A DNA stretch of 64,000 nucleotides from Pontiella agarivorans (GTDB taxonomy: Bacteria > Verrucomicrobiota > Kiritimatiellia > Kiritimatiellales > Pontiellaceae). The stretch is taken from positions 248,001-312,000 of the forward strand of contig NZ_JARVCO010000010.1 of the NCBI RefSeq assembly GCF_034531395.1. The letters run 5' to 3'. The position numbers and the translations under genes are program-made. How positions within the stretch are numbered: position 1 is the stretch's first letter; the number at the start of each line of letters is the position of its first letter. The notes beneath the pieces are model-generated. The model made no database searches. It was not told where the DNA came from and saw nothing but the letters and a program-made list of their open reading frames with translations. Shown here one piece after another: positions 1 to 64,000 of this stretch.

Positions 1-22
1 CTTTGATGGTGTATTTGGCCAT
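1..22 (-). CDS. Possible 5' end of a gene leaving the window
   Basis: A minus-strand ATG at 22-20 opens a frame reading MAKYTIK before the window ends. No clear Shine-Dalgarno sequence is visible upstream of it, so this is only a possible start. Nothing can be said about function. Confidence 0.25.
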
Positions 23-176
23 GGAATTCACTCTGACGTAAATAAGCGGTTACTGTGAATGAAAAGGGTGCACAGTTCAAGGTTGAGGAAGCCTGGGTAT
101 TGCATCGCGGGACTTTCAGGAGTTGAGATCTATTTCGGGATAGACTTGGCATAAGATGTATTCCTATAGTCAAAGT

Positions 177-1865
177 ATGAATATTATTGGCATCAATTAT
201 TTCTATCATGATTCCACGGCCTGCATTGTGGTTGACGGCAAACTGGTGACGGCTATTGAAGAGGAGCGGCTGACGCGACAGAAGCACACGGATGAATTTC
301 CGGTGCAGGCGATTGAGCGGTGCATGAAAATTGCCGGACTCGAGGATAAGGATATTGATGCGGTGGCCGTTTCAATTAAACCCTCGATGCACTGGCAGAA
401 AAAAGCGGCCTATGCATTGGGGATTGGAAAAGGGATCAAGCCGTTTCTCGGACACGAAGTCGGGACTTCGCGCTATCGCCAGGATCAGTTCTGGAGCTGG
501 TATCTGAGTTGCTGGCCGCGTGGGTCAAAACAGCCGCCGATTCACTGGGTGTCGCACCATCTGGCGCATATTGCCGGCAGTTTTTATGTTTCGCCGTATG
601 AAGAAGCGGCCCTGCTGTCGATCGACGGTTCCGGCGAGTGGGCGACGTCGTTTGTCGGCTATGGCAAAGGCACTCAGGTTGAACAGTATAACGAAAGTTA
701 TTTCCCGAATTCATTCGGTTCCTTCTATGAAGCGGCGACCGAATTCTGCGGCTTCCGCCCGAACTATGACGAGGGCAAGACGATGGGACTGGCCCCGTTT
801 GGTGATCCCGAGGTTTTTAAAGACAAGGTGTCCGAGATTATTTCGATCGGTGAAGACGGATCGATTACGGTGGATACCTCGATGTTTAATTTTCAGTACT
901 GGCGGCGGCCGTACTGCAATCGTAAATTCTATGAAACCTTCGGTGCGCCGCGTCGTCACGGCGAAGAATTTCAGAAACACCATGAAGATGTGGCTGCGGC
1001 CTTTCAGCATGTGCTTGAGGAATCGGCGCTGAAAATCTGCCGGGATTTGAAAAAGAAGACGGGTGCAAAGCATCTGGTGATTGCGGGCGGGGTTTCGCTG
1101 AACAGTGTGATGAATGGTCGGATTGTCCGGGAATCAGGATTTGAGGATCTTTATGTCATGCCTGCGGCCGGCGATAACGGCACGGCCATCGGCGCGGCGT
1201 TTTATGTCTGGAACGGGATTCACGGAAAAGAACGCAGCTTTGTGCATATGAATCCGTATGTCGGAACGAGCTACACGGACGAGGAATATCAGGCGATTAT
1301 TAAAGAGTGCAAGCTGAATGCCGAATACCATGAGCATATTGAAGAAGTGACGGCCGGGCTGCTGGCGGAAGGACATATCGTCGGCTGGTATCAGGGGGCG
1401 ATGGAGATCGGGCCGAGGGCGCTGGGCAACCGGAGTATTCTGGCGGATCCTTCAAAACCGGATATGAAAGATAAGATCAATGCCGATGTGAAGCACCGCG
1501 AAGCCTATCGTCCGTTTGCTCCGTCGGTGCCGGTGGAACATGCAAAGGATTATTTCGATATCGAGGTTGAAGCGCCGTTTATGCTGAAAGTGTGCGATGT
1601 TTTTCCGGATAAACGCGATTGTGTTCCGGCGATTACCCATGTGGACGGCAGTGCCCGGGTTCAGACGGTTCGTGAAGAGACGAATCCGCGTTATCATAAA
1701 CTGATGATGGAGCTGGGGAAAATCACCGGTGTCCCGGTGGTGCTGAATACGAGTTTTAATGTGATGGGTGAACCGATCGTTGAATCGCCGATGGATGCGA
1801 TCCGCTGCTTCTTCTCCACCGGCCTGGATAAGCTGGTGATCGGAAACTATCTGATCGGGAAATAA
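177..1865 (+). CDS. NodU/CmcH-family carbamoyltransferase
   Basis: Family role: transfer of a carbamoyl group from carbamoyl phosphate, through carbamoyl-AMP, to a hydroxyl of a sugar, antibiotic or other small molecule in the cytoplasm. The N-terminal Kae1-like half starts with MNIIGINYFYHDST and carries the metal-binding HHLAH near residue 127, then SIDGSGEW. The C-terminal half carries GPRALGNRSILADP near residue 411 and the KHREAYRPFAP stretch typical of the Carbam_trans_C domain. At 562 residues it is full length. The start was set at 177 because family members begin directly with the first beta strand; an in-frame ATG at 156 would add seven residues, and neither has a strong ribosome binding site. 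The Aat-like gene follows after 2 bp, so the two are probably co-transcribed. The acceptor substrate cannot be told from the sequence. Confidence 0.9.
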   Translation: MNIIGINYFYHDSTACIVVDGKLVTAIEEERLTRQKHTDEFPVQAIERCMKIAGLEDKDIDAVAVSIKPSMHWQKKAAYALGIGKGIKPFLGHEVGTSRYRQDQFWSWYLSCWPRGSKQPPIHWVSHHLAHIAGSFYVSPYEEAALLSIDGSGEWATSFVGYGKGTQVEQYNESYFPNSFGSFYEAATEFCGFRPNYDEGKTMGLAPFGDPEVFKDKVSEIISIGEDGSITVDTSMFNFQYWRRPYCNRKFYETFGAPRRHGEEFQKHHEDVAAAFQHVLEESALKICRDLKKKTGAKHLVIAGGVSLNSVMNGRIVRESGFEDLYVMPAAGDNGTAIGAAFYVWNGIHGKERSFVHMNPYVGTSYTDEEYQAIIKECKLNAEYHEHIEEVTAGLLAEGHIVGWYQGAMEIGPRALGNRSILADPSKPDMKDKINADVKHREAYRPFAPSVPVEHAKDYFDIEVEAPFMLKVCDVFPDKRDCVPAITHVDGSARVQTVREETNPRYHKLMMELGKITGVPVVLNTSFNVMGEPIVESPMDAIRCFFSTGLDKLVIGNYLIGK

Positions 1866-1867
1866 GT

Positions 1868-2731
1868 GTGGAACCGCCAGGATCAAATCCCAGTTATATG
1901 CAGAAACTCTATAAGCGGCTGGATAAACATCCACGGCTGAAGAAGTTCTATGAACAGGCCGTCGAGGCCCAGGTTTTTTATCAGAGCAAAATTTTCCGTC
2001 CGCCGCCAAAAGGAAAGTTTCCGCCGATTTGGATGTCGTATCGCGAGCCGTTCTGCGGCCTGCTGGCGTATGGCGGAGAGATGACGGCGGACAGCCTGCT
2101 GTATGCCTATTCCAAAGGCATTTATCCGCTATACGATAAGCACCCCATTGAGTGGTATTCGTGTGATCCGCGCATGGTGCTTTATCTTGAAAAGATGAAG
2201 CTGAAAAAGGGGCTGCGTCCGCTGATCAAATCGGGAAAATATACGGTTACGTTTGATACGGCGTTTGAACGGGTCGTGCATGAATGCGGCAAAGGCGGAG
2301 ACCGCGACGAGTGGACCTGGATTATTCCTGAACGGGTGGCGGTGGCGCTTGAGCTGCATGAAAAGGGGCAGAATCATTCCGTCGAAGTATGGAACGAAGC
2401 CGGTGATCTTGTCGGCGGCCTGTTCGGGATGGATATGGGAAAGATGTTTCTTTCCGAGTCGGCTTTTCATCATGAACCGAATGCCAGCAAGGTGGCGGTG
2501 GCCGTTCTGAACTGTCATCTCCAGCTCTGGGGTTTTGTGATGAACGATATTCAATGGTTCTGGGAGCATTACCGCCGGCTCGGTTATGAAAATATTTCGC
2601 GCAAGGAATATCTGACTCAGTTGAAAACGGTAGTGACGGAGCCGAAGAAACTGGGAAAGTGGACGGTGGATGAACGCCTCGATGTCGGGAACTGGGTGCC
2701 GTCTGAGCCGGGCAGTCAGGTCCGGGCATAA
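1868..2731 (+). CDS. aat: Divergent leucyl/phenylalanyl-tRNA-protein transferase (Aat-like)
   Basis: Aat moves Leu or Phe from its tRNA onto N-terminal Arg or Lys of proteins, marking them for ClpS/ClpAP. Visible family blocks are GLLAYGGEMT near residue 64, the AYSKGIYPLY block, IEWYSCDPRMVL, TWIIPERV, HSVEVWNEAGDLVGGLFG, SESAFHHEPNASK and the C-terminal NDIQ...H...LG...ISRKEYL. It is longer than usual (287 against about 230-250) because of an N-terminal extension of about 50 residues. The usual GES-x-F is SES-x-F, LIDCQ is MNDIQ, and H-x2-SLGA is HYRRLGY, so specificity may differ. The start is GTG, 2 bp after the carbamoyltransferase stop; ATG at 1898 is an alternative. It could be a genuine N-degron enzyme or an Aat homologue recruited to tRNA-dependent acylation of a small molecule. 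Confidence 0.8.
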   Translation: MEPPGSNPSYMQKLYKRLDKHPRLKKFYEQAVEAQVFYQSKIFRPPPKGKFPPIWMSYREPFCGLLAYGGEMTADSLLYAYSKGIYPLYDKHPIEWYSCDPRMVLYLEKMKLKKGLRPLIKSGKYTVTFDTAFERVVHECGKGGDRDEWTWIIPERVAVALELHEKGQNHSVEVWNEAGDLVGGLFGMDMGKMFLSESAFHHEPNASKVAVAVLNCHLQLWGFVMNDIQWFWEHYRRLGYENISRKEYLTQLKTVVTEPKKLGKWTVDERLDVGNWVPSEPGSQVRA

Positions 2732-2743
2732 CGGTTTTCCCAT

Positions 2744-3448
2744 TCAGATTCGTTTGAGTTTTCGGCGGATCATTCTCAGATAATGAAAGAAATAGTCAGC
2801 AGCCAGAGGGAGTGAGGGGAGGCTGTTGAGATTGACCAGACAGTAGTCGAAAGGCTCGCCGGTTTCTTCCCAGTTTTCGGTGGTGTGCAGGATTTCGCAG
2901 GATGTGCGGTGAGCCAGCAGGCGTGACAGTCCATGCCGTTTTCTGACATACGCGACAAAGTAGTTGTACCCGATACTTTTCAACAGGGTGTTGGTTTCGT
3001 GTAAGAGGAATTCGAGGGTTTTTATTGACCGGTGTTCTTTCAGAATGGCCAGGCTGGAGATGTAGAAGATTTCGTCCTGATGTTCCCGGATAAATTCATT
3101 TTCTTTCAGTGCCCGGGCGGAGTTTTCTTCGCAGATATGCCGGCCGGTGATGTAGCCGATTGGGGTGCGGTCATCGTAGAGAATCATGCCCGAACCGAAT
3201 TCATCATCAAGGAATTCTTCAAAGTCACTTTGCTCCTCCTGCATGAGCATGGGAAAGCAGGCTTTTTCCAGTTCCACCAGAATGGGGATCTGGCTTTTGT
3301 TTGTGATGAGCTGCGCAAATAAATTGAGTGGATATTTATATGCGTTTCGCTGGTTTTTTTTCTGTTTTGCAGTGACAGAGTCGGGAGAGCAAACTGGACT
3401 ATTACATTTGCCTTGAGCTGTATTTTTATGGTTAGCATCTTCGCGCAT
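2744..3448 (-). CDS. GNAT-like N-acyltransferase
   Basis: The protein (234 residues) reads as a GNAT-fold acyltransferase. A strand-helix opening (LITNKSQIPILVELEKACFP) is followed by acidic loops, GYITGRHI, then FYISSLAILKEHRSIKTLEFLLHE, which is the strand and pyrophosphate-loop helix region but with RS-I-K in place of the canonical (R/Q)-x2-G-x-(G/A). A strand-rich end (YNYFVAYVRKRHGLSRLLAH) follows. Acetyl-CoA use is therefore uncertain. The first 35 residues are low in family features and may not be translated, but no good internal ATG exists before the conserved core. It converges on the Aat-like gene (12 bp apart), which itself has a GNAT-related fold. Confidence 0.65.
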   Translation of the reverse strand: MREDANHKNTAQGKCNSPVCSPDSVTAKQKKNQRNAYKYPLNLFAQLITNKSQIPILVELEKACFPMLMQEEQSDFEEFLDDEFGSGMILYDDRTPIGYITGRHICEENSARALKENEFIREHQDEIFYISSLAILKEHRSIKTLEFLLHETNTLLKSIGYNYFVAYVRKRHGLSRLLAHRTSCEILHTTENWEETGEPFDYCLVNLNSLPSLPLAADYFFHYLRMIRRKLKRI

Positions 3449-3450
3449 GG

Positions 3451-3478
3451 TTGCATGCTAGTTAAATCATTTGATAAA
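3451..3478 (+). promoter_or_regulatory. Candidate sigma70-type promoter for the secreted protein gene
   Basis: TTGCAT (3451-3456) and GATAAA (3473-3478) are separated by 16 bp in an AT-rich stretch just upstream of the gene at 3505. It starts right beside the divergent start codon at 3448. Prediction from consensus only. Confidence 0.35.
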
Positions 3479-3504
3479 TAACAAGGAAAAGAAGGAGTTG
3501 CTGG

Positions 3505-4365
3505 ATGAATTTAAAGTTCTTCACACTCGCAACCGTATTGGCGGCCACAGCGGTTCAGGCCCAGACGGTTGTGATTGATTCGCTGGATCGTAATGGAACC
3601 TTAACGGCCACGGTACCGTCAAACTCTGTGTACACCATTGAGTGGAAGGGCGCGCTGGACGGACCGGGTGACTGGAAGGACAGCTGGTATCAGCACCGTG
3701 ATATGCTGAGTTCAAACGGCATGATTGAAGCAGAAATTCCAATGTTTTTCCGTCTGACGTGCCAGACCAACAATGCGCTCATTCATGTTCCGGTCGGCAG
3801 GATCTACCACTATCACGTCACGAATCAGGATCCCGGAACTGATTTCTGGAGAAGGGATGTCCATGTTATGGGGGACACCTATATGCCTCATCAGACCAAT
3901 AACTACCGTACAATCTGGACCGAGGATTGGTATTCTGCGCCGAATGTCATTCCGGTCGGAGCTCAGGCCAGGAGTTCTTCATATCTTCGTGTGGATGAAA
4001 ACGGAGTATATGTACTCGATTCCGAGTACGATCGCGGTCCGATGCAGGAGGATCTTCTCTGGTCCAACGGAACTGTGGGAACCACATGGTCGTATGCGGC
4101 TTCAACGCCTCATACTACGATTCAGTCTGAGATTGTTGCCACGAACGTTACCGTCACGATCGGCACCACCAACTATACCGGCTGCATACAGATCGAAAGT
4201 ATCGGCGAGGATCAGCCATGGCTATCGGATTATCCGGAGCGCAGATATATTGAGTGGATTCAGCCTAATGGCTATCTGGTCCGAAGTGAAAATTACTGGG
4301 TGGAAGAACAGTATACGAATCTGACTCCGATCGTCACCGAGCTGCAGAGCTGGACCGACGAGTAA
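3505..4365 (+). CDS. Secreted protein of unknown function
   Basis: A 286-residue protein with a clear Sec signal peptide (MNLKFFTLATVLAATAVQAQ, cleavage probably after AQA). A strong ribosome binding site (aaggag) precedes the ATG. After the signal comes a short module reading SVYTIEWKGALDGPGDWKD...MFFRLTC, which resembles the 'Y-x-(V/L)-(E/Q)-(W/C)...W...F(R/Y)' module found at the ends of many secreted proteins of this phylum. The rest is rich in Thr, Asn, Tyr and Trp and looks like a beta-strand fold. It has two internal Cys and no enzyme motif that I recognise. It is probably periplasmic or extracellular. The next gene starts about 50 bp downstream but has a different type of product. Confidence 0.75.
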   Translation: MNLKFFTLATVLAATAVQAQTVVIDSLDRNGTLTATVPSNSVYTIEWKGALDGPGDWKDSWYQHRDMLSSNGMIEAEIPMFFRLTCQTNNALIHVPVGRIYHYHVTNQDPGTDFWRRDVHVMGDTYMPHQTNNYRTIWTEDWYSAPNVIPVGAQARSSSYLRVDENGVYVLDSEYDRGPMQEDLLWSNGTVGTTWSYAASTPHTTIQSEIVATNVTVTIGTTNYTGCIQIESIGEDQPWLSDYPERRYIEWIQPNGYLVRSENYWVEEQYTNLTPIVTELQSWTDE

Positions 4366-4416
4366 ACTGATTTTTGTAATAAGGGCGGCAGGGTTTATGC
4401 TTTGTTGCCTTTTTAT

Positions 4417-6177
4417 ATGACCAAAAAAACACATACCGCTTCGGTGGAACGATTCCAGCTGCTGGGTAAGCTTCGGATTATATTCGATCTTCTTGATGCG
4501 ATTGACCGGCGCAAACTTTTCCTGATATTCACCCTTTCCCTGATGAACGGTGTGGTGAATGCTGCAGGCATTGCATCAATTCTGCCGTTCATCGGCCTGA
4601 TCTCCGATCCGGCGATTCTGGAGACCAACAAATACGTTCTGTATTTTAAAGAGCTGACCGGCATCGCCAGTTATGCGGGTGTGGTGGTTTCGTTCGGATT
4701 TATCTCTTTGGGAATGCTGATTCTGAGCAATTCCATTTCGGCGGTTGAAACCTGGCAGGGGGTTTGGTTCAGCGCGGACAAAACCAAGGATCTGTCGGCG
4801 CGGCTGCTCGGTAATTATCTGAATATTGACGTGCTCGAGTTTGAAAAGAAACAGAGTGCTGAACGGGCCAAGGAGGTGCTGACCGATGTCAGTCGGGTCG
4901 TGATCGGCACCCTGTTTGCAACGCTCGATCTTATATCGGATATCATTGTCTCTCTCTGTATCGTTGTCCTGTTGCTCTGGATTGACTGGAAGGTCACACT
5001 GGTGGTGGCGGCGATTCTTGTTTTTGTGCACTTTTTAATCAATCTGGTCACTACCGGGCAGCTTGATCGTCTGGGTAAACGCTATGCTTCGCTGCAGGCT
5101 TCGCTCTACAGTCATGTGCTGGAAGCGCTTAAGCTGAATAAGGAAATCAAGATGAACAGTCTGGATTCCTATTTTGTGAACCGTTTTTCCGTGACTGCCG
5201 GTGAAATGGCGAAAAATACAGTACGCAGCTCGATGATCAGTCAACTGCCTCAGCAGGCACTGGAAGTGATGGCTTTTGCGGTTATCATGTCGGTGGCACT
5301 CTATTTTGCAGTATTTGCGGGCGACGGCGGGCAGCCGGTTACCATAATTGGAATGTATGCCGTTGCCGCATATCGGCTGATTCCAACGGTGAACAGTATT
5401 TTCCGAAAGGTGAAGGATATCTGGTACGATACGGCCATTCTGGAAAATGTGGCCGGTTCTCTGCAGCTGTCCGAACCCGAGGCCGAGTGCTGGGATGCCG
5501 CCCGCTGGCCGAAGGAAACCATCGCACTGGATAATATTCGTTTTTCCTATACTCCAAGCGGACCGCTTCTGCTCGACGGTATGAATCTGGAATTCGGCGT
5601 CGGGCAGTTTACCTGCATAAAAGGCCAGACCGGCTGTGGAAAATCCACGGTTATGCATCTTGTGGCCGGACTTTTCCGTCCTTCCGGCGGGCGGATCTGT
5701 GCGGACGGACTGGAGGTGAATGCCTACGGCAGCAGGGAATGGAAGAAGCGAATCGGTCTCGTCCCCGCCGATGTGAATATTATTCAGGCCAGTTTATATG
5801 AAAATATTGCGTTGGGTCTTGAGCCTGAGAAAATCAACCGTGAACTGGTTCAGGAAGTCTGCCAGCTGGTGGAACTGCATGATCTGTTTACCGGGCTGCC
5901 GGAGAAATATGAAACGGTTTATGGCGATGAAGGGCTCCGTTTCAGCAGTGGACAGGTGCTGAAGGTCGGTATTGCCAGGGCGCTTTACCGCCGGCCGGCC
6001 CTTTTGCTTCTGGACGAAAGTACCGATGCGTTTGATCTGGCCACTGAAAGCCGGATTCTGAACCGCCTTAAGGGGATCAATAACCTGACGATCATTTTTA
6101 TATCGCACCGGCCATCAGTGATGGATCATGCCGATCGGGTGATTGACCTTGAAGATTTACTGGGGAGAGGGGTTTGA
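4417..6177 (+). CDS. ABC exporter, fused membrane and ATPase domains (PglK/MsbA-like)
   Basis: A half-transporter of the exporter type, about 586 residues. Residues 1-330 hold around five or six hydrophobic segments (for example FLIFTLSLMNGVVNAAGIASILPFIGL and IIVSLCIVVLLLWI). The ATPase domain shows Walker A GQTGCGKST near residue 402, the signature FSSGQ near 508 with a Val-Gly-Ile-Ala-Arg continuation, Walker B LLLLDES near 530 and the switch histidine in ISHRP near 562. The N-terminal layout resembles flippases of lipid-linked oligosaccharides (PglK) more than drug exporters; that is inference. ATG at 4417 is preferred over TTG at 4402. The stop codon overlaps the TTG start of the next gene, so the acyltransferase is likely in the same operon. 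Confidence 0.88.
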   Translation: MTKKTHTASVERFQLLGKLRIIFDLLDAIDRRKLFLIFTLSLMNGVVNAAGIASILPFIGLISDPAILETNKYVLYFKELTGIASYAGVVVSFGFISLGMLILSNSISAVETWQGVWFSADKTKDLSARLLGNYLNIDVLEFEKKQSAERAKEVLTDVSRVVIGTLFATLDLISDIIVSLCIVVLLLWIDWKVTLVVAAILVFVHFLINLVTTGQLDRLGKRYASLQASLYSHVLEALKLNKEIKMNSLDSYFVNRFSVTAGEMAKNTVRSSMISQLPQQALEVMAFAVIMSVALYFAVFAGDGGQPVTIIGMYAVAAYRLIPTVNSIFRKVKDIWYDTAILENVAGSLQLSEPEAECWDAARWPKETIALDNIRFSYTPSGPLLLDGMNLEFGVGQFTCIKGQTGCGKSTVMHLVAGLFRPSGGRICADGLEVNAYGSREWKKRIGLVPADVNIIQASLYENIALGLEPEKINRELVQEVCQLVELHDLFTGLPEKYETVYGDEGLRFSSGQVLKVGIARALYRRPALLLLDESTDAFDLATESRILNRLKGINNLTIIFISHRPSVMDHADRVIDLEDLLGRGV

Positions 6178-7277
6178 GTAAACGGATCTATGTGGAAAAG
6201 CGTAACCACGATGCATCGGTAGCCGGGCTGGAACAGGCTTGGGACCAGTTGCTTGAAGAGAGTGTTCGGCCGACTATTTTTGCCTCGTTTGACTATGTTC
6301 AGACCTCCATCCGGCATTTGAATCGGGGCGAACAGATTTTTTATCTCCTGATGCGGGCGGAAAAAAATGACGGACGGCTTCTGGCTGTTTTCCCGCTCTG
6401 TATCCGGCCGCGTAAAGAGCACGGCGTCAGCCTGCGTGTGGTTATGCACGCGCTGCCTCCTCAGACGACTGAAGTGGATAAACCCTGTCCGGTTATCCAT
6501 AAGGATCATGAAGCGGACTGCTGGATGGCTTTTGCCGATTTTATGAAGAGTGAATTCAAGGCGTGGGATATAATCGACCTTGAAGAACTGGTTGCCGGAT
6601 CGTTTTTCCCGGAACATGTGAAAGACCTTTTTTCTCTGTCCTCCGCTTTGCCCCGCGTGAAGAAGGGGCCTGATTCACCGATTGTCGATCTATCCGTTTC
6701 ATGGGAGGACTTCTGGAGCCACCATCGGAAGCTGCGGAAAAAATGCGGTCGGCTGGAACGCAGGATTGAACATCTCCGGCACGAGATTACCAATGATTCC
6801 AAGGACATCATTCGCTGTTTGGAAAATTATATTGAAGTGGAGAAGATCAGCTGGAAAGAGGGGGAGATGGTGGCATATCACCGCGAGTTTTATGCCGATC
6901 TGCTGCCCAGACTGGCTGAAAAGGGACGCGTCTGGTTTTCCACGCTTTATGACGGCGAGGTGCTGGTTTCGGTGGAAATGGCCTACACGTATCTGAATCA
7001 GGTTTATTTCTGTCATGGTACCTATGCGCCTGATTATGCGGTGCACTCCCCGGGCATGGTGAACTCCTGCTGGTTTATTCGCCATTTTACCGGGCATGCA
7101 TATGCCGAGGGGGATTATCTGGCCGGATTTGCCTCCTATGTGGATCCCTGGGCGTATCGTCAGGAACATACCCGAGAGGTCGTTGTTTATCGTACGGGCT
7201 GGAAATTGGGAGCGCTCTTCCTTTTTCATGCCGCGAGAAAGGCAAAGTTTTTTATTAAAAAAATGAGAAAGAAATAG
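6174..7277 (+). CDS. CelD/BcsL-like GNAT acyltransferase
   Basis: A 367-residue protein with the layout of the CelD/BcsL family of double-GNAT acyltransferases. An N-terminal half contains AWDQLLEESVRPTIFASFDYV, typical of the family's 'W..L......FxS..wv' opening, and FPLCIRP. A second half contains SHHRKLRKKCGRLERRIE, the strand VSVEMAYTYLNQVYFCHGTYAPDYAVHSPGMV, and a basic tail. Such enzymes acylate polysaccharides, lipids or peptidoglycan-linked groups in the cytoplasm. The start is TTG, overlapping the ABC transporter stop by 4 bp with ggagagg upstream; no ATG occurs before about residue 90. Coupling to the exporter suggests the product is made for export. The substrate is unknown. Confidence 0.78.
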   Translation: MSKRIYVEKRNHDASVAGLEQAWDQLLEESVRPTIFASFDYVQTSIRHLNRGEQIFYLLMRAEKNDGRLLAVFPLCIRPRKEHGVSLRVVMHALPPQTTEVDKPCPVIHKDHEADCWMAFADFMKSEFKAWDIIDLEELVAGSFFPEHVKDLFSLSSALPRVKKGPDSPIVDLSVSWEDFWSHHRKLRKKCGRLERRIEHLRHEITNDSKDIIRCLENYIEVEKISWKEGEMVAYHREFYADLLPRLAEKGRVWFSTLYDGEVLVSVEMAYTYLNQVYFCHGTYAPDYAVHSPGMVNSCWFIRHFTGHAYAEGDYLAGFASYVDPWAYRQEHTREVVVYRTGWKLGALFLFHAARKAKFFIKKMRKK

Positions 7278-7367
7278 GTATATTTTTTTTGTTTATTTGC
7301 TGGGCGGATTCAGGGTGGTACTTAAAATGCTTTGATTGCATCCAAACGGGAGCACTGAACGGATACG

Positions 7368-8291
7368 ATGATAATCGATAGGGACAAAACGGGATATGCA
7401 TCACGGGCGTATGCGGATTCGCTCTCGGAATTTGGCGAAGTCATCCACCTGAAACACAGTAATGGATATCTGCTGAAGAAACCGGTTCCGGGATGTGCCG
7501 GCTATTTTGATGCCATAGGGCTCTATCCACTTTTTTTCTGTTCTGACTGGTCGCTGCTCCAGAAGGACTTTGAGGAGCTTCCAGACACGATTATAAGTAT
7601 AGGGCTGGTTGCCGATCCGTTTGGTGATTTCACCCCGGAGCTGCTTGAGCAGACGTTTGATGTGGTTAATCCCTACAAAAAGCATTTTACCGTGGATGTC
7701 ACCCGGGAGATTGCTGAAATCGGAAGCCGGCACCATCGGCGTGAGGCCCGGAAAGCCTATCGTTCTTTGAGTGTGCAGGTGTGCGAGAATCCTGCTGAAT
7801 TTGTTGATATCTGGGAGGGGCTGTATAAAACGCTGCGCCGTCGGTATTCCATTCAGGGTATTCGCGGTTTTTCCCATACGGCCTTTGAAAAACAGCTTTC
7901 GATGCCTGAAATTGTTGTTCATCAGGCATTTCACGAGGACAAGATCATCGGTGCGCAGCTGTTTTATCAGCAGGATGATGTGGTTCACTGCCATCTGGGT
8001 GCGGTCAGCCCGATCGGCTATGAACTCAACGCGTTTTACGCCCTCGACCAGTTTTCCTTCAGCTATTTTTCAGATAAGGCCAGAAGGCTGGATCTGGGCG
8101 GCGGAATCGGGTTGAACTCGGGTGGTCATGACGGCTTGAGCTATTATAAAAAAGGGTGGTCTTCGGATCTGCAGCAGGTTTATTTCTGCGGCCGGATCAT
8201 TAATCCCGAAATGTATGAAATGATGGCCCAGAAAGCGAAGCAGGTGCACTCATCTTATTTCCCGACCTATCGCGCTGGTGAATACCTTTAA
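7368..8291 (+). CDS. FemAB/GNAT-like acyltransferase
   Basis: A 307-residue protein related to the FemAB/BioF2-type GNAT fold. Visible signs are HHRREARKAYRSLSVQVCENP, a basic helix followed by a strand that marks the second GNAT domain, then FVDIWEGLYKTLRRRYSIQGIRGFSHTAFEKQL, IVVHQAFHEDKIIGAQLFYQQ, CHLGAVSPIGYELNAFYALDQFSF and the RLDLGGGIGLNSGGHDGLSYYKKGWS end block, which matches the 'lG(G/a)..........L..FK.gfg' end of the family. Its role is likely transfer of an acyl or aminoacyl group to a cell-envelope component. It lies 90 bp after the CelD-like gene. It converges with the GT2 gene and their stop codons share the bases TTAA. Confidence 0.75.
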   Translation: MIIDRDKTGYASRAYADSLSEFGEVIHLKHSNGYLLKKPVPGCAGYFDAIGLYPLFFCSDWSLLQKDFEELPDTIISIGLVADPFGDFTPELLEQTFDVVNPYKKHFTVDVTREIAEIGSRHHRREARKAYRSLSVQVCENPAEFVDIWEGLYKTLRRRYSIQGIRGFSHTAFEKQLSMPEIVVHQAFHEDKIIGAQLFYQQDDVVHCHLGAVSPIGYELNAFYALDQFSFSYFSDKARRLDLGGGIGLNSGGHDGLSYYKKGWSSDLQQVYFCGRIINPEMYEMMAQKAKQVHSSYFPTYRAGEYL

Positions 8292-9103
8292 CTCTCGTGA
8301 GCGTCTTTCTGCCCGCGATAGTCTGCCCGGTGAATGGTGAGTCGATAGATGAGATTATAGGGTATGGTTAACGGCCGGAACCGGAAGACTGTATAGGCGA
8401 GATCCCGTATTATTTCCTGCAGACACCGCAGCGCTTGTTTTCCTGCGTTTGGAAATTGGCAGGATACCAGAGCCTGCCGATAGCGTTTCTGATACAACCC
8501 GGTCAGGGAATAGTTGTGGGAATGCTCGACGACGGAATCTTCCTGAAGGCGGATGCGGATTCCTTGTTGAATTAATGCCGCCGCCCAGCGCGCATCTTCG
8601 GCATAGCCGGGTTCCGGAAACGGGTGCGATTCCCATAAACTTCGGGTAAATGCGCAGGCTACAGCTGAAAAGAAACCGGGGTTGAGGTTTTCTTTTCTGT
8701 AGGCCCGGTCGTAGTCGTAGCGGACAATAAATTTTGCGTCCGGCCGGGCCACCTGTTTGCTGAACGTGACCTCGGCCTCGTTTCCAAGGATCGGAGCAAT
8801 CAGTTTTTCCAGCCAGTCCTTATGTTGCGGAACGGCGTCGGCATTGAGCAGAACAATGAGGTCATGGCCGGTTTTTTCAATGGCACGGTTCAGTACGCGG
8901 CCGGGCACATATTCTTCCGGTGGAATCTGCTGCAGGCTGCACTGCGATTTTTCCAATGCCTGGAAGCTGCCGTCGGTTGAGCCGGAGTCGACGGCAAAAA
9001 GATCAAATGTGCGGAGGGTCTGTTGCTGCAGCATTTCCAGCGCTTGTTCGACATACGGCATTTCGTTTTTGGCCCGCATGATGATGGCAACGGAAGGCGG
9101 CAT
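8288..9103 (-). CDS. Family 2 glycosyltransferase
   Basis: A 271-residue GT-A fold enzyme that transfers a sugar from a nucleotide sugar. The opening VAIIMRAKNEMPYVEQALEMLQQQ and FAVDSGSTDGSFQAL are the classic GT2 start. The donor-binding acidic motif is NADAVP in place of D-x-D, and the later acidic pair EDARWAAALIQQG fits the catalytic-base region. There is no long membrane segment. It starts 5 bp after the stop of the upstream receiver gene, so sugar transfer appears co-transcribed with two response regulators. The target glycan is unknown; the acyltransferase and exporter genes nearby suggest a surface polysaccharide. Confidence 0.85.
   Translation of the reverse strand: MPPSVAIIMRAKNEMPYVEQALEMLQQQTLRTFDLFAVDSGSTDGSFQALEKSQCSLQQIPPEEYVPGRVLNRAIEKTGHDLIVLLNADAVPQHKDWLEKLIAPILGNEAEVTFSKQVARPDAKFIVRYDYDRAYRKENLNPGFFSAVACAFTRSLWESHPFPEPGYAEDARWAAALIQQGIRIRLQEDSVVEHSHNYSLTGLYQKRYRQALVSCQFPNAGKQALRCLQEIIRDLAYTVFRFRPLTIPYNLIYRLTIHRADYRGQKDAHES
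8951..8965. repeat. TTCCA-N5-TGGAA palindrome, copy 1
   Basis: Core ATGCC. It lies inside the GT2 coding region. Confidence 0.7.
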
Positions 9104-9108
9104 GGCGT

Positions 9109-9726
9109 TTACTCAATCAGGCCTTGTTCTTCTTCAATCAAGTCCGGTGAGCGGAATTTCGGTTCGCGTCCCAGTTCGGCGAGTAGATTGTTGATCATGC
9201 GCTTGAGCTCAATGATGCGCCGCTCGCGGCCCATGGCCATTTTATTGAAGCGCGACATTTCCTCAATTTTATCGGTGAGTTCCTTGGTTCTGCGCTCAAC
9301 TTCCTGTTCCAGTTTTTCCTGATATTCCTGTTTGCGGGTTAGTGCCCGGGAGCGGTCGAGCACCTGTTTAAGCGCGTGTTCGAGAATCGAAAGGTCGGCA
9401 ATCGGCTTGAGAACATAGTCCCAGGCACCAAGGTGGAGCGCTTCCACGGTTTCGGTAATATCCCCGGTTCCTGATGCCACAATGATCGGGGTGGCGGGGG
9501 ACTGCTGGGAAAGGTGCTGCAAAACCTTTAGCCCGTTCATTCGGGGCATACGCAGATCGAGTATGACCGCATCGGGCTGAAAGCTGTTGAACAGTTCAAG
9601 CCCGTTTATGCCGTCTTCGGCTTCAGCCACCCGGTAGTTGAGATCTTCCAGAAAATGGCGGAAACTTTCGCGGACCGGTCGCTCATCTTCGATAATGAGT
9701 ACTTTGTTGGGGGGTTCCGGGCTCAT
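9109..9726 (-). CDS. Response regulator: receiver plus coiled coil with GRE/ELK tail
   Basis: A 205-residue protein. Residues 8-125 form a receiver domain: IIEDE acidic pocket, phospho-acceptor Asp in VILDLRMPRMNG, the Ser/Thr switch in VASGTGD and Lys in VLKPI. There is no DNA-binding or enzymatic output. A coiled coil (QEYQEKLEQEVERRTKELTDKIEEM) follows, then at residues 159-191 a charged helix FNKMAMGRERRIIELK...ELGREP. The same helix ends three other signalling proteins in this window. It is probably an adaptor that passes the signal by protein contact. It overlaps the upstream receiver gene by 4 bp and precedes GT2 by 5 bp. Confidence 0.88.
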   Translation of the reverse strand: MSPEPPNKVLIIEDERPVRESFRHFLEDLNYRVAEAEDGINGLELFNSFQPDAVILDLRMPRMNGLKVLQHLSQQSPATPIIVASGTGDITETVEALHLGAWDYVLKPIADLSILEHALKQVLDRSRALTRKQEYQEKLEQEVERRTKELTDKIEEMSRFNKMAMGRERRIIELKRMINNLLAELGREPKFRSPDLIEEEQGLIE

Positions 9727-10118
9727 GTGTTCAGTTTTTCGGCCGCCAGTTCCTTAATGCATTTGACGAGCAGCGAAAGTACGCGGACCGGTTTCAGAAA
9801 GACATGTTCGGGGCGCATGCCCAGTTCAGTGAGTTGGTCTGAAAGATTATAGGAAATAGAGCCGGTATAAATGATGTGGCGCTGCGCCGGATAGCGTTCG
9901 CGGGCCGCAATAATAAGGTCTTCGCCGCTCATGCCAGGCAGGCGCATATCAACAATGCAGACATCATAAACATTGCTTTTCATCAGTTCCAGTGCCTCCT
10001 CCGCGCTTTCTGCCGCAGCTGCGCGGAAGCCGTAATCCTCGAGAAAAGCCGTAAGGCTCGAGCAGATAGCTGGCTCATCATCAATAACCAGAACACGAAT
10101 AGAAGAGTAGTCCGACAT
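9723..10118 (-). CDS. Single-domain response regulator
   Basis: A stand-alone receiver of 131 residues (CheY-like). VLVIDDEP gives the acidic pocket, CIVDMRLPGMSG the phospho-acceptor Asp, YTGS the switch residue and FLKPVRV the conserved Lys. There is no output domain, so it likely acts as a phosphate shuttle or by binding a partner. A ribosome binding site (aagga) lies 7 bases before the ATG. It overlaps the downstream receiver-coiled-coil gene by 4 bp. A candidate promoter with a palindrome in its spacer lies at 10145-10172. Confidence 0.9.
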   Translation of the reverse strand: MSDYSSIRVLVIDDEPAICSSLTAFLEDYGFRAAAAESAEEALELMKSNVYDVCIVDMRLPGMSGEDLIIAARERYPAQRHIIYTGSISYNLSDQLTELGMRPEHVFLKPVRVLSLLVKCIKELAAEKLNT

Positions 10119-10144
10119 AGTTTATCCTTGGGTCAAAAAGGAAT

Positions 10145-10172
10145 CTTATAATGTTCAGTTGTCTGAACCCAA
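10145..10172 (-). promoter_or_regulatory. Candidate promoter with palindromic operator for the RR-RR-GT2 operon
   Basis: Read on the minus strand, TTGGGT (10172-10167) and TATAAG (10150-10145) are 16 bp apart. The spacer contains an inverted repeat, GTTCAG-N4-CTGAAC (10153-10168), which would place a dimeric repressor or activator directly on the promoter. Seen in the sequence; the regulatory role is inferred. Confidence 0.45.
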
Positions 10173-10221
10173 GCCGAATGTGAACGGGATATAGGGATTT
10201 CGGTAGCGGAAAACAGAAAGA

Positions 10222-10244
10222 CGCCTTTGCAGTGCGGAAAGGCG
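10222..10244 (-). terminator. Intrinsic terminator of the large sensor kinase
   Basis: A 7-bp stem (CGCCTTT/AAAGGCG) with a 9-base loop lies directly after the kinase stop codon. On the minus strand it is followed by a T-rich run. It separates the kinase from the receiver operon. Confidence 0.6.
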
Positions 10245-10245
10245 G

Positions 10246-13200
10246 TTAAAGCCTCAGGCCCCACCGTTCCACGCGGTGCTCATGCGGAATCCGTATGCTG
10301 AAGCGTGCACCCATGCCCGGTGAGGAAGAGAGGTTCATCGTGCCGTTGTGGTTTTCAGTGATGATGAAATAGGAGACGGAAAGGCCGAGTCCGGTTCCAT
10401 GGCCAACATCCTTGGTGGTGAAAAACGGTTCAAATACGCGCTTGCGCGTTTCGGCATCGATGCCGGGGCCGTTGTCCTCCACTTCGATGAGCACCATCTT
10501 ATCTTCAAGCTTCAGTCGAATGGTGATCTGCGGATCCTTCTGCCGATCATTCCCGGCCATGGCCTGCGCGCTGTTTCCCAGAAGGTTCAGGAGCACCTGC
10601 TGAATCTGACTGCCTTCACATGCGATTTCGGGAATATTTTCAAATTCCCGAACAATTTTGATGTGGCGGAAATCAAAACGTTTTTTGAGGTTGTAGTCGT
10701 TGGAGGCCAGTTCAATGCTTCGTTCAATAATGCCCGCCAGATCGTTCGGCAGAAAATGGGCATCATCTTTCCGGCTGAAACTGAGCATATTGTCCACGAT
10801 TTTGGCGGCCCGCCGTCCGGCTTCGGACACCGTATCCATCATCTGCAGAATGTCTCGTTCTTTCATATAGGCATGGATCGCTTCAAACGAAGTACCGGCT
10901 TTTTCGGCGGCTTCCGTATTGCGTTCGGTTGCATCTGAAACACGGTTTTTCATGACCTGAAGGTTCTGCAGAATACCGGCCAGCGGGTTGTTGATTTCGT
11001 GGGCCATGCCTGCTGCGAGACCGCCGACGGACATCATTTTTTCTGACTGCACCATCATTTCCTCGATCCGTACGCGGTCGGTCACATCATCAATCCGGAT
11101 TACAGCTCCTTCGGAACCGTCGGAAGTAATAGGATAAACCGTCACATCGATGATGCGCGGTTCGGCGTTGATGGTGCAGTGCACATGTTCATGCCGCTGA
11201 ATATCCTGCTGATGCATGGCTTTGAAGATGGCATTCATGTCGTTTCCAAGATCTGGAAAAACCTGAAGGATCGGTTGGCCATGGGCCAGCTGCGCATCGG
11301 TTCCGGTCAGTTTTTCGGCCTGGTCATTCCATTGCATAACATGGCCTTCTGAATCGAGGCCGATGATGATCGATGGCATGGAGTTAATGATATTTTCAAG
11401 CAGATTGCGCAGGGCGACCAACTCTTTGGTGGCCTGGAGCCGCTCAAGTTCCGCTGCCGTACGGCCTGCAAAAACCTGAAGAATCGAGGCGGCAAAATCG
11501 GCCTGTTCAACCGGTTTGCGGTAAAGAGCCACCATGATCCCCAGCGCCTGCTTTTCTGAATCAACCAGCGGGATGCCGATGAAACTATGCACTCCCATGT
11601 CCTGCAGGAGTTTAATCTTGGGGAACAGATCGGGGGCTTCTGCAAAATGAACACGGTTTTCCCCCTGAAGCACCGCTTCGCATGGGGTGTTCTGCAGTTC
11701 ATAATCAAAATTTTCTCCCGATTCTCCTCTCACGGAAACTGCAATGGTACGCATGGTTTCCCGGCTGTCGTCGATGAATTCACTGATGTAGGTCAAGTCG
11801 GCTCCGAGCGTCTTTGCCAGTTGATCCACCATTGAACTGAAGAAACTCCGGCCCACTGTGGAAACGCCTTCCACAATATTGCGGATGCTGTCTTCGATCA
11901 TTACGCGGTCGGTCACATCATCAATCCGGATTACAGCGCCCTCTTCCCGGCCTTCGAGCAGGGGATAAACAGTAATGTCGTGATAGCGCATACGGCCGCC
12001 GTGCTGAACCGGAATACGCTCTTCTTTCTGGGTTTTTCGTTCGCGAATTGCCCGCTCAACTTTAGACATCTCCCGGCCCAGTTCCGGATAGACCTTGCGC
12101 AGTGGTGCTCCGAGGGTATCGATTGGCAGCAAACCGGTCCGTTCTTCGGCCTGCCGGTTCCATTGCATAACCCGGCCGATGGCATCAACGCCCACCAGAA
12201 TGGACGGCATCGAATCGATGGTATTACTCAGCAGGGCCCGTAACTGCCGCAGCTGTTCTTCCGCCAATTTACGGTAGGTGATATCCCAGGAGGTCCCAAA
12301 GGTGCCGATCACATGGCCCTCTTCGTCATAGCGGGGAACTTTCGTGGTCAGATACCATCGATCACCCTCTGCTGTTGAGGCGAGCTCTTCTTTTTTGATC
12401 GGCTGCCGGGTGCGCATCACTTCCTGTTCGTCCTCGAAACGGATACGGGCCTGCTCCTCCGGCAGATAATCAAAATCGGTTCGGCCGATGAGATCTTCCG
12501 GGGCAAGATGAAGTTCTTTCGCTTTTGCGGCATTCACTTCAATGAAACGGCCTTCGGCGTCTTTGAAATAGATGAGATCCGGGGCATGCTGCATAAAGGA
12601 ACGGAACAGGTTGCGCTCGAATTTAAGCTGTTTTTCGGTGGTCACGCGATCGGTGATGTTGCGACTGATTCCGCGGTAGCCGAGAATATTCCAGTTGTGG
12701 TCATAAAACGGCACCGCACTGGTCTCCAATACCACCGTACGCCCGCTTTTGTGGCGATTGGTGGTCAGCAATGAATGGACTGGCGAGCCTTGCGCCAGTG
12801 CGCTCTCAAACTGCGCGGTGGTTTCAAGGCCTTCCGTCGGCGGCATCAGGGCGGTGAAATGCTGTCCGATCAGTTCTTCGGCGGTATAGCCGAGCAGTTC
12901 TGCGGCCTGAGGACTGGCATACCGGTAGCGCCCTTCGACATCCACTTCCCAGATCCAGTCTGAAGTCGTTTCCACCAGGTTTCTGAATCGTTCCTCACTT
13001 TGGCGAAGCGCATTCTCGCTTTCGATCCGTTCGGTAATATCGCGAGAAACGCCGCGGAATCCGGCCAGGTGGCCGTTGGCATTGGCAAAAGCGCGGCCGC
13101 TGGATTCCAGTATTACGCGATGCCCCTTTTTGTGAATATAGGTATTTATCTCGCAATCGATAACCGAATTCGCGGTGCAGGTACGCAGGGCTTCCATGTT

Positions 13201-14376
13201 CCGGGCGGAGTCCATCTGAATCATCAGCGACAGCGAGTTGCGGCCCTGGAGTTCTTCGGGGGTATAGCCGAGGATGTCCTGAACTTTCGGACTCACATAC
13301 AGGTAGGCCCCGTAGAGGTCCATTTCCCAGATCATGTCGTTGGACGATTCCACCAGCATCCGGAACCGTTCCTCGCTTTCGCCCAGTGCCCGGGAGGTCA
13401 GTTCCTGGCGTTGGCGCACCTGACCGAGTTCCGTCGAATGCCGGCTGACTTCTTTGCGCAGTGTTCGATTCCAGAAGATAATGGAGCCAATGGTCAACAG
13501 CGTGACCAGCAAAGCAATGCCGATAATTCTTAGGTAAAAATCGTGCGGAATATATAGGTTGTCATCAAGCGTGATCCAGCGCTTTTTGATGGTTTCCCGC
13601 TCTGTTCTATCGATCGTGGCGAGTGCTTTGTTTAGGATGGTATTGAGGTGTGGCCAGTCTTTACGTGAGGCGATGCAGAGTTCCCAGGGATAGTCGATAT
13701 TTCCGGCCACTCTCAGGTTCGATATTCCGAGCTGCTCCATGGTATACGAGGCGACGCCGATATCGGTCACCATGGCATCGGTCCCGTTAAAAGAAACCAT
13801 ACGGAATCCGGTGGAGGCATCGGGCACCGGAATCAGGTTATATTCCGGATGTTTTTCCCGGATGTAATCGAGTGTGGCCGATCCATCGACCACGGCAACA
13901 CTCATATTCTGCAGGGTATCGAGCGAAAAACGGCCTTTCCGGGCTTTGCGTGTGAGAATGATATTTCCGACCCGCTGGTAGGGTTCCGTGAAGCACAGAA
14001 ATTCCTTCCGTTCACGCGTATTCTGTACCGAGCCGACCATATCAATTTCATGATTTTCGAGCTTCTTGAGAATCTCTTTCCAGCTGCCGCACTGGACCTC
14101 GATGAAATCCACACCGATTCTTCGCTCAATTTCACGGATATAGTCTGAGGTCAGCCCCTGGTGCTCGCCATTCGCATCAATATAATCGAGTGGCGGAGAG
14201 CCCGGCAGCGGGGCATAGCGGATATGGTTCCCGTTTTTTTTCAGCCACAGGAACTCCTTCCTCGTCAGCTCAACCTGAGCCGGTGCATGTGGAAGTTCCC
14301 CATATAGCAGAGCAGCTGCCGTAACCAGCGATGCTATAATGACTGTCCAGATCAGGACCTTTGTGAGCACTTTCAT
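10246..14376 (-). CDS. Sensor histidine kinase: periplasmic SBP domain, five PAS, GAF, HisKA, HATPase
   Basis: A 1,376-residue membrane kinase. Order: signal/TM segment (residues 7-27); a family 3 periplasmic solute-binding domain (about 38-270, with YRPLPGSPPLDY-like opening, GLTSDYIREIERRIGV and the MVGSV...R..L.FT.PY block); a TM segment near 285-303; four PAS domains; a GAF domain near 850-985; a fifth PAS; HisKA with phospho-acceptor His in GMAHEINNP near 1126; and HATPase with LLNLLGNSAQA near 1262, DNGPGID and GTGLGLS near 1325. PAS 4 and PAS 5 (both SMPSI...G.D..G.VMQWN) are recent duplicates. It follows GT4 by 16 bp and may be in the same transcript. The ligand is probably a small polar molecule; the partner receiver is likely one of the two just downstream. 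Confidence 0.92.
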   Translation of the reverse strand: MKVLTKVLIWTVIIASLVTAAALLYGELPHAPAQVELTRKEFLWLKKNGNHIRYAPLPGSPPLDYIDANGEHQGLTSDYIREIERRIGVDFIEVQCGSWKEILKKLENHEIDMVGSVQNTRERKEFLCFTEPYQRVGNIILTRKARKGRFSLDTLQNMSVAVVDGSATLDYIREKHPEYNLIPVPDASTGFRMVSFNGTDAMVTDIGVASYTMEQLGISNLRVAGNIDYPWELCIASRKDWPHLNTILNKALATIDRTERETIKKRWITLDDNLYIPHDFYLRIIGIALLVTLLTIGSIIFWNRTLRKEVSRHSTELGQVRQRQELTSRALGESEERFRMLVESSNDMIWEMDLYGAYLYVSPKVQDILGYTPEELQGRNSLSLMIQMDSARNMEALRTCTANSVIDCEINTYIHKKGHRVILESSGRAFANANGHLAGFRGVSRDITERIESENALRQSEERFRNLVETTSDWIWEVDVEGRYRYASPQAAELLGYTAEELIGQHFTALMPPTEGLETTAQFESALAQGSPVHSLLTTNRHKSGRTVVLETSAVPFYDHNWNILGYRGISRNITDRVTTEKQLKFERNLFRSFMQHAPDLIYFKDAEGRFIEVNAAKAKELHLAPEDLIGRTDFDYLPEEQARIRFEDEQEVMRTRQPIKKEELASTAEGDRWYLTTKVPRYDEEGHVIGTFGTSWDITYRKLAEEQLRQLRALLSNTIDSMPSILVGVDAIGRVMQWNRQAEERTGLLPIDTLGAPLRKVYPELGREMSKVERAIRERKTQKEERIPVQHGGRMRYHDITVYPLLEGREEGAVIRIDDVTDRVMIEDSIRNIVEGVSTVGRSFFSSMVDQLAKTLGADLTYISEFIDDSRETMRTIAVSVRGESGENFDYELQNTPCEAVLQGENRVHFAEAPDLFPKIKLLQDMGVHSFIGIPLVDSEKQALGIMVALYRKPVEQADFAASILQVFAGRTAAELERLQATKELVALRNLLENIINSMPSIIIGLDSEGHVMQWNDQAEKLTGTDAQLAHGQPILQVFPDLGNDMNAIFKAMHQQDIQRHEHVHCTINAEPRIIDVTVYPITSDGSEGAVIRIDDVTDRVRIEEMMVQSEKMMSVGGLAAGMAHEINNPLAGILQNLQVMKNRVSDATERNTEAAEKAGTSFEAIHAYMKERDILQMMDTVSEAGRRAAKIVDNMLSFSRKDDAHFLPNDLAGIIERSIELASNDYNLKKRFDFRHIKIVREFENIPEIACEGSQIQQVLLNLLGNSAQAMAGNDRQKDPQITIRLKLEDKMVLIEVEDNGPGIDAETRKRVFEPFFTTKDVGHGTGLGLSVSYFIITENHNGTMNLSSSPGMGARFSIRIPHEHRVERWGLRL
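11071..11106. repeat. 36-bp exact direct repeat inside the kinase gene, copy A
   Basis: Identical to 11902-11937. It encodes the end of PAS 5 (AVIRIDDVTDRV) and marks a recent duplication of a PAS unit. Confidence 0.85.
11244..11258. repeat. TTCCA-N5-TGGAA palindrome, copy 2
   Basis: Core AGATC. It lies inside the large kinase gene. Confidence 0.7.
11902..11937. repeat. 36-bp exact direct repeat inside the kinase gene, copy B
   Basis: Identical to 11071-11106. It encodes the same peptide at the end of PAS 4, 831 bp away. Confidence 0.85.
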
Positions 14377-14392
14377 ACGTTAAACCACAACC

Positions 14393-15514
14393 TTAGCAGA
14401 CCGACCCGTAAATCGACATAACACGTTCCGCCGTCGTTCGCCAGTCAAAGGTCGCCGCATACGCCATTCCCTCTGCCCGCTCCTGCTCCGCCGGGCCTTT
14501 GGCAAGCGCACTTTCCAAGGCTTGGAAAATCGATTCCGAGCTCATCGGGTCGAACGTCGGAATGCGGTCTTTGGCAATTTCCTTCATCGAGGATGTATTT
14601 GAACAGATCACCGGAGCGCCGCAGGCAAGTGCTTCGATGATCGGTAAACCGAAGCCTTCAAAGAGCGACGGGAAAACCATAAGGTCGCAGGCGGAATAGA
14701 GCAGGGCCAGCGATTTAACCGATACATATCCCGGAAACAGGATATCATCTTTCACCGGGCTCTCAGCGGCCCGCTGTTTGATCTGTTCCGCACCGCTCCA
14801 GTCGGCCCCCGCCAGAATCAGCTGATGCGCACTGTCATTTTCCAGCTTGAAGCGCTCGAAAGCTTTGATCAGCCGGATATGATTTTTGCCCGGGTGTTCC
14901 AATCGTGAAACATAGATGATAAACGGTTTTTCAAGTCCATGGAGCAGTTCCAGACGTTCGCGGGCCTCCTGCTGTTCAACGGGCTGGAACATATCGCGAT
15001 TGATGCCCGGATAGATGACCGATATCTGCTCTTCGGGATATCGGGTGTATCTAATGAGATCATTGCGGGAAGATTCGCTTACGGTGATCACATGGTCCGC
15101 ATTACGGATCATGGCCGGAATCAGTTTGCGGTTAAACAGCATGCGTGCGGGATCATATTTTCCGTCGATGGCAAAAGCCGCCAGATCGTGCACGGTGGCA
15201 ACCACTTTGGATTTTTTCAGCAGGGGAATGCGGCGAGCCGTCGGAATATGCACCACATCATATTTTCCAAGGGCTGGAAGTGCCGTATTGTGCCAAACGA
15301 TGCTGAGCAGGGCCTGTTCTGTATATGAGGGAAAGAGCCGCTTGCTGAAATGGGGGTTGGAGATCGGGATCAGATCCGCATCGTTTTTTGTCATCAGCAG
15401 CTCATACCGGTTTTCGGTATCCGCCAGCTGGAGAAAGCGAATCAGTTCGCGAATGTATGTTGCAATACCCGACCTGCCTCCGGCTAAAACAAATGTGGAA
15501 AATCCGATCTTCAT
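14393..15514 (-). CDS. Family 4 glycosyltransferase
   Basis: A GT-B fold glycosyltransferase of about 373 residues. The N-terminal acceptor domain starts KIGFSTFVLAGGRSGIATYIRELI, with VVATVHDLAAFA and HVITVSESSRNDL. The C-terminal donor domain has IIYVSRLEHPGKNHIRLIKAF, LILAGADW, ILFPGYVSVKSLALLYSACDLMVFPS and the EGFGLPIIEALACGAPVI nucleotide-sugar signature. The start was put at the ATG at 15514, where family members begin; a frame extending to 15595 adds 27 residues of unlikely sequence. A TTCCA-N5-TGGAA palindrome sits in its leader and two more lie in its coding region. The kinase gene follows after 16 bp. Confidence 0.9.
   Translation of the reverse strand: MKIGFSTFVLAGGRSGIATYIRELIRFLQLADTENRYELLMTKNDADLIPISNPHFSKRLFPSYTEQALLSIVWHNTALPALGKYDVVHIPTARRIPLLKKSKVVATVHDLAAFAIDGKYDPARMLFNRKLIPAMIRNADHVITVSESSRNDLIRYTRYPEEQISVIYPGINRDMFQPVEQQEARERLELLHGLEKPFIIYVSRLEHPGKNHIRLIKAFERFKLENDSAHQLILAGADWSGAEQIKQRAAESPVKDDILFPGYVSVKSLALLYSACDLMVFPSLFEGFGLPIIEALACGAPVICSNTSSMKEIAKDRIPTFDPMSSESIFQALESALAKGPAEQERAEGMAYAATFDWRTTAERVMSIYGSVC
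14513..14527. repeat. TTCCA-N5-TGGAA palindrome, copy 3
   Basis: Core AGGCT. It lies in the 3' part of the GT4 gene. The palindrome extends to 17 bp (14512-14528). Confidence 0.75.
15265..15279. repeat. TTCCA-N5-TGGAA palindrome, copy 4
   Basis: Core AGGGC. It lies in the 5' part of the GT4 gene. Confidence 0.7.
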
Positions 15515-15532
15515 GACCTTGCAGTCTGAAAC

Positions 15533-15547
15533 TTCCAAGGGTTGGAA
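15533..15547. repeat. TTCCA-N5-TGGAA palindrome, copy 5
   Basis: Core AGGGT. It lies in the leader of the GT4 gene, 19 bp upstream of the chosen start. It is the only one of the nine copies that is intergenic under this annotation. Confidence 0.7.
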
Positions 15548-15615
15548 ACAAGGCAGAATGTGATGCTTCGGATTTCCGGGGGAATCCGTTTCCATTCTTC
15601 CTGCCGGAAAACAGA

Positions 15616-15641
15616 AAAAGCCGGCGAGATAACCGGCTTTT
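15616..15641. terminator. Terminator downstream of galM
   Basis: A perfect 9-bp stem (AAAAGCCGG/CCGGCTTTT) with an 8-base loop. The minus-strand side ends in a T run, so it fits termination of galM; the A/T symmetry would allow use in either direction. Confidence 0.8.
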
Positions 15642-15669
15642 CACTCTGCAGATTCCGAAAAATCATATC

Positions 15670-16701
15670 TTATTCGAGGCCGAATTTGTAGATGGAGGTT
15701 TGGGTATAGACCTCTCCGGGGGCCAGTTCGGTGGTGGGGAATTCCGGCTGGTTCGGGCTGTCGGGCCAGTGCTGGGTTTCGAGACAGAAGCTTTCCTGAA
15801 TGTTGTAGACCGCACCGCCTTTTCCGGTGACGTTCTCAACATAATTTGCGGCATAAAACTGTACGCCGGGTTCGGTGGTCCAGCATTCCATCCTGCGTCC
15901 GCTCTGTGGATCGGAAGCCACGGCGGCCAATGTCAGGGCTCCGGATTCGGCCTGATTGATGCAATAATTATGGTCGTAGCCTCGGCCCTGCACCTCGGCA
16001 ATCCGTTTGCCGATGGGAGTCGGTTTTGTGAGGTCCATTTCTGTTCCTTCCACTGGAAGGAGGTTTCCGGTAGGGGTGGAATGTTCGTCCACTTCCGTAT
16101 ATCGGTCGGCATGAATGCAGATGAGTTGATCGTGCACGGAACCGCTGTTATGTCCGCCGAGGTTGAAATAGCTGTGGTTGGTGAGGTTCAGAACGGTTTT
16201 TCGGTCGGTGGTTGCCTCGTAGTCCAGTCGAAATTCGCCCTCTGCACTCAGGGTGTAGGTTACCGAAACCGTCAGCGTTCCCGGATATCCTTCATCGCCA
16301 TCCGGGCTGACCAGCGTCATCTTTACAGCATCACCGATGATTTCGGCGTCCCAGACTTTTTTATCGAATCCAACGAGGCCGCCGTGCAGGGCATTCGGTG
16401 CGTTGTTTACCGCGAGCGTATAGTCTTTTCCGTCCAGTGTAAATTGACCCTGTGCAATGCGGTTTGCATAGCGGCCGCAGCAGGCCCCGAAGTATGGGTT
16501 TATATCACTCTGGTATTCACTCAGTGTATCGAATCCGCATACCACATCCGCCACATTTCCGTCGCGGTCCGGACATTCAATGGAGAGAACGGTGGCACCG
16601 TAGTTCATGATTCTGGCTTTAACAGAGCCGCATTCGAGTGTGAATGCGGTAACGTCAAGTCCATCGCGAGTGGTTCCGAAATGTGTTGCTGTGATCGCCA
16701 T
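15670..16701 (-). CDS. galM: Aldose 1-epimerase (mutarotase)
   Basis: Interconverts alpha and beta anomers of hexoses such as galactose and glucose. The 343-residue length is normal. The beta-sandwich shows family blocks NYGATVLSIECPDRDG, GRYANRIAQGQF, NNAPNALHGG and NLTNHSYFNLGGH, with the catalytic His near residue 176. The catalytic Glu is near 306 in the CLETQHWPDSPNQP block. There is no signal peptide, so it is cytoplasmic. A ribosome binding site (aaagga) precedes the ATG. It stands alone between a LytTR regulator and GT4, both on the same strand, with a terminator downstream. It is probably a supply enzyme for sugar metabolism rather than part of the signalling set. Confidence 0.93.
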   Translation of the reverse strand: MAITATHFGTTRDGLDVTAFTLECGSVKARIMNYGATVLSIECPDRDGNVADVVCGFDTLSEYQSDINPYFGACCGRYANRIAQGQFTLDGKDYTLAVNNAPNALHGGLVGFDKKVWDAEIIGDAVKMTLVSPDGDEGYPGTLTVSVTYTLSAEGEFRLDYEATTDRKTVLNLTNHSYFNLGGHNSGSVHDQLICIHADRYTEVDEHSTPTGNLLPVEGTEMDLTKPTPIGKRIAEVQGRGYDHNYCINQAESGALTLAAVASDPQSGRRMECWTTEPGVQFYAANYVENVTGKGGAVYNIQESFCLETQHWPDSPNQPEFPTTELAPGEVYTQTSIYKFGLE

Positions 16702-16794
16702 GGTTAAATTCCTTTAATATGCAAAAGGCCGTATAATCCTCGAAAAAGGGGTGGCTGAAAAGTCAAAACACGGGAGAACCTCACCGGAATTGTA

Positions 16795-17514
16795 TCAGAT
16801 GGGTTGAACCAGTTTCTGCAGATTTTTAACCGCGCTGTTATTGACGGGAAGCGGATCGGGGATTCCTCTGAGCCAGAGGAGCGCTTTGCGCTCCTTGATC
16901 TCCAGCCGGTCGAGAGCGGAAATATTGATGAGCTTCTGGCGGCTGATGCGGTAAAAGAGGTTTCCGGGTAACTGCTGTTCCCAGGCGGTCATGGTTTTTT
17001 TCATGACAAACCGTTTCTCCAGGGAGCAAATGATGTGGGTGTAGTTTTCATCGCTTAGAATGGCGCAGATTTCTGAGACGCGGATAAAATAGCGGTATTT
17101 GTTGCGGCAGATCACCACCAGATCATCTTCTTTCAGGACCGGCAGTTTTTCTCCATCGTCTGCCGCAGGAGTGTCCAGCCGGTCAAGGGCCTGACGCAGC
17201 CGGTCGATTGATATGGGTTTCTGGAGATAGTCCAGGGCGTTTACTTCGAAGGCGCTCAGGGCATATTTTTCGTGTCCGGTGACAAATAGAAGTTTCGGGA
17301 GCTGATTAAAACGGCTGATGATATCGAAGCAGGTACCGCCGGGGAGCTCCACATCGAGAATGAGCAGGTCGGCCTCCGGGTGGTCGCGGATCAGCTGCAC
17401 GCCATCCTCCACATCTGCGGCTTCACCGACGATTTCGATGTTTCCGATTTCCTGCAGGAGCCCTTTGAGCTGAACCAGCGCAACCGCCTCATCCTCTATC
17501 AGTAAACATTTCAC
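16795..17514 (-). CDS. LytTR-family response regulator
   Basis: A transcription regulator with an N-terminal receiver (CLLIEDE, phospho-acceptor Asp in LLILDVELPGG, FVTGH switch, YLQKPIS) and a C-terminal LytTR DNA-binding domain (CAILSDENYTHIICSLEKRF...FYRISRQKLINISAL). The start was placed at GTG 17514, directly before the first receiver strand. An open frame extends upstream to 17661, but that would leave only 18 bp to the divergent gene at 17680 and no room for promoters, and its product looks non-native. No partner LytS-type kinase is nearby; the target genes are unknown. Confidence 0.85.
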   Translation of the reverse strand: MKCLLIEDEAVALVQLKGLLQEIGNIEIVGEAADVEDGVQLIRDHPEADLLILDVELPGGTCFDIISRFNQLPKLLFVTGHEKYALSAFEVNALDYLQKPISIDRLRQALDRLDTPAADDGEKLPVLKEDDLVVICRNKYRYFIRVSEICAILSDENYTHIICSLEKRFVMKKTMTAWEQQLPGNLFYRISRQKLINISALDRLEIKERKALLWLRGIPDPLPVNNSAVKNLQKLVQPI

Positions 17515-17679
17515 GGTATGAAGTGATAGCACGACTAACCAAGAACTGAAAAAGGTTAATTGACTTAAGTTGATCCCCTCCGGACTGTCGCTCATCCACC
17601 AAAAAAGGCGGTTCATCAATCCGGCGTGGTGGAAAACTCTTTTATTCCTTAAAAGATTCACAGGTTAAAGGAGAACAAA

Positions 17680-19113
17680 GTGCATCCGGAATGTTTAAAA
17701 AAGGGAATAATTGCCGGGTTTATCGGTTGTGTGGTGTTGCTGGCCGGCAGTGTTGCGGCATATATCCATTTCAGCGCTGGCGCAGATGCCGGTGAAGCCA
17801 ACAGTGGTTGGAGAGCGGGCATGATTGTGGTGGGCGGGCTGTCGGGATTCCTGTGCGCCGGTCTGCTCGGTGCATATTTCTTTGCGTATCGCTGGCTGGG
17901 AATCAGCCGGATCCATTGGCGGCATGGCCGCGCGATGACCATGCTGGATGGCGGAAGCAGCGCCGGCAATAAACCGCAGGGCGAAACGTGGTTTTTTCTC
18001 AGCGTGAATGAATGTCTGTATCTTGTGGCCGTTCTGGCGGTGGTTTCCACCTTGGCAGGATTCATCCATACTATGCGCAAACCGTCCGCATTTGACTGTG
18101 TTGAACATGGAACTGTGGAAGAGCTCCGGCATGTATTGAGCCGGTATCCGGAACAGCTGAGTCAAAAAAACAGCCGGGGATCAACGTTGCTGATTCAGGC
18201 CGTTCGCAGCGGTCGCCCTGAAATGGTGGACTTTATCTTAGTTCGCAGACCCGATATAAATACAGCCGACCGTTCCGGAAGGTCCGCGCTGATGTATGCC
18301 GTCGGGGAACCGGATCTGGTGGAGCTCCTGCTGGAAGCCGGGGCTGCGCCGAATGGGGTGGATCATGAGGGCAACACCCCGCTTTTATTGGCCGTGCGAG
18401 AGCGCTGTGAACGCAGCTGCGCACTGTTGCTCGATCATGGTGCATCGCCGAATCGTGCAGGAGAGCATGCTCAGACCCCGCTGTTTCTGGCGGTGAGTTC
18501 GGGACTGGACGTGTTTGATCTCCTGTTGTGCCATGGGGCCGATCCTGAAGCTGAAGATGCTGCCGGCGATACTCCGTTGCATGCGGCAGCCCGCAACAAT
18601 CATACTGCGGCCGTCCAGTTGCTGCTGCAGTCCGGAATAGATCCTGCAAAACTGTCTCTGCAGGGTTGGTCACCGTTGCATCTGGCTGTCCTCTGCGGCT
18701 CAACTGAAGTCGTCGAGCTTTTGCTACGCGAAGGGGTGGATGTGAATCTGGCCAATACGCGGAAACAGACCCCGCTTAACTGTGCGGTTTATAGCGGCAA
18801 CGCCGTTTTGGTCAAGTTGTTGCTCGAGAGCGGGGCCGACATCAGTTCGGCGGATCAGCGGGGGAATACGGTGTTGCACGAAGCCTTGCTGCATGAAAAC
18901 CGCGAACTGGCCGATCTGCTGATTCAGTACGGGGCGGACCTTGATGTGGAAAATGCGGCAGGGATAAGTCCGCGACTGCTGCTGAAAAAGCGGTGCGAGG
19001 CGATCTATGACAATTCGGTTGCCCAGTCGGGAAGGGCCGACTGGAAAATACAACCGAATTTGATGAATCCGAATTTAAACGGTTTTAGCGGTAATGAAAG
19101 GGATAGAACATGA
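17680..19113 (+). CDS. Membrane-anchored ankyrin-repeat protein
   Basis: A 477-residue protein. Three hydrophobic segments (about residues 9-30, 45-70 and 105-128) are followed by about nine ankyrin repeats (residues 135-440) with repeated G-(N/D/R)-TPL-x2-A and (V/L)-x2-LL-x2-G-A-(D/x) signatures. Ankyrin repeats bind proteins and have no catalytic role. Topology suggests the repeats face the cytoplasm, but that is inference. The start is GTG with aaaggag upstream. The stop overlaps the next gene by 4 bp, so it forms an operon with the coiled-coil membrane protein and the HPt protein and may scaffold their signalling. Confidence 0.85.
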   Translation: MHPECLKKGIIAGFIGCVVLLAGSVAAYIHFSAGADAGEANSGWRAGMIVVGGLSGFLCAGLLGAYFFAYRWLGISRIHWRHGRAMTMLDGGSSAGNKPQGETWFFLSVNECLYLVAVLAVVSTLAGFIHTMRKPSAFDCVEHGTVEELRHVLSRYPEQLSQKNSRGSTLLIQAVRSGRPEMVDFILVRRPDINTADRSGRSALMYAVGEPDLVELLLEAGAAPNGVDHEGNTPLLLAVRERCERSCALLLDHGASPNRAGEHAQTPLFLAVSSGLDVFDLLLCHGADPEAEDAAGDTPLHAAARNNHTAAVQLLLQSGIDPAKLSLQGWSPLHLAVLCGSTEVVELLLREGVDVNLANTRKQTPLNCAVYSGNAVLVKLLLESGADISSADQRGNTVLHEALLHENRELADLLIQYGADLDVENAAGISPRLLLKKRCEAIYDNSVAQSGRADWKIQPNLMNPNLNGFSGNERDRT

Positions 19114-19868
19114 GAGTTAAATCAATGGTCACATCACTCCGTCAGCTCGATGCGCTCCAGCAGGCAAAACTGGCTACGGTGCTCATGGCAGTTGTGCCTC
19201 CGCTGGCATTTTTTTACATCGGTGCGGTGCGGTCGGGCCGGGTTGGGCATGGCCTGCCGTTTTATGCGGAAATCATTGCCGTGGGATGCACTATCGTGAT
19301 TGCGTTCTGCGGGTATCGTATTTTGAGCAAGTTTCCGCGGAATATTGTTAAAATCCGGTCGCATATCCGATCAGCGGTTACCGGCGTGCTTCCGGAGAAA
19401 TTTATTCTTGAGCAGACCATGCACAGCGACGACCTGCTGTATATTGAAAACAACCTGAATGCGATGCTGTATGAGATGAATCACCGGCTTTCCATCATCA
19501 AAGACCGGTTGGCTGCTGAATCGAAACTGCGAGAGGAGTTGGAACGCAAGAGAGAATATGAACTGAAAGCCGAAACCTATCCGGCAGTGCTTCGCCGCAT
19601 GTTCAGGATTTGGCAGAAAATGTCGCGTCTGACGCGTTCACTCAAAACCCATCTGTTCGATCTCAGTGAAGAGGCGTCTTCGCTGAACGAAATGCGTAAA
19701 ATTAATGTGATGGTACAGGAGGTCAGAGAAATCAGTATTGTGCTTGAGAATTTCAAGGAGTTCAGTGAACTTGAAGAGAGTCCGGTGAAAGCCAAGGCGC
19801 AGCCGCAGGTCGACTCAATGTCACAGAATGATACGGCTAATCCGGTTGTGCAGTGCCAGGCAGGATGA
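19110..19868 (+). CDS. Membrane protein with coiled coil, unknown
   Basis: A 252-residue protein. Two TM segments (LATVLMAVVPPLAFFYIGAV and EIIAVGCTIVIAFCGYRI) precede a cytoplasmic part with a HAMP-like stretch and a long coiled coil (about residues 115-155: NHRLSIIKDRLAAES...REELERKREYELKAE), then a helical region. There is no kinase, cyclase or methyl-accepting signature, so it looks like a transmembrane adaptor or receptor stump. The start overlaps the ankyrin gene stop by 4 bp, and its own stop overlaps the HPt gene ATG, which implies translational coupling and a shared function. Confidence 0.75.
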   Translation: MRVKSMVTSLRQLDALQQAKLATVLMAVVPPLAFFYIGAVRSGRVGHGLPFYAEIIAVGCTIVIAFCGYRILSKFPRNIVKIRSHIRSAVTGVLPEKFILEQTMHSDDLLYIENNLNAMLYEMNHRLSIIKDRLAAESKLREELERKREYELKAETYPAVLRRMFRIWQKMSRLTRSLKTHLFDLSEEASSLNEMRKINVMVQEVREISIVLENFKEFSELEESPVKAKAQPQVDSMSQNDTANPVVQCQAG

Positions 19869-20290
19869 CGGATGTGGGCGTTATGATGAATCAGCAGTTG
19901 AATGGAAAATCCTGTAGCACGGAAAGCGGGGCCGTCGATGAACCGCTGTCCCGGATCGAGGGACTGGATTTTACCGAGGGGCTCTATCTGGCCGCCGGAA
20001 ACCGTGAACTTTATGCTGCCATTCTGTCTGCATTCCTGACCAACAACAGCGATGTCGTCGAGCGCGTGCGTGAGGCCTGTGCGGTTGATGATATCGTTAC
20101 GGCAACACGACTCGTTCATTCATTGAAAGGAGCGGCCGGAACGATCGGAGCCATCCGGCTTCAGGAGACATCCCGTGCCGCAGAACGGGCCTTGTCAGAT
20201 GGTGAAGAGCGGGTTGCTGAAGCAGAAATTCAGGACATTGAACGGTTGATAGCTCCTTTGCTGTCTCAGCTTCGTGAAGCATTGGTCTGA
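19865..20290 (+). CDS. HPt-domain phosphotransfer protein
   Basis: A four-helix phosphotransfer protein that carries phosphate on His between receivers. The diagnostic block is RLVHSLKGAAGTIGA, with the phospho-His in VHSLKGAAG, followed by a helix rich in Ala and Glu. The start was set at ATG 19865, which overlaps the preceding TGA (ATGA) and has gccagg upstream; GTG at 19853 and ATG at 19883 are alternatives. A free HPt beside two hybrid or receiver-rich gene sets suggests a multistep phosphorelay. Confidence 0.87.
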   Translation: MTDVGVMMNQQLNGKSCSTESGAVDEPLSRIEGLDFTEGLYLAAGNRELYAAILSAFLTNNSDVVERVREACAVDDIVTATRLVHSLKGAAGTIGAIRLQETSRAAERALSDGEERVAEAEIQDIERLIAPLLSQLREALV

Positions 20291-20374
20291 TCACAGACGG
20301 ATCGGGCCGCATGACAGAAAGCCGTCGTTGAAGATCCGTAGAAAATTACAGGGTTAGAATTTTTTGTTGAAAAA

Positions 20375-20403
20375 TTGATCTGTTTAATTCTTTTCTGTTA
20401 AAT
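20375..20403 (+). promoter_or_regulatory. Candidate promoter for the PAS/kinase operon
   Basis: TTGATC (20375-20380), 17-bp spacer, TTAAAT (20398-20403), in the most AT-rich part of the gap between the HPt gene and the PAS gene. Consensus-based only. Confidence 0.4.
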
Positions 20404-20450
20404 GAAATAAAATCTCAAAAGAGTACTGGTTGCCGCAGGGCAGGAGCATA

Positions 20451-22505
20451 ATGGAATTACAGTTGAGATGCAGATGTTCGGTCGATTCGACCTCTCCCGG
20501 GAGGAGAGTGAGCGAATGTCAAATCCGTGAAAATCTGAAGTCCTCCCGAACATCCGTACACCTTTTCCGGGTGATTTTTTTTCTGGGGTTATGCATTGGT
20601 TATCCGCTTCAGGTTAAAGCGGATAGAATGTGTGGAAAAGCTGTTGGCCGGCTGGTCGATATCGAAGAAAGCAGGGTTTCTGACGGATGGATATCTGTTC
20701 CGGGGTATCTGCAAGCCCGCGCGGCGGGGCCGTTTAAATCTATCGCGGATGTTTCTTTCGGCGAATATGCTCGGTCGCACCGCGTAACGGTAGCAGTGCT
20801 GTGTGTGATTATCGTGTTGCTTTCTGTTTCCGGGTTGCTGGCGTTCTACCTGAATCGCCGGCTGCGGATCAGCAGGGCGCGTCTTGATCTTGCGCTGTCG
20901 GTTGGCGGAATCGGGGTGTGGGAGCTTGATTTAGAAAAAGACCGGCTGATCTGGGATGATCGTATGTATGAGATTTTCGGTGTGGCGCGGGGAGATTTTG
21001 GAGGCACCTATTCCTCGAGTTTGAACTACATACATCCGGACGATGTGGAAAAAACTTCCGGCGAACTCATCAAGCGGTGGAATTCAAGCGATCCATTTAA
21101 AACGTCTTTCCGAATCAACCGACCGGATGGTCAGGTTCGACACATTGCAGTATATGGCAAGGTGGTCCAAATGGCCAAAGGGAAGCCGCAGCGCATAATC
21201 GGCTGTAATCAGGATGTGACCGATCAAGTGCGCAATGAGCAGGCACTGAACAGCTTTTTTGAGCAGTCGACCAATTTGCATCTGATTGCCGGTTTCGACG
21301 GTATAATTCAGCGGATTAATACCGGTTGGGAAATGGTGCTTGGTCGAACGAGTGAAGAGCTGGAAGGCAGTGTGTTTCTCGATTTGGTTCACCCTGAAGA
21401 CCGGGATGCAACCTTGCACGAAATGGAGCGGTTGGCGGCGGGTGAAAGCGTTGACCATTTTGAAAATCGTTATCGGCACCGTAACGGTGAATACCGGACG
21501 ATAGAGTGGTCTTCGGTCGCTACGGCAGAAGACGGATTGGTTTTTGCCGCAGCGAAAGATGTTACCGACCGCAAAAGAGCGGAGCAGTTGGCACAAGCCG
21601 CCCTGGATGCGCTTACAGCAAACATCGCGATTTTGGATCATGAGGGGCGATTCCTTGCGGTGAACCGGATGTGGAAAGATTTTGCCGAGAAAAACGGGAC
21701 TCCCCCGGAAAGTTATGCGGTCGGCAGCTCCTATTTCGCTTTCAAAGAAAGGGTGGGTGATGAGGAAGCCCGGGAGGTCGATCATTTTGTCCGGGGTTTA
21801 CGGGCGGTGCTGTCCAACAGTAAAACGACATTTTCCATGGAATATTCCTGCCGGTTGGACGGTGGAGAGCGATGGTTTGCGGTTCACGTTTCGGCCTTTC
21901 CGGCGACGGATGATTCACGCATTGTGGTGGCGCACATGGATATAACCGAACAGCATGTTGCGCTGGAGGCCCTGCGCCGGCGCGAAAAGGAGTTTCGCCT
22001 GCTGGCTGATACCCTTCCGCTGGCCATCTATCTGATTAGCGGTGATGAGAGGATCTGCGAATACCTGAATCCGGCTTTCACCGGTATTACCGGCTATACG
22101 ATGGAGGACGTACCGTGTGCCGATGAAGTCTATCGCCGTCTCTTTCCGAATGAAGATTACCGCAGTCGTCAGGTGGCCGAGTGGCAGCGCCGCATTGAGG
22201 CTGCAAAGGAGACGGACCGACCTGTGGAACCGCTGGAAACTGAAATTGTCTGTAAAGATGGAGGACGCAGAATTGTGGAGTGGGGGTATGTTCTTATCGG
22301 TCCGAAAACCTATGCCTATGCCCGGGATCTGACAGAGCAGAAGAAAGCCCGTTCGGTTCTGGAGGATTACACCCGGTCGCTGGAACGGTTTAACCGCGCC
22401 TCCACCGGTCGAGAACTGCGTATGGTCGAATTGAAGAAGGAGATTAATTCACTGCGAAAACAATTAGGTCAGGATGAACTATATACCATTTACAGTGGCA
22501 GATAA
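20451..22505 (+). CDS. PAS-domain sensor protein without kinase domain, GRE/ELK tail
   Basis: A 684-residue membrane protein. A signal/TM segment near residues 37-57 is followed by a short periplasmic stretch of about 55 residues, a TM segment near 110-132, then four PAS domains with PAC motifs (GIGVWELD...DVTDQ; LHLIAGFDG...DVTDR; ANIAILDHEG...DITEQ; LAIYLISGDE...DLTEQ). It ends in a charged helix SLERFNRASTGRELRMVELK...LGQDELY. No HisKA, HATPase, GGDEF or other output is present. The periplasmic stretch (GWISVPGYLQ...GPFKSI) resembles only the last part of a PhnD-like sensor domain, so the ligand domain may be deleted. The start is ATG 20451 with caggag upstream. It probably acts through the kinase encoded downstream. 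Confidence 0.85.
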   Translation: MELQLRCRCSVDSTSPGRRVSECQIRENLKSSRTSVHLFRVIFFLGLCIGYPLQVKADRMCGKAVGRLVDIEESRVSDGWISVPGYLQARAAGPFKSIADVSFGEYARSHRVTVAVLCVIIVLLSVSGLLAFYLNRRLRISRARLDLALSVGGIGVWELDLEKDRLIWDDRMYEIFGVARGDFGGTYSSSLNYIHPDDVEKTSGELIKRWNSSDPFKTSFRINRPDGQVRHIAVYGKVVQMAKGKPQRIIGCNQDVTDQVRNEQALNSFFEQSTNLHLIAGFDGIIQRINTGWEMVLGRTSEELEGSVFLDLVHPEDRDATLHEMERLAAGESVDHFENRYRHRNGEYRTIEWSSVATAEDGLVFAAAKDVTDRKRAEQLAQAALDALTANIAILDHEGRFLAVNRMWKDFAEKNGTPPESYAVGSSYFAFKERVGDEEAREVDHFVRGLRAVLSNSKTTFSMEYSCRLDGGERWFAVHVSAFPATDDSRIVVAHMDITEQHVALEALRRREKEFRLLADTLPLAIYLISGDERICEYLNPAFTGITGYTMEDVPCADEVYRRLFPNEDYRSRQVAEWQRRIEAAKETDRPVEPLETEIVCKDGGRRIVEWGYVLIGPKTYAYARDLTEQKKARSVLEDYTRSLERFNRASTGRELRMVELKKEINSLRKQLGQDELYTIYSGR

Positions 22506-22524
22506 CGGTTGAGCGGAGGTGCTG

Positions 22525-24480
22525 ATGCGCAAACATGATAGAATTCGCCGGTTCCCCAAATATCGGTCGGACCGGTTTTCGACGGCTTGGTTTGTCAGTC
22601 TGCTTTACCTGCTGTTCGGGATTCTCTGGATTTCGAGTTCAGATATGATTGCCGTGGCGGTTGCTTCCTCCGAAGAGCAGTTGCACATTTTTTCACTGAT
22701 CAAGGGCTGGCTGTTTATCGGACTCACTACGCTGCTGCTGTGGATTCTGCTGAAAATAGAAACAGGAAAAAACACCGCCCAGCAGAAAAAGCTGGAGGAT
22801 ACGGCGGCACGATTGAAAAGTGCTCAGGCCATTGCGCACCTCGGCAGTTGGGAGCTTTCCGGAGGTGAGGCCCGTCTGATCTGGTCCGACAGCGTATATG
22901 AACTGTTCGGCCTGATTCCCGGAAAATATGAGCCCACTGTGGAATCCTCCATGGCCGTGGTCCACCCGGATGATCAGGAAATGGTCATTGAGGCTTTCAG
23001 GGCGTCGCTGGAATCCGGCAGTCCCTATGAAGTGGTTCACCGGATCATTCGTCCGGATACCGGGGAAATCAGATATCTTCATGAGCGCTGCGAACATGTG
23101 CTTAGAGCCGATGGAACGGTATTGAAATCCATAGGTACGGTTCAGGATGTGACCGATCGGACGGTCCGGGAACAACTGCTTCAGGAACGGGAATTGAGAT
23201 ACCGATCGCTGGTGGAAGATTCCCCCGTTTTTCTCTGCAACTTTTCACCGGATGGAACCATTCTGTTTGTGAACAGGGCCTATTGCGAATATTTCCGTAA
23301 AGAGGCTGAAGAACTCGTCGGAGCGCCTTTTGTCAGATTGGTTTCGGAGGGGTACCGGGAAAAGGTGCTGGCTGGCATTCGATCACTGACCGCAGAACAG
23401 CCGCTGTTGACGCATGAGCATCCGGTACCCCTGCCCGGAGGAGGCCAGGCTTGGCACCGCTGGACCAATCGGGCGCTGTACGATGAGGAGGGTCGGCTGC
23501 AGTCCTATCAGTCGTTTGGCGTGGATATTACCGAAGAGCACTCCAATATTACTGAGCTCAATCAAAGCCGGAAATTGCTGAATGATGTCTTTTGCGCGGT
23601 ACCGGACCTGATGTGGCTCAAGGATGAAAACGGGGTCTATCTTTTATGCAACCCGCGTTTTGAAGAACTCTATGGCTGCAGCAGTGAGCAGATTACGGGA
23701 CAAACCGATAGTGATTTCGTGGGTGTGGAACAGGCCGAAGCGTTACGACGTTATGATCGGAAAGCCGAAGAGAAGGGAGTCGCTACAATCAATGAAGAGT
23801 TCATGACCTTTGCTTCCGACGGGCACGAAGAATTGCTGGAGGTCATCAGGACTCCTCTGTATGACGATGATGGCCGGCTTGTTGGCACGCTGGGTGTAGG
23901 CCGCGATATAACAGTCCGCTCAAAAATGAAAGAGGAACTGGCCAACAGTGAAGAACGGTTCAGGACGATTTATGAAAATGCGCCGGTCCTGATTGACAGT
24001 TTTAATGAAAATGCCGAGTTGGTGCTATGGAATAAGGCCTGCGAGGAAACGTTCGGGTGGAGCCAGGAAGAGGTGAATGCACACGACGATGCGCTGACCC
24101 TGTTTTATCCTGATCCGGAGGTCCGCAATGAAGTGTTGCGAACTTTAACCCGCGGTCCGGATGGCCGTTTCCGTGAATGGAGTCCCGTCACTCGCGATGG
24201 GAAAACGTTGTATATGCTCTGGGCCAATTTCACCCTTCCGGACGGACAGGTAATCAGTATCGGACATGATATCACGGACCTGAGAAAGGTGGAAAAAGAG
24301 CTGAAACAGTATCAGGAGCAGTTGGAGCAGCGGGTTCAGGAGCGAACCGAAGAGTTGCGCCGTGCGGTGAGCCTGATGGCCGGGCGGGAAAACCGTATGG
24401 CCGAACTGAAAAAGGAAATCAGAACGCTGCAGGACAGCGTGGCTGATGCGGAAGGGAAATCGGGAGGATCTCCATGCTGA
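22525..24480 (+). CDS. PAS-domain sensor protein without kinase domain, GRE/ELK tail
   Basis: A 651-residue protein. Two TM segments (residues 21-42 and 56-78) flank a very short external loop. Four PAS domains follow (AHLGSWELS...DVTDR; FLCNFSPDG...DITEE; DLMWLKDENG...DITVR; LIDSFNENAE...DITDL), then a coiled coil (ELKQYQEQLEQRVQERTEEL) and a variant of the shared tail (MAGRENRMAELKKEI). No kinase domain is present. ATG 22525 is chosen because gcggagg sits 5 bases upstream. It begins 19 bp after the previous gene and overlaps the next small gene, so it belongs to the same operon. Confidence 0.85.
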   Translation: MRKHDRIRRFPKYRSDRFSTAWFVSLLYLLFGILWISSSDMIAVAVASSEEQLHIFSLIKGWLFIGLTTLLLWILLKIETGKNTAQQKKLEDTAARLKSAQAIAHLGSWELSGGEARLIWSDSVYELFGLIPGKYEPTVESSMAVVHPDDQEMVIEAFRASLESGSPYEVVHRIIRPDTGEIRYLHERCEHVLRADGTVLKSIGTVQDVTDRTVREQLLQERELRYRSLVEDSPVFLCNFSPDGTILFVNRAYCEYFRKEAEELVGAPFVRLVSEGYREKVLAGIRSLTAEQPLLTHEHPVPLPGGGQAWHRWTNRALYDEEGRLQSYQSFGVDITEEHSNITELNQSRKLLNDVFCAVPDLMWLKDENGVYLLCNPRFEELYGCSSEQITGQTDSDFVGVEQAEALRRYDRKAEEKGVATINEEFMTFASDGHEELLEVIRTPLYDDDGRLVGTLGVGRDITVRSKMKEELANSEERFRTIYENAPVLIDSFNENAELVLWNKACEETFGWSQEEVNAHDDALTLFYPDPEVRNEVLRTLTRGPDGRFREWSPVTRDGKTLYMLWANFTLPDGQVISIGHDITDLRKVEKELKQYQEQLEQRVQERTEELRRAVSLMAGRENRMAELKKEIRTLQDSVADAEGKSGGSPC

Positions 24481-24734
24481 TTAAGCGGTCAACCGGTACT
24501 GTTGAATTTGAACGGGGTTTCCGGGAGAGCAACCGCGCCCGTGAGACGTATGCCTGTCTGCGTGAAGAATTGCTGACGATGTCCATTTCGGATTTACGAG
24601 CACTGTCTGCTGATCGACTCCAAGGGGAGGCGAACAAAAAGACCGGGGCCACTTTTCATGTACAAATCCGGTTCGCGGCCGCGGATTTGCTATTGGAACA
24701 TCGCGTCGATAACCCGGATGGGGAAACAGCATGA
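24474..24734 (+). CDS. Small unknown protein in the kinase operon
   Basis: An 86-residue frame that fills the gap between the PAS protein and the kinase. A good ribosome binding site (gggagg) stands 7 bases before the ATG. It overlaps the upstream gene by 7 bp, and its TGA overlaps the ATG of the downstream kinase (ATGA), which supports real, coupled translation. The N-terminal 55 residues are charged and probably helical (FERGFRESNRARETYACLREEL); there is no signal peptide or known domain. It may be an adaptor or regulator of the kinase, or a remnant of a larger gene. Confidence 0.5.
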   Translation: MLIKRSTGTVEFERGFRESNRARETYACLREELLTMSISDLRALSADRLQGEANKKTGATFHVQIRFAAADLLLEHRVDNPDGETA

Positions 24735-27568
24735 AATTCCGACGGAGTATTTACAGGCCTCTACGCAGCGACACAGTGCCTGATCGGAGGTTTCGCCTGA
24801 TCGGAATGATTGCTCTGATGATACAGCTGCTGGCCCTGAATCTGCCGGCTCAGAATCAGAACGCTGCAGCAAAACCGGAGCCGGATGCATACCGCGTTTT
24901 ATTTTTGAGCAACAGAGTGGAGCTGCCGCCCTGGAATCTGACGATGTTCGCGGAGTGTCGTTCTGAGTTCGAACGGCTGTCTGGGCACCCTGTCAGTATG
25001 ATGATCAGGGATATGGATCACCAAGTTTCGGGGATGGGGCCGCAGGGGGGATCTGAAAATCAGTGGTCTCTGAACAGTGGGGACGAGGAGATCAACTTCA
25101 TGGTATATCGCAATCCGCTCAGCAGTCCCCCGCTGCATCTTGTGGGTGAGAAAAATATTCCACTGGTTGTGCCGACTTGCGATACCGCATGGCTTCCGGA
25201 TGCCGAAGAAATTCCGCCGAATGTTTATCTTAGAACGGTCACTCTTTCGCCCGATCGAACCGCACGTCTGGTTGCGCGCCTTTGTCCGGATATTCGAAAA
25301 CTGGTTGTGATTTCCGGAGACCATGAAACGGATCGTTTTTTTATGCAGCGTGCCCGGGCAGAGCTCGGGGAGCGCTATGATGGTCTTGAGGTCGAATACT
25401 GGGAGGGCCTCACTCCGAATGAGCTGAATAAACGTGCGGTGGCTCTTTCCCGTGATTACGCGATCCTCTTTCTCAAGATGACCCTCGATCCAAGCGGGGC
25501 CATCCATATATCGAGCGATGTCGTACGCGACTTAGTGGAGTGTTCGCCGGTTCCGGTTTTCGGTATTTCCGATACCTTTGTTGAGCAGGGAATTCTGGGC
25601 GGCTATGTGGTTTCATCCCGGATGGAGGGCCGCCGGGCCGGACAGATGCTGAGCCGGTTGGCAAACGGGGAGTCTCTGCAGCCGCTCAAACATGTGGAGA
25701 ATTACGGGGAATATCAGTTTAATTGGCATCAGCTCAAACGCTGGGGTATTCCGGAGCGTCATCTGCCTGCAGGTGCCCGCATTCTGTACCGTCCGGACAG
25801 TCTCTTTGAGCGTCATGCCTGGCTGCTGTATATGGTCTGGAGCGGGCTCATCGCATTATCTCTGATTCTATGCGCCACTCTGCTGTTCCTGCACAGCCGC
25901 CGTAAGACGCTCCGGGAGCTTCAGAAAAATGAGGAGTGGCTTAGGCTCAGCACGGAAACGGCCGGGGTGGTGGTTTGGGAATATGATCCGGTCAGGGACC
26001 GGATGGATCATTTACAGGATCATGAAGTGCTCTATGGCCGGGGGGGACAGCATGTGTTGACAAAAGCTGATTTTATAAACGCGCTGCACCCGGATGACCG
26101 TGAGTTCGCCAACGGGATCATTGACCAATCCTCCGTTCCCGGCGGTCGCGGGAACTTCCGTTTTGACTGCCGAATGCTTTGGCCGGACCAAAGCGTGCAC
26201 TGGCTGTTGATCACCGGTGAAACTACAGAGCGGAATGCTGCGGGACGCGCCATGCGAATGCGCGGTTGCATGATGGATATTACGGAACAGAAACTGACGG
26301 AACGGGCCCTGCGAAAAAGTGAAGAGCAGGCTCGGCAGCTGTCGGAGCTGGTCATGGCTTCCAACCAGCCTTTGGCGATTGGTTATCCCGGCGGGCGGCT
26401 GGGCCGCTGCAATCCCGCCTTTTGCATGTTAACGGGGTATACAGAGGAGGAATTGCAAGGGGTTGACTGGTCGACCTTGCTTACTCCGGAAGAATGGCAG
26501 GCACAGGAGCGAGAACAGCTGGATCAACTGGAGAAAACCGGTAAGCCGATCCGTTACGAAAAAGAGTATATTCATAAAAGCGGAACACGTATTCCGATCG
26601 AGCTTTTTGCGCATGTAACGTTTAATCCGGACGGAACCTTGAAATTTTACTATGCGTTTATAACCGATATTACGGAACGTAAAGAGCAGGAAGAAAAACT
26701 GCGGAAAGCCAATGAAATTCTTGAAATCCGGGTGGAGGAGCGGACCGCCGAACTGAAGGTCCGTACCGATGAAGCGGAGGAATTGAATCGGGGTATGCTG
26801 AATGTGCTCGAAGATCTTCAACAGAAGAACTGTGCATTAGAGCTGGCCGAAGAAGCGATGCTGTCCACTAACCGTGAACTGGAGGCGTTTTCATATTCGG
26901 TGTCGCACGATTTGCGTGCACCGCTTCGTCATATCGCCGGATTTGTGGAATTACTGGTTAACAAGGAAAAAGAGCATCTGGATTCCCGCTCGTTGCATTA
27001 TCTGGCCACAATCGAACAGTCGGTCAGGCGGATGGGGATGCTGATCGATGATTTGCTGGCGCTGTCCCGGATGAGTCGGTCGGATATGCATTTGCAGGAT
27101 GTCGATATGAATGAAGTGGTACAAGACGCCTTAAAAGAACTTAAACCTTTAACGAAAGAGCGATGTATAGTATGGAATCTCTTGTCGTTGCCATCGGTGA
27201 CGGCTGATCCTCGGTTGCTGCTGCAGGTCTGGATTAATCTGATTGGGAATGCGGTTAAATTTACGGCCCGGAAAGAAGAGGCTGTCATTGAAATCGGGAT
27301 TACGGATAAGGGGGAAGCTGAGGGGCAGCGTCAGACAGTGTTTTATATCCGGGACAACGGAGCCGGTTTTGAGCCGGAATATGCTCATAAACTGTTCGGC
27401 GTATTTCAGCGACTGCATCGGGAGGATGAATTTGAGGGAACAGGCATTGGACTGGCTACGGTGAGAAGGGTGATTCACCGGCATAGTGGCAAGGTCTGGG
27501 CGGAAGGGGCGCTTGACCAGGGGGCTGTATTTTATTTTACCCTGGGGAATGTAAACGGGGATCGTTGA
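24731..27568 (+). CDS. Sensor histidine kinase with ABC-type periplasmic binding domain and two PAS domains
   Basis: A 945-residue membrane kinase. Signal/TM (residues 22-42); a periplasmic domain of about 290 residues resembling ABC substrate-binding or LacI-type proteins (RVLFLSNRVELPPWN, IPLVVPTCDTAW, RKLVVISGDHETDRFF, PVFGISDTFVEQGILGGYV, GRRAGQMLSRLANGE); TM near 360-382; two PAS domains; a coiled coil; HisKA with the phospho-His in SVSHDLRAPLRH near 725; and HATPase ending in GTGIGLATV near 903. The HisKA is of the phytochrome/Rcp1-partner type. The stop overlaps the ATG of an Rcp1-like receiver, its likely partner. The pairing is inferred from gene order. Confidence 0.92.
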   Translation: MKFRRSIYRPLRSDTVPDRRFRLIGMIALMIQLLALNLPAQNQNAAAKPEPDAYRVLFLSNRVELPPWNLTMFAECRSEFERLSGHPVSMMIRDMDHQVSGMGPQGGSENQWSLNSGDEEINFMVYRNPLSSPPLHLVGEKNIPLVVPTCDTAWLPDAEEIPPNVYLRTVTLSPDRTARLVARLCPDIRKLVVISGDHETDRFFMQRARAELGERYDGLEVEYWEGLTPNELNKRAVALSRDYAILFLKMTLDPSGAIHISSDVVRDLVECSPVPVFGISDTFVEQGILGGYVVSSRMEGRRAGQMLSRLANGESLQPLKHVENYGEYQFNWHQLKRWGIPERHLPAGARILYRPDSLFERHAWLLYMVWSGLIALSLILCATLLFLHSRRKTLRELQKNEEWLRLSTETAGVVVWEYDPVRDRMDHLQDHEVLYGRGGQHVLTKADFINALHPDDREFANGIIDQSSVPGGRGNFRFDCRMLWPDQSVHWLLITGETTERNAAGRAMRMRGCMMDITEQKLTERALRKSEEQARQLSELVMASNQPLAIGYPGGRLGRCNPAFCMLTGYTEEELQGVDWSTLLTPEEWQAQEREQLDQLEKTGKPIRYEKEYIHKSGTRIPIELFAHVTFNPDGTLKFYYAFITDITERKEQEEKLRKANEILEIRVEERTAELKVRTDEAEELNRGMLNVLEDLQQKNCALELAEEAMLSTNRELEAFSYSVSHDLRAPLRHIAGFVELLVNKEKEHLDSRSLHYLATIEQSVRRMGMLIDDLLALSRMSRSDMHLQDVDMNEVVQDALKELKPLTKERCIVWNLLSLPSVTADPRLLLQVWINLIGNAVKFTARKEEAVIEIGITDKGEAEGQRQTVFYIRDNGAGFEPEYAHKLFGVFQRLHREDEFEGTGIGLATVRRVIHRHSGKVWAEGALDQGAVFYFTLGNVNGDR

Positions 27569-28011
27569 TGAACATGAAGAAAATACTGTTGGTGGAGGAT
27601 GATATCCGGGATGTGGAACTTGCGATTTCGTCGCTGGAGGAGCACAACCTGGCCAACGAAGTTGCCATTGCGCGGGACGGGGTGGAGGCGCTGGACTATC
27701 TTTACCGGAGGGGAGCGTTTGCCGATCGGCCGGCGGGACACCCGGTGGTGGTTTTTCTCGATCTGAAAATGCCGAAAGTGGATGGCCATGAGGTCCTGCG
27801 CCGGATTAAAAATGATCCTGAGCTCTGCACCATACCGGTTGTTGTTCTGACCTCTTCGGGAGAAGAGCAGGATCTTGCGCAGAGCTATGAACAGCATGCA
27901 AACGCCTATGTAGTCAAACCGGTGCTCTTTGAGGCATTTACCAAAGCCGTGCAGGATCTGGGACTGTTCTGGGTGCTGACCAATGAGCCTCCGCCACAAG
28001 GTCGAAAATAA
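27568..28011 (+). CDS. Rcp1-like single-domain response regulator
   Basis: A 147-residue receiver of the Rcp1 type that pairs with phytochrome-like kinases. LLVEDDIRDVELA gives the acidic pocket, VVFLDLKMPKVDGHEVL the phospho-acceptor Asp, VVLTSSGEE the switch and VVKPVLFEAF the Lys. The longer loop (LYRRGAFADRPAGHP) between helix 2 and strand 3 is typical of this subgroup. There is no output domain. Its ATG overlaps the kinase TGA (TGATG), so translation is coupled to the kinase. Confidence 0.93.
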   Translation: MNMKKILLVEDDIRDVELAISSLEEHNLANEVAIARDGVEALDYLYRRGAFADRPAGHPVVVFLDLKMPKVDGHEVLRRIKNDPELCTIPVVVLTSSGEEQDLAQSYEQHANAYVVKPVLFEAFTKAVQDLGLFWVLTNEPPPQGRK

Positions 28012-28035
28012 CACGGCCATTGCTAAAGGAAAATC

Positions 28036-28965
28036 ATGATGAAGCCAATTGATTTACGACTGCTCGTTGTTGAGGATGACCCGAAAGATGTCGAACTTGA
28101 AATTGCCGAGTTGGAGGCGAACGGTTTTCATTGCCAGTGGCAGCGGGTGGAAACCCGCGAGGCCTATCTGGCGGGCCTATGCAGTGAAGAGTATGACCTG
28201 ATTCTCTCTGACTATACATTGCCTGCATTTGACGGTCTGACCGCACTCAGTCTGCTGCTTCAGCAGGAGAAGGAGATTCCGTTTATTCTGGTTTCGGGAA
28301 CGGTCGGTGAAGAATTTGCCATTAACAGTCTGAAAGCCGGGGCGACTGATTATGTCCTCAAGGAGCGGCTTTCCCGTCTGGCTCCGGTGGTGTATCGTGC
28401 GTTGGAGGAGCAGCAGGAACGACAGGAACGAAAGCGTGTGGAGCAGCAGCTTCGGACGGTGAATGCCCGCTTCAGGGCTATTGTAGAGACTGCAAAAGAT
28501 GCAATTATAACGACCGACTCTCAGGGGTTTGTGAAGGATTGGAATCCGGCGGCTGAGCGTGTATTCGGTTATACAGCGCAGGAAATGAAAGGCCGGCTGG
28601 TCACACATATGCTGCCTGAGCGAAATCGCAAAGAGCGTTTCGATAGTCTGCGGGAATTGGTTTCGGGGGGGGGACAGAAACGATTTGGAAATACGGTTGA
28701 ATCGACCGGGCTCCGACAGAATGGCACGGAATTTCCCATGGATCTTTCTCTCGCATCATGGACTGATTCCGAGGAGATATATTATACGGCGATTATCAGA
28801 GACATCACGGAACGGAAACAGGTGGAAGAATCGCTGCGGCAGCATAATCTGGAACTGGAGCAGTTTAATAAAATGGCGACCGGTCGGGAGCTGCGGATGA
28901 TTGAGCTCAAACAGGAGATTAATGGCCTGTGCCGCGAGCTAGGGCGGGAAGCACCCTATGCCTGA
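28036..28965 (+). CDS. Receiver-PAS protein with GRE/ELK tail
   Basis: A 309-residue cytoplasmic protein. Receiver (residues 8-125): VVEDDPKDVELE, Asp in LILSDYTLPAFDG, LVSGT switch, DYVLKERLSRL. A coiled coil links to one PAS domain (RFRAIVETAKDAIITTD...RDITERK), then the tail LEQFNKMATGRELRMIELK...ELGREAPY. There is no kinase or DNA-binding output. It starts 24 bp after the Rcp1-like gene with a weak aagga site, and overlaps the hybrid kinase by 8 bp. It may carry phosphate-dependent signals from one kinase to the other through its tail. Confidence 0.9.
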   Translation: MMKPIDLRLLVVEDDPKDVELEIAELEANGFHCQWQRVETREAYLAGLCSEEYDLILSDYTLPAFDGLTALSLLLQQEKEIPFILVSGTVGEEFAINSLKAGATDYVLKERLSRLAPVVYRALEEQQERQERKRVEQQLRTVNARFRAIVETAKDAIITTDSQGFVKDWNPAAERVFGYTAQEMKGRLVTHMLPERNRKERFDSLRELVSGGGQKRFGNTVESTGLRQNGTEFPMDLSLASWTDSEEIYYTAIIRDITERKQVEESLRQHNLELEQFNKMATGRELRMIELKQEINGLCRELGREAPYA

Positions 28966-31900
28966 ACGGGGGCGGGAAACTTTGACTATGAACAACGCTT
29001 TGCCCGAAACCGGATCTGCACTGGCGTGCCGCTGGATGGTTTCAGGGTTAATTACGGAACTTGCCGCATTCACCCGGTTTGATGAGTTGGCGCATCACAT
29101 GTGTGAACAAATGCATGAGCTGACCGGTGCATCGGGCGTCGTCTTTTATCATCATTCAGACAAGGACTCTACGTGCCGACCGGTTTCGATTTATCCGCAG
29201 GAGAATGCTGCACTGTTTGATCAGGATCGGCTTTCTGGACTCTGTCTGGTGTGCCGTCCGGATCCGGTGCCGTTTCTGGTGGAACAGCTGAAAGGTGAGG
29301 ATGCTCTGTATGAGCCGTTGATGAGCGGAGGGTTCAGGAGCCTGCTGCGGATACCGATTCGCTGTGCAGACCAACTGTCGGGGCAGTTTATTCTGTTGGA
29401 CGTGGAAGATGAAAAGCTGGCCGCTGAAATTGAAAGCGCTCTGCATCTGCTGGAGCCGACTATCGGGCTTGCCTTGCAGCACTGTGCAGCACGCCGGGAG
29501 ATCAAGCAGCAGAAGAGCATGCTTGATGAGCTGGTTGAGTTGCGTACAGCGGAGCTGCAGCGCGTGAATGACGAACTGGCTGATTCACGGCTTGCGGCAC
29601 TGAATATGATGGAAGATGCCATTTTGTCCGGCGAAAAAATGGCGTTTCAGAATAATCTGTTCAATTCCTTCATGGACTCGTTGCCTTCACTGGTTTTATT
29701 CAAAGATACAGAGGGCCGGTTGCTCACGGTGAATAAGGCCTTTGCTGAGTGGAAAAAGGATGAACCTGAAAACCTGCACGGTAAAACCGCATATGATTTT
29801 CTTACGCAGGATGAAGCGGAACAGGTTGAAAAAGATGATCATTATGTCATGGAAACCGGTAAAACCCTCCAGAAGGAGCAGTTTATCGGAGGGCGCTGGT
29901 GGATGCTCATCAAGGTTCCGCGTTACGATGAAGCCGGTGCTGTGGCCGGTAGTTACGAAGTAATCTGGGATATTACCGACCGTAAAGAGGCGGAAAAACA
30001 GCTCGAATTAAGCCGCTTTGCCTTGGACCACTCCAGTCTGGCCATTTTTCTGGCCGATGAACACGGATGTTTTCACTACACAAACAAACGCGCTTCGGAC
30101 CTGCTGGGTTATTCGTCGGAAGAGTTCAAGGCAATGTCTGTCATGGATGTGGAGTCGGAACAGTGCCGCTCTTCCGAGGGCTGGAAGGCCTCTTGGAACT
30201 ATGTGAAGGAACATCAGCGCGCACAGTTTGAGGGGGTGCATCGCCGGAAAAACGGGGAAAGTTATCCTGTGGAAGTTGCTGCGAACTATCTGACCTGGGA
30301 CGGTGGCGAGTATATGATCGGCTTTACCTCGGATATCACCGAGCGCAAAGCGGCCCGGGAACAGCTTGAGGTCAGCGAAGCCCGCTTCCGCAGTTATATC
30401 GAACATGCTCCGCATGCCATTTTCATCACCGATGAAGTCGGAAACTACCTGGATGTAAATGAGGCCGCAGCGACGATGACCGGTTATTCCAAGGACGAAC
30501 TGCGGGGCATGCATGTATTGGATCTCTATGAAGATGCGCAGGTCCGGAACAGAGCGGAAGAAGTCTTTCATAAGATGCTCGACACCGGAGAGGTTCAGGT
30601 GGAGCTTCCGTTTCTGGCGAAGAGCGGGGAAAAGCGCTGGTGGTCGATTTCAACGGCCCCGTTGCCGAACCACCATATTATCGGTTTTGCACAGGATATT
30701 ACACAGCGCATTGAAATGACTGCCGCACTGAAAAAATCGCGGGAACAGTACTCCACGTTGCTGTCTAATCTTCCCGGAATGGCTTATCTCTGCGATTGCG
30801 ATAAAAACTGGACCATGCGTTTTATCAGCAGCGGCTGTCTGGAAATTACCGGGTACGCACCGCAGGCTATCATCGGAAGCCGGCTGGTGTCTTTTGCCGA
30901 GTTAATGCATCCCGATGACCGAACGCGGGTGTTTGAGGCGGTGCAGATGAGCCTCCGGAAAAAGACCCATTTTGAACAGGAATACCGGATCCGCACGCAA
31001 ACCGGGCAGGTAAAATGGGTTTCAGAACGCGGTATCGGACGTGAGGATTCGGCGGGGAATACCGTCATAGAAGGATTTATTTCGGACATTACCGAACGTA
31101 AACAGGCCGAAGAGCAGTTGCGTGCGGTCAGCGAGGAACAAAACCTGATTCTCAGCAATAGCACACTTGGGATCGCACTGGTGCGCAACCGGGTGTTCGA
31201 GTGGGTCAATCCCCGGTTATCGGAAATTCTGGGCATTCCTCTTGAAGACATTCAGAATCATTCCACCCGCTTGTTTTATCAGTCGGATGAAGACTACAAA
31301 AAAACCGGTATGACAGCCTATGAGGTGCTGTCTAAAAATGAACTTTTTGACCGAACGGTGCGTTTTAATCAGGTACAGGGGCACAGTTTCTGGGGGCGGT
31401 TGACCGGTAAGGCTTTGGATGCCGGTAATCCGGATGCCGGATCGATATGGATGCTTGAAGATATTACCGAACGGCGTGAAAGCGAAAAGGAACTGCTGCG
31501 CCTCTCGACAGCCATTGAACAATCGCCTGATGCCATTGTGATCACGGATGTTGAGGGGATCATTCAATATGTTAATCCGGCCTTTGAGTCCAATACCGGG
31601 TATGTGCGCAGTGAGGTGGTGGGAACGAATCCGCGGATTCTGAAGAGCGGTGAGCACCGGGACCGAACCTATGAAACGCTGTGGAAAACGGTTTCAAGCG
31701 GCAGAAAATGGGATGGCCGGCTGATCAACCGCAAAAAAGACGGATCGCTCATCACTGCAGAGGTTTCCATCGCACCGGTGAAAGATGACACCGGCCGTAT
31801 CATCAATTACGTGGCCATTCAACGGGATATCACAGCGGATCTGGCGCGTGAAGAGGAATTAAGGCAAAGCCAGAAAATGGAAGCCATCGGTTTGTTGGCC

Positions 31901-33025
31901 GGTGGGGTCGCCCACGATTTTAACAATATTCTTCAGGCGATTCAGGGGTTCTGCGAACTGCTGCTCTACGATCTCGATCCGGGATCGCAGCAGTATCAGA
32001 ATGCGCTGGAAATTAAACAGTCTGCAGGAAAAGCCGTTGGTTTGACCAAGCAACTGCTGGCGTTCGGCCGCAAACAGCCGCTGGAGACCCGGCTGCTGGA
32101 TGTACAGGCGGTTCTGCAGGAAAACGAGGGGCTGCTGCAGATTCTGCTGGGCGAACACTATGCGCTGCAGATGGACTGCAAGCCCGGAGTTTCCCGGATA
32201 CGAATGGATGCTGGCCAACTGATTCAGGTGATTATGAATCTGGCAGTGAATGCCCGGGATGCCATGCCGGAGGGCGGCTGCTTTTCTGTTACGGCTGAAG
32301 AAGTCGTTCTGAAACAGCAGGAAACCGGCATGCCCGGCAGCCGTCCGGGAAGGTTTGCCCGCCTGTCGTTTTCCGATACCGGAAGTGGTATTGACCCCGG
32401 GATTCTTCCCCGCCTTTTTGAGCCGTTTTTCACAACGAAAGATGTGGGGAAAGGAACCGGTCTCGGCCTGTCTGTGGTTTACGGAATTATGCAGCAGAAC
32501 AACGGCTGGGTGAATGTCACCAGTGAAAAAGGACATGGTACCACCTTTACCCTTTACTTCCCCTCGGCAGAATCCTGCGCAAGCGATGCGCCGAATGGTG
32601 CTGAATTGCGCGAAAGTGAATTCATACGTATTTTGGTTGTGGAGGACGACCTCCTGCTGCAACCGCTGTTCAGGGAAATTCTCGAAGCTGCAGAGTTTTC
32701 TGTGTACATGGCCGGCTCTGTCGAGGAAGCCCTGACCACTTTCCGGAGCCTCGAAAAAAGAATTGACCTTTTGCTGACCGATATGCAGCTGCCGGATGGA
32801 TACGGTATCGATCTGGCAGACCGGCTTCGCAAAGATCTGCCTCATCTGCCGGTGCTGCTCTGCAGCGGATATCCGGAAGAGGAGCAGCGCTGGGAAAAAC
32901 TTGAGCAAAGCAGCTACATTTTTTTACATAAACCTTTCACCGCAGTCGGTTTGATGAATTCCATCCAGAAGGCGTTGATTAAAATTGAACAGGAGAAAAG
33001 GGATGGCGAAAATTATCGTTATTGA
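28958..33025 (+). CDS. Soluble hybrid histidine kinase: GAF, six PAS, HisKA, HATPase, receiver
   Basis: A 1,355-residue hybrid kinase with no TM segment. A GAF-like domain (about residues 20-170) is followed by a coiled coil, then six PAS domains (starting near NLFNSFMDSLPSLVLFKD, FALDHSSLAIFLAD, RFRSYIEHAPHAIFITD, YSTLLSNLPGMAYLCD, LILSNSTLGIALV and STAIEQSPDAIVITD). HisKA has the phospho-His in GGVAHDFNNILQAI near 982; HATPase has MNLAVNARDAMPEGG and GTGLGLSVVYGI near 1166; the receiver has LLLTDMQLPDGYG near 1272. It is a typical phosphorelay entry kinase that would need the HPt protein. ATG 28958 overlaps the previous gene; ATG 28988 is possible. Its end overlaps the last receiver gene by 23 bp. 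Confidence 0.92.
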   Translation: MPERGRETLTMNNALPETGSALACRWMVSGLITELAAFTRFDELAHHMCEQMHELTGASGVVFYHHSDKDSTCRPVSIYPQENAALFDQDRLSGLCLVCRPDPVPFLVEQLKGEDALYEPLMSGGFRSLLRIPIRCADQLSGQFILLDVEDEKLAAEIESALHLLEPTIGLALQHCAARREIKQQKSMLDELVELRTAELQRVNDELADSRLAALNMMEDAILSGEKMAFQNNLFNSFMDSLPSLVLFKDTEGRLLTVNKAFAEWKKDEPENLHGKTAYDFLTQDEAEQVEKDDHYVMETGKTLQKEQFIGGRWWMLIKVPRYDEAGAVAGSYEVIWDITDRKEAEKQLELSRFALDHSSLAIFLADEHGCFHYTNKRASDLLGYSSEEFKAMSVMDVESEQCRSSEGWKASWNYVKEHQRAQFEGVHRRKNGESYPVEVAANYLTWDGGEYMIGFTSDITERKAAREQLEVSEARFRSYIEHAPHAIFITDEVGNYLDVNEAAATMTGYSKDELRGMHVLDLYEDAQVRNRAEEVFHKMLDTGEVQVELPFLAKSGEKRWWSISTAPLPNHHIIGFAQDITQRIEMTAALKKSREQYSTLLSNLPGMAYLCDCDKNWTMRFISSGCLEITGYAPQAIIGSRLVSFAELMHPDDRTRVFEAVQMSLRKKTHFEQEYRIRTQTGQVKWVSERGIGREDSAGNTVIEGFISDITERKQAEEQLRAVSEEQNLILSNSTLGIALVRNRVFEWVNPRLSEILGIPLEDIQNHSTRLFYQSDEDYKKTGMTAYEVLSKNELFDRTVRFNQVQGHSFWGRLTGKALDAGNPDAGSIWMLEDITERRESEKELLRLSTAIEQSPDAIVITDVEGIIQYVNPAFESNTGYVRSEVVGTNPRILKSGEHRDRTYETLWKTVSSGRKWDGRLINRKKDGSLITAEVSIAPVKDDTGRIINYVAIQRDITADLAREEELRQSQKMEAIGLLAGGVAHDFNNILQAIQGFCELLLYDLDPGSQQYQNALEIKQSAGKAVGLTKQLLAFGRKQPLETRLLDVQAVLQENEGLLQILLGEHYALQMDCKPGVSRIRMDAGQLIQVIMNLAVNARDAMPEGGCFSVTAEEVVLKQQETGMPGSRPGRFARLSFSDTGSGIDPGILPRLFEPFFTTKDVGKGTGLGLSVVYGIMQQNNGWVNVTSEKGHGTTFTLYFPSAESCASDAPNGAELRESEFIRILVVEDDLLLQPLFREILEAAEFSVYMAGSVEEALTTFRSLEKRIDLLLTDMQLPDGYGIDLADRLRKDLPHLPVLLCSGYPEEEQRWEKLEQSSYIFLHKPFTAVGLMNSIQKALIKIEQEKRDGENYRY

Positions 33026-33380
33026 TGACGACAAAACCATTCAGACGGTTTTTGAACAGTTTCTAATACGTAAAGGGCATGATGTACTGGTGGCCGACGA
33101 CGGCCGGAAAGGGATGCAGGTCATTGAAGAGGCGGAACCCGATCTCGTTATCACAGATATTATGATGCCCGAAATGGATGGACTGGAGATTCTGCTTAAA
33201 ATCCGCCAAAGCAGGCAGGACCTTCCAATCATTGCCATCTCGGGCGGCATGCGCGACCTGCCGATCAATTTTCTGCGCCAAGCCAAGCTTTTCGGGGCAC
33301 AGGAGGTTTTCGAAAAACCGGTTCCGCTCGATGTGCTTGGCGAAGCCGTTGACAAAGCACTGGCCGGCGCTTCGGCATAA
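33003..33380 (+). CDS. Single-domain response regulator
   Basis: A CheY-like receiver of 125 residues. IIVIDDDKTIQ gives the acidic pocket, LVITDIMMPEMDGLEIL the phospho-acceptor Asp, AISGGMRD the switch and VFEKPVPLD the conserved Lys. There is no output domain. The start is ATG 33003 with caggag upstream; a frame reaching back to 32985 adds six residues. It overlaps the hybrid kinase by 23 bp and is the last gene of the phosphorelay operon, ending in a shared terminator. Confidence 0.9.
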   Translation: MAKIIVIDDDKTIQTVFEQFLIRKGHDVLVADDGRKGMQVIEEAEPDLVITDIMMPEMDGLEILLKIRQSRQDLPIIAISGGMRDLPINFLRQAKLFGAQEVFEKPVPLDVLGEAVDKALAGASA

Positions 33381-33402
33381 GCGAAGAGCGGGTTTAATGC
33401 GA

Positions 33403-33427
33403 AAAGGCCGGGGGTATCCCGGCCTTT
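33403..33427. terminator. Bidirectional terminator between the phosphorelay operon and rng
   Basis: A perfect 10-bp stem (AAAGGCCGGG/CCCGGCCTTT) with a 5-base loop, placed between two converging genes. The flanking A and T bases allow use in both directions. Confidence 0.85.
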
Positions 33428-33455
33428 CCGTATGGTATGGAACCCGGCCTTCGGC

Positions 33456-35042
33456 TCAGGTTTCCGAACTGCTGAAAAGCACTTTACCGTTGTCGTCGTT
33501 TGTGATGGTGAATTCCTCGATGTGGAAATGGCCGTCCGAAACAAAGGTCAGGTGGCCGTGGAATTCCTGTTCCATATCAATCAGCGCCTGTTCATCCTCT
33601 TTACGCAAGCGTTCCAGTACCTGCGGGTTGACCGTCACGCGCATGGAATGTGTTCCGTTGCGGTCTTTGCGCATACACTCGCTCACACGGCGCTGGATTT
33701 CCACGCTCATGGAGAGGGGCGATTTCACCCTGCCGCGACCGCGGCAGTAATGACAGTCCACATAGCCCGACGTGAAGATCGACTCCTCCACACGCTGGCG
33801 GGTCATTTCCAACAGCCCGAGCTGTGAAATCTGCAACACATTGGTCCGGGCCCGGTCCTTTTTCAGGGCTTCTTTCAGCGCCCGGTAAACCGCATTCTGA
33901 TCCTTCTTTGACTTCATATCAATGAAGTCGACAATGACCAGACCGCCGACGTTGCGCAGGCGCAGCTGACGGGCCACTTCGTCGGCCGATTCCAGATTAA
34001 CCTGAAGGATGGATTCCTCCTGTGATTTACTGCCTTTATGGCGGCCGGTATTGACGTCGATAGCGACCAGAGCTTCGGTTTCATCGAAAATCAGGTAGGC
34101 ACCGGATTTCATCCAGACCTTTCGGCGGTAGGCGGACTCGATCTGCTTCTCGACTTCAAAATAATCGAAAATCGGCTCTTCTCCGCCGTACATCTGCACC
34201 CAGTTGCGCGAGCGGCGCGAAAACTTGGCGATGATCTGGCGGGTCTTTTCAAACATTTCCCGGTTGTCGATATAGATGCGGTCGATGTCTTCGGTCAGAT
34301 AATCGCGGACCACGCGTTCGGCCAGCTTCGGTTCGGAATAGAGCTCGCACGGGGCGGGAACATTCTTAATACCGTTTTCGATATCGTTCCAGATTTCGAA
34401 CAGCGTACGGGCATCGCGGGCAAAGCTGACTTTGCGCGTTCCCGATCCGGCGGTACGTACAATCAGACCGATGTTATCCGGCACCGGAAGGCGGCTCAGA
34501 ATTTTTTTCAGGCGGTTGCGTTCTTTGACATCATCGATTTTACGCGAGATCCCTTTCAGGTGCGTCCCCGGCATCATCACCAGATAGCGTCCGGGAATGC
34601 TCAGGTTGGCGGTCACGCGCGGTCCCTTGGTGCCGATGGCGTCTTTGGTCACCTGCACGATAATCTCTGAGCCGATCGGAAAAATCTTTTCCATTTCGCC
34701 GGGTTTGTATTTTTTACGCCGCCGGGTCGAGCTTTTGGCGCGGACGCCCTCTTCGCGTTCGAGCCGCGCAGCATCTTCCGGAATCATATCCCAATAGTGG
34801 ATAAAGGCATTTTTCTTCAGGCCGATATCCACGAACGCCGCCTGCAGGCCGTCTTCCAGATTCTGGATCTTGCCCTTGAAAATGCTGCCGACGATACGGT
34901 TGTCTTCCTGACGTTCAATGTGGAAATTATCAAGTTTTCCATCTTCCAGCACCGCCACTCGGGTTTCGAGGGTTTCGATGTTGATGATGATCTCCTTTTT
35001 TTCCCGCTTACTGCCTCCAAAGGCTTTCAGTTTTTTAAGCAT
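33456..35042 (-). CDS. rng: Ribonuclease G/E family endoribonuclease
   Basis: A single-strand endoribonuclease of the RNase E/G family that processes rRNA 5' ends and starts mRNA decay. At 528 residues it matches RNase G rather than the long RNase E. Seen: EIIINIETLETRVAVLEDGKL, an S1 domain (GSIFKGKIQNLEDGLQAAFVDIG), the catalytic Asp region AIDVNTGR near residue 329 and VIVDFIDM, and the zinc-link C-x2-C-R-G-R-G near 430. A basic insertion (SSTRRRKKYKPG) inside the S1 region is a small oddity. It is the last gene of the mreB-mreC-mreD-mrdA-rodA cluster (15 bp after rodA), an association also known for the E. coli rng gene near mreBCD. Confidence 0.95.
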   Translation of the reverse strand: MLKKLKAFGGSKREKKEIIINIETLETRVAVLEDGKLDNFHIERQEDNRIVGSIFKGKIQNLEDGLQAAFVDIGLKKNAFIHYWDMIPEDAARLEREEGVRAKSSTRRRKKYKPGEMEKIFPIGSEIIVQVTKDAIGTKGPRVTANLSIPGRYLVMMPGTHLKGISRKIDDVKERNRLKKILSRLPVPDNIGLIVRTAGSGTRKVSFARDARTLFEIWNDIENGIKNVPAPCELYSEPKLAERVVRDYLTEDIDRIYIDNREMFEKTRQIIAKFSRRSRNWVQMYGGEEPIFDYFEVEKQIESAYRRKVWMKSGAYLIFDETEALVAIDVNTGRHKGSKSQEESILQVNLESADEVARQLRLRNVGGLVIVDFIDMKSKKDQNAVYRALKEALKKDRARTNVLQISQLGLLEMTRQRVEESIFTSGYVDCHYCRGRGRVKSPLSMSVEIQRRVSECMRKDRNGTHSMRVTVNPQVLERLRKEDEQALIDMEQEFHGHLTFVSDGHFHIEEFTITNDDNGKVLFSSSET

Positions 35043-35057
35043 GGTGGTTCTCCTGTT

Positions 35058-36239
35058 CTAATTTCTTATTTTCCGGCGCTGGTACACACTTTGCACCAGG
35101 CCGAGTGCGATGAGGGTGCTCACCATGAAGGACCCGCCATAGCTCATCAGCGGCAGCGGAAGTCCAGTGATTGGAAGAACACCAATCGTCATCGCAATGT
35201 TTACAAACACATGGCAGAACAACATGACACCGATTCCCAGTGCCATGAGCCGCCCAAACTCATCGCGGGATCGCAATGATACCCGCATACAACGTCCTAA
35301 CAGTACGGCATAGAGCGTCAGAATAAACGCACTGCCAATAAATCCGGTCTCTTCCGAGATGACACAAAAAATAAAATCCGACTGGGCGACTGCCGAGGGG
35401 AGGAACCCCAGAATATTCTGGGTTCCGTGCAGATAACCCTTGCCGTGCAGGCCGCCGGAACCGACGGCAATTTGCGATTGCAGCTTATTCCACCCCGCGT
35501 CGGCAACATCGTGTCCATCCCGCACAAATACACGAATGCGGTCTTTTTGATAGTCCTGCAGAATGGGCATACGCGGGAGAAATTCGGATTTGTCCGGCAC
35601 GTAGCCGTTATCGAGCTGCTCCTGCGTCGGTTGCTCATATTTTATCCAGAGGCAGGCGGTAACGCCGGCCAGCACAACAACGGCCAGCCCGATCAGCAGC
35701 AGTTTTCGTTTCACCCCGGCATACAGCATGATGGCCAATGTGATCGGTGCAAGAGTCAGCGAGGTGCTCAAATCCGGCTCGACCGCAATCAGAACAAACG
35801 GAAGCCCCGCAATCGCCGCACAGACAAAAAATGTTTTCCACTCATCCGCATCACGGTCCGGGGCGGAAAGATAAGCCCCCAGTTTAATGGCCACCGCGAT
35901 TTTTCCCAGTTCCGAAGGCTGGAGCGTAAAGCCGGGGAGGGGAATCCACCTCTGGGCCCCGTTGTTTGCCGGAAAGAGGAAAACCGCCAGCAGCAGAATG
36001 ATTGCCCCGGCATAAATCCACCACGAGAGTGTGGCGATCACTTTATAATCAAACCAGACCAGTGCCGCATACACGCCCATGCCCAGCAGGGCGAACATCA
36101 GCTGTTTTTCCCAGGTATCGCCGTAGAGATCCGCCGATTTAAATCGGGCGCTGAATACAAAGGCCACGCTCATGGTGATCAGCAGAAAAATGGTACTCAG
36201 CATGGTCCAGTCGAGCCGCTTCACTTCGATGCCGTTCAT
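35058..36239 (-). CDS. rodA: Rod-shape SEDS glycosyltransferase RodA
   Basis: Polymerises lipid II into glycan strands in the elongasome, with PBP2. The 393-residue protein has about ten TM segments and SEDS blocks NNGAQRWIPLPGFTLQPSELGKIA, LIAVEPDLSTSL, the extracellular loop QKDRIRVFV, SQIAVGSGGLHGKGYLHGTQ, AQSDFIFCVISEETGFIG and GLPLPLMSYGGS. The catalytic Asp is the one in VEPDLST. Its ATG shares one base with the mrdA stop codon (TGATG type), so translation is coupled to its transpeptidase partner. Confidence 0.96.
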   Translation of the reverse strand: MNGIEVKRLDWTMLSTIFLLITMSVAFVFSARFKSADLYGDTWEKQLMFALLGMGVYAALVWFDYKVIATLSWWIYAGAIILLLAVFLFPANNGAQRWIPLPGFTLQPSELGKIAVAIKLGAYLSAPDRDADEWKTFFVCAAIAGLPFVLIAVEPDLSTSLTLAPITLAIMLYAGVKRKLLLIGLAVVVLAGVTACLWIKYEQPTQEQLDNGYVPDKSEFLPRMPILQDYQKDRIRVFVRDGHDVADAGWNKLQSQIAVGSGGLHGKGYLHGTQNILGFLPSAVAQSDFIFCVISEETGFIGSAFILTLYAVLLGRCMRVSLRSRDEFGRLMALGIGVMLFCHVFVNIAMTIGVLPITGLPLPLMSYGGSFMVSTLIALGLVQSVYQRRKIRN

Positions 36240-38392
36240 CAGCTGTCCCCCTTGCTGATGGTTCCGTCATATTCGAAAATCTTTGCATACAGGTCGTGGA
36301 GGCGCGGGCCGATGGAGCGACCGCCCGAAACACCGTCTTCCACCAGCATGGCGACGGCATATTTTGGAAAATGGTAGGGGGCGTAGGAAATCATCCAGGT
36401 GTGCACACTGCTGACCACTTCGCCGTCGACCAGCTTTTTATACTGCGCCGATCCGGTCTTTCCTGCAATCAGGACTCCATCCAGCGCCGCCGCCTTGGCG
36501 GAGCCTTCTGGATGGTTGACCACATCGTGCATACCGCCGCGCACCACTTCGAGGGCTTCGATCGGAACGTCGAGCTGCCGGTAGGCCCAGGTGGGGTTTG
36601 TGTTGTATGGATCGTCCGGGCCGTTGCGCCATTTTTTAACCAGACGCGGGCGGTAAACCCGTCCGCCGTTGGCGATTGTGGAAGCCACCATCGCCATCTG
36701 CAGCGGACTTGCCAGAATGGCTCCCTGGCCGATCGACATGTTGCACGCATCGATCGTATTGAGCGCATGGTCCGGCAGGTTGCCGTATTTGACATCTTTC
36801 TGTTCCGGCGGATCATCCAGATTCGGGAAAAGGCCCGCATACTGCCCGATACCGAATTCATGTGCCATGTCCCGGATCGGTTCATAGCCCAGTTCCTGTA
36901 CCATCTCAAACATATAGACATTGCACGAAACCATCAGGGCCTGACGGGCGTTGACTTCGCCGTGTTCACCGTAGCGCGAATGAATCCAGCACTTCATGCG
37001 GCGTTTGCCCACATAGTAGGGATTATGACAGTCGTGGTAGACATTGGCATAATCCGGATTGTTCCGCAGCGCACCGAGTACCGCAATCGGTTTGAAGGTT
37101 GAGCCTGGCGGATACTGTCCGAAAACGGCCCGATGAAATGTCCGCGAAAAAGGATCCTTATTCAAAGCCAGCCGGTATTTTGCCGAAGCCATGTAGGCAT
37201 TGGGGTTGAAGGATGGCGCACTAACCATCGCCAGCACGTCGCCGTTGTTGGGGTCAAGCACCACACATGCGCCCTTCACCGGAAGGTTCGGATCCTCACC
37301 GTCCTGCTTGGTTAACAGGGCTTCCATGGCAAACTGCTGAATCTTCTGGTCAATCGTCAGCTGCAGGTCGCCGCCGGGTTTCGGAAAGCGGGTTTGAATA
37401 TCGGAATGGTGATACCCGGAGGCATCAATCCGCACAAGATTATATCCCGGTTCCCCTTCAAGCAGATCATTATAGGTGCCTTCGAGCCCTTTTCGGCCTT
37501 CAATACCGCGCATATCATAGTGGATTTTTTCGCCGGTATCTTCCGCTTCGTTGATGGCATCGGCCGCCAGTGTGAATCCGATGAGATGCGCATTGGTTTC
37601 GCCGAAGGGATACGTACGCGCCGGCTGATAATAGATATCCGTTCCGGGCAGCATCGAGCAGGTGTCGGCCCATTTGGCGATCGTGGCATCATTCAGATTT
37701 TGCCAGGCCAGCAACGGGAGCGGCTTCTGCAGGATAATATGATCGACAATCTGTTGATAACGAACCTTGCGCGGAATGCCGATCCGATCCGAAATTTCAT
37801 ACACCAGCTCCAGCGTATTGGCCGCCGTTGAAGTCGGTGTTTTGCTCAGCTCTTTGGTGTTGAAAGTAATACGGTTGGTACGCAGGGGATCGTGTTTTTT
37901 AAGCCCGGGAATTTTCCGTTCATCGTTCCAGCGGCCGAAAATCCCCTGCCATACGCCCAGTTTTTCATCGTCCAACCCTTTCCAGACGACCAGCGGTTCA
38001 TTCGGGGTCAGGGCAAAATGACGTTTCACATCGCGATAGCTGATGTCCGGAGCCACGCCGATTGACTGCCAGATGCGGTGCATCAGTTCGAGGGTATTCG
38101 CCACGGCCGACCGCGGCGCGCGCATCTCTTCAGTGTAGATCGCAATACAATAGTTCGGAACGCTGTCGGCCAGCACCTCGCCGTTGGTGTCAAAAATTTT
38201 TCCACGCACCGCCGGCAGTCGCACGCGCCGGACCGACTGATCATGAAAAACCTCATCGAAGCCGCTCTTACCCCGCACCTGCAGATTCCAGAGTCTGGAA
38301 CCCAGAAAAAGCAATGAGGCCATCATGATGCCGAACACCGCCCAGATTACCACCGAGCTCGACTCCTGTTTCTGTTTCACCTTTATTGCCAT
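36239..38392 (-). CDS. mrdA: Penicillin-binding protein 2 (elongation transpeptidase)
   Basis: Cross-links peptidoglycan in the lateral wall with RodA. The 717-residue class B PBP has one N-terminal TM segment (residues 14-34), a pedestal domain containing VRLPAVRGKIFDTNGEVLADS and a large insertion around 90-250, and a transpeptidase domain with S431-x-x-K in PGSTFKP, S489-C-N491 and K645-T-G. Cys and His residues in YHDCHNPYYVGKRRMKCW sit where some PBP2 proteins bind zinc. It is longer than E. coli PBP2 (633). It overlaps mreD by 10 bp. A TTCCA-N5-TGGAA palindrome lies near its 5' end. Confidence 0.95.
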   Translation of the reverse strand: MAIKVKQKQESSSVVIWAVFGIMMASLLFLGSRLWNLQVRGKSGFDEVFHDQSVRRVRLPAVRGKIFDTNGEVLADSVPNYCIAIYTEEMRAPRSAVANTLELMHRIWQSIGVAPDISYRDVKRHFALTPNEPLVVWKGLDDEKLGVWQGIFGRWNDERKIPGLKKHDPLRTNRITFNTKELSKTPTSTAANTLELVYEISDRIGIPRKVRYQQIVDHIILQKPLPLLAWQNLNDATIAKWADTCSMLPGTDIYYQPARTYPFGETNAHLIGFTLAADAINEAEDTGEKIHYDMRGIEGRKGLEGTYNDLLEGEPGYNLVRIDASGYHHSDIQTRFPKPGGDLQLTIDQKIQQFAMEALLTKQDGEDPNLPVKGACVVLDPNNGDVLAMVSAPSFNPNAYMASAKYRLALNKDPFSRTFHRAVFGQYPPGSTFKPIAVLGALRNNPDYANVYHDCHNPYYVGKRRMKCWIHSRYGEHGEVNARQALMVSCNVYMFEMVQELGYEPIRDMAHEFGIGQYAGLFPNLDDPPEQKDVKYGNLPDHALNTIDACNMSIGQGAILASPLQMAMVASTIANGGRVYRPRLVKKWRNGPDDPYNTNPTWAYRQLDVPIEALEVVRGGMHDVVNHPEGSAKAAALDGVLIAGKTGSAQYKKLVDGEVVSSVHTWMISYAPYHFPKYAVAMLVEDGVSGGRSIGPRLHDLYAKIFEYDGTISKGDS
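38286..38300. repeat. TTCCA-N5-TGGAA palindrome, copy 6
   Basis: Core GAGTC. It lies in the membrane-anchor codons of mrdA. Confidence 0.7.
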
Positions 38393-38892
38393 CCGTAGCT
38401 CCTCCGTTTGGGCAGCAGGGCTTCAAGCCGGATGATGGCATGCGAAACCGGCGGCAGCGTAATCATGCCGAGCAGGAATGAGCCGAGCAGGCGGTGCAGC
38501 GTTTGCCCGAAAAGAAACGGACGCTGGCCGGAGGCCGTGAAAATGAGCAACGCCGCAAATGTACAGAAAACCCCGATCAGCGCACCGAGAAAAAGCTGAG
38601 TCACCACACCGTCCACAAAGATTTCATTGCGGATGCGGTTTGAAAGTATTCCAATGATTGGAAACGCCAGCAGCGCCGGTCCGAATGATCCCGGTTCCAA
38701 TCCGTCCTGCATAATGGCTGCGGCAAAAACCGCCAGCCACATATCTCGGTTATCGCGCCGCAGGGCATAGTGCAGCACCAGTGCCGCCAGAATCGGCGGT
38801 TTCATTCCGCCGAACAGCGGCCACGACGGCATCACCATCTGAAGCAGGGCACCGAACAGGATAATGAACAGCATCAGAATCCGGCGTCTCAT
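38383..38892 (-). CDS. mreD: Rod shape-determining protein MreD
   Basis: A small integral membrane protein (169 residues, about five TM segments) of the elongasome. Hydrophobic blocks such as MLFIILFGALLQMVMPSW and ILAALVLHYALRRDNRDMWLAVFAAAIMQDGLEPGSFG fit MreD. The family is weakly conserved, so the call rests on size, topology and position between mreC and mrdA. It overlaps mrdA by 10 bp. A palindrome of the TTCCA-N5-TGGAA type lies mid-gene. Confidence 0.88.
   Translation of the reverse strand: MRRRILMLFIILFGALLQMVMPSWPLFGGMKPPILAALVLHYALRRDNRDMWLAVFAAAIMQDGLEPGSFGPALLAFPIIGILSNRIRNEIFVDGVVTQLFLGALIGVFCTFAALLIFTASGQRPFLFGQTLHRLLGSFLLGMITLPPVSHAIIRLEALLPKRRSYGWQ
38649..38663. repeat. TTCCA-N5-TGGAA palindrome, copy 7
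   Basis: Core ATGAT, same core as copy 9. It lies inside mreD. Confidence 0.75.
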
Positions 38893-38920
38893 CGTTTACC
38901 TCCGGAGAGGTGGGGTATGG

Positions 38921-39006
38921 TCGATTGCTGATTGCCGGTTTTTGACGGGTTTCCAATGCAGACACCTGCGTGGCCCCATGCAATGGGCAATCGATAATCA
39001 GCAATC
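38921..39006. repeat. Small inverted-repeat element between mreC and mreD
   Basis: An 86-bp segment bounded by 11-bp arms GATTGCTGATT (38923-38933) and its complement (38996-39006). A second pairing, TCGATTGC (38921-38928) with GCAATCGA (38987-38994), overlaps it. It accounts for most of the 139-bp gap in an otherwise tightly packed operon. It could be a short palindromic repeat or a MITE-like remnant, or a transcript stability hairpin. Confidence 0.5.
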
Positions 39007-39031
39007 TTCAAGGTAACGCACCGAAGAAACA

Positions 39032-39865
39032 TCATTTTCCGGCCTCCTTTGCTTCGGAAACCACAAAAACGTAGTCCAGCAGGCCGACAGTTGCGCGCGG
39101 GATGACTTCCGCATATTGGAAAAGCCCCGAATCATCTTTGTATATTTTTTCAATATAGCCGATATGTACGCCTTTCGGGAAGGCGCCGCCGGCGGTCGAA
39201 AGGCCGGATGTCACCACTTCATCACCAATCCGGATTTCAGCATCTTTATTAATAAATTCCATGCGCGCCTGCGGTTCGCCGCGCAGATTACTGCCCGTTC
39301 CGCGAACCAGGCCGAACACGTTTGCACGCGCGAGTTTGGCCGAAACCCGGCAGGCGGGGTCGGAAACCAGCAGTACGTCACTGGTCAGAGGAGTGACTTC
39401 GGTGGTGCGGCCGACAAGCCCGTCGGGGCTGATCACCGCCCGGTTTTCGCGGATACCGTTCCGAGCGCCTTTGCCCAGACGGACGGTATTCCACCATCCG
39501 GAAATATTGCGGCTCACTACGTCGCAGGGAATCATCTGATGCGGGCTCGCCTGATGGAAATCAAGGGCGCGCCGCAGACGCAGGTTATCCGCCTCGATGT
39601 CGCGCAGCCGGTTCAACTCGGCCTGCACGCGCACAAGTTCATGCGACAGTTCGCGGTTTTTTTCCACCGCGCCGCCTATACCCCGTATCGCTGCAGCTGT
39701 TTCTGTCAGGCGCTGCCAAATGCTGGAAGCCCCTTTTTCAGCCGGTGCCATGGCACCGCGTACCGCTCCTTTACCCTTGAGGGTTAACGAAGGAAGCGGA
39801 ACAAACACCACAATCAGCACGAAACCGATTGCTGCGGCGTACATCAATTTTCTGTTCCTCAACAC
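39032..39865 (-). CDS. mreC: Rod shape-determining protein MreC
   Basis: Periplasmic scaffold of the elongasome that contacts PBP2. The 277-residue protein has one N-terminal TM segment (KLMYAAAIGFVLIVVFVPLPSL), a coiled coil (VEKNRELSHELVRVQAELNRLRDIEADNLRLRRALDF) and the beta-rich C-terminal core with DVVSRNISGWWNTVRLGKGARNGI, DGLVGRTTEVTPLTSDVLLVSDP and GDEVVTSGLST...FPKGVHIGYI. Length and order match the family. It lies 65 bp after mreB. Confidence 0.95.
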   Translation of the reverse strand: MLRNRKLMYAAAIGFVLIVVFVPLPSLTLKGKGAVRGAMAPAEKGASSIWQRLTETAAAIRGIGGAVEKNRELSHELVRVQAELNRLRDIEADNLRLRRALDFHQASPHQMIPCDVVSRNISGWWNTVRLGKGARNGIRENRAVISPDGLVGRTTEVTPLTSDVLLVSDPACRVSAKLARANVFGLVRGTGSNLRGEPQARMEFINKDAEIRIGDEVVTSGLSTAGGAFPKGVHIGYIEKIYKDDSGLFQYAEVIPRATVGLLDYVFVVSEAKEAGK

Positions 39866-39930
39866 GTTCCGTCCCTATCGGGAGGACGAGCGCATCAGCT
39901 GATGCCGGGAATGGATTTTAAAGATCCGTA

Positions 39931-41504
<1,574 letters not shown>

Positions 41505-42251
41505 TTATTTCGGCTTTGTAAACCGGCAGGACGGAAACCCCGAGCAACCCCAGAAGGTTTGACCGACATTCGGGCCTTTCCGCGCTGTCCGCAGTTTCAA
41601 TGTTTTTCCACATCGGGGACATACGGGATCCTGAAAGCCGATTCGGACATTCTGCACATGCAGCTTGTCGGTTTCACGCCCCTGGGCCAGACGTCCCTCC
41701 GTGATTTGTTTGCGGATGTTCAGAACCTCGTTCTTCGAGAAAATCGTTCGTTTAAAGTTCAGAATGTAATCAACATATTCTTTTCCAAAGAAAACCCCGT
41801 CGGGAATATCGGTTTTAAAATCAGCCGAGCCCGCAAAGCATACGATGTTGTGAAACCGGCTGAGCGGCAGGTCCAGAAATTCAGACAGCGCGCAGATATG
41901 GCCGTAGTTTTGCCGGAGCGGATTCAAAAACCGGTTTTTCTTCTGATAAACCACCTGGGTCCAGTATCGCTGCTCCTTTGAACCGAAAATCCATCCGCTG
42001 TAATTTTTGGTCTCAATCACGAAGATTCCGTACATCGAAAGTATAATGTGATCAATCTGCGTCGTGCGCCCGTCCTTCGTCGGGAGGGTCACATCGTGAA
42101 GTTGAAGATAATATTCAGGCGGAAGCCATCGGTCCGCCGCCCGCCTGACCCGGTTTCCCCCGGCCCGTCCGCGCATGCCCGGCAGGATCGCCCCGGAAAC
42201 CGCCCCCAGAATGAGCACCAACATAACCAGAATGAGGATTAAAAAGCTCAA
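41505..42251 (-). CDS. NERD-domain protein with topoisomerase-type zinc finger
   Basis: A 248-residue protein. One N-terminal TM segment (LILILVMLVLILGAVSGAIL) is followed by a NERD nuclease-related domain (LHDVTLPTKDGRTTQIDHIILSMYGIFVIETKNYSGWIFG, with the conserved D and ETKN of PD-(D/E)xK type nucleases) and a C-terminal C4 zinc finger (CPRCGKTLKLRTARKGPNVGQTFWGCSGFPSC) of the kind found in topoisomerase I. The family is thought to handle DNA, but its role is unproven; the TM anchor suggests membrane location. It is on the same strand as the small gene and HNH set upstream. Confidence 0.88.
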   Translation of the reverse strand: MSFLILILVMLVLILGAVSGAILPGMRGRAGGNRVRRAADRWLPPEYYLQLHDVTLPTKDGRTTQIDHIILSMYGIFVIETKNYSGWIFGSKEQRYWTQVVYQKKNRFLNPLRQNYGHICALSEFLDLPLSRFHNIVCFAGSADFKTDIPDGVFFGKEYVDYILNFKRTIFSKNEVLNIRKQITEGRLAQGRETDKLHVQNVRIGFQDPVCPRCGKTLKLRTARKGPNVGQTFWGCSGFPSCRFTKPK

Positions 42252-42417
42252 AATATAACCTTCTATAGCTCAGAGGTCAGCTTCTGTGATGAAGTGTCGG
42301 GAGAGAAAAGGAGACTGTTTTTAAAGATGCTGTCTGTGGCCTTCATTTCGATCGCGAATCATCAGCATATTAAAATATCGGACCGACTCTTTTTTCACCG
42401 CGCGTCCGACCCTTTAG

Positions 42418-42675
42418 TTATCCCGTTTGGTCGAACGTCACAAGTTCCAGCAATGGAACCTCCCATGTGTCGGGATAACTGTCCTTTACATATTTTTCAT
42501 CTATCAGATCTTTCCGCCAATTGACAATGGAGTGAATGCGTACTTCTTTGATGGATTCCATCCGGGGAATCCATTTTTCACTGGCAGCTTTGGATAGAGC
42601 ACCGATTCTTTGCTTATTTTGATTTATCACGAAAACACGATTAACGGCGGCATCGTCTTCTGAAATCACGTCCAT
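42418..42675 (-). CDS. Small unknown protein
   Basis: An 85-residue frame starting 6 bp after the stop of the upstream membrane-protein gene. The composition is protein-like (several Trp, Ile, Val and Glu; RVFVINQNKQRIGALSKA, SIVNWRKDLIDEKYV) and it uses AT-richer codons like its neighbour. There is no signal peptide, TM segment or recognised motif. Tight spacing suggests co-transcription. It may be a genuine small gene of the cassette. Confidence 0.45.
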   Translation of the reverse strand: MDVISEDDAAVNRVFVINQNKQRIGALSKAASEKWIPRMESIKEVRIHSIVNWRKDLIDEKYVKDSYPDTWEVPLLELVTFDQTG

Positions 42676-42681
42676 CAGTTC

Positions 42682-43434
42682 TCAATCATCAATCGGTGTA
42701 AATCCGTGGGTAATGTTTTTTACATTTTTTTCCTCAGTTGCCCAGTCAAGTGATCCTGGTTGGTATTTGAAATGCAAAGAATCGCAATAAGTTTGCCACC
42801 CTCCGATAGGCTCAGGGGACAATTGAGCCGATTCGAGATGAATTAGATTGAGGTAGAAACGGGCAACTTTTCCTTCTACAAAACCCTGACTGGTTTTTAG
42901 TGCCGGAACAGCAAAAATGAATTTGCTTGTGTCAGAGTGCCCTATCCATTCAGCGCGGATTGTGAATCGGTCTTGCTCGTGACCTTTCAGGTTCAAGGCA
43001 AGTGCCGTCGATAAAACATCTCCGTTCTTAACTGTGGAGTTAATCAATAAATGACTTTTTTCAGAAATGGGTTGGGAGCCGCAAAGTCCGGGAGCCTTTT
43101 TAATGGCAAGAATTTTGAAATAACACCGACTTATCGAAACAGGAAGATCTCCCGTATTTTCAATTCTGAAGTCTAAGGTTGAAGAGAACTGATGACTTAC
43201 TATGTCAACGATTCGGATTTTTCCCTGAACAGGACTGTTTGCTGGTAAATGGATATTTTGAGTTATGTTTCCGCCAGCCTGAATATTACTGTTTCCCTGT
43301 ATCTGTTGATTGTTGCTAGTGGATTTTCCAGTAGGGATTAGTCCGAAAGCGAAGCTTACAAAACCGCCAATTACAGCCGTACCAACGGTCATAAAAAACC
43401 AGTTTTTGATACTGTTTTTCTGTTTAGCGCTCAT
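42682..43434 (-). CDS. Membrane-anchored protein of unknown function
   Basis: A 250-residue protein with one TM segment (WFFMTVGTAVIGGFVSFAFGLI) and then a linker SNNQQIQGNSNIQAGGNITQNIHLP. Gly/Asn linkers of this kind often follow TM segments in proteins of accessory islands. The remainder is beta-rich (RIVDIVSHQFSSTLDFRIENTGDLPVSISRCYFK), like an immunoglobulin-type fold. The start was set at ATG 43434, where ggaga stands upstream; an open frame continues to 43467. Base composition is AT-richer than the surrounding genes. The function is unknown. Confidence 0.65.
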   Translation of the reverse strand: MSAKQKNSIKNWFFMTVGTAVIGGFVSFAFGLIPTGKSTSNNQQIQGNSNIQAGGNITQNIHLPANSPVQGKIRIVDIVSHQFSSTLDFRIENTGDLPVSISRCYFKILAIKKAPGLCGSQPISEKSHLLINSTVKNGDVLSTALALNLKGHEQDRFTIRAEWIGHSDTSKFIFAVPALKTSQGFVEGKVARFYLNLIHLESAQLSPEPIGGWQTYCDSLHFKYQPGSLDWATEEKNVKNITHGFTPIDD

Positions 43435-43463
43435 GTTGCTATCTCCGGTATTTAGTTCTTTAT

Positions 43464-44435
43464 TCAAAAATTATCCGCAAACCGTTTCAGATGCCGGGCG
43501 AGGTTTTGCGGGTTGGGACGGTGGTTTTTGTTTTGGGGTAATTTTATTTCCAGGCCTTGGAACTGCCGGATGGAGTAGGTGCTGGTGACGGGCTGGGTCA
43601 TGCGGGTGGAGACGATGACGCGGTAATTTTCGGGGTTGATGGCGATGAGGCCGCGGTCGAAGGCGCGGTGCAGGGTGGGGCAGAGGGCGAGGCCGTTGGT
43701 GATGGTGTCGTCGTGCGACTGGCTGAACGGCACGATATGGCAGGCGTCGATCAGAGATGCGCTAATGCTGGTTTCGACTTTCAGGCCGGAAATGCAGCAG
43801 GTGTTGTCGTAGATCATCGGCACCTGTTTTTTGAATACGCCGCCGCGGACGAAGACCTCTTCTTCGTAGGCTTCTTTATCGAGTGTTTCCTGCAACGTTT
43901 TTATTTTGGCCTGATAGTCAGCGGCTGGTTCGGCGAGGATCTGGCTGTTGACTTCATCCAGATAATTTACCCCGGCTGACAGAGCGGCATCTGGAAAGTA
44001 GCGTTTGAGCATCGTCTGCCGCAAAACGTCCCGCTCCACCGGAGAAGCCATCAGAGCAAAAAGGTCGGGATCGAGTTCCGCATGGCGAATCGCGCGTTGC
44101 AGCACGCCGATAGACTGACTGTTGCGCGTTAGGTTCACCCATGTTTCGAATCCGGGATTTGGAATATGGTGCCAGAATTTTTCTCCGCGCAGATAAAAGA
44201 ACGGCTGGGCAATGAGCGGTGAGTGGGCGGTGGTCACGAGTTCCCGCCAGATGGATTTAAAAGTGCCGACGAGCTCGGGCGTCAGTTCGATGCGGTTACC
44301 GGAGATCCAGCCTTCCTCCAGACCGCGCATGACCGCCAGCAGCAGAACCGGCTTGTGCGGGGCGGGGCCGTATTTTGTGACGCCCTGCCGCAGGTGTGTC
44401 AGTTTATGTTCAAATTTACGGAGGCTCTTGTTCAT
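43464..44435 (-). CDS. HNH endonuclease
   Basis: A 323-residue putative DNA endonuclease of the COG3440 'predicted restriction endonuclease' type. The N-terminal part has YGPAPHKPVLLLAVMRGLEEG, a recognised opening of this family. The C-terminal HNH (ββα-metal) domain reads CCISGLKV...DACHIVPFSQSHDDTITNGLALCPTLHRAFDRGLIAI, with the two His and the Asn of the motif. The start was set at ATG 44435, where the family core begins; the open frame continues to 44624 without support. No methyltransferase gene is next to it. It may serve in defence against methylated or foreign DNA; that is inference. Confidence 0.85.
   Translation of the reverse strand: MNKSLRKFEHKLTHLRQGVTKYGPAPHKPVLLLAVMRGLEEGWISGNRIELTPELVGTFKSIWRELVTTAHSPLIAQPFFYLRGEKFWHHIPNPGFETWVNLTRNSQSIGVLQRAIRHAELDPDLFALMASPVERDVLRQTMLKRYFPDAALSAGVNYLDEVNSQILAEPAADYQAKIKTLQETLDKEAYEEEVFVRGGVFKKQVPMIYDNTCCISGLKVETSISASLIDACHIVPFSQSHDDTITNGLALCPTLHRAFDRGLIAINPENYRVIVSTRMTQPVTSTYSIRQFQGLEIKLPQNKNHRPNPQNLARHLKRFADNF
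43548..43562. repeat. TTCCA-N5-TGGAA palindrome, copy 8
   Basis: Core GGCCT. It lies in the 3' part of the HNH gene. Confidence 0.7.
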
Positions 44436-44888
44436 TTCTGCAATAACAAAAAAAGTTGCAGAAAGCATATGGATCCAATTGGGGTTTAACAAGTGCAGCA
44501 TCGTGCAAACTGCTTCCCGGTAAACCGTTGAATCTTTGTGCAGTTGACCGCGGTTCGGATCGCGGAAATTTTTATTCCGGTCATTGGAAAGCTGGTGGGT
44601 GGCAGTTTCCGGAATGACTAACATTTTACGGGGGAGCGGGTTTTGTGAATTAAAGTGATTAAAGGACGATGAAAAAGTTCCGACTAAAATTGTGCGGAGC
44701 CGGCAATACTGAATAGATCGTTCTCATGATGTTGACTTTAATTTGCAGGATGAATCGGATTTAGCGCTGAAAATAGAATTAAAAGCGTTGAAAATCGGAT
44801 GAATTGCGAATCAGGACAGATTGTTTTCGATCTCATTGAAGAGGGGTCCGGCCGTCGGCCGGGTCGATAAAAAATTCAGAGGAGAGAG
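44436..44888. other. Divergent gap between HNH and the giant secreted protein
   Basis: About 450 bp, AT-rich between 44640 and 44810. A hairpin CCGGCC-GTC-GGCCGG (44848-44862) lies in the leader of the plus-strand gene, 26 bp before its ATG, and is not followed by T residues. No convincing promoter or RNA could be named. Confidence 0.4.
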
Positions 44889-47800
44889 ATGATGAAGCAA
44901 TACCTTGTTGTATCCGCCTGCGCGCTTGCGGCGGCATTCAGTGCGGGATCGGTTCGGGCGGCGTCGTACAGTTATGACGCAACGACCGATTTCACCAACC
45001 TCAGTTCCGGTGAGGTCCCCTATTATGTGCACGGGGCGGAAAACGCGCTGGCGATTAATGCGGCGAATGAAGCGTATCGGGATAAGTTTGCCAAGGCACA
45101 GCTGACGTTTAACGGTACGGCAGGAACGTATGATATTGCGATTACGGCGTTGCGTGAGCTGGATGGGGAGTGTTCGTATCGGCTGTCGGTGAACGGTGTG
45201 CTGATCGGTGAACGTCAGAACGGAACGACGGCCACGGATTATAATCCGCAGGATCATGTCTTTAAAAACGTAGTGGTTCCGGCGGGGGCGCTGATTGAGG
45301 TTGAATCGAACACGCACTCCAACGGACAGATTCCGGAAAACGACGGATTTGCCTGGGCGAGGGGACGCTGGACGACGTTGAAACTGGAAACGCCGCCGGC
45401 GGTCTCGGTGAGCGGGGAACTGAAACGCTGGCATAAGGTGACGCTTACGCTGGATGGACCGACGGCGTCCGAAGTGGCGTCGACGTTTACTGATTACCGG
45501 ATGAATGTTGAGTTTACGCATCGCGATTCCGGTAAAAGCTATCTGGTTCCGGGCTATTTCGCGGCCGACGGAAATGCGGCCGACACCAGTGCGACATCAG
45601 GCAGTAAATGGCGTGCGCATCTGGCACCGGACCTGACCGGGGAATGGGATTATGAAATCAAGTTTCGTACCGGATCGAACGTTGCGGTGGATCTGGGCGA
45701 ATGGGCCGGATCGGCATTGTTCCCGTATAATGCAACCACCGGCAGTTTTACGGTGGCTGAAACCGACAAGTCCGCCGATGACTTCCGTTTTAAAGGCCGG
45801 CTGGTTTATGACGGTTCCCGTTATCTGAAACATGCGGCTACAGGGGGCGCATTCATTAAAACCGGTGCGGACGCTCCTGAGAATTTTCTGAACTACAAAG
45901 ATTTTGATAACACATATACGCATGCCGGAACAGACTATCGCCGGGACTGGGCGGATCATGTGGCCGACTGGCAGAGCGGTGATCCGACCTGGGGCGCGGA
46001 TAAAGGCAAAGGCATGATCGGTGCGATCAACTATCTGGCTTCTGAAGGGCAGAATGTTTTTTCGTTTCTAACCTATAATGCCGGTGGCGACTCGAAAGAT
46101 GTCTGGCCGTTTGTCAGCCACAACAACCCGCTGGTTTACGACTGCTCTAAACTCGATCAATGGGAAATGGTATTCAGTCATGGTCAGAACAAGGGCATGT
46201 ATCTGCACTTTAAACTGCAGGAACGGGAGAATGATGATCTTGATGGACCCGGATCCGCCTATGCGCTGGATGACGGTAACACGGGGCCTGAACGTAAACT
46301 GTATCTCCGCGAATTGGTTGCCCGCTTCGGGCACCATCTGGCACTGAACTGGAATCTGGGCGAGGAAAACTCGCAGTCGACTTCGCAGCAGATGGATATG
46401 TTTCAGTATATTGCCGACATTGATCCCTATGAGAATCATCGTGTGCTGCATACGTATCCGAACGAATGGGAGGATGTCTATCGCCCGCTACTCGGAGAAA
46501 ACTCTGAAATGCTCGGAGTTTCGCTGCAGTGCCGCTACGACCAGGTTCATTCCAGAACGATTCAGTGGATCAATGAATCGAATGCCGCCGGTAAACCGTG
46601 GGTGGTCGCCAACGATGAGCAGGGGCCGTCCGACAAAGCCAATCCGCCGGACTCCGTTTCCCAGACCAATCCCTCGCAGGAGCAGATGCGTGAAAATACA
46701 GTGTGGGGCAATCTGATGGCCGGCGGCGCCGGCGTTGAGCTTTATGCCGGATACCAGAATCCGCACAGCGACCTGACGCTGACCGACTTCCGTTCCCGTG
46801 ACCGGATGTGGGATTACTGCCGCTTTGCGAAACAGTTTTTCTATGACCATCTTATGTTTTCTGAAATGTGGAGTATGAATGGAAAGATCGGTAACAGTGG
46901 AAACAACAACAGCAAATATGCCTTCGGTAAAACGAACAGTAAGTATGCAATCTATCTGCCGAGCGGCGGCTCCACCACCATTGATCTGACCGATGCAACG
47001 GGTACATTTGAAGTCTGGTGGTTCGATCCGCGCAACGGCGGAGATCTGCAGCGCGGTACCGTCACACAGGTCAACGGCGGCGGTTCGCCTTCTGTCGGCA
47101 ATGCACCGAATAATACCGGCCAGGACTGGGCGGTACTGCTCTGCAGGGCCGGTGAAGAGAACATCGGCGAAGGCAGTGTGAGCATTGTCCCTTCTGTAAA
47201 TGCCGGTCAGGACACGTTCATTCATCTGCCGAATGATTCGATTACGCTGAACGGTATTGCAACCGATCAGGACGGCACCATTGTTTCCTATCTCTGGACG
47301 CAGGAGTCCGGCCCGAATACGGCCGATCTGTACGGTGCGACAACAGCCGACCTTACGGCATCGAATCTGGTTGAAGGCATCTATGAATTCAGCCTGACGG
47401 CAACCGACAATGATGGCGGTGAAAGCAGCGATTCAATACAGGTTGTTGTGCTCGACCCGAACAACACGGTTGATCCGACGGCGAATGCCGGTAGCGATAA
47501 AACCATCCAGCTGCCGGTGAATTCTGTTGTGATTAATGGGCTGGCCGACGATGACAGTTTGTTCACGGTGGAATGGACCCAGACCTCCGGCCCGTCATCC
47601 GCCGTTCTGAGCGGCGCGACGACCGCGACACTGACGGCGTCCGGATTACTTGAAGGTATCTATACGTTCCAGATGACCGTGACCGATATTGAGGGGAACG
47701 CAGCGTCTGATTCCGTACAGGTGACCGTATTCCCGCTGGGGGAAGAAGGGGCCTGGATTGAGCAGGGCGGTGTTGTGGTGGTTGAAGCCGAGCATGGCGA

Positions 47801-50800
47801 CCTGGTTTCCGACTGGGTGGCGCGTCCGACCACATATACCTCCGATCCGACCATGGCGGGCAGTCTCGGCAGCGGCTGGCTGGAGTGGACCGGGGCCCAG
47901 TATTCGGGGAACACCAAAACGGAAGCACAGGTCAACGCCGTCATTACCTATAAGATTAAAATCAATACGGCGGGGGACTACATTTTCCGCTGCCGTCAGA
48001 AGCAGTATAACGATGTGGCTTCGTTTGATGCCGGGAATGATTCCTTTATCGCGCTGGCCGGCGGAACCACGCCGGCCGGAAAGACGGACTTCACGAACTT
48101 CACCAAGTCATGGGTGCAGAGCAAACCTTCGTGGTCGTGGATTACCTCGTTTGAGCCGGTGCATGGCACACACGTTAAAAACGACAATGTGCAGCGGCAC
48201 TATGAACCCGGTATTCACACCGTCAAGATTGCGGCCCGTTCTCCGGGGCACGCGATCGACCGGTTTGTTCTGGTAAAAACCACGGTCGGATTCAATGAAT
48301 CGGCCATGAATGCGGCGACGGAATCACCGCGCGAAGGCGGAGGTCCGCTGGTGAAAGCCGGGCCGGATCAGACCATCTATGTTCCGGAAAGTACCGCAAC
48401 GCTGGAAGGCTCTGCTACGCCGATGGAGGAAACCACGCTGACCGGTTTTGAATGGAATCAGATCTCCGGTCCGAACACGGCGGTGATGTCGAGCTACACC
48501 TCTGTGACGCAGGACCTGAGCGGACTGATTGAAGGCACCTATATCTTTGAACTGACGGCGTTCGACAGCGAAACCAATAGCGGAACGGACCGCGTGACCA
48601 TTGATGTGGTCGATGCGCGTTTCCCGAATATCATCACCGCTTCGCTGCCGAACGGTGAAGTGAACAGTGCCTATGACCAGACGATTCAGACCCAGTATGG
48701 ACAGGAGCCGTTTACCTGGGAAATCATCAGCGGAACCCTGCCGCCGGGGCTGACCTTCAGTAATGGACGGATTTTCGGTACGCCGCTGCTGGACGCCGCC
48801 TATAACTTTACGGTGCAGGTGACGGATACAGACGGTGACAGCCGTTCGCAGGCCTATACCCTGGTGATCGATGAGGAGTCGTTCGAGGAAACCAAGGAGT
48901 TCACGGTGCTGCACGATGCCTACATTCAGGGCACCACACCGTTCAATACCTCGGAACTGAAAATCGAAGCGGGTAACCGGGTGGCGTATTTCATGTTTGA
49001 TGTCTCCGGCATTACGGATGATGTACTCAGTGCGAAGCTGGCTCTGCGCTGCGCCGGTGATGCCGGCAGCGGAACGATCCGGCTGTATTCAGGGTCCCAC
49101 AATAACTGGACGGAGACGACGCTTACCGATGCCAACAAACCGGGAACGGGGGCAGAGGTTGGAAATCAGAACGGCAGTTATGCCACCGGAACCACCTATG
49201 AGTTTGAGGTTAAAGATCTGCTCGACGGCGTTGGTGACGGAACATATACGCTGATTGCCCAGATGGACAGCGGCGGTAACGATGCCTGGTTCAGTTCCAA
49301 GGAAGGGGCCGTGGCGCCGAAGCTGATCGTGACCTACAATCTGGCCGGCGGGGGCTCCGGCCCGCGTCCGGCGGACATCATCTTTGAAGATGATTTCAGC
49401 AATGCGGCCTACAGCAACACGCTGACCGGTGCGGATTGGCACCCGAAATGGGAGGAACTGACCGATCAGCAGGATCTGCTGACCGGAAACGGGCAGTATG
49501 CGGTGCTTGATACCTCCGTGGCCACCCGCAATTACCACGTCCCGATATCGCACGGTTTTGCGCTGACCGAAGACGGGGATAAAGCAATGGTCCGTTCCGA
49601 CTTCCGTTACTACCACAATGCGGGCGGTGATATTACGAACGTCTTCAATAAAGCGGCGTTCGGCCTGTTGCTCGGTGTGTCTTCCAACTGGTGGGAAAAC
49701 GGCGGCGATGCCTTCACCATGTGCAACCGCGGTTCGGCCATGGGCAATAACGGCAATGGAGAAAACAATGTCTGGGTCGAAGGCTGGGTGCCGCATTCCG
49801 AATTCGGGGTGGATACCTCCGTCGGCGGTTTCAGCGACTGGTTCACCATTGAGCTGACGGTTGAGCGCGGGGTGTCCAATTATGTGCGTTATGCGGATAT
49901 CCTGATCGGCGGTGCCGTGAAGTACAGCACGGTAACGCAGGAGCTGAGCCATATCCCGAACGGGGAAACCATCTATGCCGGCTATACCACCGGTTGGCAG
50001 GGTTCCACGAACAGCGTGGCGTCGTTCAGTAAAATTGCTGAAGTGAACATGGATAATTTCCGCGTGGAATTTATTCCGGCCAATGCCGCGCCGTGGTTTA
50101 TTTCGGATCCGGTTGACGGCGGTACGGTGGCGGCGGAATCGGCGTATGCCGCATCGCTGACCAACTACACGTTTGAGTCGGAAGGCGAAATGATGACCTT
50201 TGATCTGACCGGCCCGGCCTGGCTGAGCTGGACGACCAACGGAACACTGAGCGGAGTTCCGGACATTGGAGACAGGGGGACCAATGCATTCGACGTTACG
50301 GTTTGGGATGAATCGGGCAATACCAACAGCGCGATACTTCAAATCGTGGTAACGGATCCGAATCCGCCGCTGCCGTTAACCACGCTGTGGGAAGAGGATT
50401 TCGACAGTGCGTTCATCGGTGCGGCCTCGGGCGTGAATGAAGTCTTGCCGGGGGCGGAATTCTACACGGCAAACGGCATCACGGCTGAAGTGGTAGCGGC
50501 ACCGGCGGAATTCACATCGGCTTCCGGGAATGCGGCACTGCTGAGCACGCAGGCCAATCTGTGGGGCGGCGTGGAGCAGTCCGCCAGTGCGATCAGTCTG
50601 GGTGGATATAATATTCAGCCCGGCGATACATACAGCCTGTCCTTCGATGTTTATATTCCGTCAAACCTGACGGCAGGGGTCGGCGGAGTCTTCCTGCGCT
50701 GGAGGGACGATACGTCCGGTAACGGATCATTCGACTGGTCGCAGGAAGTGACTGCGGCCGGTGTGCATCATTTCGAGTACACCGGGACCTTCCCGTTGAA

Positions 50801-51338
50801 TTATGGCGCGGGCGACTTTATTCCGACCGAAGTCTGGCCGATCATCTACTTCAATCAGGATGGCGCGGTGGCCGACGGCCATGCCTTCATGGATAATATC
50901 CTGCTGACGATCGGGCCCGGAGAGGTTCCGGATTCCGGTTTCGGGGAATATGAAAACGAGGTCGGTCTGGTTGGCGGACGTGAAGGTGACGATGATGACG
51001 ACGGCGAAAGCAACTTCTATGAGTTTGTTTTCGGCGGTGATGCCACCAATGCGGCCGTGACCACCGTGCCGCCGTATCTGCAGCTCGATGGCGACGGAAC
51101 TGCGCGTTACATTGCGCAGGAGCGGATTGACCGTGATGCTGCGGGCCTGGTCTATACGGTCGAATGGTGCGACAACCTCGTTTCCAATGATTGGAACGCA
51201 ATGACCGTCGATGGGGTGGTTACCAACGACCTTCCGGAATCCGCCGTTATGGAAGAGCTGGAACATCACTTCCAGATGGACGAAGGAGCCGTGGACGGCC
51301 GGTACATCCGGCTGCGTGCGGAAGAGTCCGTCGAATAA
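44889..51338 (+). CDS. Giant secreted multidomain glycoside hydrolase-like protein
   Basis: A 2,149-residue exported protein; signal peptide [20 protein letters not shown]...VRA, ribosome binding site ggagagag. A sugar-binding beta domain (25-165) and a DUF5060-like domain ([14 protein letters not shown]..., 175-280) precede a TIM-barrel-like region (300-680) with likely catalytic acids in LNWNLGEEN and VVANDEQG, resembling the DUF4038/apiosidase group. A collagen-binding-type beta domain ends in [10 protein letters not shown]. Then come two PKD-like domains (about 765-955), a carbohydrate-binding-like domain (970-1145), another PKD-like domain, an Ig-like He_PIG domain ([16 protein letters not shown]), a DNRLRE-type domain ([22 protein letters not shown]), lectin-like regions, a second He_PIG domain and a terminal YTVEWCDN...W module. 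It is probably a polysaccharide-degrading enzyme held at the cell surface. Confidence 0.85.
51182..51196. repeat. TTCCA-N5-TGGAA palindrome, copy 9
   Basis: Core ATGAT. It lies near the 3' end of the giant secreted protein gene. Confidence 0.75.
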
Positions 51339-51366
51339 ACTGCACCCTGTTCGATGAGCAGTGCAT

Positions 51367-51397
51367 GGAAGGGAGAGTCGTTTATGCTCTCCCTTCC
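51367..51397 (+). terminator. Terminator of the giant secreted protein gene
   Basis: A perfect 11-bp stem (GGAAGGGAGAG/CTCTCCCTTCC) with a 9-base loop lies 28 bp after the stop codon. Only a weak T-rich stretch follows. Confidence 0.65.
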
Positions 51398-51519
51398 TCA
51401 GGTTTAAAAGCGGCAGTCCTTGACCTTCTTTTGTGGAATCATCTACCTTGAGTACGTTTTTTCCGGATCGGCACACGGGGTGCCGCCGGATGGGCAAGGA
51501 TTGGATACCGGAGGATGAG

Positions 51520-52764
51520 ATGGGCAATTACGCAACGTATATGAAACAGTTTCCGAACGATGAGGGTTTTTTCGGGGCGTATGGCGGCTCCTTTATTCCT
51601 CCGCAGCTCGAAGAGCCGTTTAAGGAAATTACGGAAGCCTATCTGCGGATCAGCCGCTCACACGATTTTATTTCCGAATTGCGCCGCATTCGTAAGCACT
51701 ATCAGGGCCGTCCGACTCCGACGTATCACGCCAAGCGGATTTCCGACCTCGTAGGCACCGGGTGCCAGATTTATCTGAAGCGTGAAGACCTTAACCATAC
51801 CGGGGCGCACAAGCTGAATCACTGCATGGGCGAGGCGCTGCTGGCCAAGTTTATGGGGAAGAAAAAGCTGATTGCCGAAACCGGCGCAGGCCAGCACGGC
51901 GTGGCGCTGGCAACGGCGGCGGCCTATTTCGGGCTGGAATGTGAAATCCATATGGGCGAGGTCGATATTGCCAAAGAGGCGCCGAACGTGACGCGCATGA
52001 AACTGCTGGGCTGCAAGGTGGTGCCGGTGACGCACGGCCTGAAAACCCTGAAAGAGGCGGTTGATTCTGCGTTCGAGGCCTATCTCGAAGATCCGGTCAA
52101 TTCCATTTACTGCATCGGCTCGGTGGTCGGTCCTCATCCGTTCCCGGTGATGGTCCGCGATTTCCAGTTTGCGGTCGGTGCCGAGGCGCGCGACCAGATT
52201 GTTGAAATGACCGGTGATCTGCCGGATACCGTAATGGCGTGTGTCGGCGGCGGCTCCAATGCGATGGGTATGTTTGCACCGTTCATCGATGATCCGGTGG
52301 AGTTGATCGGGGTGGAACCCGGCGGCCGCAGTGGTGAGATCGGGGATCATGCCGCGACCATGAGCTATGGTTCCGAGGGCATTATCCACGGGTTCAAATG
52401 CTACCTGTTGCAGAATCAGGCCGGCGAACCGGCCCCGGTATATTCCATTGCCAGCGGCCTGGACTATCCGGGCGTAGGCCCGGAACACAGTTATCTGCAC
52501 GATATTGAGCGCGTAAAATATACCACGGCCGATGATGCGGCATGTCTCGAATCATTCTACCTGCTCTGCCGCGCCGAAGGCATTATTCCGGCGCTGGAAA
52601 GTGCGCATGCCGTAGCCGGCGCTATCCGCGAAGCGAAGGAGCGTGATCGCGGTACGATTCTGGTGAACCTCAGCGGCCGCGGCGATAAAGACCTCGACTT
52701 TGTGACCGAAAACTACGGTTTCGGCGATGAATACCTCCAGGACTGGCCGTCGCTGCTCGGCTGA
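51520..52764 (+). CDS. trpB: Tryptophan synthase beta subunit
   Basis: Condenses indole with serine to make tryptophan, using PLP. The 414-residue protein shows the PLP-lysine block [34 protein letters not shown], the phosphate-binding [16 protein letters not shown] and [16 protein letters not shown]. It is of the TrpB1 type. ATG 51520 is supported by cggagg 5 bases upstream; the open frame reaching 51433 has no such support. No trpA or other trp gene is adjacent; it lies alone between a secreted protein and an efflux operon. Confidence 0.94.
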
Positions 52765-52791
52765 GCGATATAGATAATCATTATACTCATC

Positions 52792-52819
52792 TTGTGTGGG
52801 TAGTGCGGTGTGCTAAACT
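52792..52819 (+). promoter_or_regulatory. Candidate promoter of the efflux operon
   Basis: TTGTGT (52792-52797), 16-bp spacer, TAAACT (52814-52819), upstream of the leader hairpin and the adaptor gene. Consensus-based and weak. Confidence 0.3.
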
Positions 52820-52828
52820 CCCGCGATT

Positions 52829-52869
52829 AAGCGGATGGATACGGTTCGGTTTGAACCATTCGTCCGCTT
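52829..52869 (+). promoter_or_regulatory. Long hairpin in the efflux operon leader
   Basis: Outer arms AAGCGGA (52829-52835) and TCCGCTT (52863-52869) enclose inner arms GGTTC (52843-52847) and GAACC (52853-52857), giving a long, slightly bulged stem. It lies between the candidate promoter and the adaptor start. It could be the trpB terminator, an attenuator or an operator. Confidence 0.45.
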
Positions 52870-52902
52870 TGTTGTCGAACAGATTTCAATCTGGGGAGTT
52901 CT

Positions 52903-54081
52903 ATGCGTACACATCTATCACCTGCAGCATTCATTCTGATTACCGGCATATGTGCGGGCCTGTTCGGTTGTTCGAACGAGTCCGGAACGGAAGGCGGAAT
53001 CCGTCCGCCGGCTCCGGTTGAAACCGCACCGGTTGAAACCGGAAGCATTCGCGCCGTGCGTACCTTCGGCGGTGCGCTGGAACCGCGTGCCGCATTTATG
53101 GTTTCCCCGAAGATCGGCGGCCGGCTGGAAGAGGTGCTGGTGGATATCGGTGATTCGGTGGATCGGGGTGCGGTGGCGGCCCGGCTGGATGACGATGAAT
53201 ACCGACAGGATCTGGTGCAGGCGGAAGCCGAGCTTCTGGTGGCCCGGGCGAATCTGGCGGAGGCCGAGAGTGCGCTCGAAATTGCGCAGCGTGCCATGGA
53301 GCGTACCAGAACCCTGAGTACACGCGGTGTGGCTTCGGATGCGGAGCTGGACGCTGCGCGAAGTGAGTTGCTTGCCCGGGAGGCCGGTGTCGAGGTGCAG
53401 AAGGCTCAGATCACCCGGGCTGAAGCTGCCGTTGAGGCGGCGCGGATTCGTCTGGGTTATACTGAAGTGGTTGCACAATGGGCGGATGACGATCCGAGCC
53501 GGGTGGTGGCTGAACGGTTTATCGATGAAGGTCAGACCGTGGGGGCCAATACGCCGTTGCTGGAAATTGTGGATCTTGATCCGCTGCTCGGCGTTTTTTA
53601 TGTGACGGAAAAGGATTATGCCAACCTGCAGGCCGGACAGCAGGTGCAGGTGTTTACAGATGCCTATCCCGATGAAACCTTTTCCGGCCGCATTGAACGT
53701 ATTGCGCCGGTTTTTCATCAGAATTCGCGTCAGGCGCGTGTGGAAATCATTGTGCCGAACAGCGATCTTCGGCTCAAACCGGGCATGTTTATCCGCGCAG
53801 ACGTTGAGGTGCGGCGGGTGGATAATGCCGTGATTGTTCCGGCGGAATCGATTGTTACACGTTCCGATTCACAGGGGGTTTTCATGGTTGCGCCCGATGG
53901 CACCCATGCCATGTGGAGAACCATTGAAACGGGCATACGGGAAGGCGAGCGGGTGCAGGTGATCGGCGGCACCGACCTGGACGGACGCGTTATTACGCTC
54001 GGGCAGCAGCTGATTGAAGATGGATCCGCCATCAACGTTGTTGATAATGAATGGGCTGAATCCGCCGGAGAAACACCATGA
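52903..54081 (+). CDS. RND efflux periplasmic adaptor lipoprotein
   Basis: Membrane fusion protein linking the inner-membrane pump to the outer-membrane channel. The 392-residue protein has a lipoprotein signal with lipobox LFGC (Cys 23). A barrel-sandwich region ([34 protein letters not shown]) encloses a coiled-coil hairpin (about residues 105-185, rich in Ala, Glu and Arg). Then come the beta-barrel ([43 protein letters not shown]) and the membrane-proximal part ([20 protein letters not shown]). The ribosome binding site is ggggag. It overlaps the pump gene by 4 bp (ATGA). Confidence 0.93.
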
Positions 54082-57000
54082 ATCTGCCGCAATTCAGTGT
54101 GCGCCGTCCCGTCTTTACGACGATGGTTGCTCTGATCCTGATCGTGCTCGGCGCGGTTTCGCTAAGCCGCCTGCAGATCGACCTGCTGCCGAGCATTGAG
54201 CTGCCGACGGCTTCGGTGCGCACGGAATATGAAGGGGCCAGTCCGGAGGTGATGGAGCGGCTCATCACTCAGATTATGGAAGAGATCGTTGCCACCGTTC
54301 CCGGGGTGGAGGAAATCCGTTCAACCTCAGAAGAAGGGCGCAGTTCGGTGAATGTCACCTTTGTCTGGGGCACCGATCTGGATGCCGCCGCCATCGATTT
54401 ACGTGCAACGATTGAGGATGAAATCAGTGAACTGCCCGATGACATAACCCGGCCGCGCATCAACAAATTCAGCGTTGATACTTTTCCGGTGGTGCTCATC
54501 GGGATCTCCAGTCCGCTGGATCCGGTGGAGTTGACACAGCTGATTGAAGACCGTATCCGGCACCGGTTTACTCAGATTTCGGGCGTGGCACAGGTGGATT
54601 TCTGGGGAGGCTTCCCGCGCGAAATCCGCGTGGAGATTGATCCGGATAAAATCAATGCGCTGGGCCTTTCGCTGAACCATGTGCTCGATACACTGCGCGA
54701 TGCCAACCTTGATCTGCCCGCGGGACAGATTGAAGAGGGGCGTTATGAGGTGACGCTGCGCGCACCGGCGCAGTTCAGCAGTGTGCAGGAGATTCGCGAT
54801 ACTGTGTTGGAAATGCGCGGCGGCGCGGCGGTGACCATCGGCGATGTAGCGGAAGTGGTCGACACCTATGAAAAGCTGACACGCATTATCCGGGTGAATA
54901 ACGAGCGCGGCGTTCGTATTGCCATTCGTAAACAGTCGGGGGCGAATACGGTAGAGGTTTCGCGGCAGATTCTGGAGGAGATCGATGCGCTGAATGACGA
55001 GTTCCCGCAGATCAGCATTGTGCCGGTAATCAATCAGGGGAATTTCATTGAGCGTTCCATTCAGAATGTGGCGCGGTCGGTCCTCTACGGCGGCGGGCTG
55101 GCGATTTTGATTCTGCTGTTTTTCCTGCGTAACATCCGCAGTACGCTGGTGATTTCGCTGTCGATTCCGATTTCAATCATTGCCACGTTTTCACTGATCT
55201 ATTTCGCCGGTTTCACCATCAATCTCATGACGCTCGGCGGTTTGGCGCTGGGTGTCGGCATGATGGTGGACAGTTCGATTGTGGTGCTCGAAAACATTTT
55301 CCGCATTCGCGATGAAGACGGAGAGCCGCCGGCCGAAGCGTCATCGGTCGGTGCCTGGGAAGTGGCCCCGGCCATTACCGCCAGTACGATTACCACGTTG
55401 GTGATCTTTCTTCCGGTTATTTTTGTAAAAGGGGTTTCGGGCCTGCTGTTCCGCGAGCTGGCCTATGTGATTGCATTCTCCCTGGTCTGCTCGCTGCTGC
55501 TTTCGCTGAGTCTGGTGCCGATGCTCTCTTCGCGGCTGTTAAAAGCAAAAGGCCGCGATCGCGCCGGGCCTCGCTGGGTGGAACGGCTGAAGCGGGATTC
55601 CGAAAAACGATTCGATCAACTGAATTCGGGATATCTTGGAATTCTGGATGCGGCCTTGCGGCATAAGGCTTTAGTCGTGATCGGAGCGGTGGTGCTGCTC
55701 GGTCTCAGCCTGTTCACGGTTCCAATGATCGGAACTGAATTTCTGCCGCCGAGCGACGAGGGCGAGGTGCGCGTGACCGGCGAAATGGAAGTCGGAACGC
55801 GGCTGGACCTGCTGGATCGGCAGACACGGCTGATGGAATCGATTGTTTATGCCGCCGTACCGGAAGCGGTCTCCACGGTGGCCTCTGTCCGCGATAATGA
55901 AGGGGAGATTCGGATGTCGCTGGTGAAGGCGTCGGAGCGATCCCGCTCGAATGTGGAAATTGCAGCCGATTTGCGTGAACGGCTGGAGGGCCGGATTCCC
56001 GGGATGAAAATCCGGACCCGTGCCCCGCAGGGGCAGTTTCTGCTGGAGCGCATCATCGGCGGTGATGAGGGCGTGACGGTTGAGATACGCGGCTTTGAGC
56101 TGGATGTGCTCAAAGCGCTGTCCGATAAGGTTACGGCGGCTATTGAGGATATTGAGGGTATAACCGATGTGGATCAGAGTTTTGATGACGGTACGCCGCA
56201 GGAAGAGTTTGTTTTGGACCGGCGTAAGATTGCTGATCTCGGCTTCACGCCGCGCGATGTGACCGAGGTGATTGAAACGGCGATTGCGGGGTCGCGGGCG
56301 GGGAATTATCACAGTAAGGGCAATTCCTATCGTATTCTGGTGCAGTTGAAGGATGCGGAAAAACGATCGCTTGATGAAGTGCTGAATCTCACGCTGCGTA
56401 CCGCCGACGGTGAGACGGTGGCGCTGCGTAATCTGGTCACCACGGTCAGCAGCCGGGCGCCGCTGGAGATTACCCGTAAGGATCAGCAGCGGCAGGTGAC
56501 GGTCAGCGCAAATGTGACTGACCGGGATCTGGGCTCGGTTGCGACTGAAATAAAAGAAAAGCTGAATCAGATTCCCCGGCCTGACAGCTATGAGCTGCTG
56601 GTCGCCGGAAATTTTGAAGAGCAGCAGAAGGCCATGCGTGAACTGACGGTGGCGTTGCTGCTGTCGCTGCTGCTGGTGTACATGGTACTGGCGTGTCAGT
56701 ATGAAAGTCTGCTCGATCCGCTGGTGGTGATGCTGTCGACCCCGATGGCGGCGATCGGCGTGCTGTTAGTTTTATGGCTTACCGATACCACGCTGAATCT
56801 GCAGTCGGCCATCGGCTGCATTATGCTCGGCGGCATTGTGGTGAATAATGCGATTCTGCTGGTGGATCAGGCCGGGCGGCTGCATGAAGAAGGCCGTTCG
56901 CTCAACGAAGCGGTGGCCGAAGCCGGGCGGCGGCGTTTCAGGCCGATTCTGATGACGACGCTGACGACCATTCTCGGCCTTTTGCCGTTGGCTCTGGGTA

Positions 57001-57143
57001 TCGGCGAGGGCTCCGATGCCCAGGCCCCGCTGGCCCGGGCGGTGGTTGGCGGGCTTGCAGGATCGACGCTGATTACGCTGGTGCTGATTCCGGTGGTCTA
57101 CACTCTGGTTCACGGATTTATGAAGAAGAAGGTAAAGGCATGA
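54078..57143 (+). CDS. RND multidrug efflux permease (AcrB-type)
   Basis: Inner-membrane proton-driven pump of 1,021 residues, full length for the HAE1 group. The opening [26 protein letters not shown], twelve TM segments and two large periplasmic loops fit. The proton-relay Asp is in [18 protein letters not shown] near residue 396; the second Asp of the AcrB pair is Ser here. TM10-12 contain [18 protein letters not shown] and [19 protein letters not shown]. It lies between its adaptor and a TolC-type gene, each overlapping by 4 bp, so the three are translated as a unit. The substrate range cannot be predicted. Confidence 0.95.
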
Positions 57144-58642
57144 TAAAAACCGCGTTTGGAACCCTCGGTGGGGTGTTCGTTTTTTCTTTAAACCTTTACG
57201 CAGATACAAACCGTCCGGCGCCTCCGTCACTTTCTCTGGAGCAGGCTGTATTGATGGGATTGCAGCATAACCGCGGTCTGCAGGTACAACAATTTAACCC
57301 GGTCATTGCCGGGGCGTTTGAACAGCTGGAGCGCGGCGTCTACGATCCTGAATTTTTTGCATCTTTTTCGGATACAGAAGAAAATGTGGTGGAAACGTCT
57401 ACGGCAACGGTTTCGCAGTTTCAGAATGAAGGCTCGGATACGGAAGGGGCTGTCGGTATCCGCCAGCAGCTTCCGACGGGGACCGAAGTGGAAGCGTCGG
57501 TCAGCTCGGAGCGGTCCATTTCAACCCGTTCGCCGGAACAGCAGACGGCGCGTCTGGGCTTAACGGTAACGCAGCAGCTTTTGCGTGGCTTCGGGCCGTC
57601 CGTGAATCTGGCCTCTATTCGGCAGGCGGAGCTGGAGACCGAGGCCAGCCGGTATGAATTGCGGGGATACACGGAAGCGGTAATCGCTGATATTGAAATG
57701 GCCTATTGGCGCTATGTGGCGGCCCGGGAGGCGATTCGGGTGGTGAAGTCGTCACTGGAAATTGCGCAGAGCCAGCTGGAGGAGGTTGAGTCTCGTATCG
57801 AAGTCGGGGACCTTCCGGAAAATGAAGCGGCTGCGGCACGCGCTGAAGTGGCGCTGAGCAAGCAGAATCTTATTGATGCGCAAAGTGCCATGGAAAAACA
57901 GCGCTATACCCTGCTGCGTTTGGTGCAGCCGAACCTGTCGGTGACCGAAATGCAGGCGCTGGAGGCCGTCAGCTCGCCGGATGTTGATGTATCCAGGGAG
58001 CCCGATGCAGAAGAGTCAATTCTGTTGGCCCTGCAGTCCCGGTCGGAAATCAAGGAGGCCGAACTGCAGCTGCAGCGCGGCGAACTGGAAACGGTGGTTA
58101 CGCGCAACGGCCGGCTTCCGAAGCTGGAACTGTTTATTAATCTGGGAAAAACCGGTTATGCGGATACGTTCGACGACAGTTTTAAAAACCTCGATGGACC
58201 GGGCTATGACGTAACCGTCGGGCTGGAGTTCAGTCAGGCTCTCGGAAATCGCCAGGCGCGGGCGCGGGATATTATTGCACGTACAGAGTTGGAGCAGGGG
58301 AAAGAGGCGCTGGCCAATCTGCGCGATCTGGTGCGGTTCGATGTACTGCTGGCCCTGAACGAGCTGAAGCGGGCCCGCCTCCAGGTCTCCGCGTCGACAG
58401 AAACCCGCGGCTATCGGGAGCAGACGCTGCAGGCGGAACGCGACCGCTTTGAAGTAGGCACTGCCACGGCGCTGGATGTGGCTTTAACGCAGCGCGATCT
58501 GTTGCAAAGCCGTCTTGCTGAAATTGAGGCGCGGGTGGCGTTTATGATTGCGCGAATCCGCCTTTTTCAGGCTGAAGGAACCCTGATTGAACGGCGGGGT
58601 CTTTCCATTGATTCTGTCGATAGGGAAATTATCGATTGGTAA
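57140..58642 (+). CDS. TolC-family outer-membrane efflux protein
   Basis: Outer-membrane channel of the efflux system, 500 residues. A short signal peptide ([18 protein letters not shown]) is followed by two repeats of the TolC fold: [21 protein letters not shown], a beta part with [21 protein letters not shown] and [21 protein letters not shown], then helices [42 protein letters not shown]. The second repeat has [15 protein letters not shown] and [20 protein letters not shown]. The long N-terminal beta stretch after [13 protein letters not shown] is typical of the PVC/Bacteroidota-type TolC. The ATG overlaps the pump stop (ATGA). A terminator lies about 200 bp downstream. Confidence 0.92.
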
Positions 58643-58840
58643 TAATTTTATCGGGGATGGAGACCGCTCTTTCATTGAAAAAGGTCAAAATCGCAAAATC
58701 CGGCTTTGAGAAGAAATTGCTGTATCTTTCTGTATTCATGCCGGATACGAATGGCTGGATGATATTTTTAAGGAAATTCGACCAAAAAACCTGCCGGGCG
58801 ACGTATTGTATATGAAACTCGGGTTTGGGTTTCACTTGGG

Positions 58841-58887
58841 CTGCGTGGGGTTTCTCCTCCTCTTTTCCTCACGCAGTCTCTTTTTTT
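58841..58887 (+). terminator. Strong intrinsic terminator of the efflux operon
   Basis: A 10-pair stem, CTGCGTGGGG with CCTCACGCAG (one G-U pair), a 16-base loop and then TCTCTTTTTTT. It lies about 200 bp after the TolC-type gene. Confidence 0.8.
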
Positions 58888-59044
58888 GCCTAAATGACAA
58901 AGACCTCTCTGCTGCTCAAAAAAAAACTGCTGAAAATCCTGCACGGTTTTTCTGGGCTAAACCTTGAATTTTTTAGTGTGGCTATAAATCACGGTTAACA
59001 TATTTCTGTATTACGGGTTTTAAAAGGACCCTTTATTAACAGGT

Positions 59045-59078
59045 GCCGTGTTTTAATCCTTAAAACACGGCGTCTTTT
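59045..59078 (+). terminator. Second intrinsic terminator in the gap
   Basis: A perfect 12-bp stem (GCCGTGTTTTAA/TTAAAACACGGC) with a 3-base loop, followed by GTCTTTT. No annotated gene ends between it and the terminator at 58841, which hints at a short transcript between them. Confidence 0.75.
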
Positions 59079-59227
59079 GCAGTGCTTTGAAATGGTGGAA
59101 ACCTGCTTAAAAGAGCTGGTAAATAATACTAATACAGACCGCTTATGTATTGCTAATCTTTGGTTCACGTTGTGCTGTAGTCATGCCTTGATTCTCCAAT
59201 ACGGAACATAAAAAAGGATGGCGACAC

Positions 59228-59569
59228 ATGAAAAATATTTTTGCACTTTGGATGGCACTCGCCGTACTCCACTTAATGCTGACGGTCTCCAGGGCGGACG
59301 GAACGATTACTGAGGTAAACGTGGTGAAATCCGGACTGGAACTGAAAACCTGGATGGTGATCGGAAATAAGTATCAGTTGCAGTGCTCGACGAATCTGGT
59401 GGAAGGAAGCTGGGAGGATCTGGGCGAACAGATCAACGCAGTTATGACGGTAAGTAATTTGTATGTACATACCGAGGCCGAACAGTGCTGGTTCCGGGTG
59501 GTGGAAGAACAGGGGGATGCGGCGGGTCCCACCAGTCCGCCGAAACCGCCGGGCAATCTGCCCTTCTGA
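59228..59569 (+). CDS. Small secreted protein
   Basis: A 113-residue exported protein with a signal peptide (MKNIFALWMALAVLHLMLTVSRA). The ribosome binding site aaagga lies 10 bases before the ATG. The mature part is one module, KYQLQCSTNLVEGSWEDLGEQ...EQCWFRVVEE, of the 'Y-x-(V/L)-(E/Q)-(W/C)-S-T-N-L...W...F(R/Y)V' kind. In PVC bacteria such modules sit mostly at the C-termini of large secreted proteins; here it stands alone. A Pro-rich tail (TSPPKPPGNLPF) ends the protein. Its function is unknown. Confidence 0.75.
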   Translation: MKNIFALWMALAVLHLMLTVSRADGTITEVNVVKSGLELKTWMVIGNKYQLQCSTNLVEGSWEDLGEQINAVMTVSNLYVHTEAEQCWFRVVEEQGDAAGPTSPPKPPGNLPF

Positions 59570-59656
59570 TGACCGGTGCGAAAATCCTGATGGCATATTT
59601 CGGTTGTTTAACCGGTCCGCTTGCGTAGAGTGGTTTTCCTTTTTACGGAGGATGTT

Positions 59657-60391
59657 ATGGCCGAGCAACGAAAACCTGAGAATCCGCTGATCAGTATTGC
59701 GGTGAATGTCGTCATCCCCGTGGCGATTTTGAGTCTGTTAAGTAAAGAGAAATATCTCGGGCCCGTCTGGGCGCTGGTGGTGGGCCTGGCGTTTCCGGTT
59801 GTGTATGGCCTGCGAACCTTGATCCGTGACCGCAAAGCGGATTTCATGTCGATTATCGGTGTGGTCAGCGTGACACTGACCGGCGTGTTCGGGATCCTGA
59901 AACTTCCGCCCGAATACATTGCCATCAAAGAAGCGGTGATTCCGTTGATTATCGGCCTGGCTGTTGTGATTTCATTGTGGACCCCCTTTCCACTGATTAA
60001 AAAGATTCTCATGACCGAATCGCTGTTTGATGTGGAACGGCTCACTTCCGCGCTCAACGAAAAGGGCACAACGGATGAATTTGAAAAACGCCTGAAAGGG
60101 CTGACGATGGGGTTTGCATCCTCCTTTTTTCTTTCGGCGGTTCTGAACTACGGACTGGCCATCGTCATGCTAAAAAGTGAACCGGGCACGGAAGCCTATA
60201 CGGCGGAGCTTGGAAAGATGACGGGGATGAGCCACATCGTGGTGTTGCTTCCCTGCATGGCGGTGATGTTTGTGGTCATGAATAAACTGTTTAATACGCT
60301 GACCGAGCTCACGGGATGCAAGCTCGATGACCTCCTCGCGGAACACCACCGCGAGAAAGCTGCCGAAAAAGCCGCACCGGAAACCGATTAA
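59657..60391 (+). CDS. VC0807-like integral membrane protein
   Basis: A 244-residue membrane protein with about six hydrophobic segments (LISIAVNVVIPVAILSLLS, LGPVWALVVGLAFPVVYGL, DFMSIIGVVSVTLTGVFGILKL, AVIPLIIGLAVVISLWTPFP, FASSFFLSAVLNYGLAIVML and MSHIVVLLPCMAVMFVVMNKLF). The pattern fits the VC0807/intracellular-septation-like family, whose function is unknown. The start is ATG 59657 with cggagg upstream; an open frame back to 59621 lacks this site. The gene converges with the ferritin-like gene and their stop codons share TTAA. Confidence 0.8.
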   Translation: MAEQRKPENPLISIAVNVVIPVAILSLLSKEKYLGPVWALVVGLAFPVVYGLRTLIRDRKADFMSIIGVVSVTLTGVFGILKLPPEYIAIKEAVIPLIIGLAVVISLWTPFPLIKKILMTESLFDVERLTSALNEKGTTDEFEKRLKGLTMGFASSFFLSAVLNYGLAIVMLKSEPGTEAYTAELGKMTGMSHIVVLLPCMAVMFVVMNKLFNTLTELTGCKLDDLLAEHHREKAAEKAAPETD

Positions 60392-60840
60392 GCTTCCTGT
60401 AGGGTCACCATCAGTTTACTCAGCGCCACCTGTTCGCGCTGTTCCAGCTGCCGGAGATTTTCCAGCATTTCTTTTACATGGCCGGGCATGGCGCGCTGTG
60501 CCATGCCGTCGTAAAACCGGGTCAGATGCTCGTCGAAATAGCGTGTGGCTTTGATGACATATTCGACGTCAACCTGCTCGGGAATAAGATAGTTTTCAAA
60601 CGTCTGATCGGTGGTGGCGATCATATATTTGAAAAACGTATCCATGGTATCCAAAGCCGCGCCATCTTCATAATCTGAAAGACGATGTTCCAGCTGCTGT
60701 TCATGTTCCACAAGATCGTCAATGAGCCTCAACGTAATCTCGTTTGCTGCGGAATTCCGGAGCGAACGATAAAAACGAATCAACCGGCGGTGGAAATCCC
60801 GCGCGTGATCCAGAATATCCCTGGTTTGATTAAATGACAT
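60388..60840 (-). CDS. Ferritin-like four-helix protein
   Basis: A 150-residue all-helical protein, probably a four-helix bundle. Helix 1 has DHARDFHRRLIRFYRSLRN and helix 2 has LRLIDDLVEHEQQLEHRLSDYE, with the acidic/His E-H-E pattern of ferritin-like and rubrerythrin-like domains. Helix 3 carries TMDTFFKYMIATTDQTFENY and helix 4 DEHLTRFYDGMAQRA...EMLENLRQLEQREQVALSKLM. Metal binding is likely but unproven; a bacterioferritin or hemerythrin-like role is possible. The start is ATG 60840 with aaggaggt upstream; the open frame to 61062 is not supported. Confidence 0.72.
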   Translation of the reverse strand: MSFNQTRDILDHARDFHRRLIRFYRSLRNSAANEITLRLIDDLVEHEQQLEHRLSDYEDGAALDTMDTFFKYMIATTDQTFENYLIPEQVDVEYVIKATRYFDEHLTRFYDGMAQRAMPGHVKEMLENLRQLEQREQVALSKLMVTLQEA

Positions 60841-61066
60841 TTCAGCCACCTCCTTAACTCGTATTCTACGCCCGATGGCTGATCTGTCAACGGGTGGATT
60901 GAAGAGGAACCGGCTGATGGAAACAGACTGCGAAAAAACGATTCCGGCCGATCCTGCAATAGATCGGAAAAAGACCGGAACTCTTCCGTCAACCTTGCTG
61001 GTCGAGGTGAATGACCTCAGCTTTCGATGGCCATACGAATACGGATCCGCAGATGGGTACAAGAGG

Positions 61067-61840
61067 TTAGCGGGCCGTCACATTTTCATACAGCCATTGC
61101 CGGAGCCGGGGGTAGCAAGCCGGCGGAAATTTATGAGCCGTATCTTCGAGCACGAGAAAGGTAATGTCGACGCCTGCCGCACTGGCCTCTTCGTTAATTT
61201 TCTCTAAGTTAGGCCGCCGTTTATCTTTTTCGCCAACGAAAACCAGCATGGGGCGGCCTTTAATGCGGTCCAGTCCGCCCATCGGCCAGCCGGCTCCGCC
61301 GGGCATGAAAGCGTGAAAGTAGTTTTGAAAGGCACCCGCTGAATTTCCCAGCTGATACATGATTGCAGCACCGCCCGAAGAATAACCACCGCACACCCGT
61401 TTGCGGGGATCCACATTCGGAACAAGGGTTTCGAGTTGCTCGAGCATCGTTTCGTAATACGACCATGGCGTTTGCCAACCGCCGTTTCGACCGTTTTCTT
61501 CCGAGCAATACGGCAAGGCAACGCAGATATATTCTTTGCCCTCGGTAATGTCCATTGCTCTTCCGGGATAGTCGCTTCCGGCTCCGCCCCCGAACCAGAC
61601 GAACAGGGGATAGTGTTTGTCGGTTGTATAGTCTGTCGGGAAATAGATGCCGGCCCGGGCTGGTTTGTTGTGCCAGGTCAGCCCGAGTTCCGGGAAGTCG
61701 ATATAGTATAATGTGCCGGGTTGAATGCGGGTTTCGGTATTTAAAATCTGGCCGGGCCTGGTTTTCTTTTCTGTCGTTTTGGCATGCACGCCGAGAACAA
61801 GCAGTACGATAAGAATCAGAAATCCGTTTTTCTTCCTCAT
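61067..61840 (-). CDS. Secreted alpha/beta-hydrolase (esterase-like)
   Basis: A 257-residue exported hydrolase. Signal peptide MRKKNGFLILIVLLVLGVHA. The core shows the strand YPLFVWFGGGAGSDYPGRA with an oxyanion GGG, the nucleophile elbow GYSSGG near residue 153, the acid region LVFVGEKDKR, and the catalytic His in EDTAHKFP near residue 237. The order suits a poly(3-hydroxybutyrate)-depolymerase- or feruloyl-esterase-like enzyme, but the substrate is not evident. It starts 11 bp after the GNAT gene stop on the same strand, so both may be co-transcribed. Confidence 0.82.
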   Translation of the reverse strand: MRKKNGFLILIVLLVLGVHAKTTEKKTRPGQILNTETRIQPGTLYYIDFPELGLTWHNKPARAGIYFPTDYTTDKHYPLFVWFGGGAGSDYPGRAMDITEGKEYICVALPYCSEENGRNGGWQTPWSYYETMLEQLETLVPNVDPRKRVCGGYSSGGAAIMYQLGNSAGAFQNYFHAFMPGGAGWPMGGLDRIKGRPMLVFVGEKDKRRPNLEKINEEASAAGVDITFLVLEDTAHKFPPACYPRLRQWLYENVTAR

Positions 61841-61851
61841 TTTTTTCTCCG

Positions 61852-62358
61852 TTAACCCGTTTGATGATTCAAATTTTTTTCAAAACGAATGACTTCGAAC
61901 GGAGCGATGGTCCGGCGGCTGCTTTCCCGGTATCCGTTCCTGATATAGAACTGCTGTGCGGCCTGCTGTTTCGTGGTTGTTTCAAGGTACAGCCGGCGCA
62001 GCCCCCATTCAATCGCGGTCAGTTCAAGATGGCGGAGGATCTTTTGTCCGAAGTTTTTACGTTGCTGATTCGGGGCAACTCGCATCCTGCGCACTTCTGC
62101 TGCGTCTGGACCGCATCGTTCCAATCCGCCCATGGCGATAATCTGATCCTTCAACAGGCCGACGACAAATGTACCGCCGCGGTCAAAATAGACGGCAGGT
62201 ATATGATGGAGATCATCATCCCAGTCGCCGTTACCTGCATGCCCGCCTGTCGGCAGAAGGGCGGCATTATGCAGATTCCATACCGCGGCGCAGTCCTCAT
62301 CCTGATACGTTCGAATACGAAACATAGGAGAGGTGTAGCACATCGGTTTCTTTTTCAT
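61852..62358 (-). CDS. GNAT-family N-acetyltransferase
   Basis: A 168-residue GNAT enzyme that moves an acetyl group from acetyl-CoA. FRIRTYQDEDCAAVWNLHNAA is the usual first strand-helix. EVRRMRVAPNQQRKNFGQKILRHLE is the acetyl-CoA loop, with R-K-N-F-G-Q in place of the canonical (R/Q)-x2-G-x-(G/A). RRLYLETTTKQQAAQQFYIRNGYRE is the last conserved block. The first 11 residues may not be translated (ATG 62325 would start at MFRIR); no ribosome binding site decides the matter. It is divergent from the UbiD gene. Confidence 0.85.
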   Translation of the reverse strand: MKKKPMCYTSPMFRIRTYQDEDCAAVWNLHNAALLPTGGHAGNGDWDDDLHHIPAVYFDRGGTFVVGLLKDQIIAMGGLERCGPDAAEVRRMRVAPNQQRKNFGQKILRHLELTAIEWGLRRLYLETTTKQQAAQQFYIRNGYRESSRRTIAPFEVIRFEKNLNHQTG

Positions 62359-62489
62359 AAACTAAATTTCAGTTTGGCGGCCGCTGCGAAATGCCGGCTT
62401 TTGCTGATTTATGTGCAGGTCAAATACCGGTCTTCGGATTGCAGAGGAATCGGCTTGCGGAAACCGGCCGAAGAACAAAGACTGTGTGT

Positions 62490-64000
62490 ATGGGTTATCA
62501 AAGTACGAGAGAATGTATCCAGGCCTTGGAAAACGCGGGGCAGCTTCTTCGCATCAAAGAAGAGGTTGATCCTCATCTTGAAATGGCGGAAATTCAGCGT
62601 CGCATCTATGCCGAAAAGGGCCCGGCCATCCTGTTTGAAAAGGTGAAGGGCTGTAAATTTCCCTGCGTCTCCAACCTGTTTGGAACCCCGGAACGCGCGC
62701 GGTTTATTTTTAAGGATACCTATGACCAGGTTGCGGCAATGGTTGCGGCGAAAGTTGATCCGGCCGCTCTGCTGAAAAACCCGGGCAAAGCGCTGAAGGC
62801 CGGATTGTCCGGGCTGAATGCGCTGCCGAAAAAGGTGTCTCCGAGTGCCGCTCCGGTTTTTGAATGCCGGGCGAAAATCAGCGATCTGCCGCCGGTGGTC
62901 AGCTGGCCGGACGACGGCGGGCCGTTTGTCACCCTGCCGCAGGTCTATTCCGAGCACCCGGACCATCCCGGAAAACCGATGAAGAGCAATCTCGGCATGT
63001 ACCGGATCCAGTTGAGCGGGAATGAATTTGAAACCGACAAAGAGATCGGCCTGCACTACCAGATCCACCGCGGCATCGGGGTGCATCAGAAACTGCACCT
63101 GGATCAGAATAAACCGTTTCGTGTGGCGATCTTCATCGGCGGTCCGCCGGCGATGACCTTTTCGGCCGTGATGCCGCTGCCCGAAGGTATGCCCGAAGTG
63201 GCATTTGCCGGACTGCTGGCCGGGCGCCGTTTCCGCTATGCGCATTACAAAGACTGGACGGTTTCGGCCGATGCTGATTTCTGCATTATCGGCACCATCA
63301 ACGGAACGAAACCCGAAGGGCCGTTTGGCGATCATTTGGGCTATTACAGCCTGGTGCACGATTTCCCCTGTCTGGAAGTCGAAGAGGTGTTTCATCGGAA
63401 GGATGCCGTCTGGCCGTTTACGGTGGTCGGTCGTCCGCCACAGGAGGACACGACGTTCGGGGAAGTGATTCATGATATGACCGGCGTGGCCATTCCTTCC
63501 GAACTGCCGGGACTTAAGGCGGTTCATGCCGTCGATGCCGCCGGCGTACACCCGCTGTTGCTGGCCATCGGAGAAGAGCGGTATACGCCCTACATGAAAA
63601 CCATTCGTCCTTCCGAACTGCTGACGATTTCAAACGCGGTGCTGGGCAAAGGCCAGCTGTCGCTCGCCAAATATCTGTTTATTGTGAATGAAGCGGATAA
63701 TCCGAAACTCGATATTCATGATATTCCGGCTTATTTCACCCATTTGCTCGAACGGATTAAATGGGAGCGGGATCTGCATTTCCATACGGAAACCAGTATC
63801 GATACCCTCGATTATTCCGGCGATGCCCTCAACCATGGTTCCAAGGTGGTTTTTGCCGCCAGCGGCGATGCGTTCCGAACATTGGAAACGGAAAAACCGG
63901 ATCTTGAAAACTGTGCGGTCGTTGCTCCCGGCATTCTGGCAGCCGCTTCAACGTTCGATCCGGAGACCTTCGCCAGGCATCTGGAAGGCCGTATTTCGGT
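62490..64000 (+). CDS. UbiD-family prenylated-FMN decarboxylase, partial
   Basis: A frame open from ATG 62490 to the window end, 503 complete codons visible. UbiD-family enzymes use prenyl-FMN for reversible decarboxylation of aromatic or unsaturated acids. Family blocks are VSNLFGTPERAR, SDLPPVVSWPDDGGPFVTLPQ, SNLGMYRIQL with RGIGVHQ (cofactor-binding region), FAGLLAGRRFRYAHYKDWTVSADADFCIIGTI and EGPFGDHLGYYS with the conserved Glu. The visible part already exceeds 500 residues; the missing tail should be short. It could be UbiD for ubiquinone, the menaquinone (futalosine route) homologue, or an aryl decarboxylase. The prenyl-FMN synthase UbiX is not in the window. Confidence 0.9.
   Translation, partial: MGYQSTRECIQALENAGQLLRIKEEVDPHLEMAEIQRRIYAEKGPAILFEKVKGCKFPCVSNLFGTPERARFIFKDTYDQVAAMVAAKVDPAALLKNPGKALKAGLSGLNALPKKVSPSAAPVFECRAKISDLPPVVSWPDDGGPFVTLPQVYSEHPDHPGKPMKSNLGMYRIQLSGNEFETDKEIGLHYQIHRGIGVHQKLHLDQNKPFRVAIFIGGPPAMTFSAVMPLPEGMPEVAFAGLLAGRRFRYAHYKDWTVSADADFCIIGTINGTKPEGPFGDHLGYYSLVHDFPCLEVEEVFHRKDAVWPFTVVGRPPQEDTTFGEVIHDMTGVAIPSELPGLKAVHAVDAAGVHPLLLAIGEERYTPYMKTIRPSELLTISNAVLGKGQLSLAKYLFIVNEADNPKLDIHDIPAYFTHLLERIKWERDLHFHTETSIDTLDYSGDALNHGSKVVFAASGDAFRTLETEKPDLENCAVVAPGILAAASTFDPETFARHLEGRIS

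Follow-up and report, generated by a model that had tools for sequence, protein, structure and literature searches.

The window, a 64-kb stretch of DNA, comes from a 4.44-Mb genome (12 contigs, about 97% complete) of a Pontiella-like lineage of Kiritimatiellota. A variable interval within it, bordered by mreB on one side and by the gene for a secreted-type protein on the other, carries four genes that all lie on one strand (Table 1), an arrangement that the first-pass annotation had picked out from the DNA. The SBD-HNH gene (SBD, sulphur-binding domain) is separated by 29 bp from the gene for an orphan membrane protein, which is followed after 6 bp by an 85-aa ORF and then by a NERD gene. The longest frame of the HNH gene reaches position 44624; the start at 44435, giving 323 aa, is preferred because DNA homology with the copy in a related genome (G017) spans 43468–44435. 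The membrane-protein ORF comprises 261 codons in full, with an ATG at 43434.

Table 1 Features of the interval beside mreB and its borders, in window coordinates.
Feature	Positions	Strand	Description
mreB	39931–40959	-	One border of the variable interval; 96–99% identical in three relatives
NERD gene	41505–42251	-	NERD domain and topoisomerase-type C4 zinc ribbon, N-terminal hydrophobic segment
85-aa ORF	42418–42675	-	Relic (3′ end) of the gene for a ~1740-aa RecQ+UvrD helicase
Membrane-protein gene, orphan	42682–43434	-	250 aa, AT-rich
SBD-HNH gene	43464–44435	-	323 aa; predicted PT-dependent type IV restriction endonuclease
Secreted-type protein gene	44889–51338	+	2149 aa; other border; 94% identical in G025

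The two middle genes are AT-richer than their surroundings, as had been noted. GC content is 0.416 in the membrane-protein gene (GC3 0.378) and 0.430 in the 85-aa ORF (GC3 0.442), against 0.56–0.57 in mreB (0.574, GC3 0.647) and the secreted-protein gene; the HNH gene (0.559, GC3 0.694) and the NERD gene (0.518, GC3 0.618) were scored alongside. The proposed check of GC and codon profile singled out the membrane-protein gene as extreme in both respects: segments of 753 bp, taken in 50-bp steps across the 64 kb, are equally AT-rich in 0.16% of cases, and among the six genes scored none deviates more in codon usage.

A sulphur-binding domain joined to an HNH nuclease domain

Pfam confirmed the two domains named at the outset, NERD (below) and, in the HNH protein, HNH_2 (PF13391, 9.6e-14); it returned no SBD match for the latter. 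When a family profile was compared with the PDB, the N-terminal half was identified as a sulphur-binding domain, matching SBDHga1 (2.7e-24) and ScoMcrA (5.9e-7). In this alignment GPAPHK of the family falls on GPALHR of ScoMcrA (H116, R117) and PFF on PFW (P165). An AlphaFold2 model of the protein (pLDDT 93) was searched with Foldseek, which ranked the SBDHga1 SBD with phosphorothioated (PT) DNA (PDB 8h0l) first (TMt 0.86–0.89), with those of ScoMcrA and SprMcrA placed shortly after it. The NCBIfam model for PT-DNA restriction endonucleases (NF045808) aligned over its positions 11–280 of 284 with 78.6 bits, missing the cut-off of 180. Because of this score, and since the model is of type ‘exception’, we place the protein by sequence in a related branch rather than in the exact NF045808 family.

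The roles of the ScoMcrA pocket residues are described in PMC6224610, which also gives lysine in place of R117 in most homologues and poor conservation of Y164. H27, K28 and P78 of the window protein correspond to H116, R/K117 and P165 of ScoMcrA, and the HNH triad is complete (H233, N247, H256). The window protein departs from ScoMcrA at two of the five pocket positions (Y164 to Q, A168 to Y); SBDHga1, which was solved with PT-DNA, likewise has residues other than Tyr and Ala at these positions. None of 32 aligned rows departs from the pocket H, K and P or from the HNH triad; for the pocket this is partly built in, as 25 of the rows were gathered with peptide patterns spanning these three residues. 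These 25 derive from the 33 loci of the pattern search, not all of which are represented, and six further rows represent these genes again, or close relatives of them, taken from other loci. In a pattern-free set of 14 distinct rows, which excludes L024 and L033 (little beyond the HNH domain aligned) and counts L130 as a duplicate of L016, the proline is kept in all 14 and the H-K pair in 10, the others having Y-K (twice), N-K and H-Q (once each).

The HNH gene is intact and under purifying selection. Compared with the syntenic copy in G025, the nearest relative, dN/dS is 0.21, and compared with the G017 copy it is 0.09, at a high dS of 1.36; the gene has therefore been maintained by selection.

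Judged by its sequence and modelled fold, the protein is probably a type IV restriction enzyme that acts on phosphorothioated DNA. It resembles the PT-dependent SBD-HNH enzymes EcoWI, SprMcrA and Ksp11411I (PMC7461809) in the order of SBD then HNH within about 300 residues, in retaining the HNH triad and the three pocket residues H, K and P, and in a host without a detectable PT-making enzyme. It differs from them in its distance, as seen in the NCBIfam score, in the two changed pocket positions, and in belonging to a Kiritimatiellota/Bacteroidota branch whose defence neighbours vary; it adds this branch to the sulphur-sensing restriction enzymes. ScoMcrA (SBD-SRA-HNH; PMC6224610) has the SBD fold and pocket and a C-terminal HNH domain in common with the window protein, which lacks the SRA domain and is clearly shorter than the solved ScoMcrA chain of at least 561 aa. 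The closest solved domain is SBDHga1, with 28–29% identity; the isolated domain alone was solved, and our search found no literature on it.

Neither DndC nor SspD was detected at E 0.001 in the window genome, whose completeness of about 97% makes their absence less than certain. DndC exceeds the cut-off in two of 97 genomes (G001, G008), neither of which has a close HNH gene, and in none of the seven genomes that carry one. This fits the expectation, given in PMC7461809, that SBD-HNH enzymes rarely occur alongside dnd clusters. Some homologues point the other way: HNH genes lie beside DndC and DndA at L072, L096 and L099 (the DndC match of L099 is divided over two ORFs, and the DndA match of L096 is a 167-aa piece), while the homologue at L170 adjoins DndB-E-D-C and that at L169 is near a PT-associated methyltransferase. 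The presence of PT-making genes next to some homologues sits uneasily with a role in cutting PT-DNA. PMC10853773 describes nucleases of the HNH and NERD types in the vicinity of Dnd modification genes.

The interior between the HNH and NERD genes

Sequence comparison shows the 85-aa ORF to be what remains, the last 85 codons, of a gene for a ~1740-aa RecQ+UvrD helicase, which relatives carry in intact form. It matches the C-termini of 1707–1756 aa open frames in G017, G007, G022 and G005 (46–56% identity), so that, the window's own included, five of 58 genomes have a match. The long protein (about 1700 aa), a RecQ family ATP-dependent DNA helicase, consists of a RecQ half and a UvrD half, with an N-terminal segment that gives no Pfam match and looks like a DEDD-type exonuclease; the window holds the C-terminal end only. 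Pfam found no domain in the ORF, the helicase domains being missing, and the window genome has no long copy elsewhere. Differences from the G017 copy number 31, 14 and 45 at the three codon positions over 82 codons; the shared history was therefore coding, which does not imply a present use of the relic. A free-standing small protein was considered and rejected, since in all four relatives the sequence closes a ~1700-aa ORF and the alignment starts mid-domain, inside the helicase C-terminal domain. What had been listed as a small unknown protein is thus a relic of a large gene and not a small protein family, a caution that a short ‘unknown’ ORF within a defence island can be a remnant of this kind.

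The membrane protein has, by hydropathy, one N-terminal helix (about residues 13–33) and, between this and the C-terminal part, the Asn/Gly linker already recognised in the first-pass annotation. No family was found for it in Pfam or PADLOC, and the NCBIfam match was at chance level (E 0.13). Searches gave no relatives in 57 other related genomes, one marginal match in 386 other genomes of the phylum (E 0.008, 25% over 117 aa) and no clear relative in plasmids, phages or viral contigs. A single-sequence fold model was unusable (pLDDT 35). The gene is probably a recent arrival, and its base composition, very different from that of the HNH gene, suggests that it came separately. Co-occurrence of the 250- and 85-residue proteins with HNH genes had been proposed as a check; it cannot be shown for the former, which has no clear relatives, and the latter is the end of a helicase.

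The NERD protein is recognised by PF08378 (6e-31, 107.7 bits against a cut-off of 22.1) and by PF01396 (2.7e-9). Its position bears on the history of the interval, as seen by comparison with the corresponding locus of G025 (L041), which has the same flanks (mreB 99%, secreted protein 94% identical) and whose HNH gene is the syntenic copy. DNA homology between the window and G025 ends at the HNH stop codon and restarts at the 3′ end of the NERD gene. At this same site G025 has a NERD relic, comprising about the first 27 and the last 25 codons with the middle deleted, and between HNH and the relic it carries a type I R-M set (HsdM, HsdS, AAA, HsdR) where the window has the membrane-protein gene and the helicase relic. 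The syntenic HNH gene and the NERD remnant of G025 are explained most simply if the common ancestor already had both genes, and the interior alone differs. NERD would then be the older occupant, perhaps, though not clearly, linked to HNH.

Genomic neighbourhoods and alternative readings

Homologues of the HNH protein were also collected outside Pontiella and its nearest relatives (28 loci, L072–L099). A defence-type gene lies beside HNH in 17 of these: a DUF3427/PLD helicase in six, a second HNH in five, a DndC-like gene in three, HsdM and the giant helicase in one each, and at the seventeenth, L089, a TIR protein. PADLOC families numbered 125 among 82 proteins within 1.5 kb of HNH and 21 among 92 proteins beyond 6 kb; these counts are of families, not proteins, both sets come from the same loci, proteins below 120 or above 1300 aa were dropped (including the L090 helicase), and at most four proteins per locus were taken, in locus order. 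The suggestion that the HNH gene is a defence gene is supported by its domains and fold and by homologues in defence islands.

We consider it likely that the locus is a mosaic, module-swapping defence spot beside mreB, the intact part of which is an SBD-HNH nuclease that would restrict incoming PT-modified DNA. The N-terminal SBD would capture the sulphur of phosphorothioated DNA in its hydrophobic pocket and the C-terminal HNH domain would then cut nearby, so that PT-modified plasmids, integrative elements or phages entering the cell would be restricted. The host's own DNA would be spared, as the genome has no detectable PT-making enzyme. The zone between HNH and the older NERD gene is a swap zone, occupied here by the orphan and the helicase end and in G025 by type I R-M, so that defence modules are exchanged next to kept genes.

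A somewhat unlikely alternative is that the HNH protein is indeed a restriction enzyme, with an SBD-like domain that reads another modification or plain sequence, or that it cuts DNA as the partner of neighbouring systems (type I R-M, the DUF3427 helicase or the RecQ/UvrD helicase). The recurrence of these neighbours, with the DUF3427/PLD helicase at six of 28 loci, the two altered pocket positions and the homologues beside PT-making genes are consistent with it, but the nearest solved domain is an SBD with bound PT-DNA, the key proline stands in every pattern-free row, and the partners vary, so that none is obligate. At the other extreme, the first-pass proposal that the four genes form one undescribed defence or DNA-handling system is scarcely credible despite the shared strand, two nuclease-type folds and gaps of 29 and 6 bp: one member is a helicase relic, another has no clear relatives, and G025 keeps HNH although its NERD gene is deleted and its interior is different. 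The four-gene set was not found conserved together in other genomes. The part of that proposal that stands is the defence role of the HNH gene.

A two-gene unit of HNH and the membrane protein, the latter acting as effector or guard, is very improbable. Co-transcription is likely across the 29-bp gap on the same strand, but G017, G019, G022 and G025 have a close HNH gene and no membrane protein genome-wide, none occurs in the stretches read of G083 and G092, and the difference in base composition points to separate origins. We also regard as distinctly improbable a working pair of HNH and NERD with replaceable passengers between them. A NERD gene or relic lies near HNH at four of the seven close HNH loci (the window, L037, L038 and L041–L044), or three of six with the window and G025 counted once; that of L042 is on the opposite strand about 3.3 kb away, and that of L043 is on the same strand after a 6-bp gap. 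Against this, there is none at the G017, G022 and G019 loci (L037, L038 and L044), the 28 wider loci give a single weak match (L073, 6.9e-6, about 4 kb away), G025 lost NERD and kept HNH, and the NERD proteins themselves differ, the zinc ribbon being absent from that of L043. At E 1e-10, 15 of 58 genomes, the window's own included, have a NERD homologue; most of these lack a close HNH gene, and no other member of the genus that carries one is among them.

The giant helicase raises a further candidate. In G017, HNH, helicase and a Schlafen-group-3 helicase (PADLOC candidate PDC-S41) stand in tandem with gaps of 13 and 17 bp. In G022, HNH and helicase are separated by a Y1-type transposase and an LmuB-like relic; in G007 the helicase runs into a truncated HNH; in G068, HNH, a HIT protein and PDC-S41 lie opposite a broken helicase; and at L090 (Mongoliibacter) the helicase precedes HNH. 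SBD-HNH, the giant helicase with its exonuclease-like N-terminus and the Schlafen-group-3 helicase might form an undescribed multi-gene defence. SBD-HNH would sense and cut DNA that is sulphur-marked or altered in some other way, and both helicases would unwind it and help to destroy it; G017 would have the intact version and the window a decayed copy with the sensor nuclease and the last 85 helicase codons. We think this quite unlikely. An obligate three-gene system is weakened by the helicase often being alone: HNH or Schlafen was annotated within 6 kb of none of the eight plasmid copies inspected, out of 23 plasmid records with a match, in gene tables that are incomplete, and no such partners were found at L126, L127 and L128. 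Five of the 28 genomes that supplied the wider HNH loci have the helicase, which is known to adjoin HNH for L090 only. One literature query for accounts joining RecQ, UvrD, schlafen, anti-phage and HNH found none beyond work on HEPN proteins; were the association functional, it would tie PT sensing to helicases, a link not found in the literature searched.

A view of the mreB flank itself as a dedicated defence hotspot was not supported. Among 23 other mreB flanks, several of them under 3.2 kb, HNH occurs in L041 and L044 only, about 9 kb away in the latter, and the helicase in L039; most of the remainder carry other genes.

NERD and dnd-like genes near HNH homologues

The table lists the loci in which NERD genes, dnd-like genes or further HNH 3′ fragments were located. 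At L043, the NERD gene lies directly upstream of the close HNH homologue on the same strand, separated by a gap of 6 bp, and no zinc ribbon was detected in its product; the pair sits in an island that also contains type I R-M and Fic genes. Among the wider SBD-HNH homologues, the DndC match at L099 falls in separate parts (split) and the DndA match at L096 is a fragment. PADLOC returned no matches to further dnd genes in the scanned neighbours of the L072, L099 and L096 trios.

Coordinates of the features in each locus's own numbering
Locus	Position	Feature	Genome
L041	1930-2230	NERD gene with internal deletion, adjoining type I R-M system	G025
L043	9611-11365	NERD protein and close HNH homologue
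L042	4872-5714	NERD + zinc-ribbon homologue (47% identity), opposite strand, within HNH/type I R-M island
L038	10807-14739	Full HNH gene, Y1-type (REP-like) transposase ORF, second HNH 3′ end, LmuB-like relic, giant helicase, in that order	Pontiella sulfatireligans (G022)
L045	6618-7085	Additional HNH 3′ fragment, elsewhere in genome	G022
L046	6160-6235	Additional HNH 3′ fragment, elsewhere in genome	G017
L072	8551-12374	DndC-like, SBD-HNH and DndA-like cysteine desulphurase genes, adjoining
L099	8749-12351	As L072
L096	101-2874	As L072

HNH fragments and the giant helicase

Near the HNH fragment at L045 are ORFs that, judged by eye from their sequences, appear serine-recombinase-like and ParB-like. 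The ~1700-aa RecQ+UvrD helicase is present on plasmids from many proteobacteria and Bacteroidota (L159-L164, L166 and L167), where its sole annotation is RecQ family helicase and the annotated genes around it show no constant partner.

A second AT-rich stretch

Another AT-rich stretch of the window (58500-59350; GC about 0.42) follows an ORF for a TolC-like outer-membrane protein.
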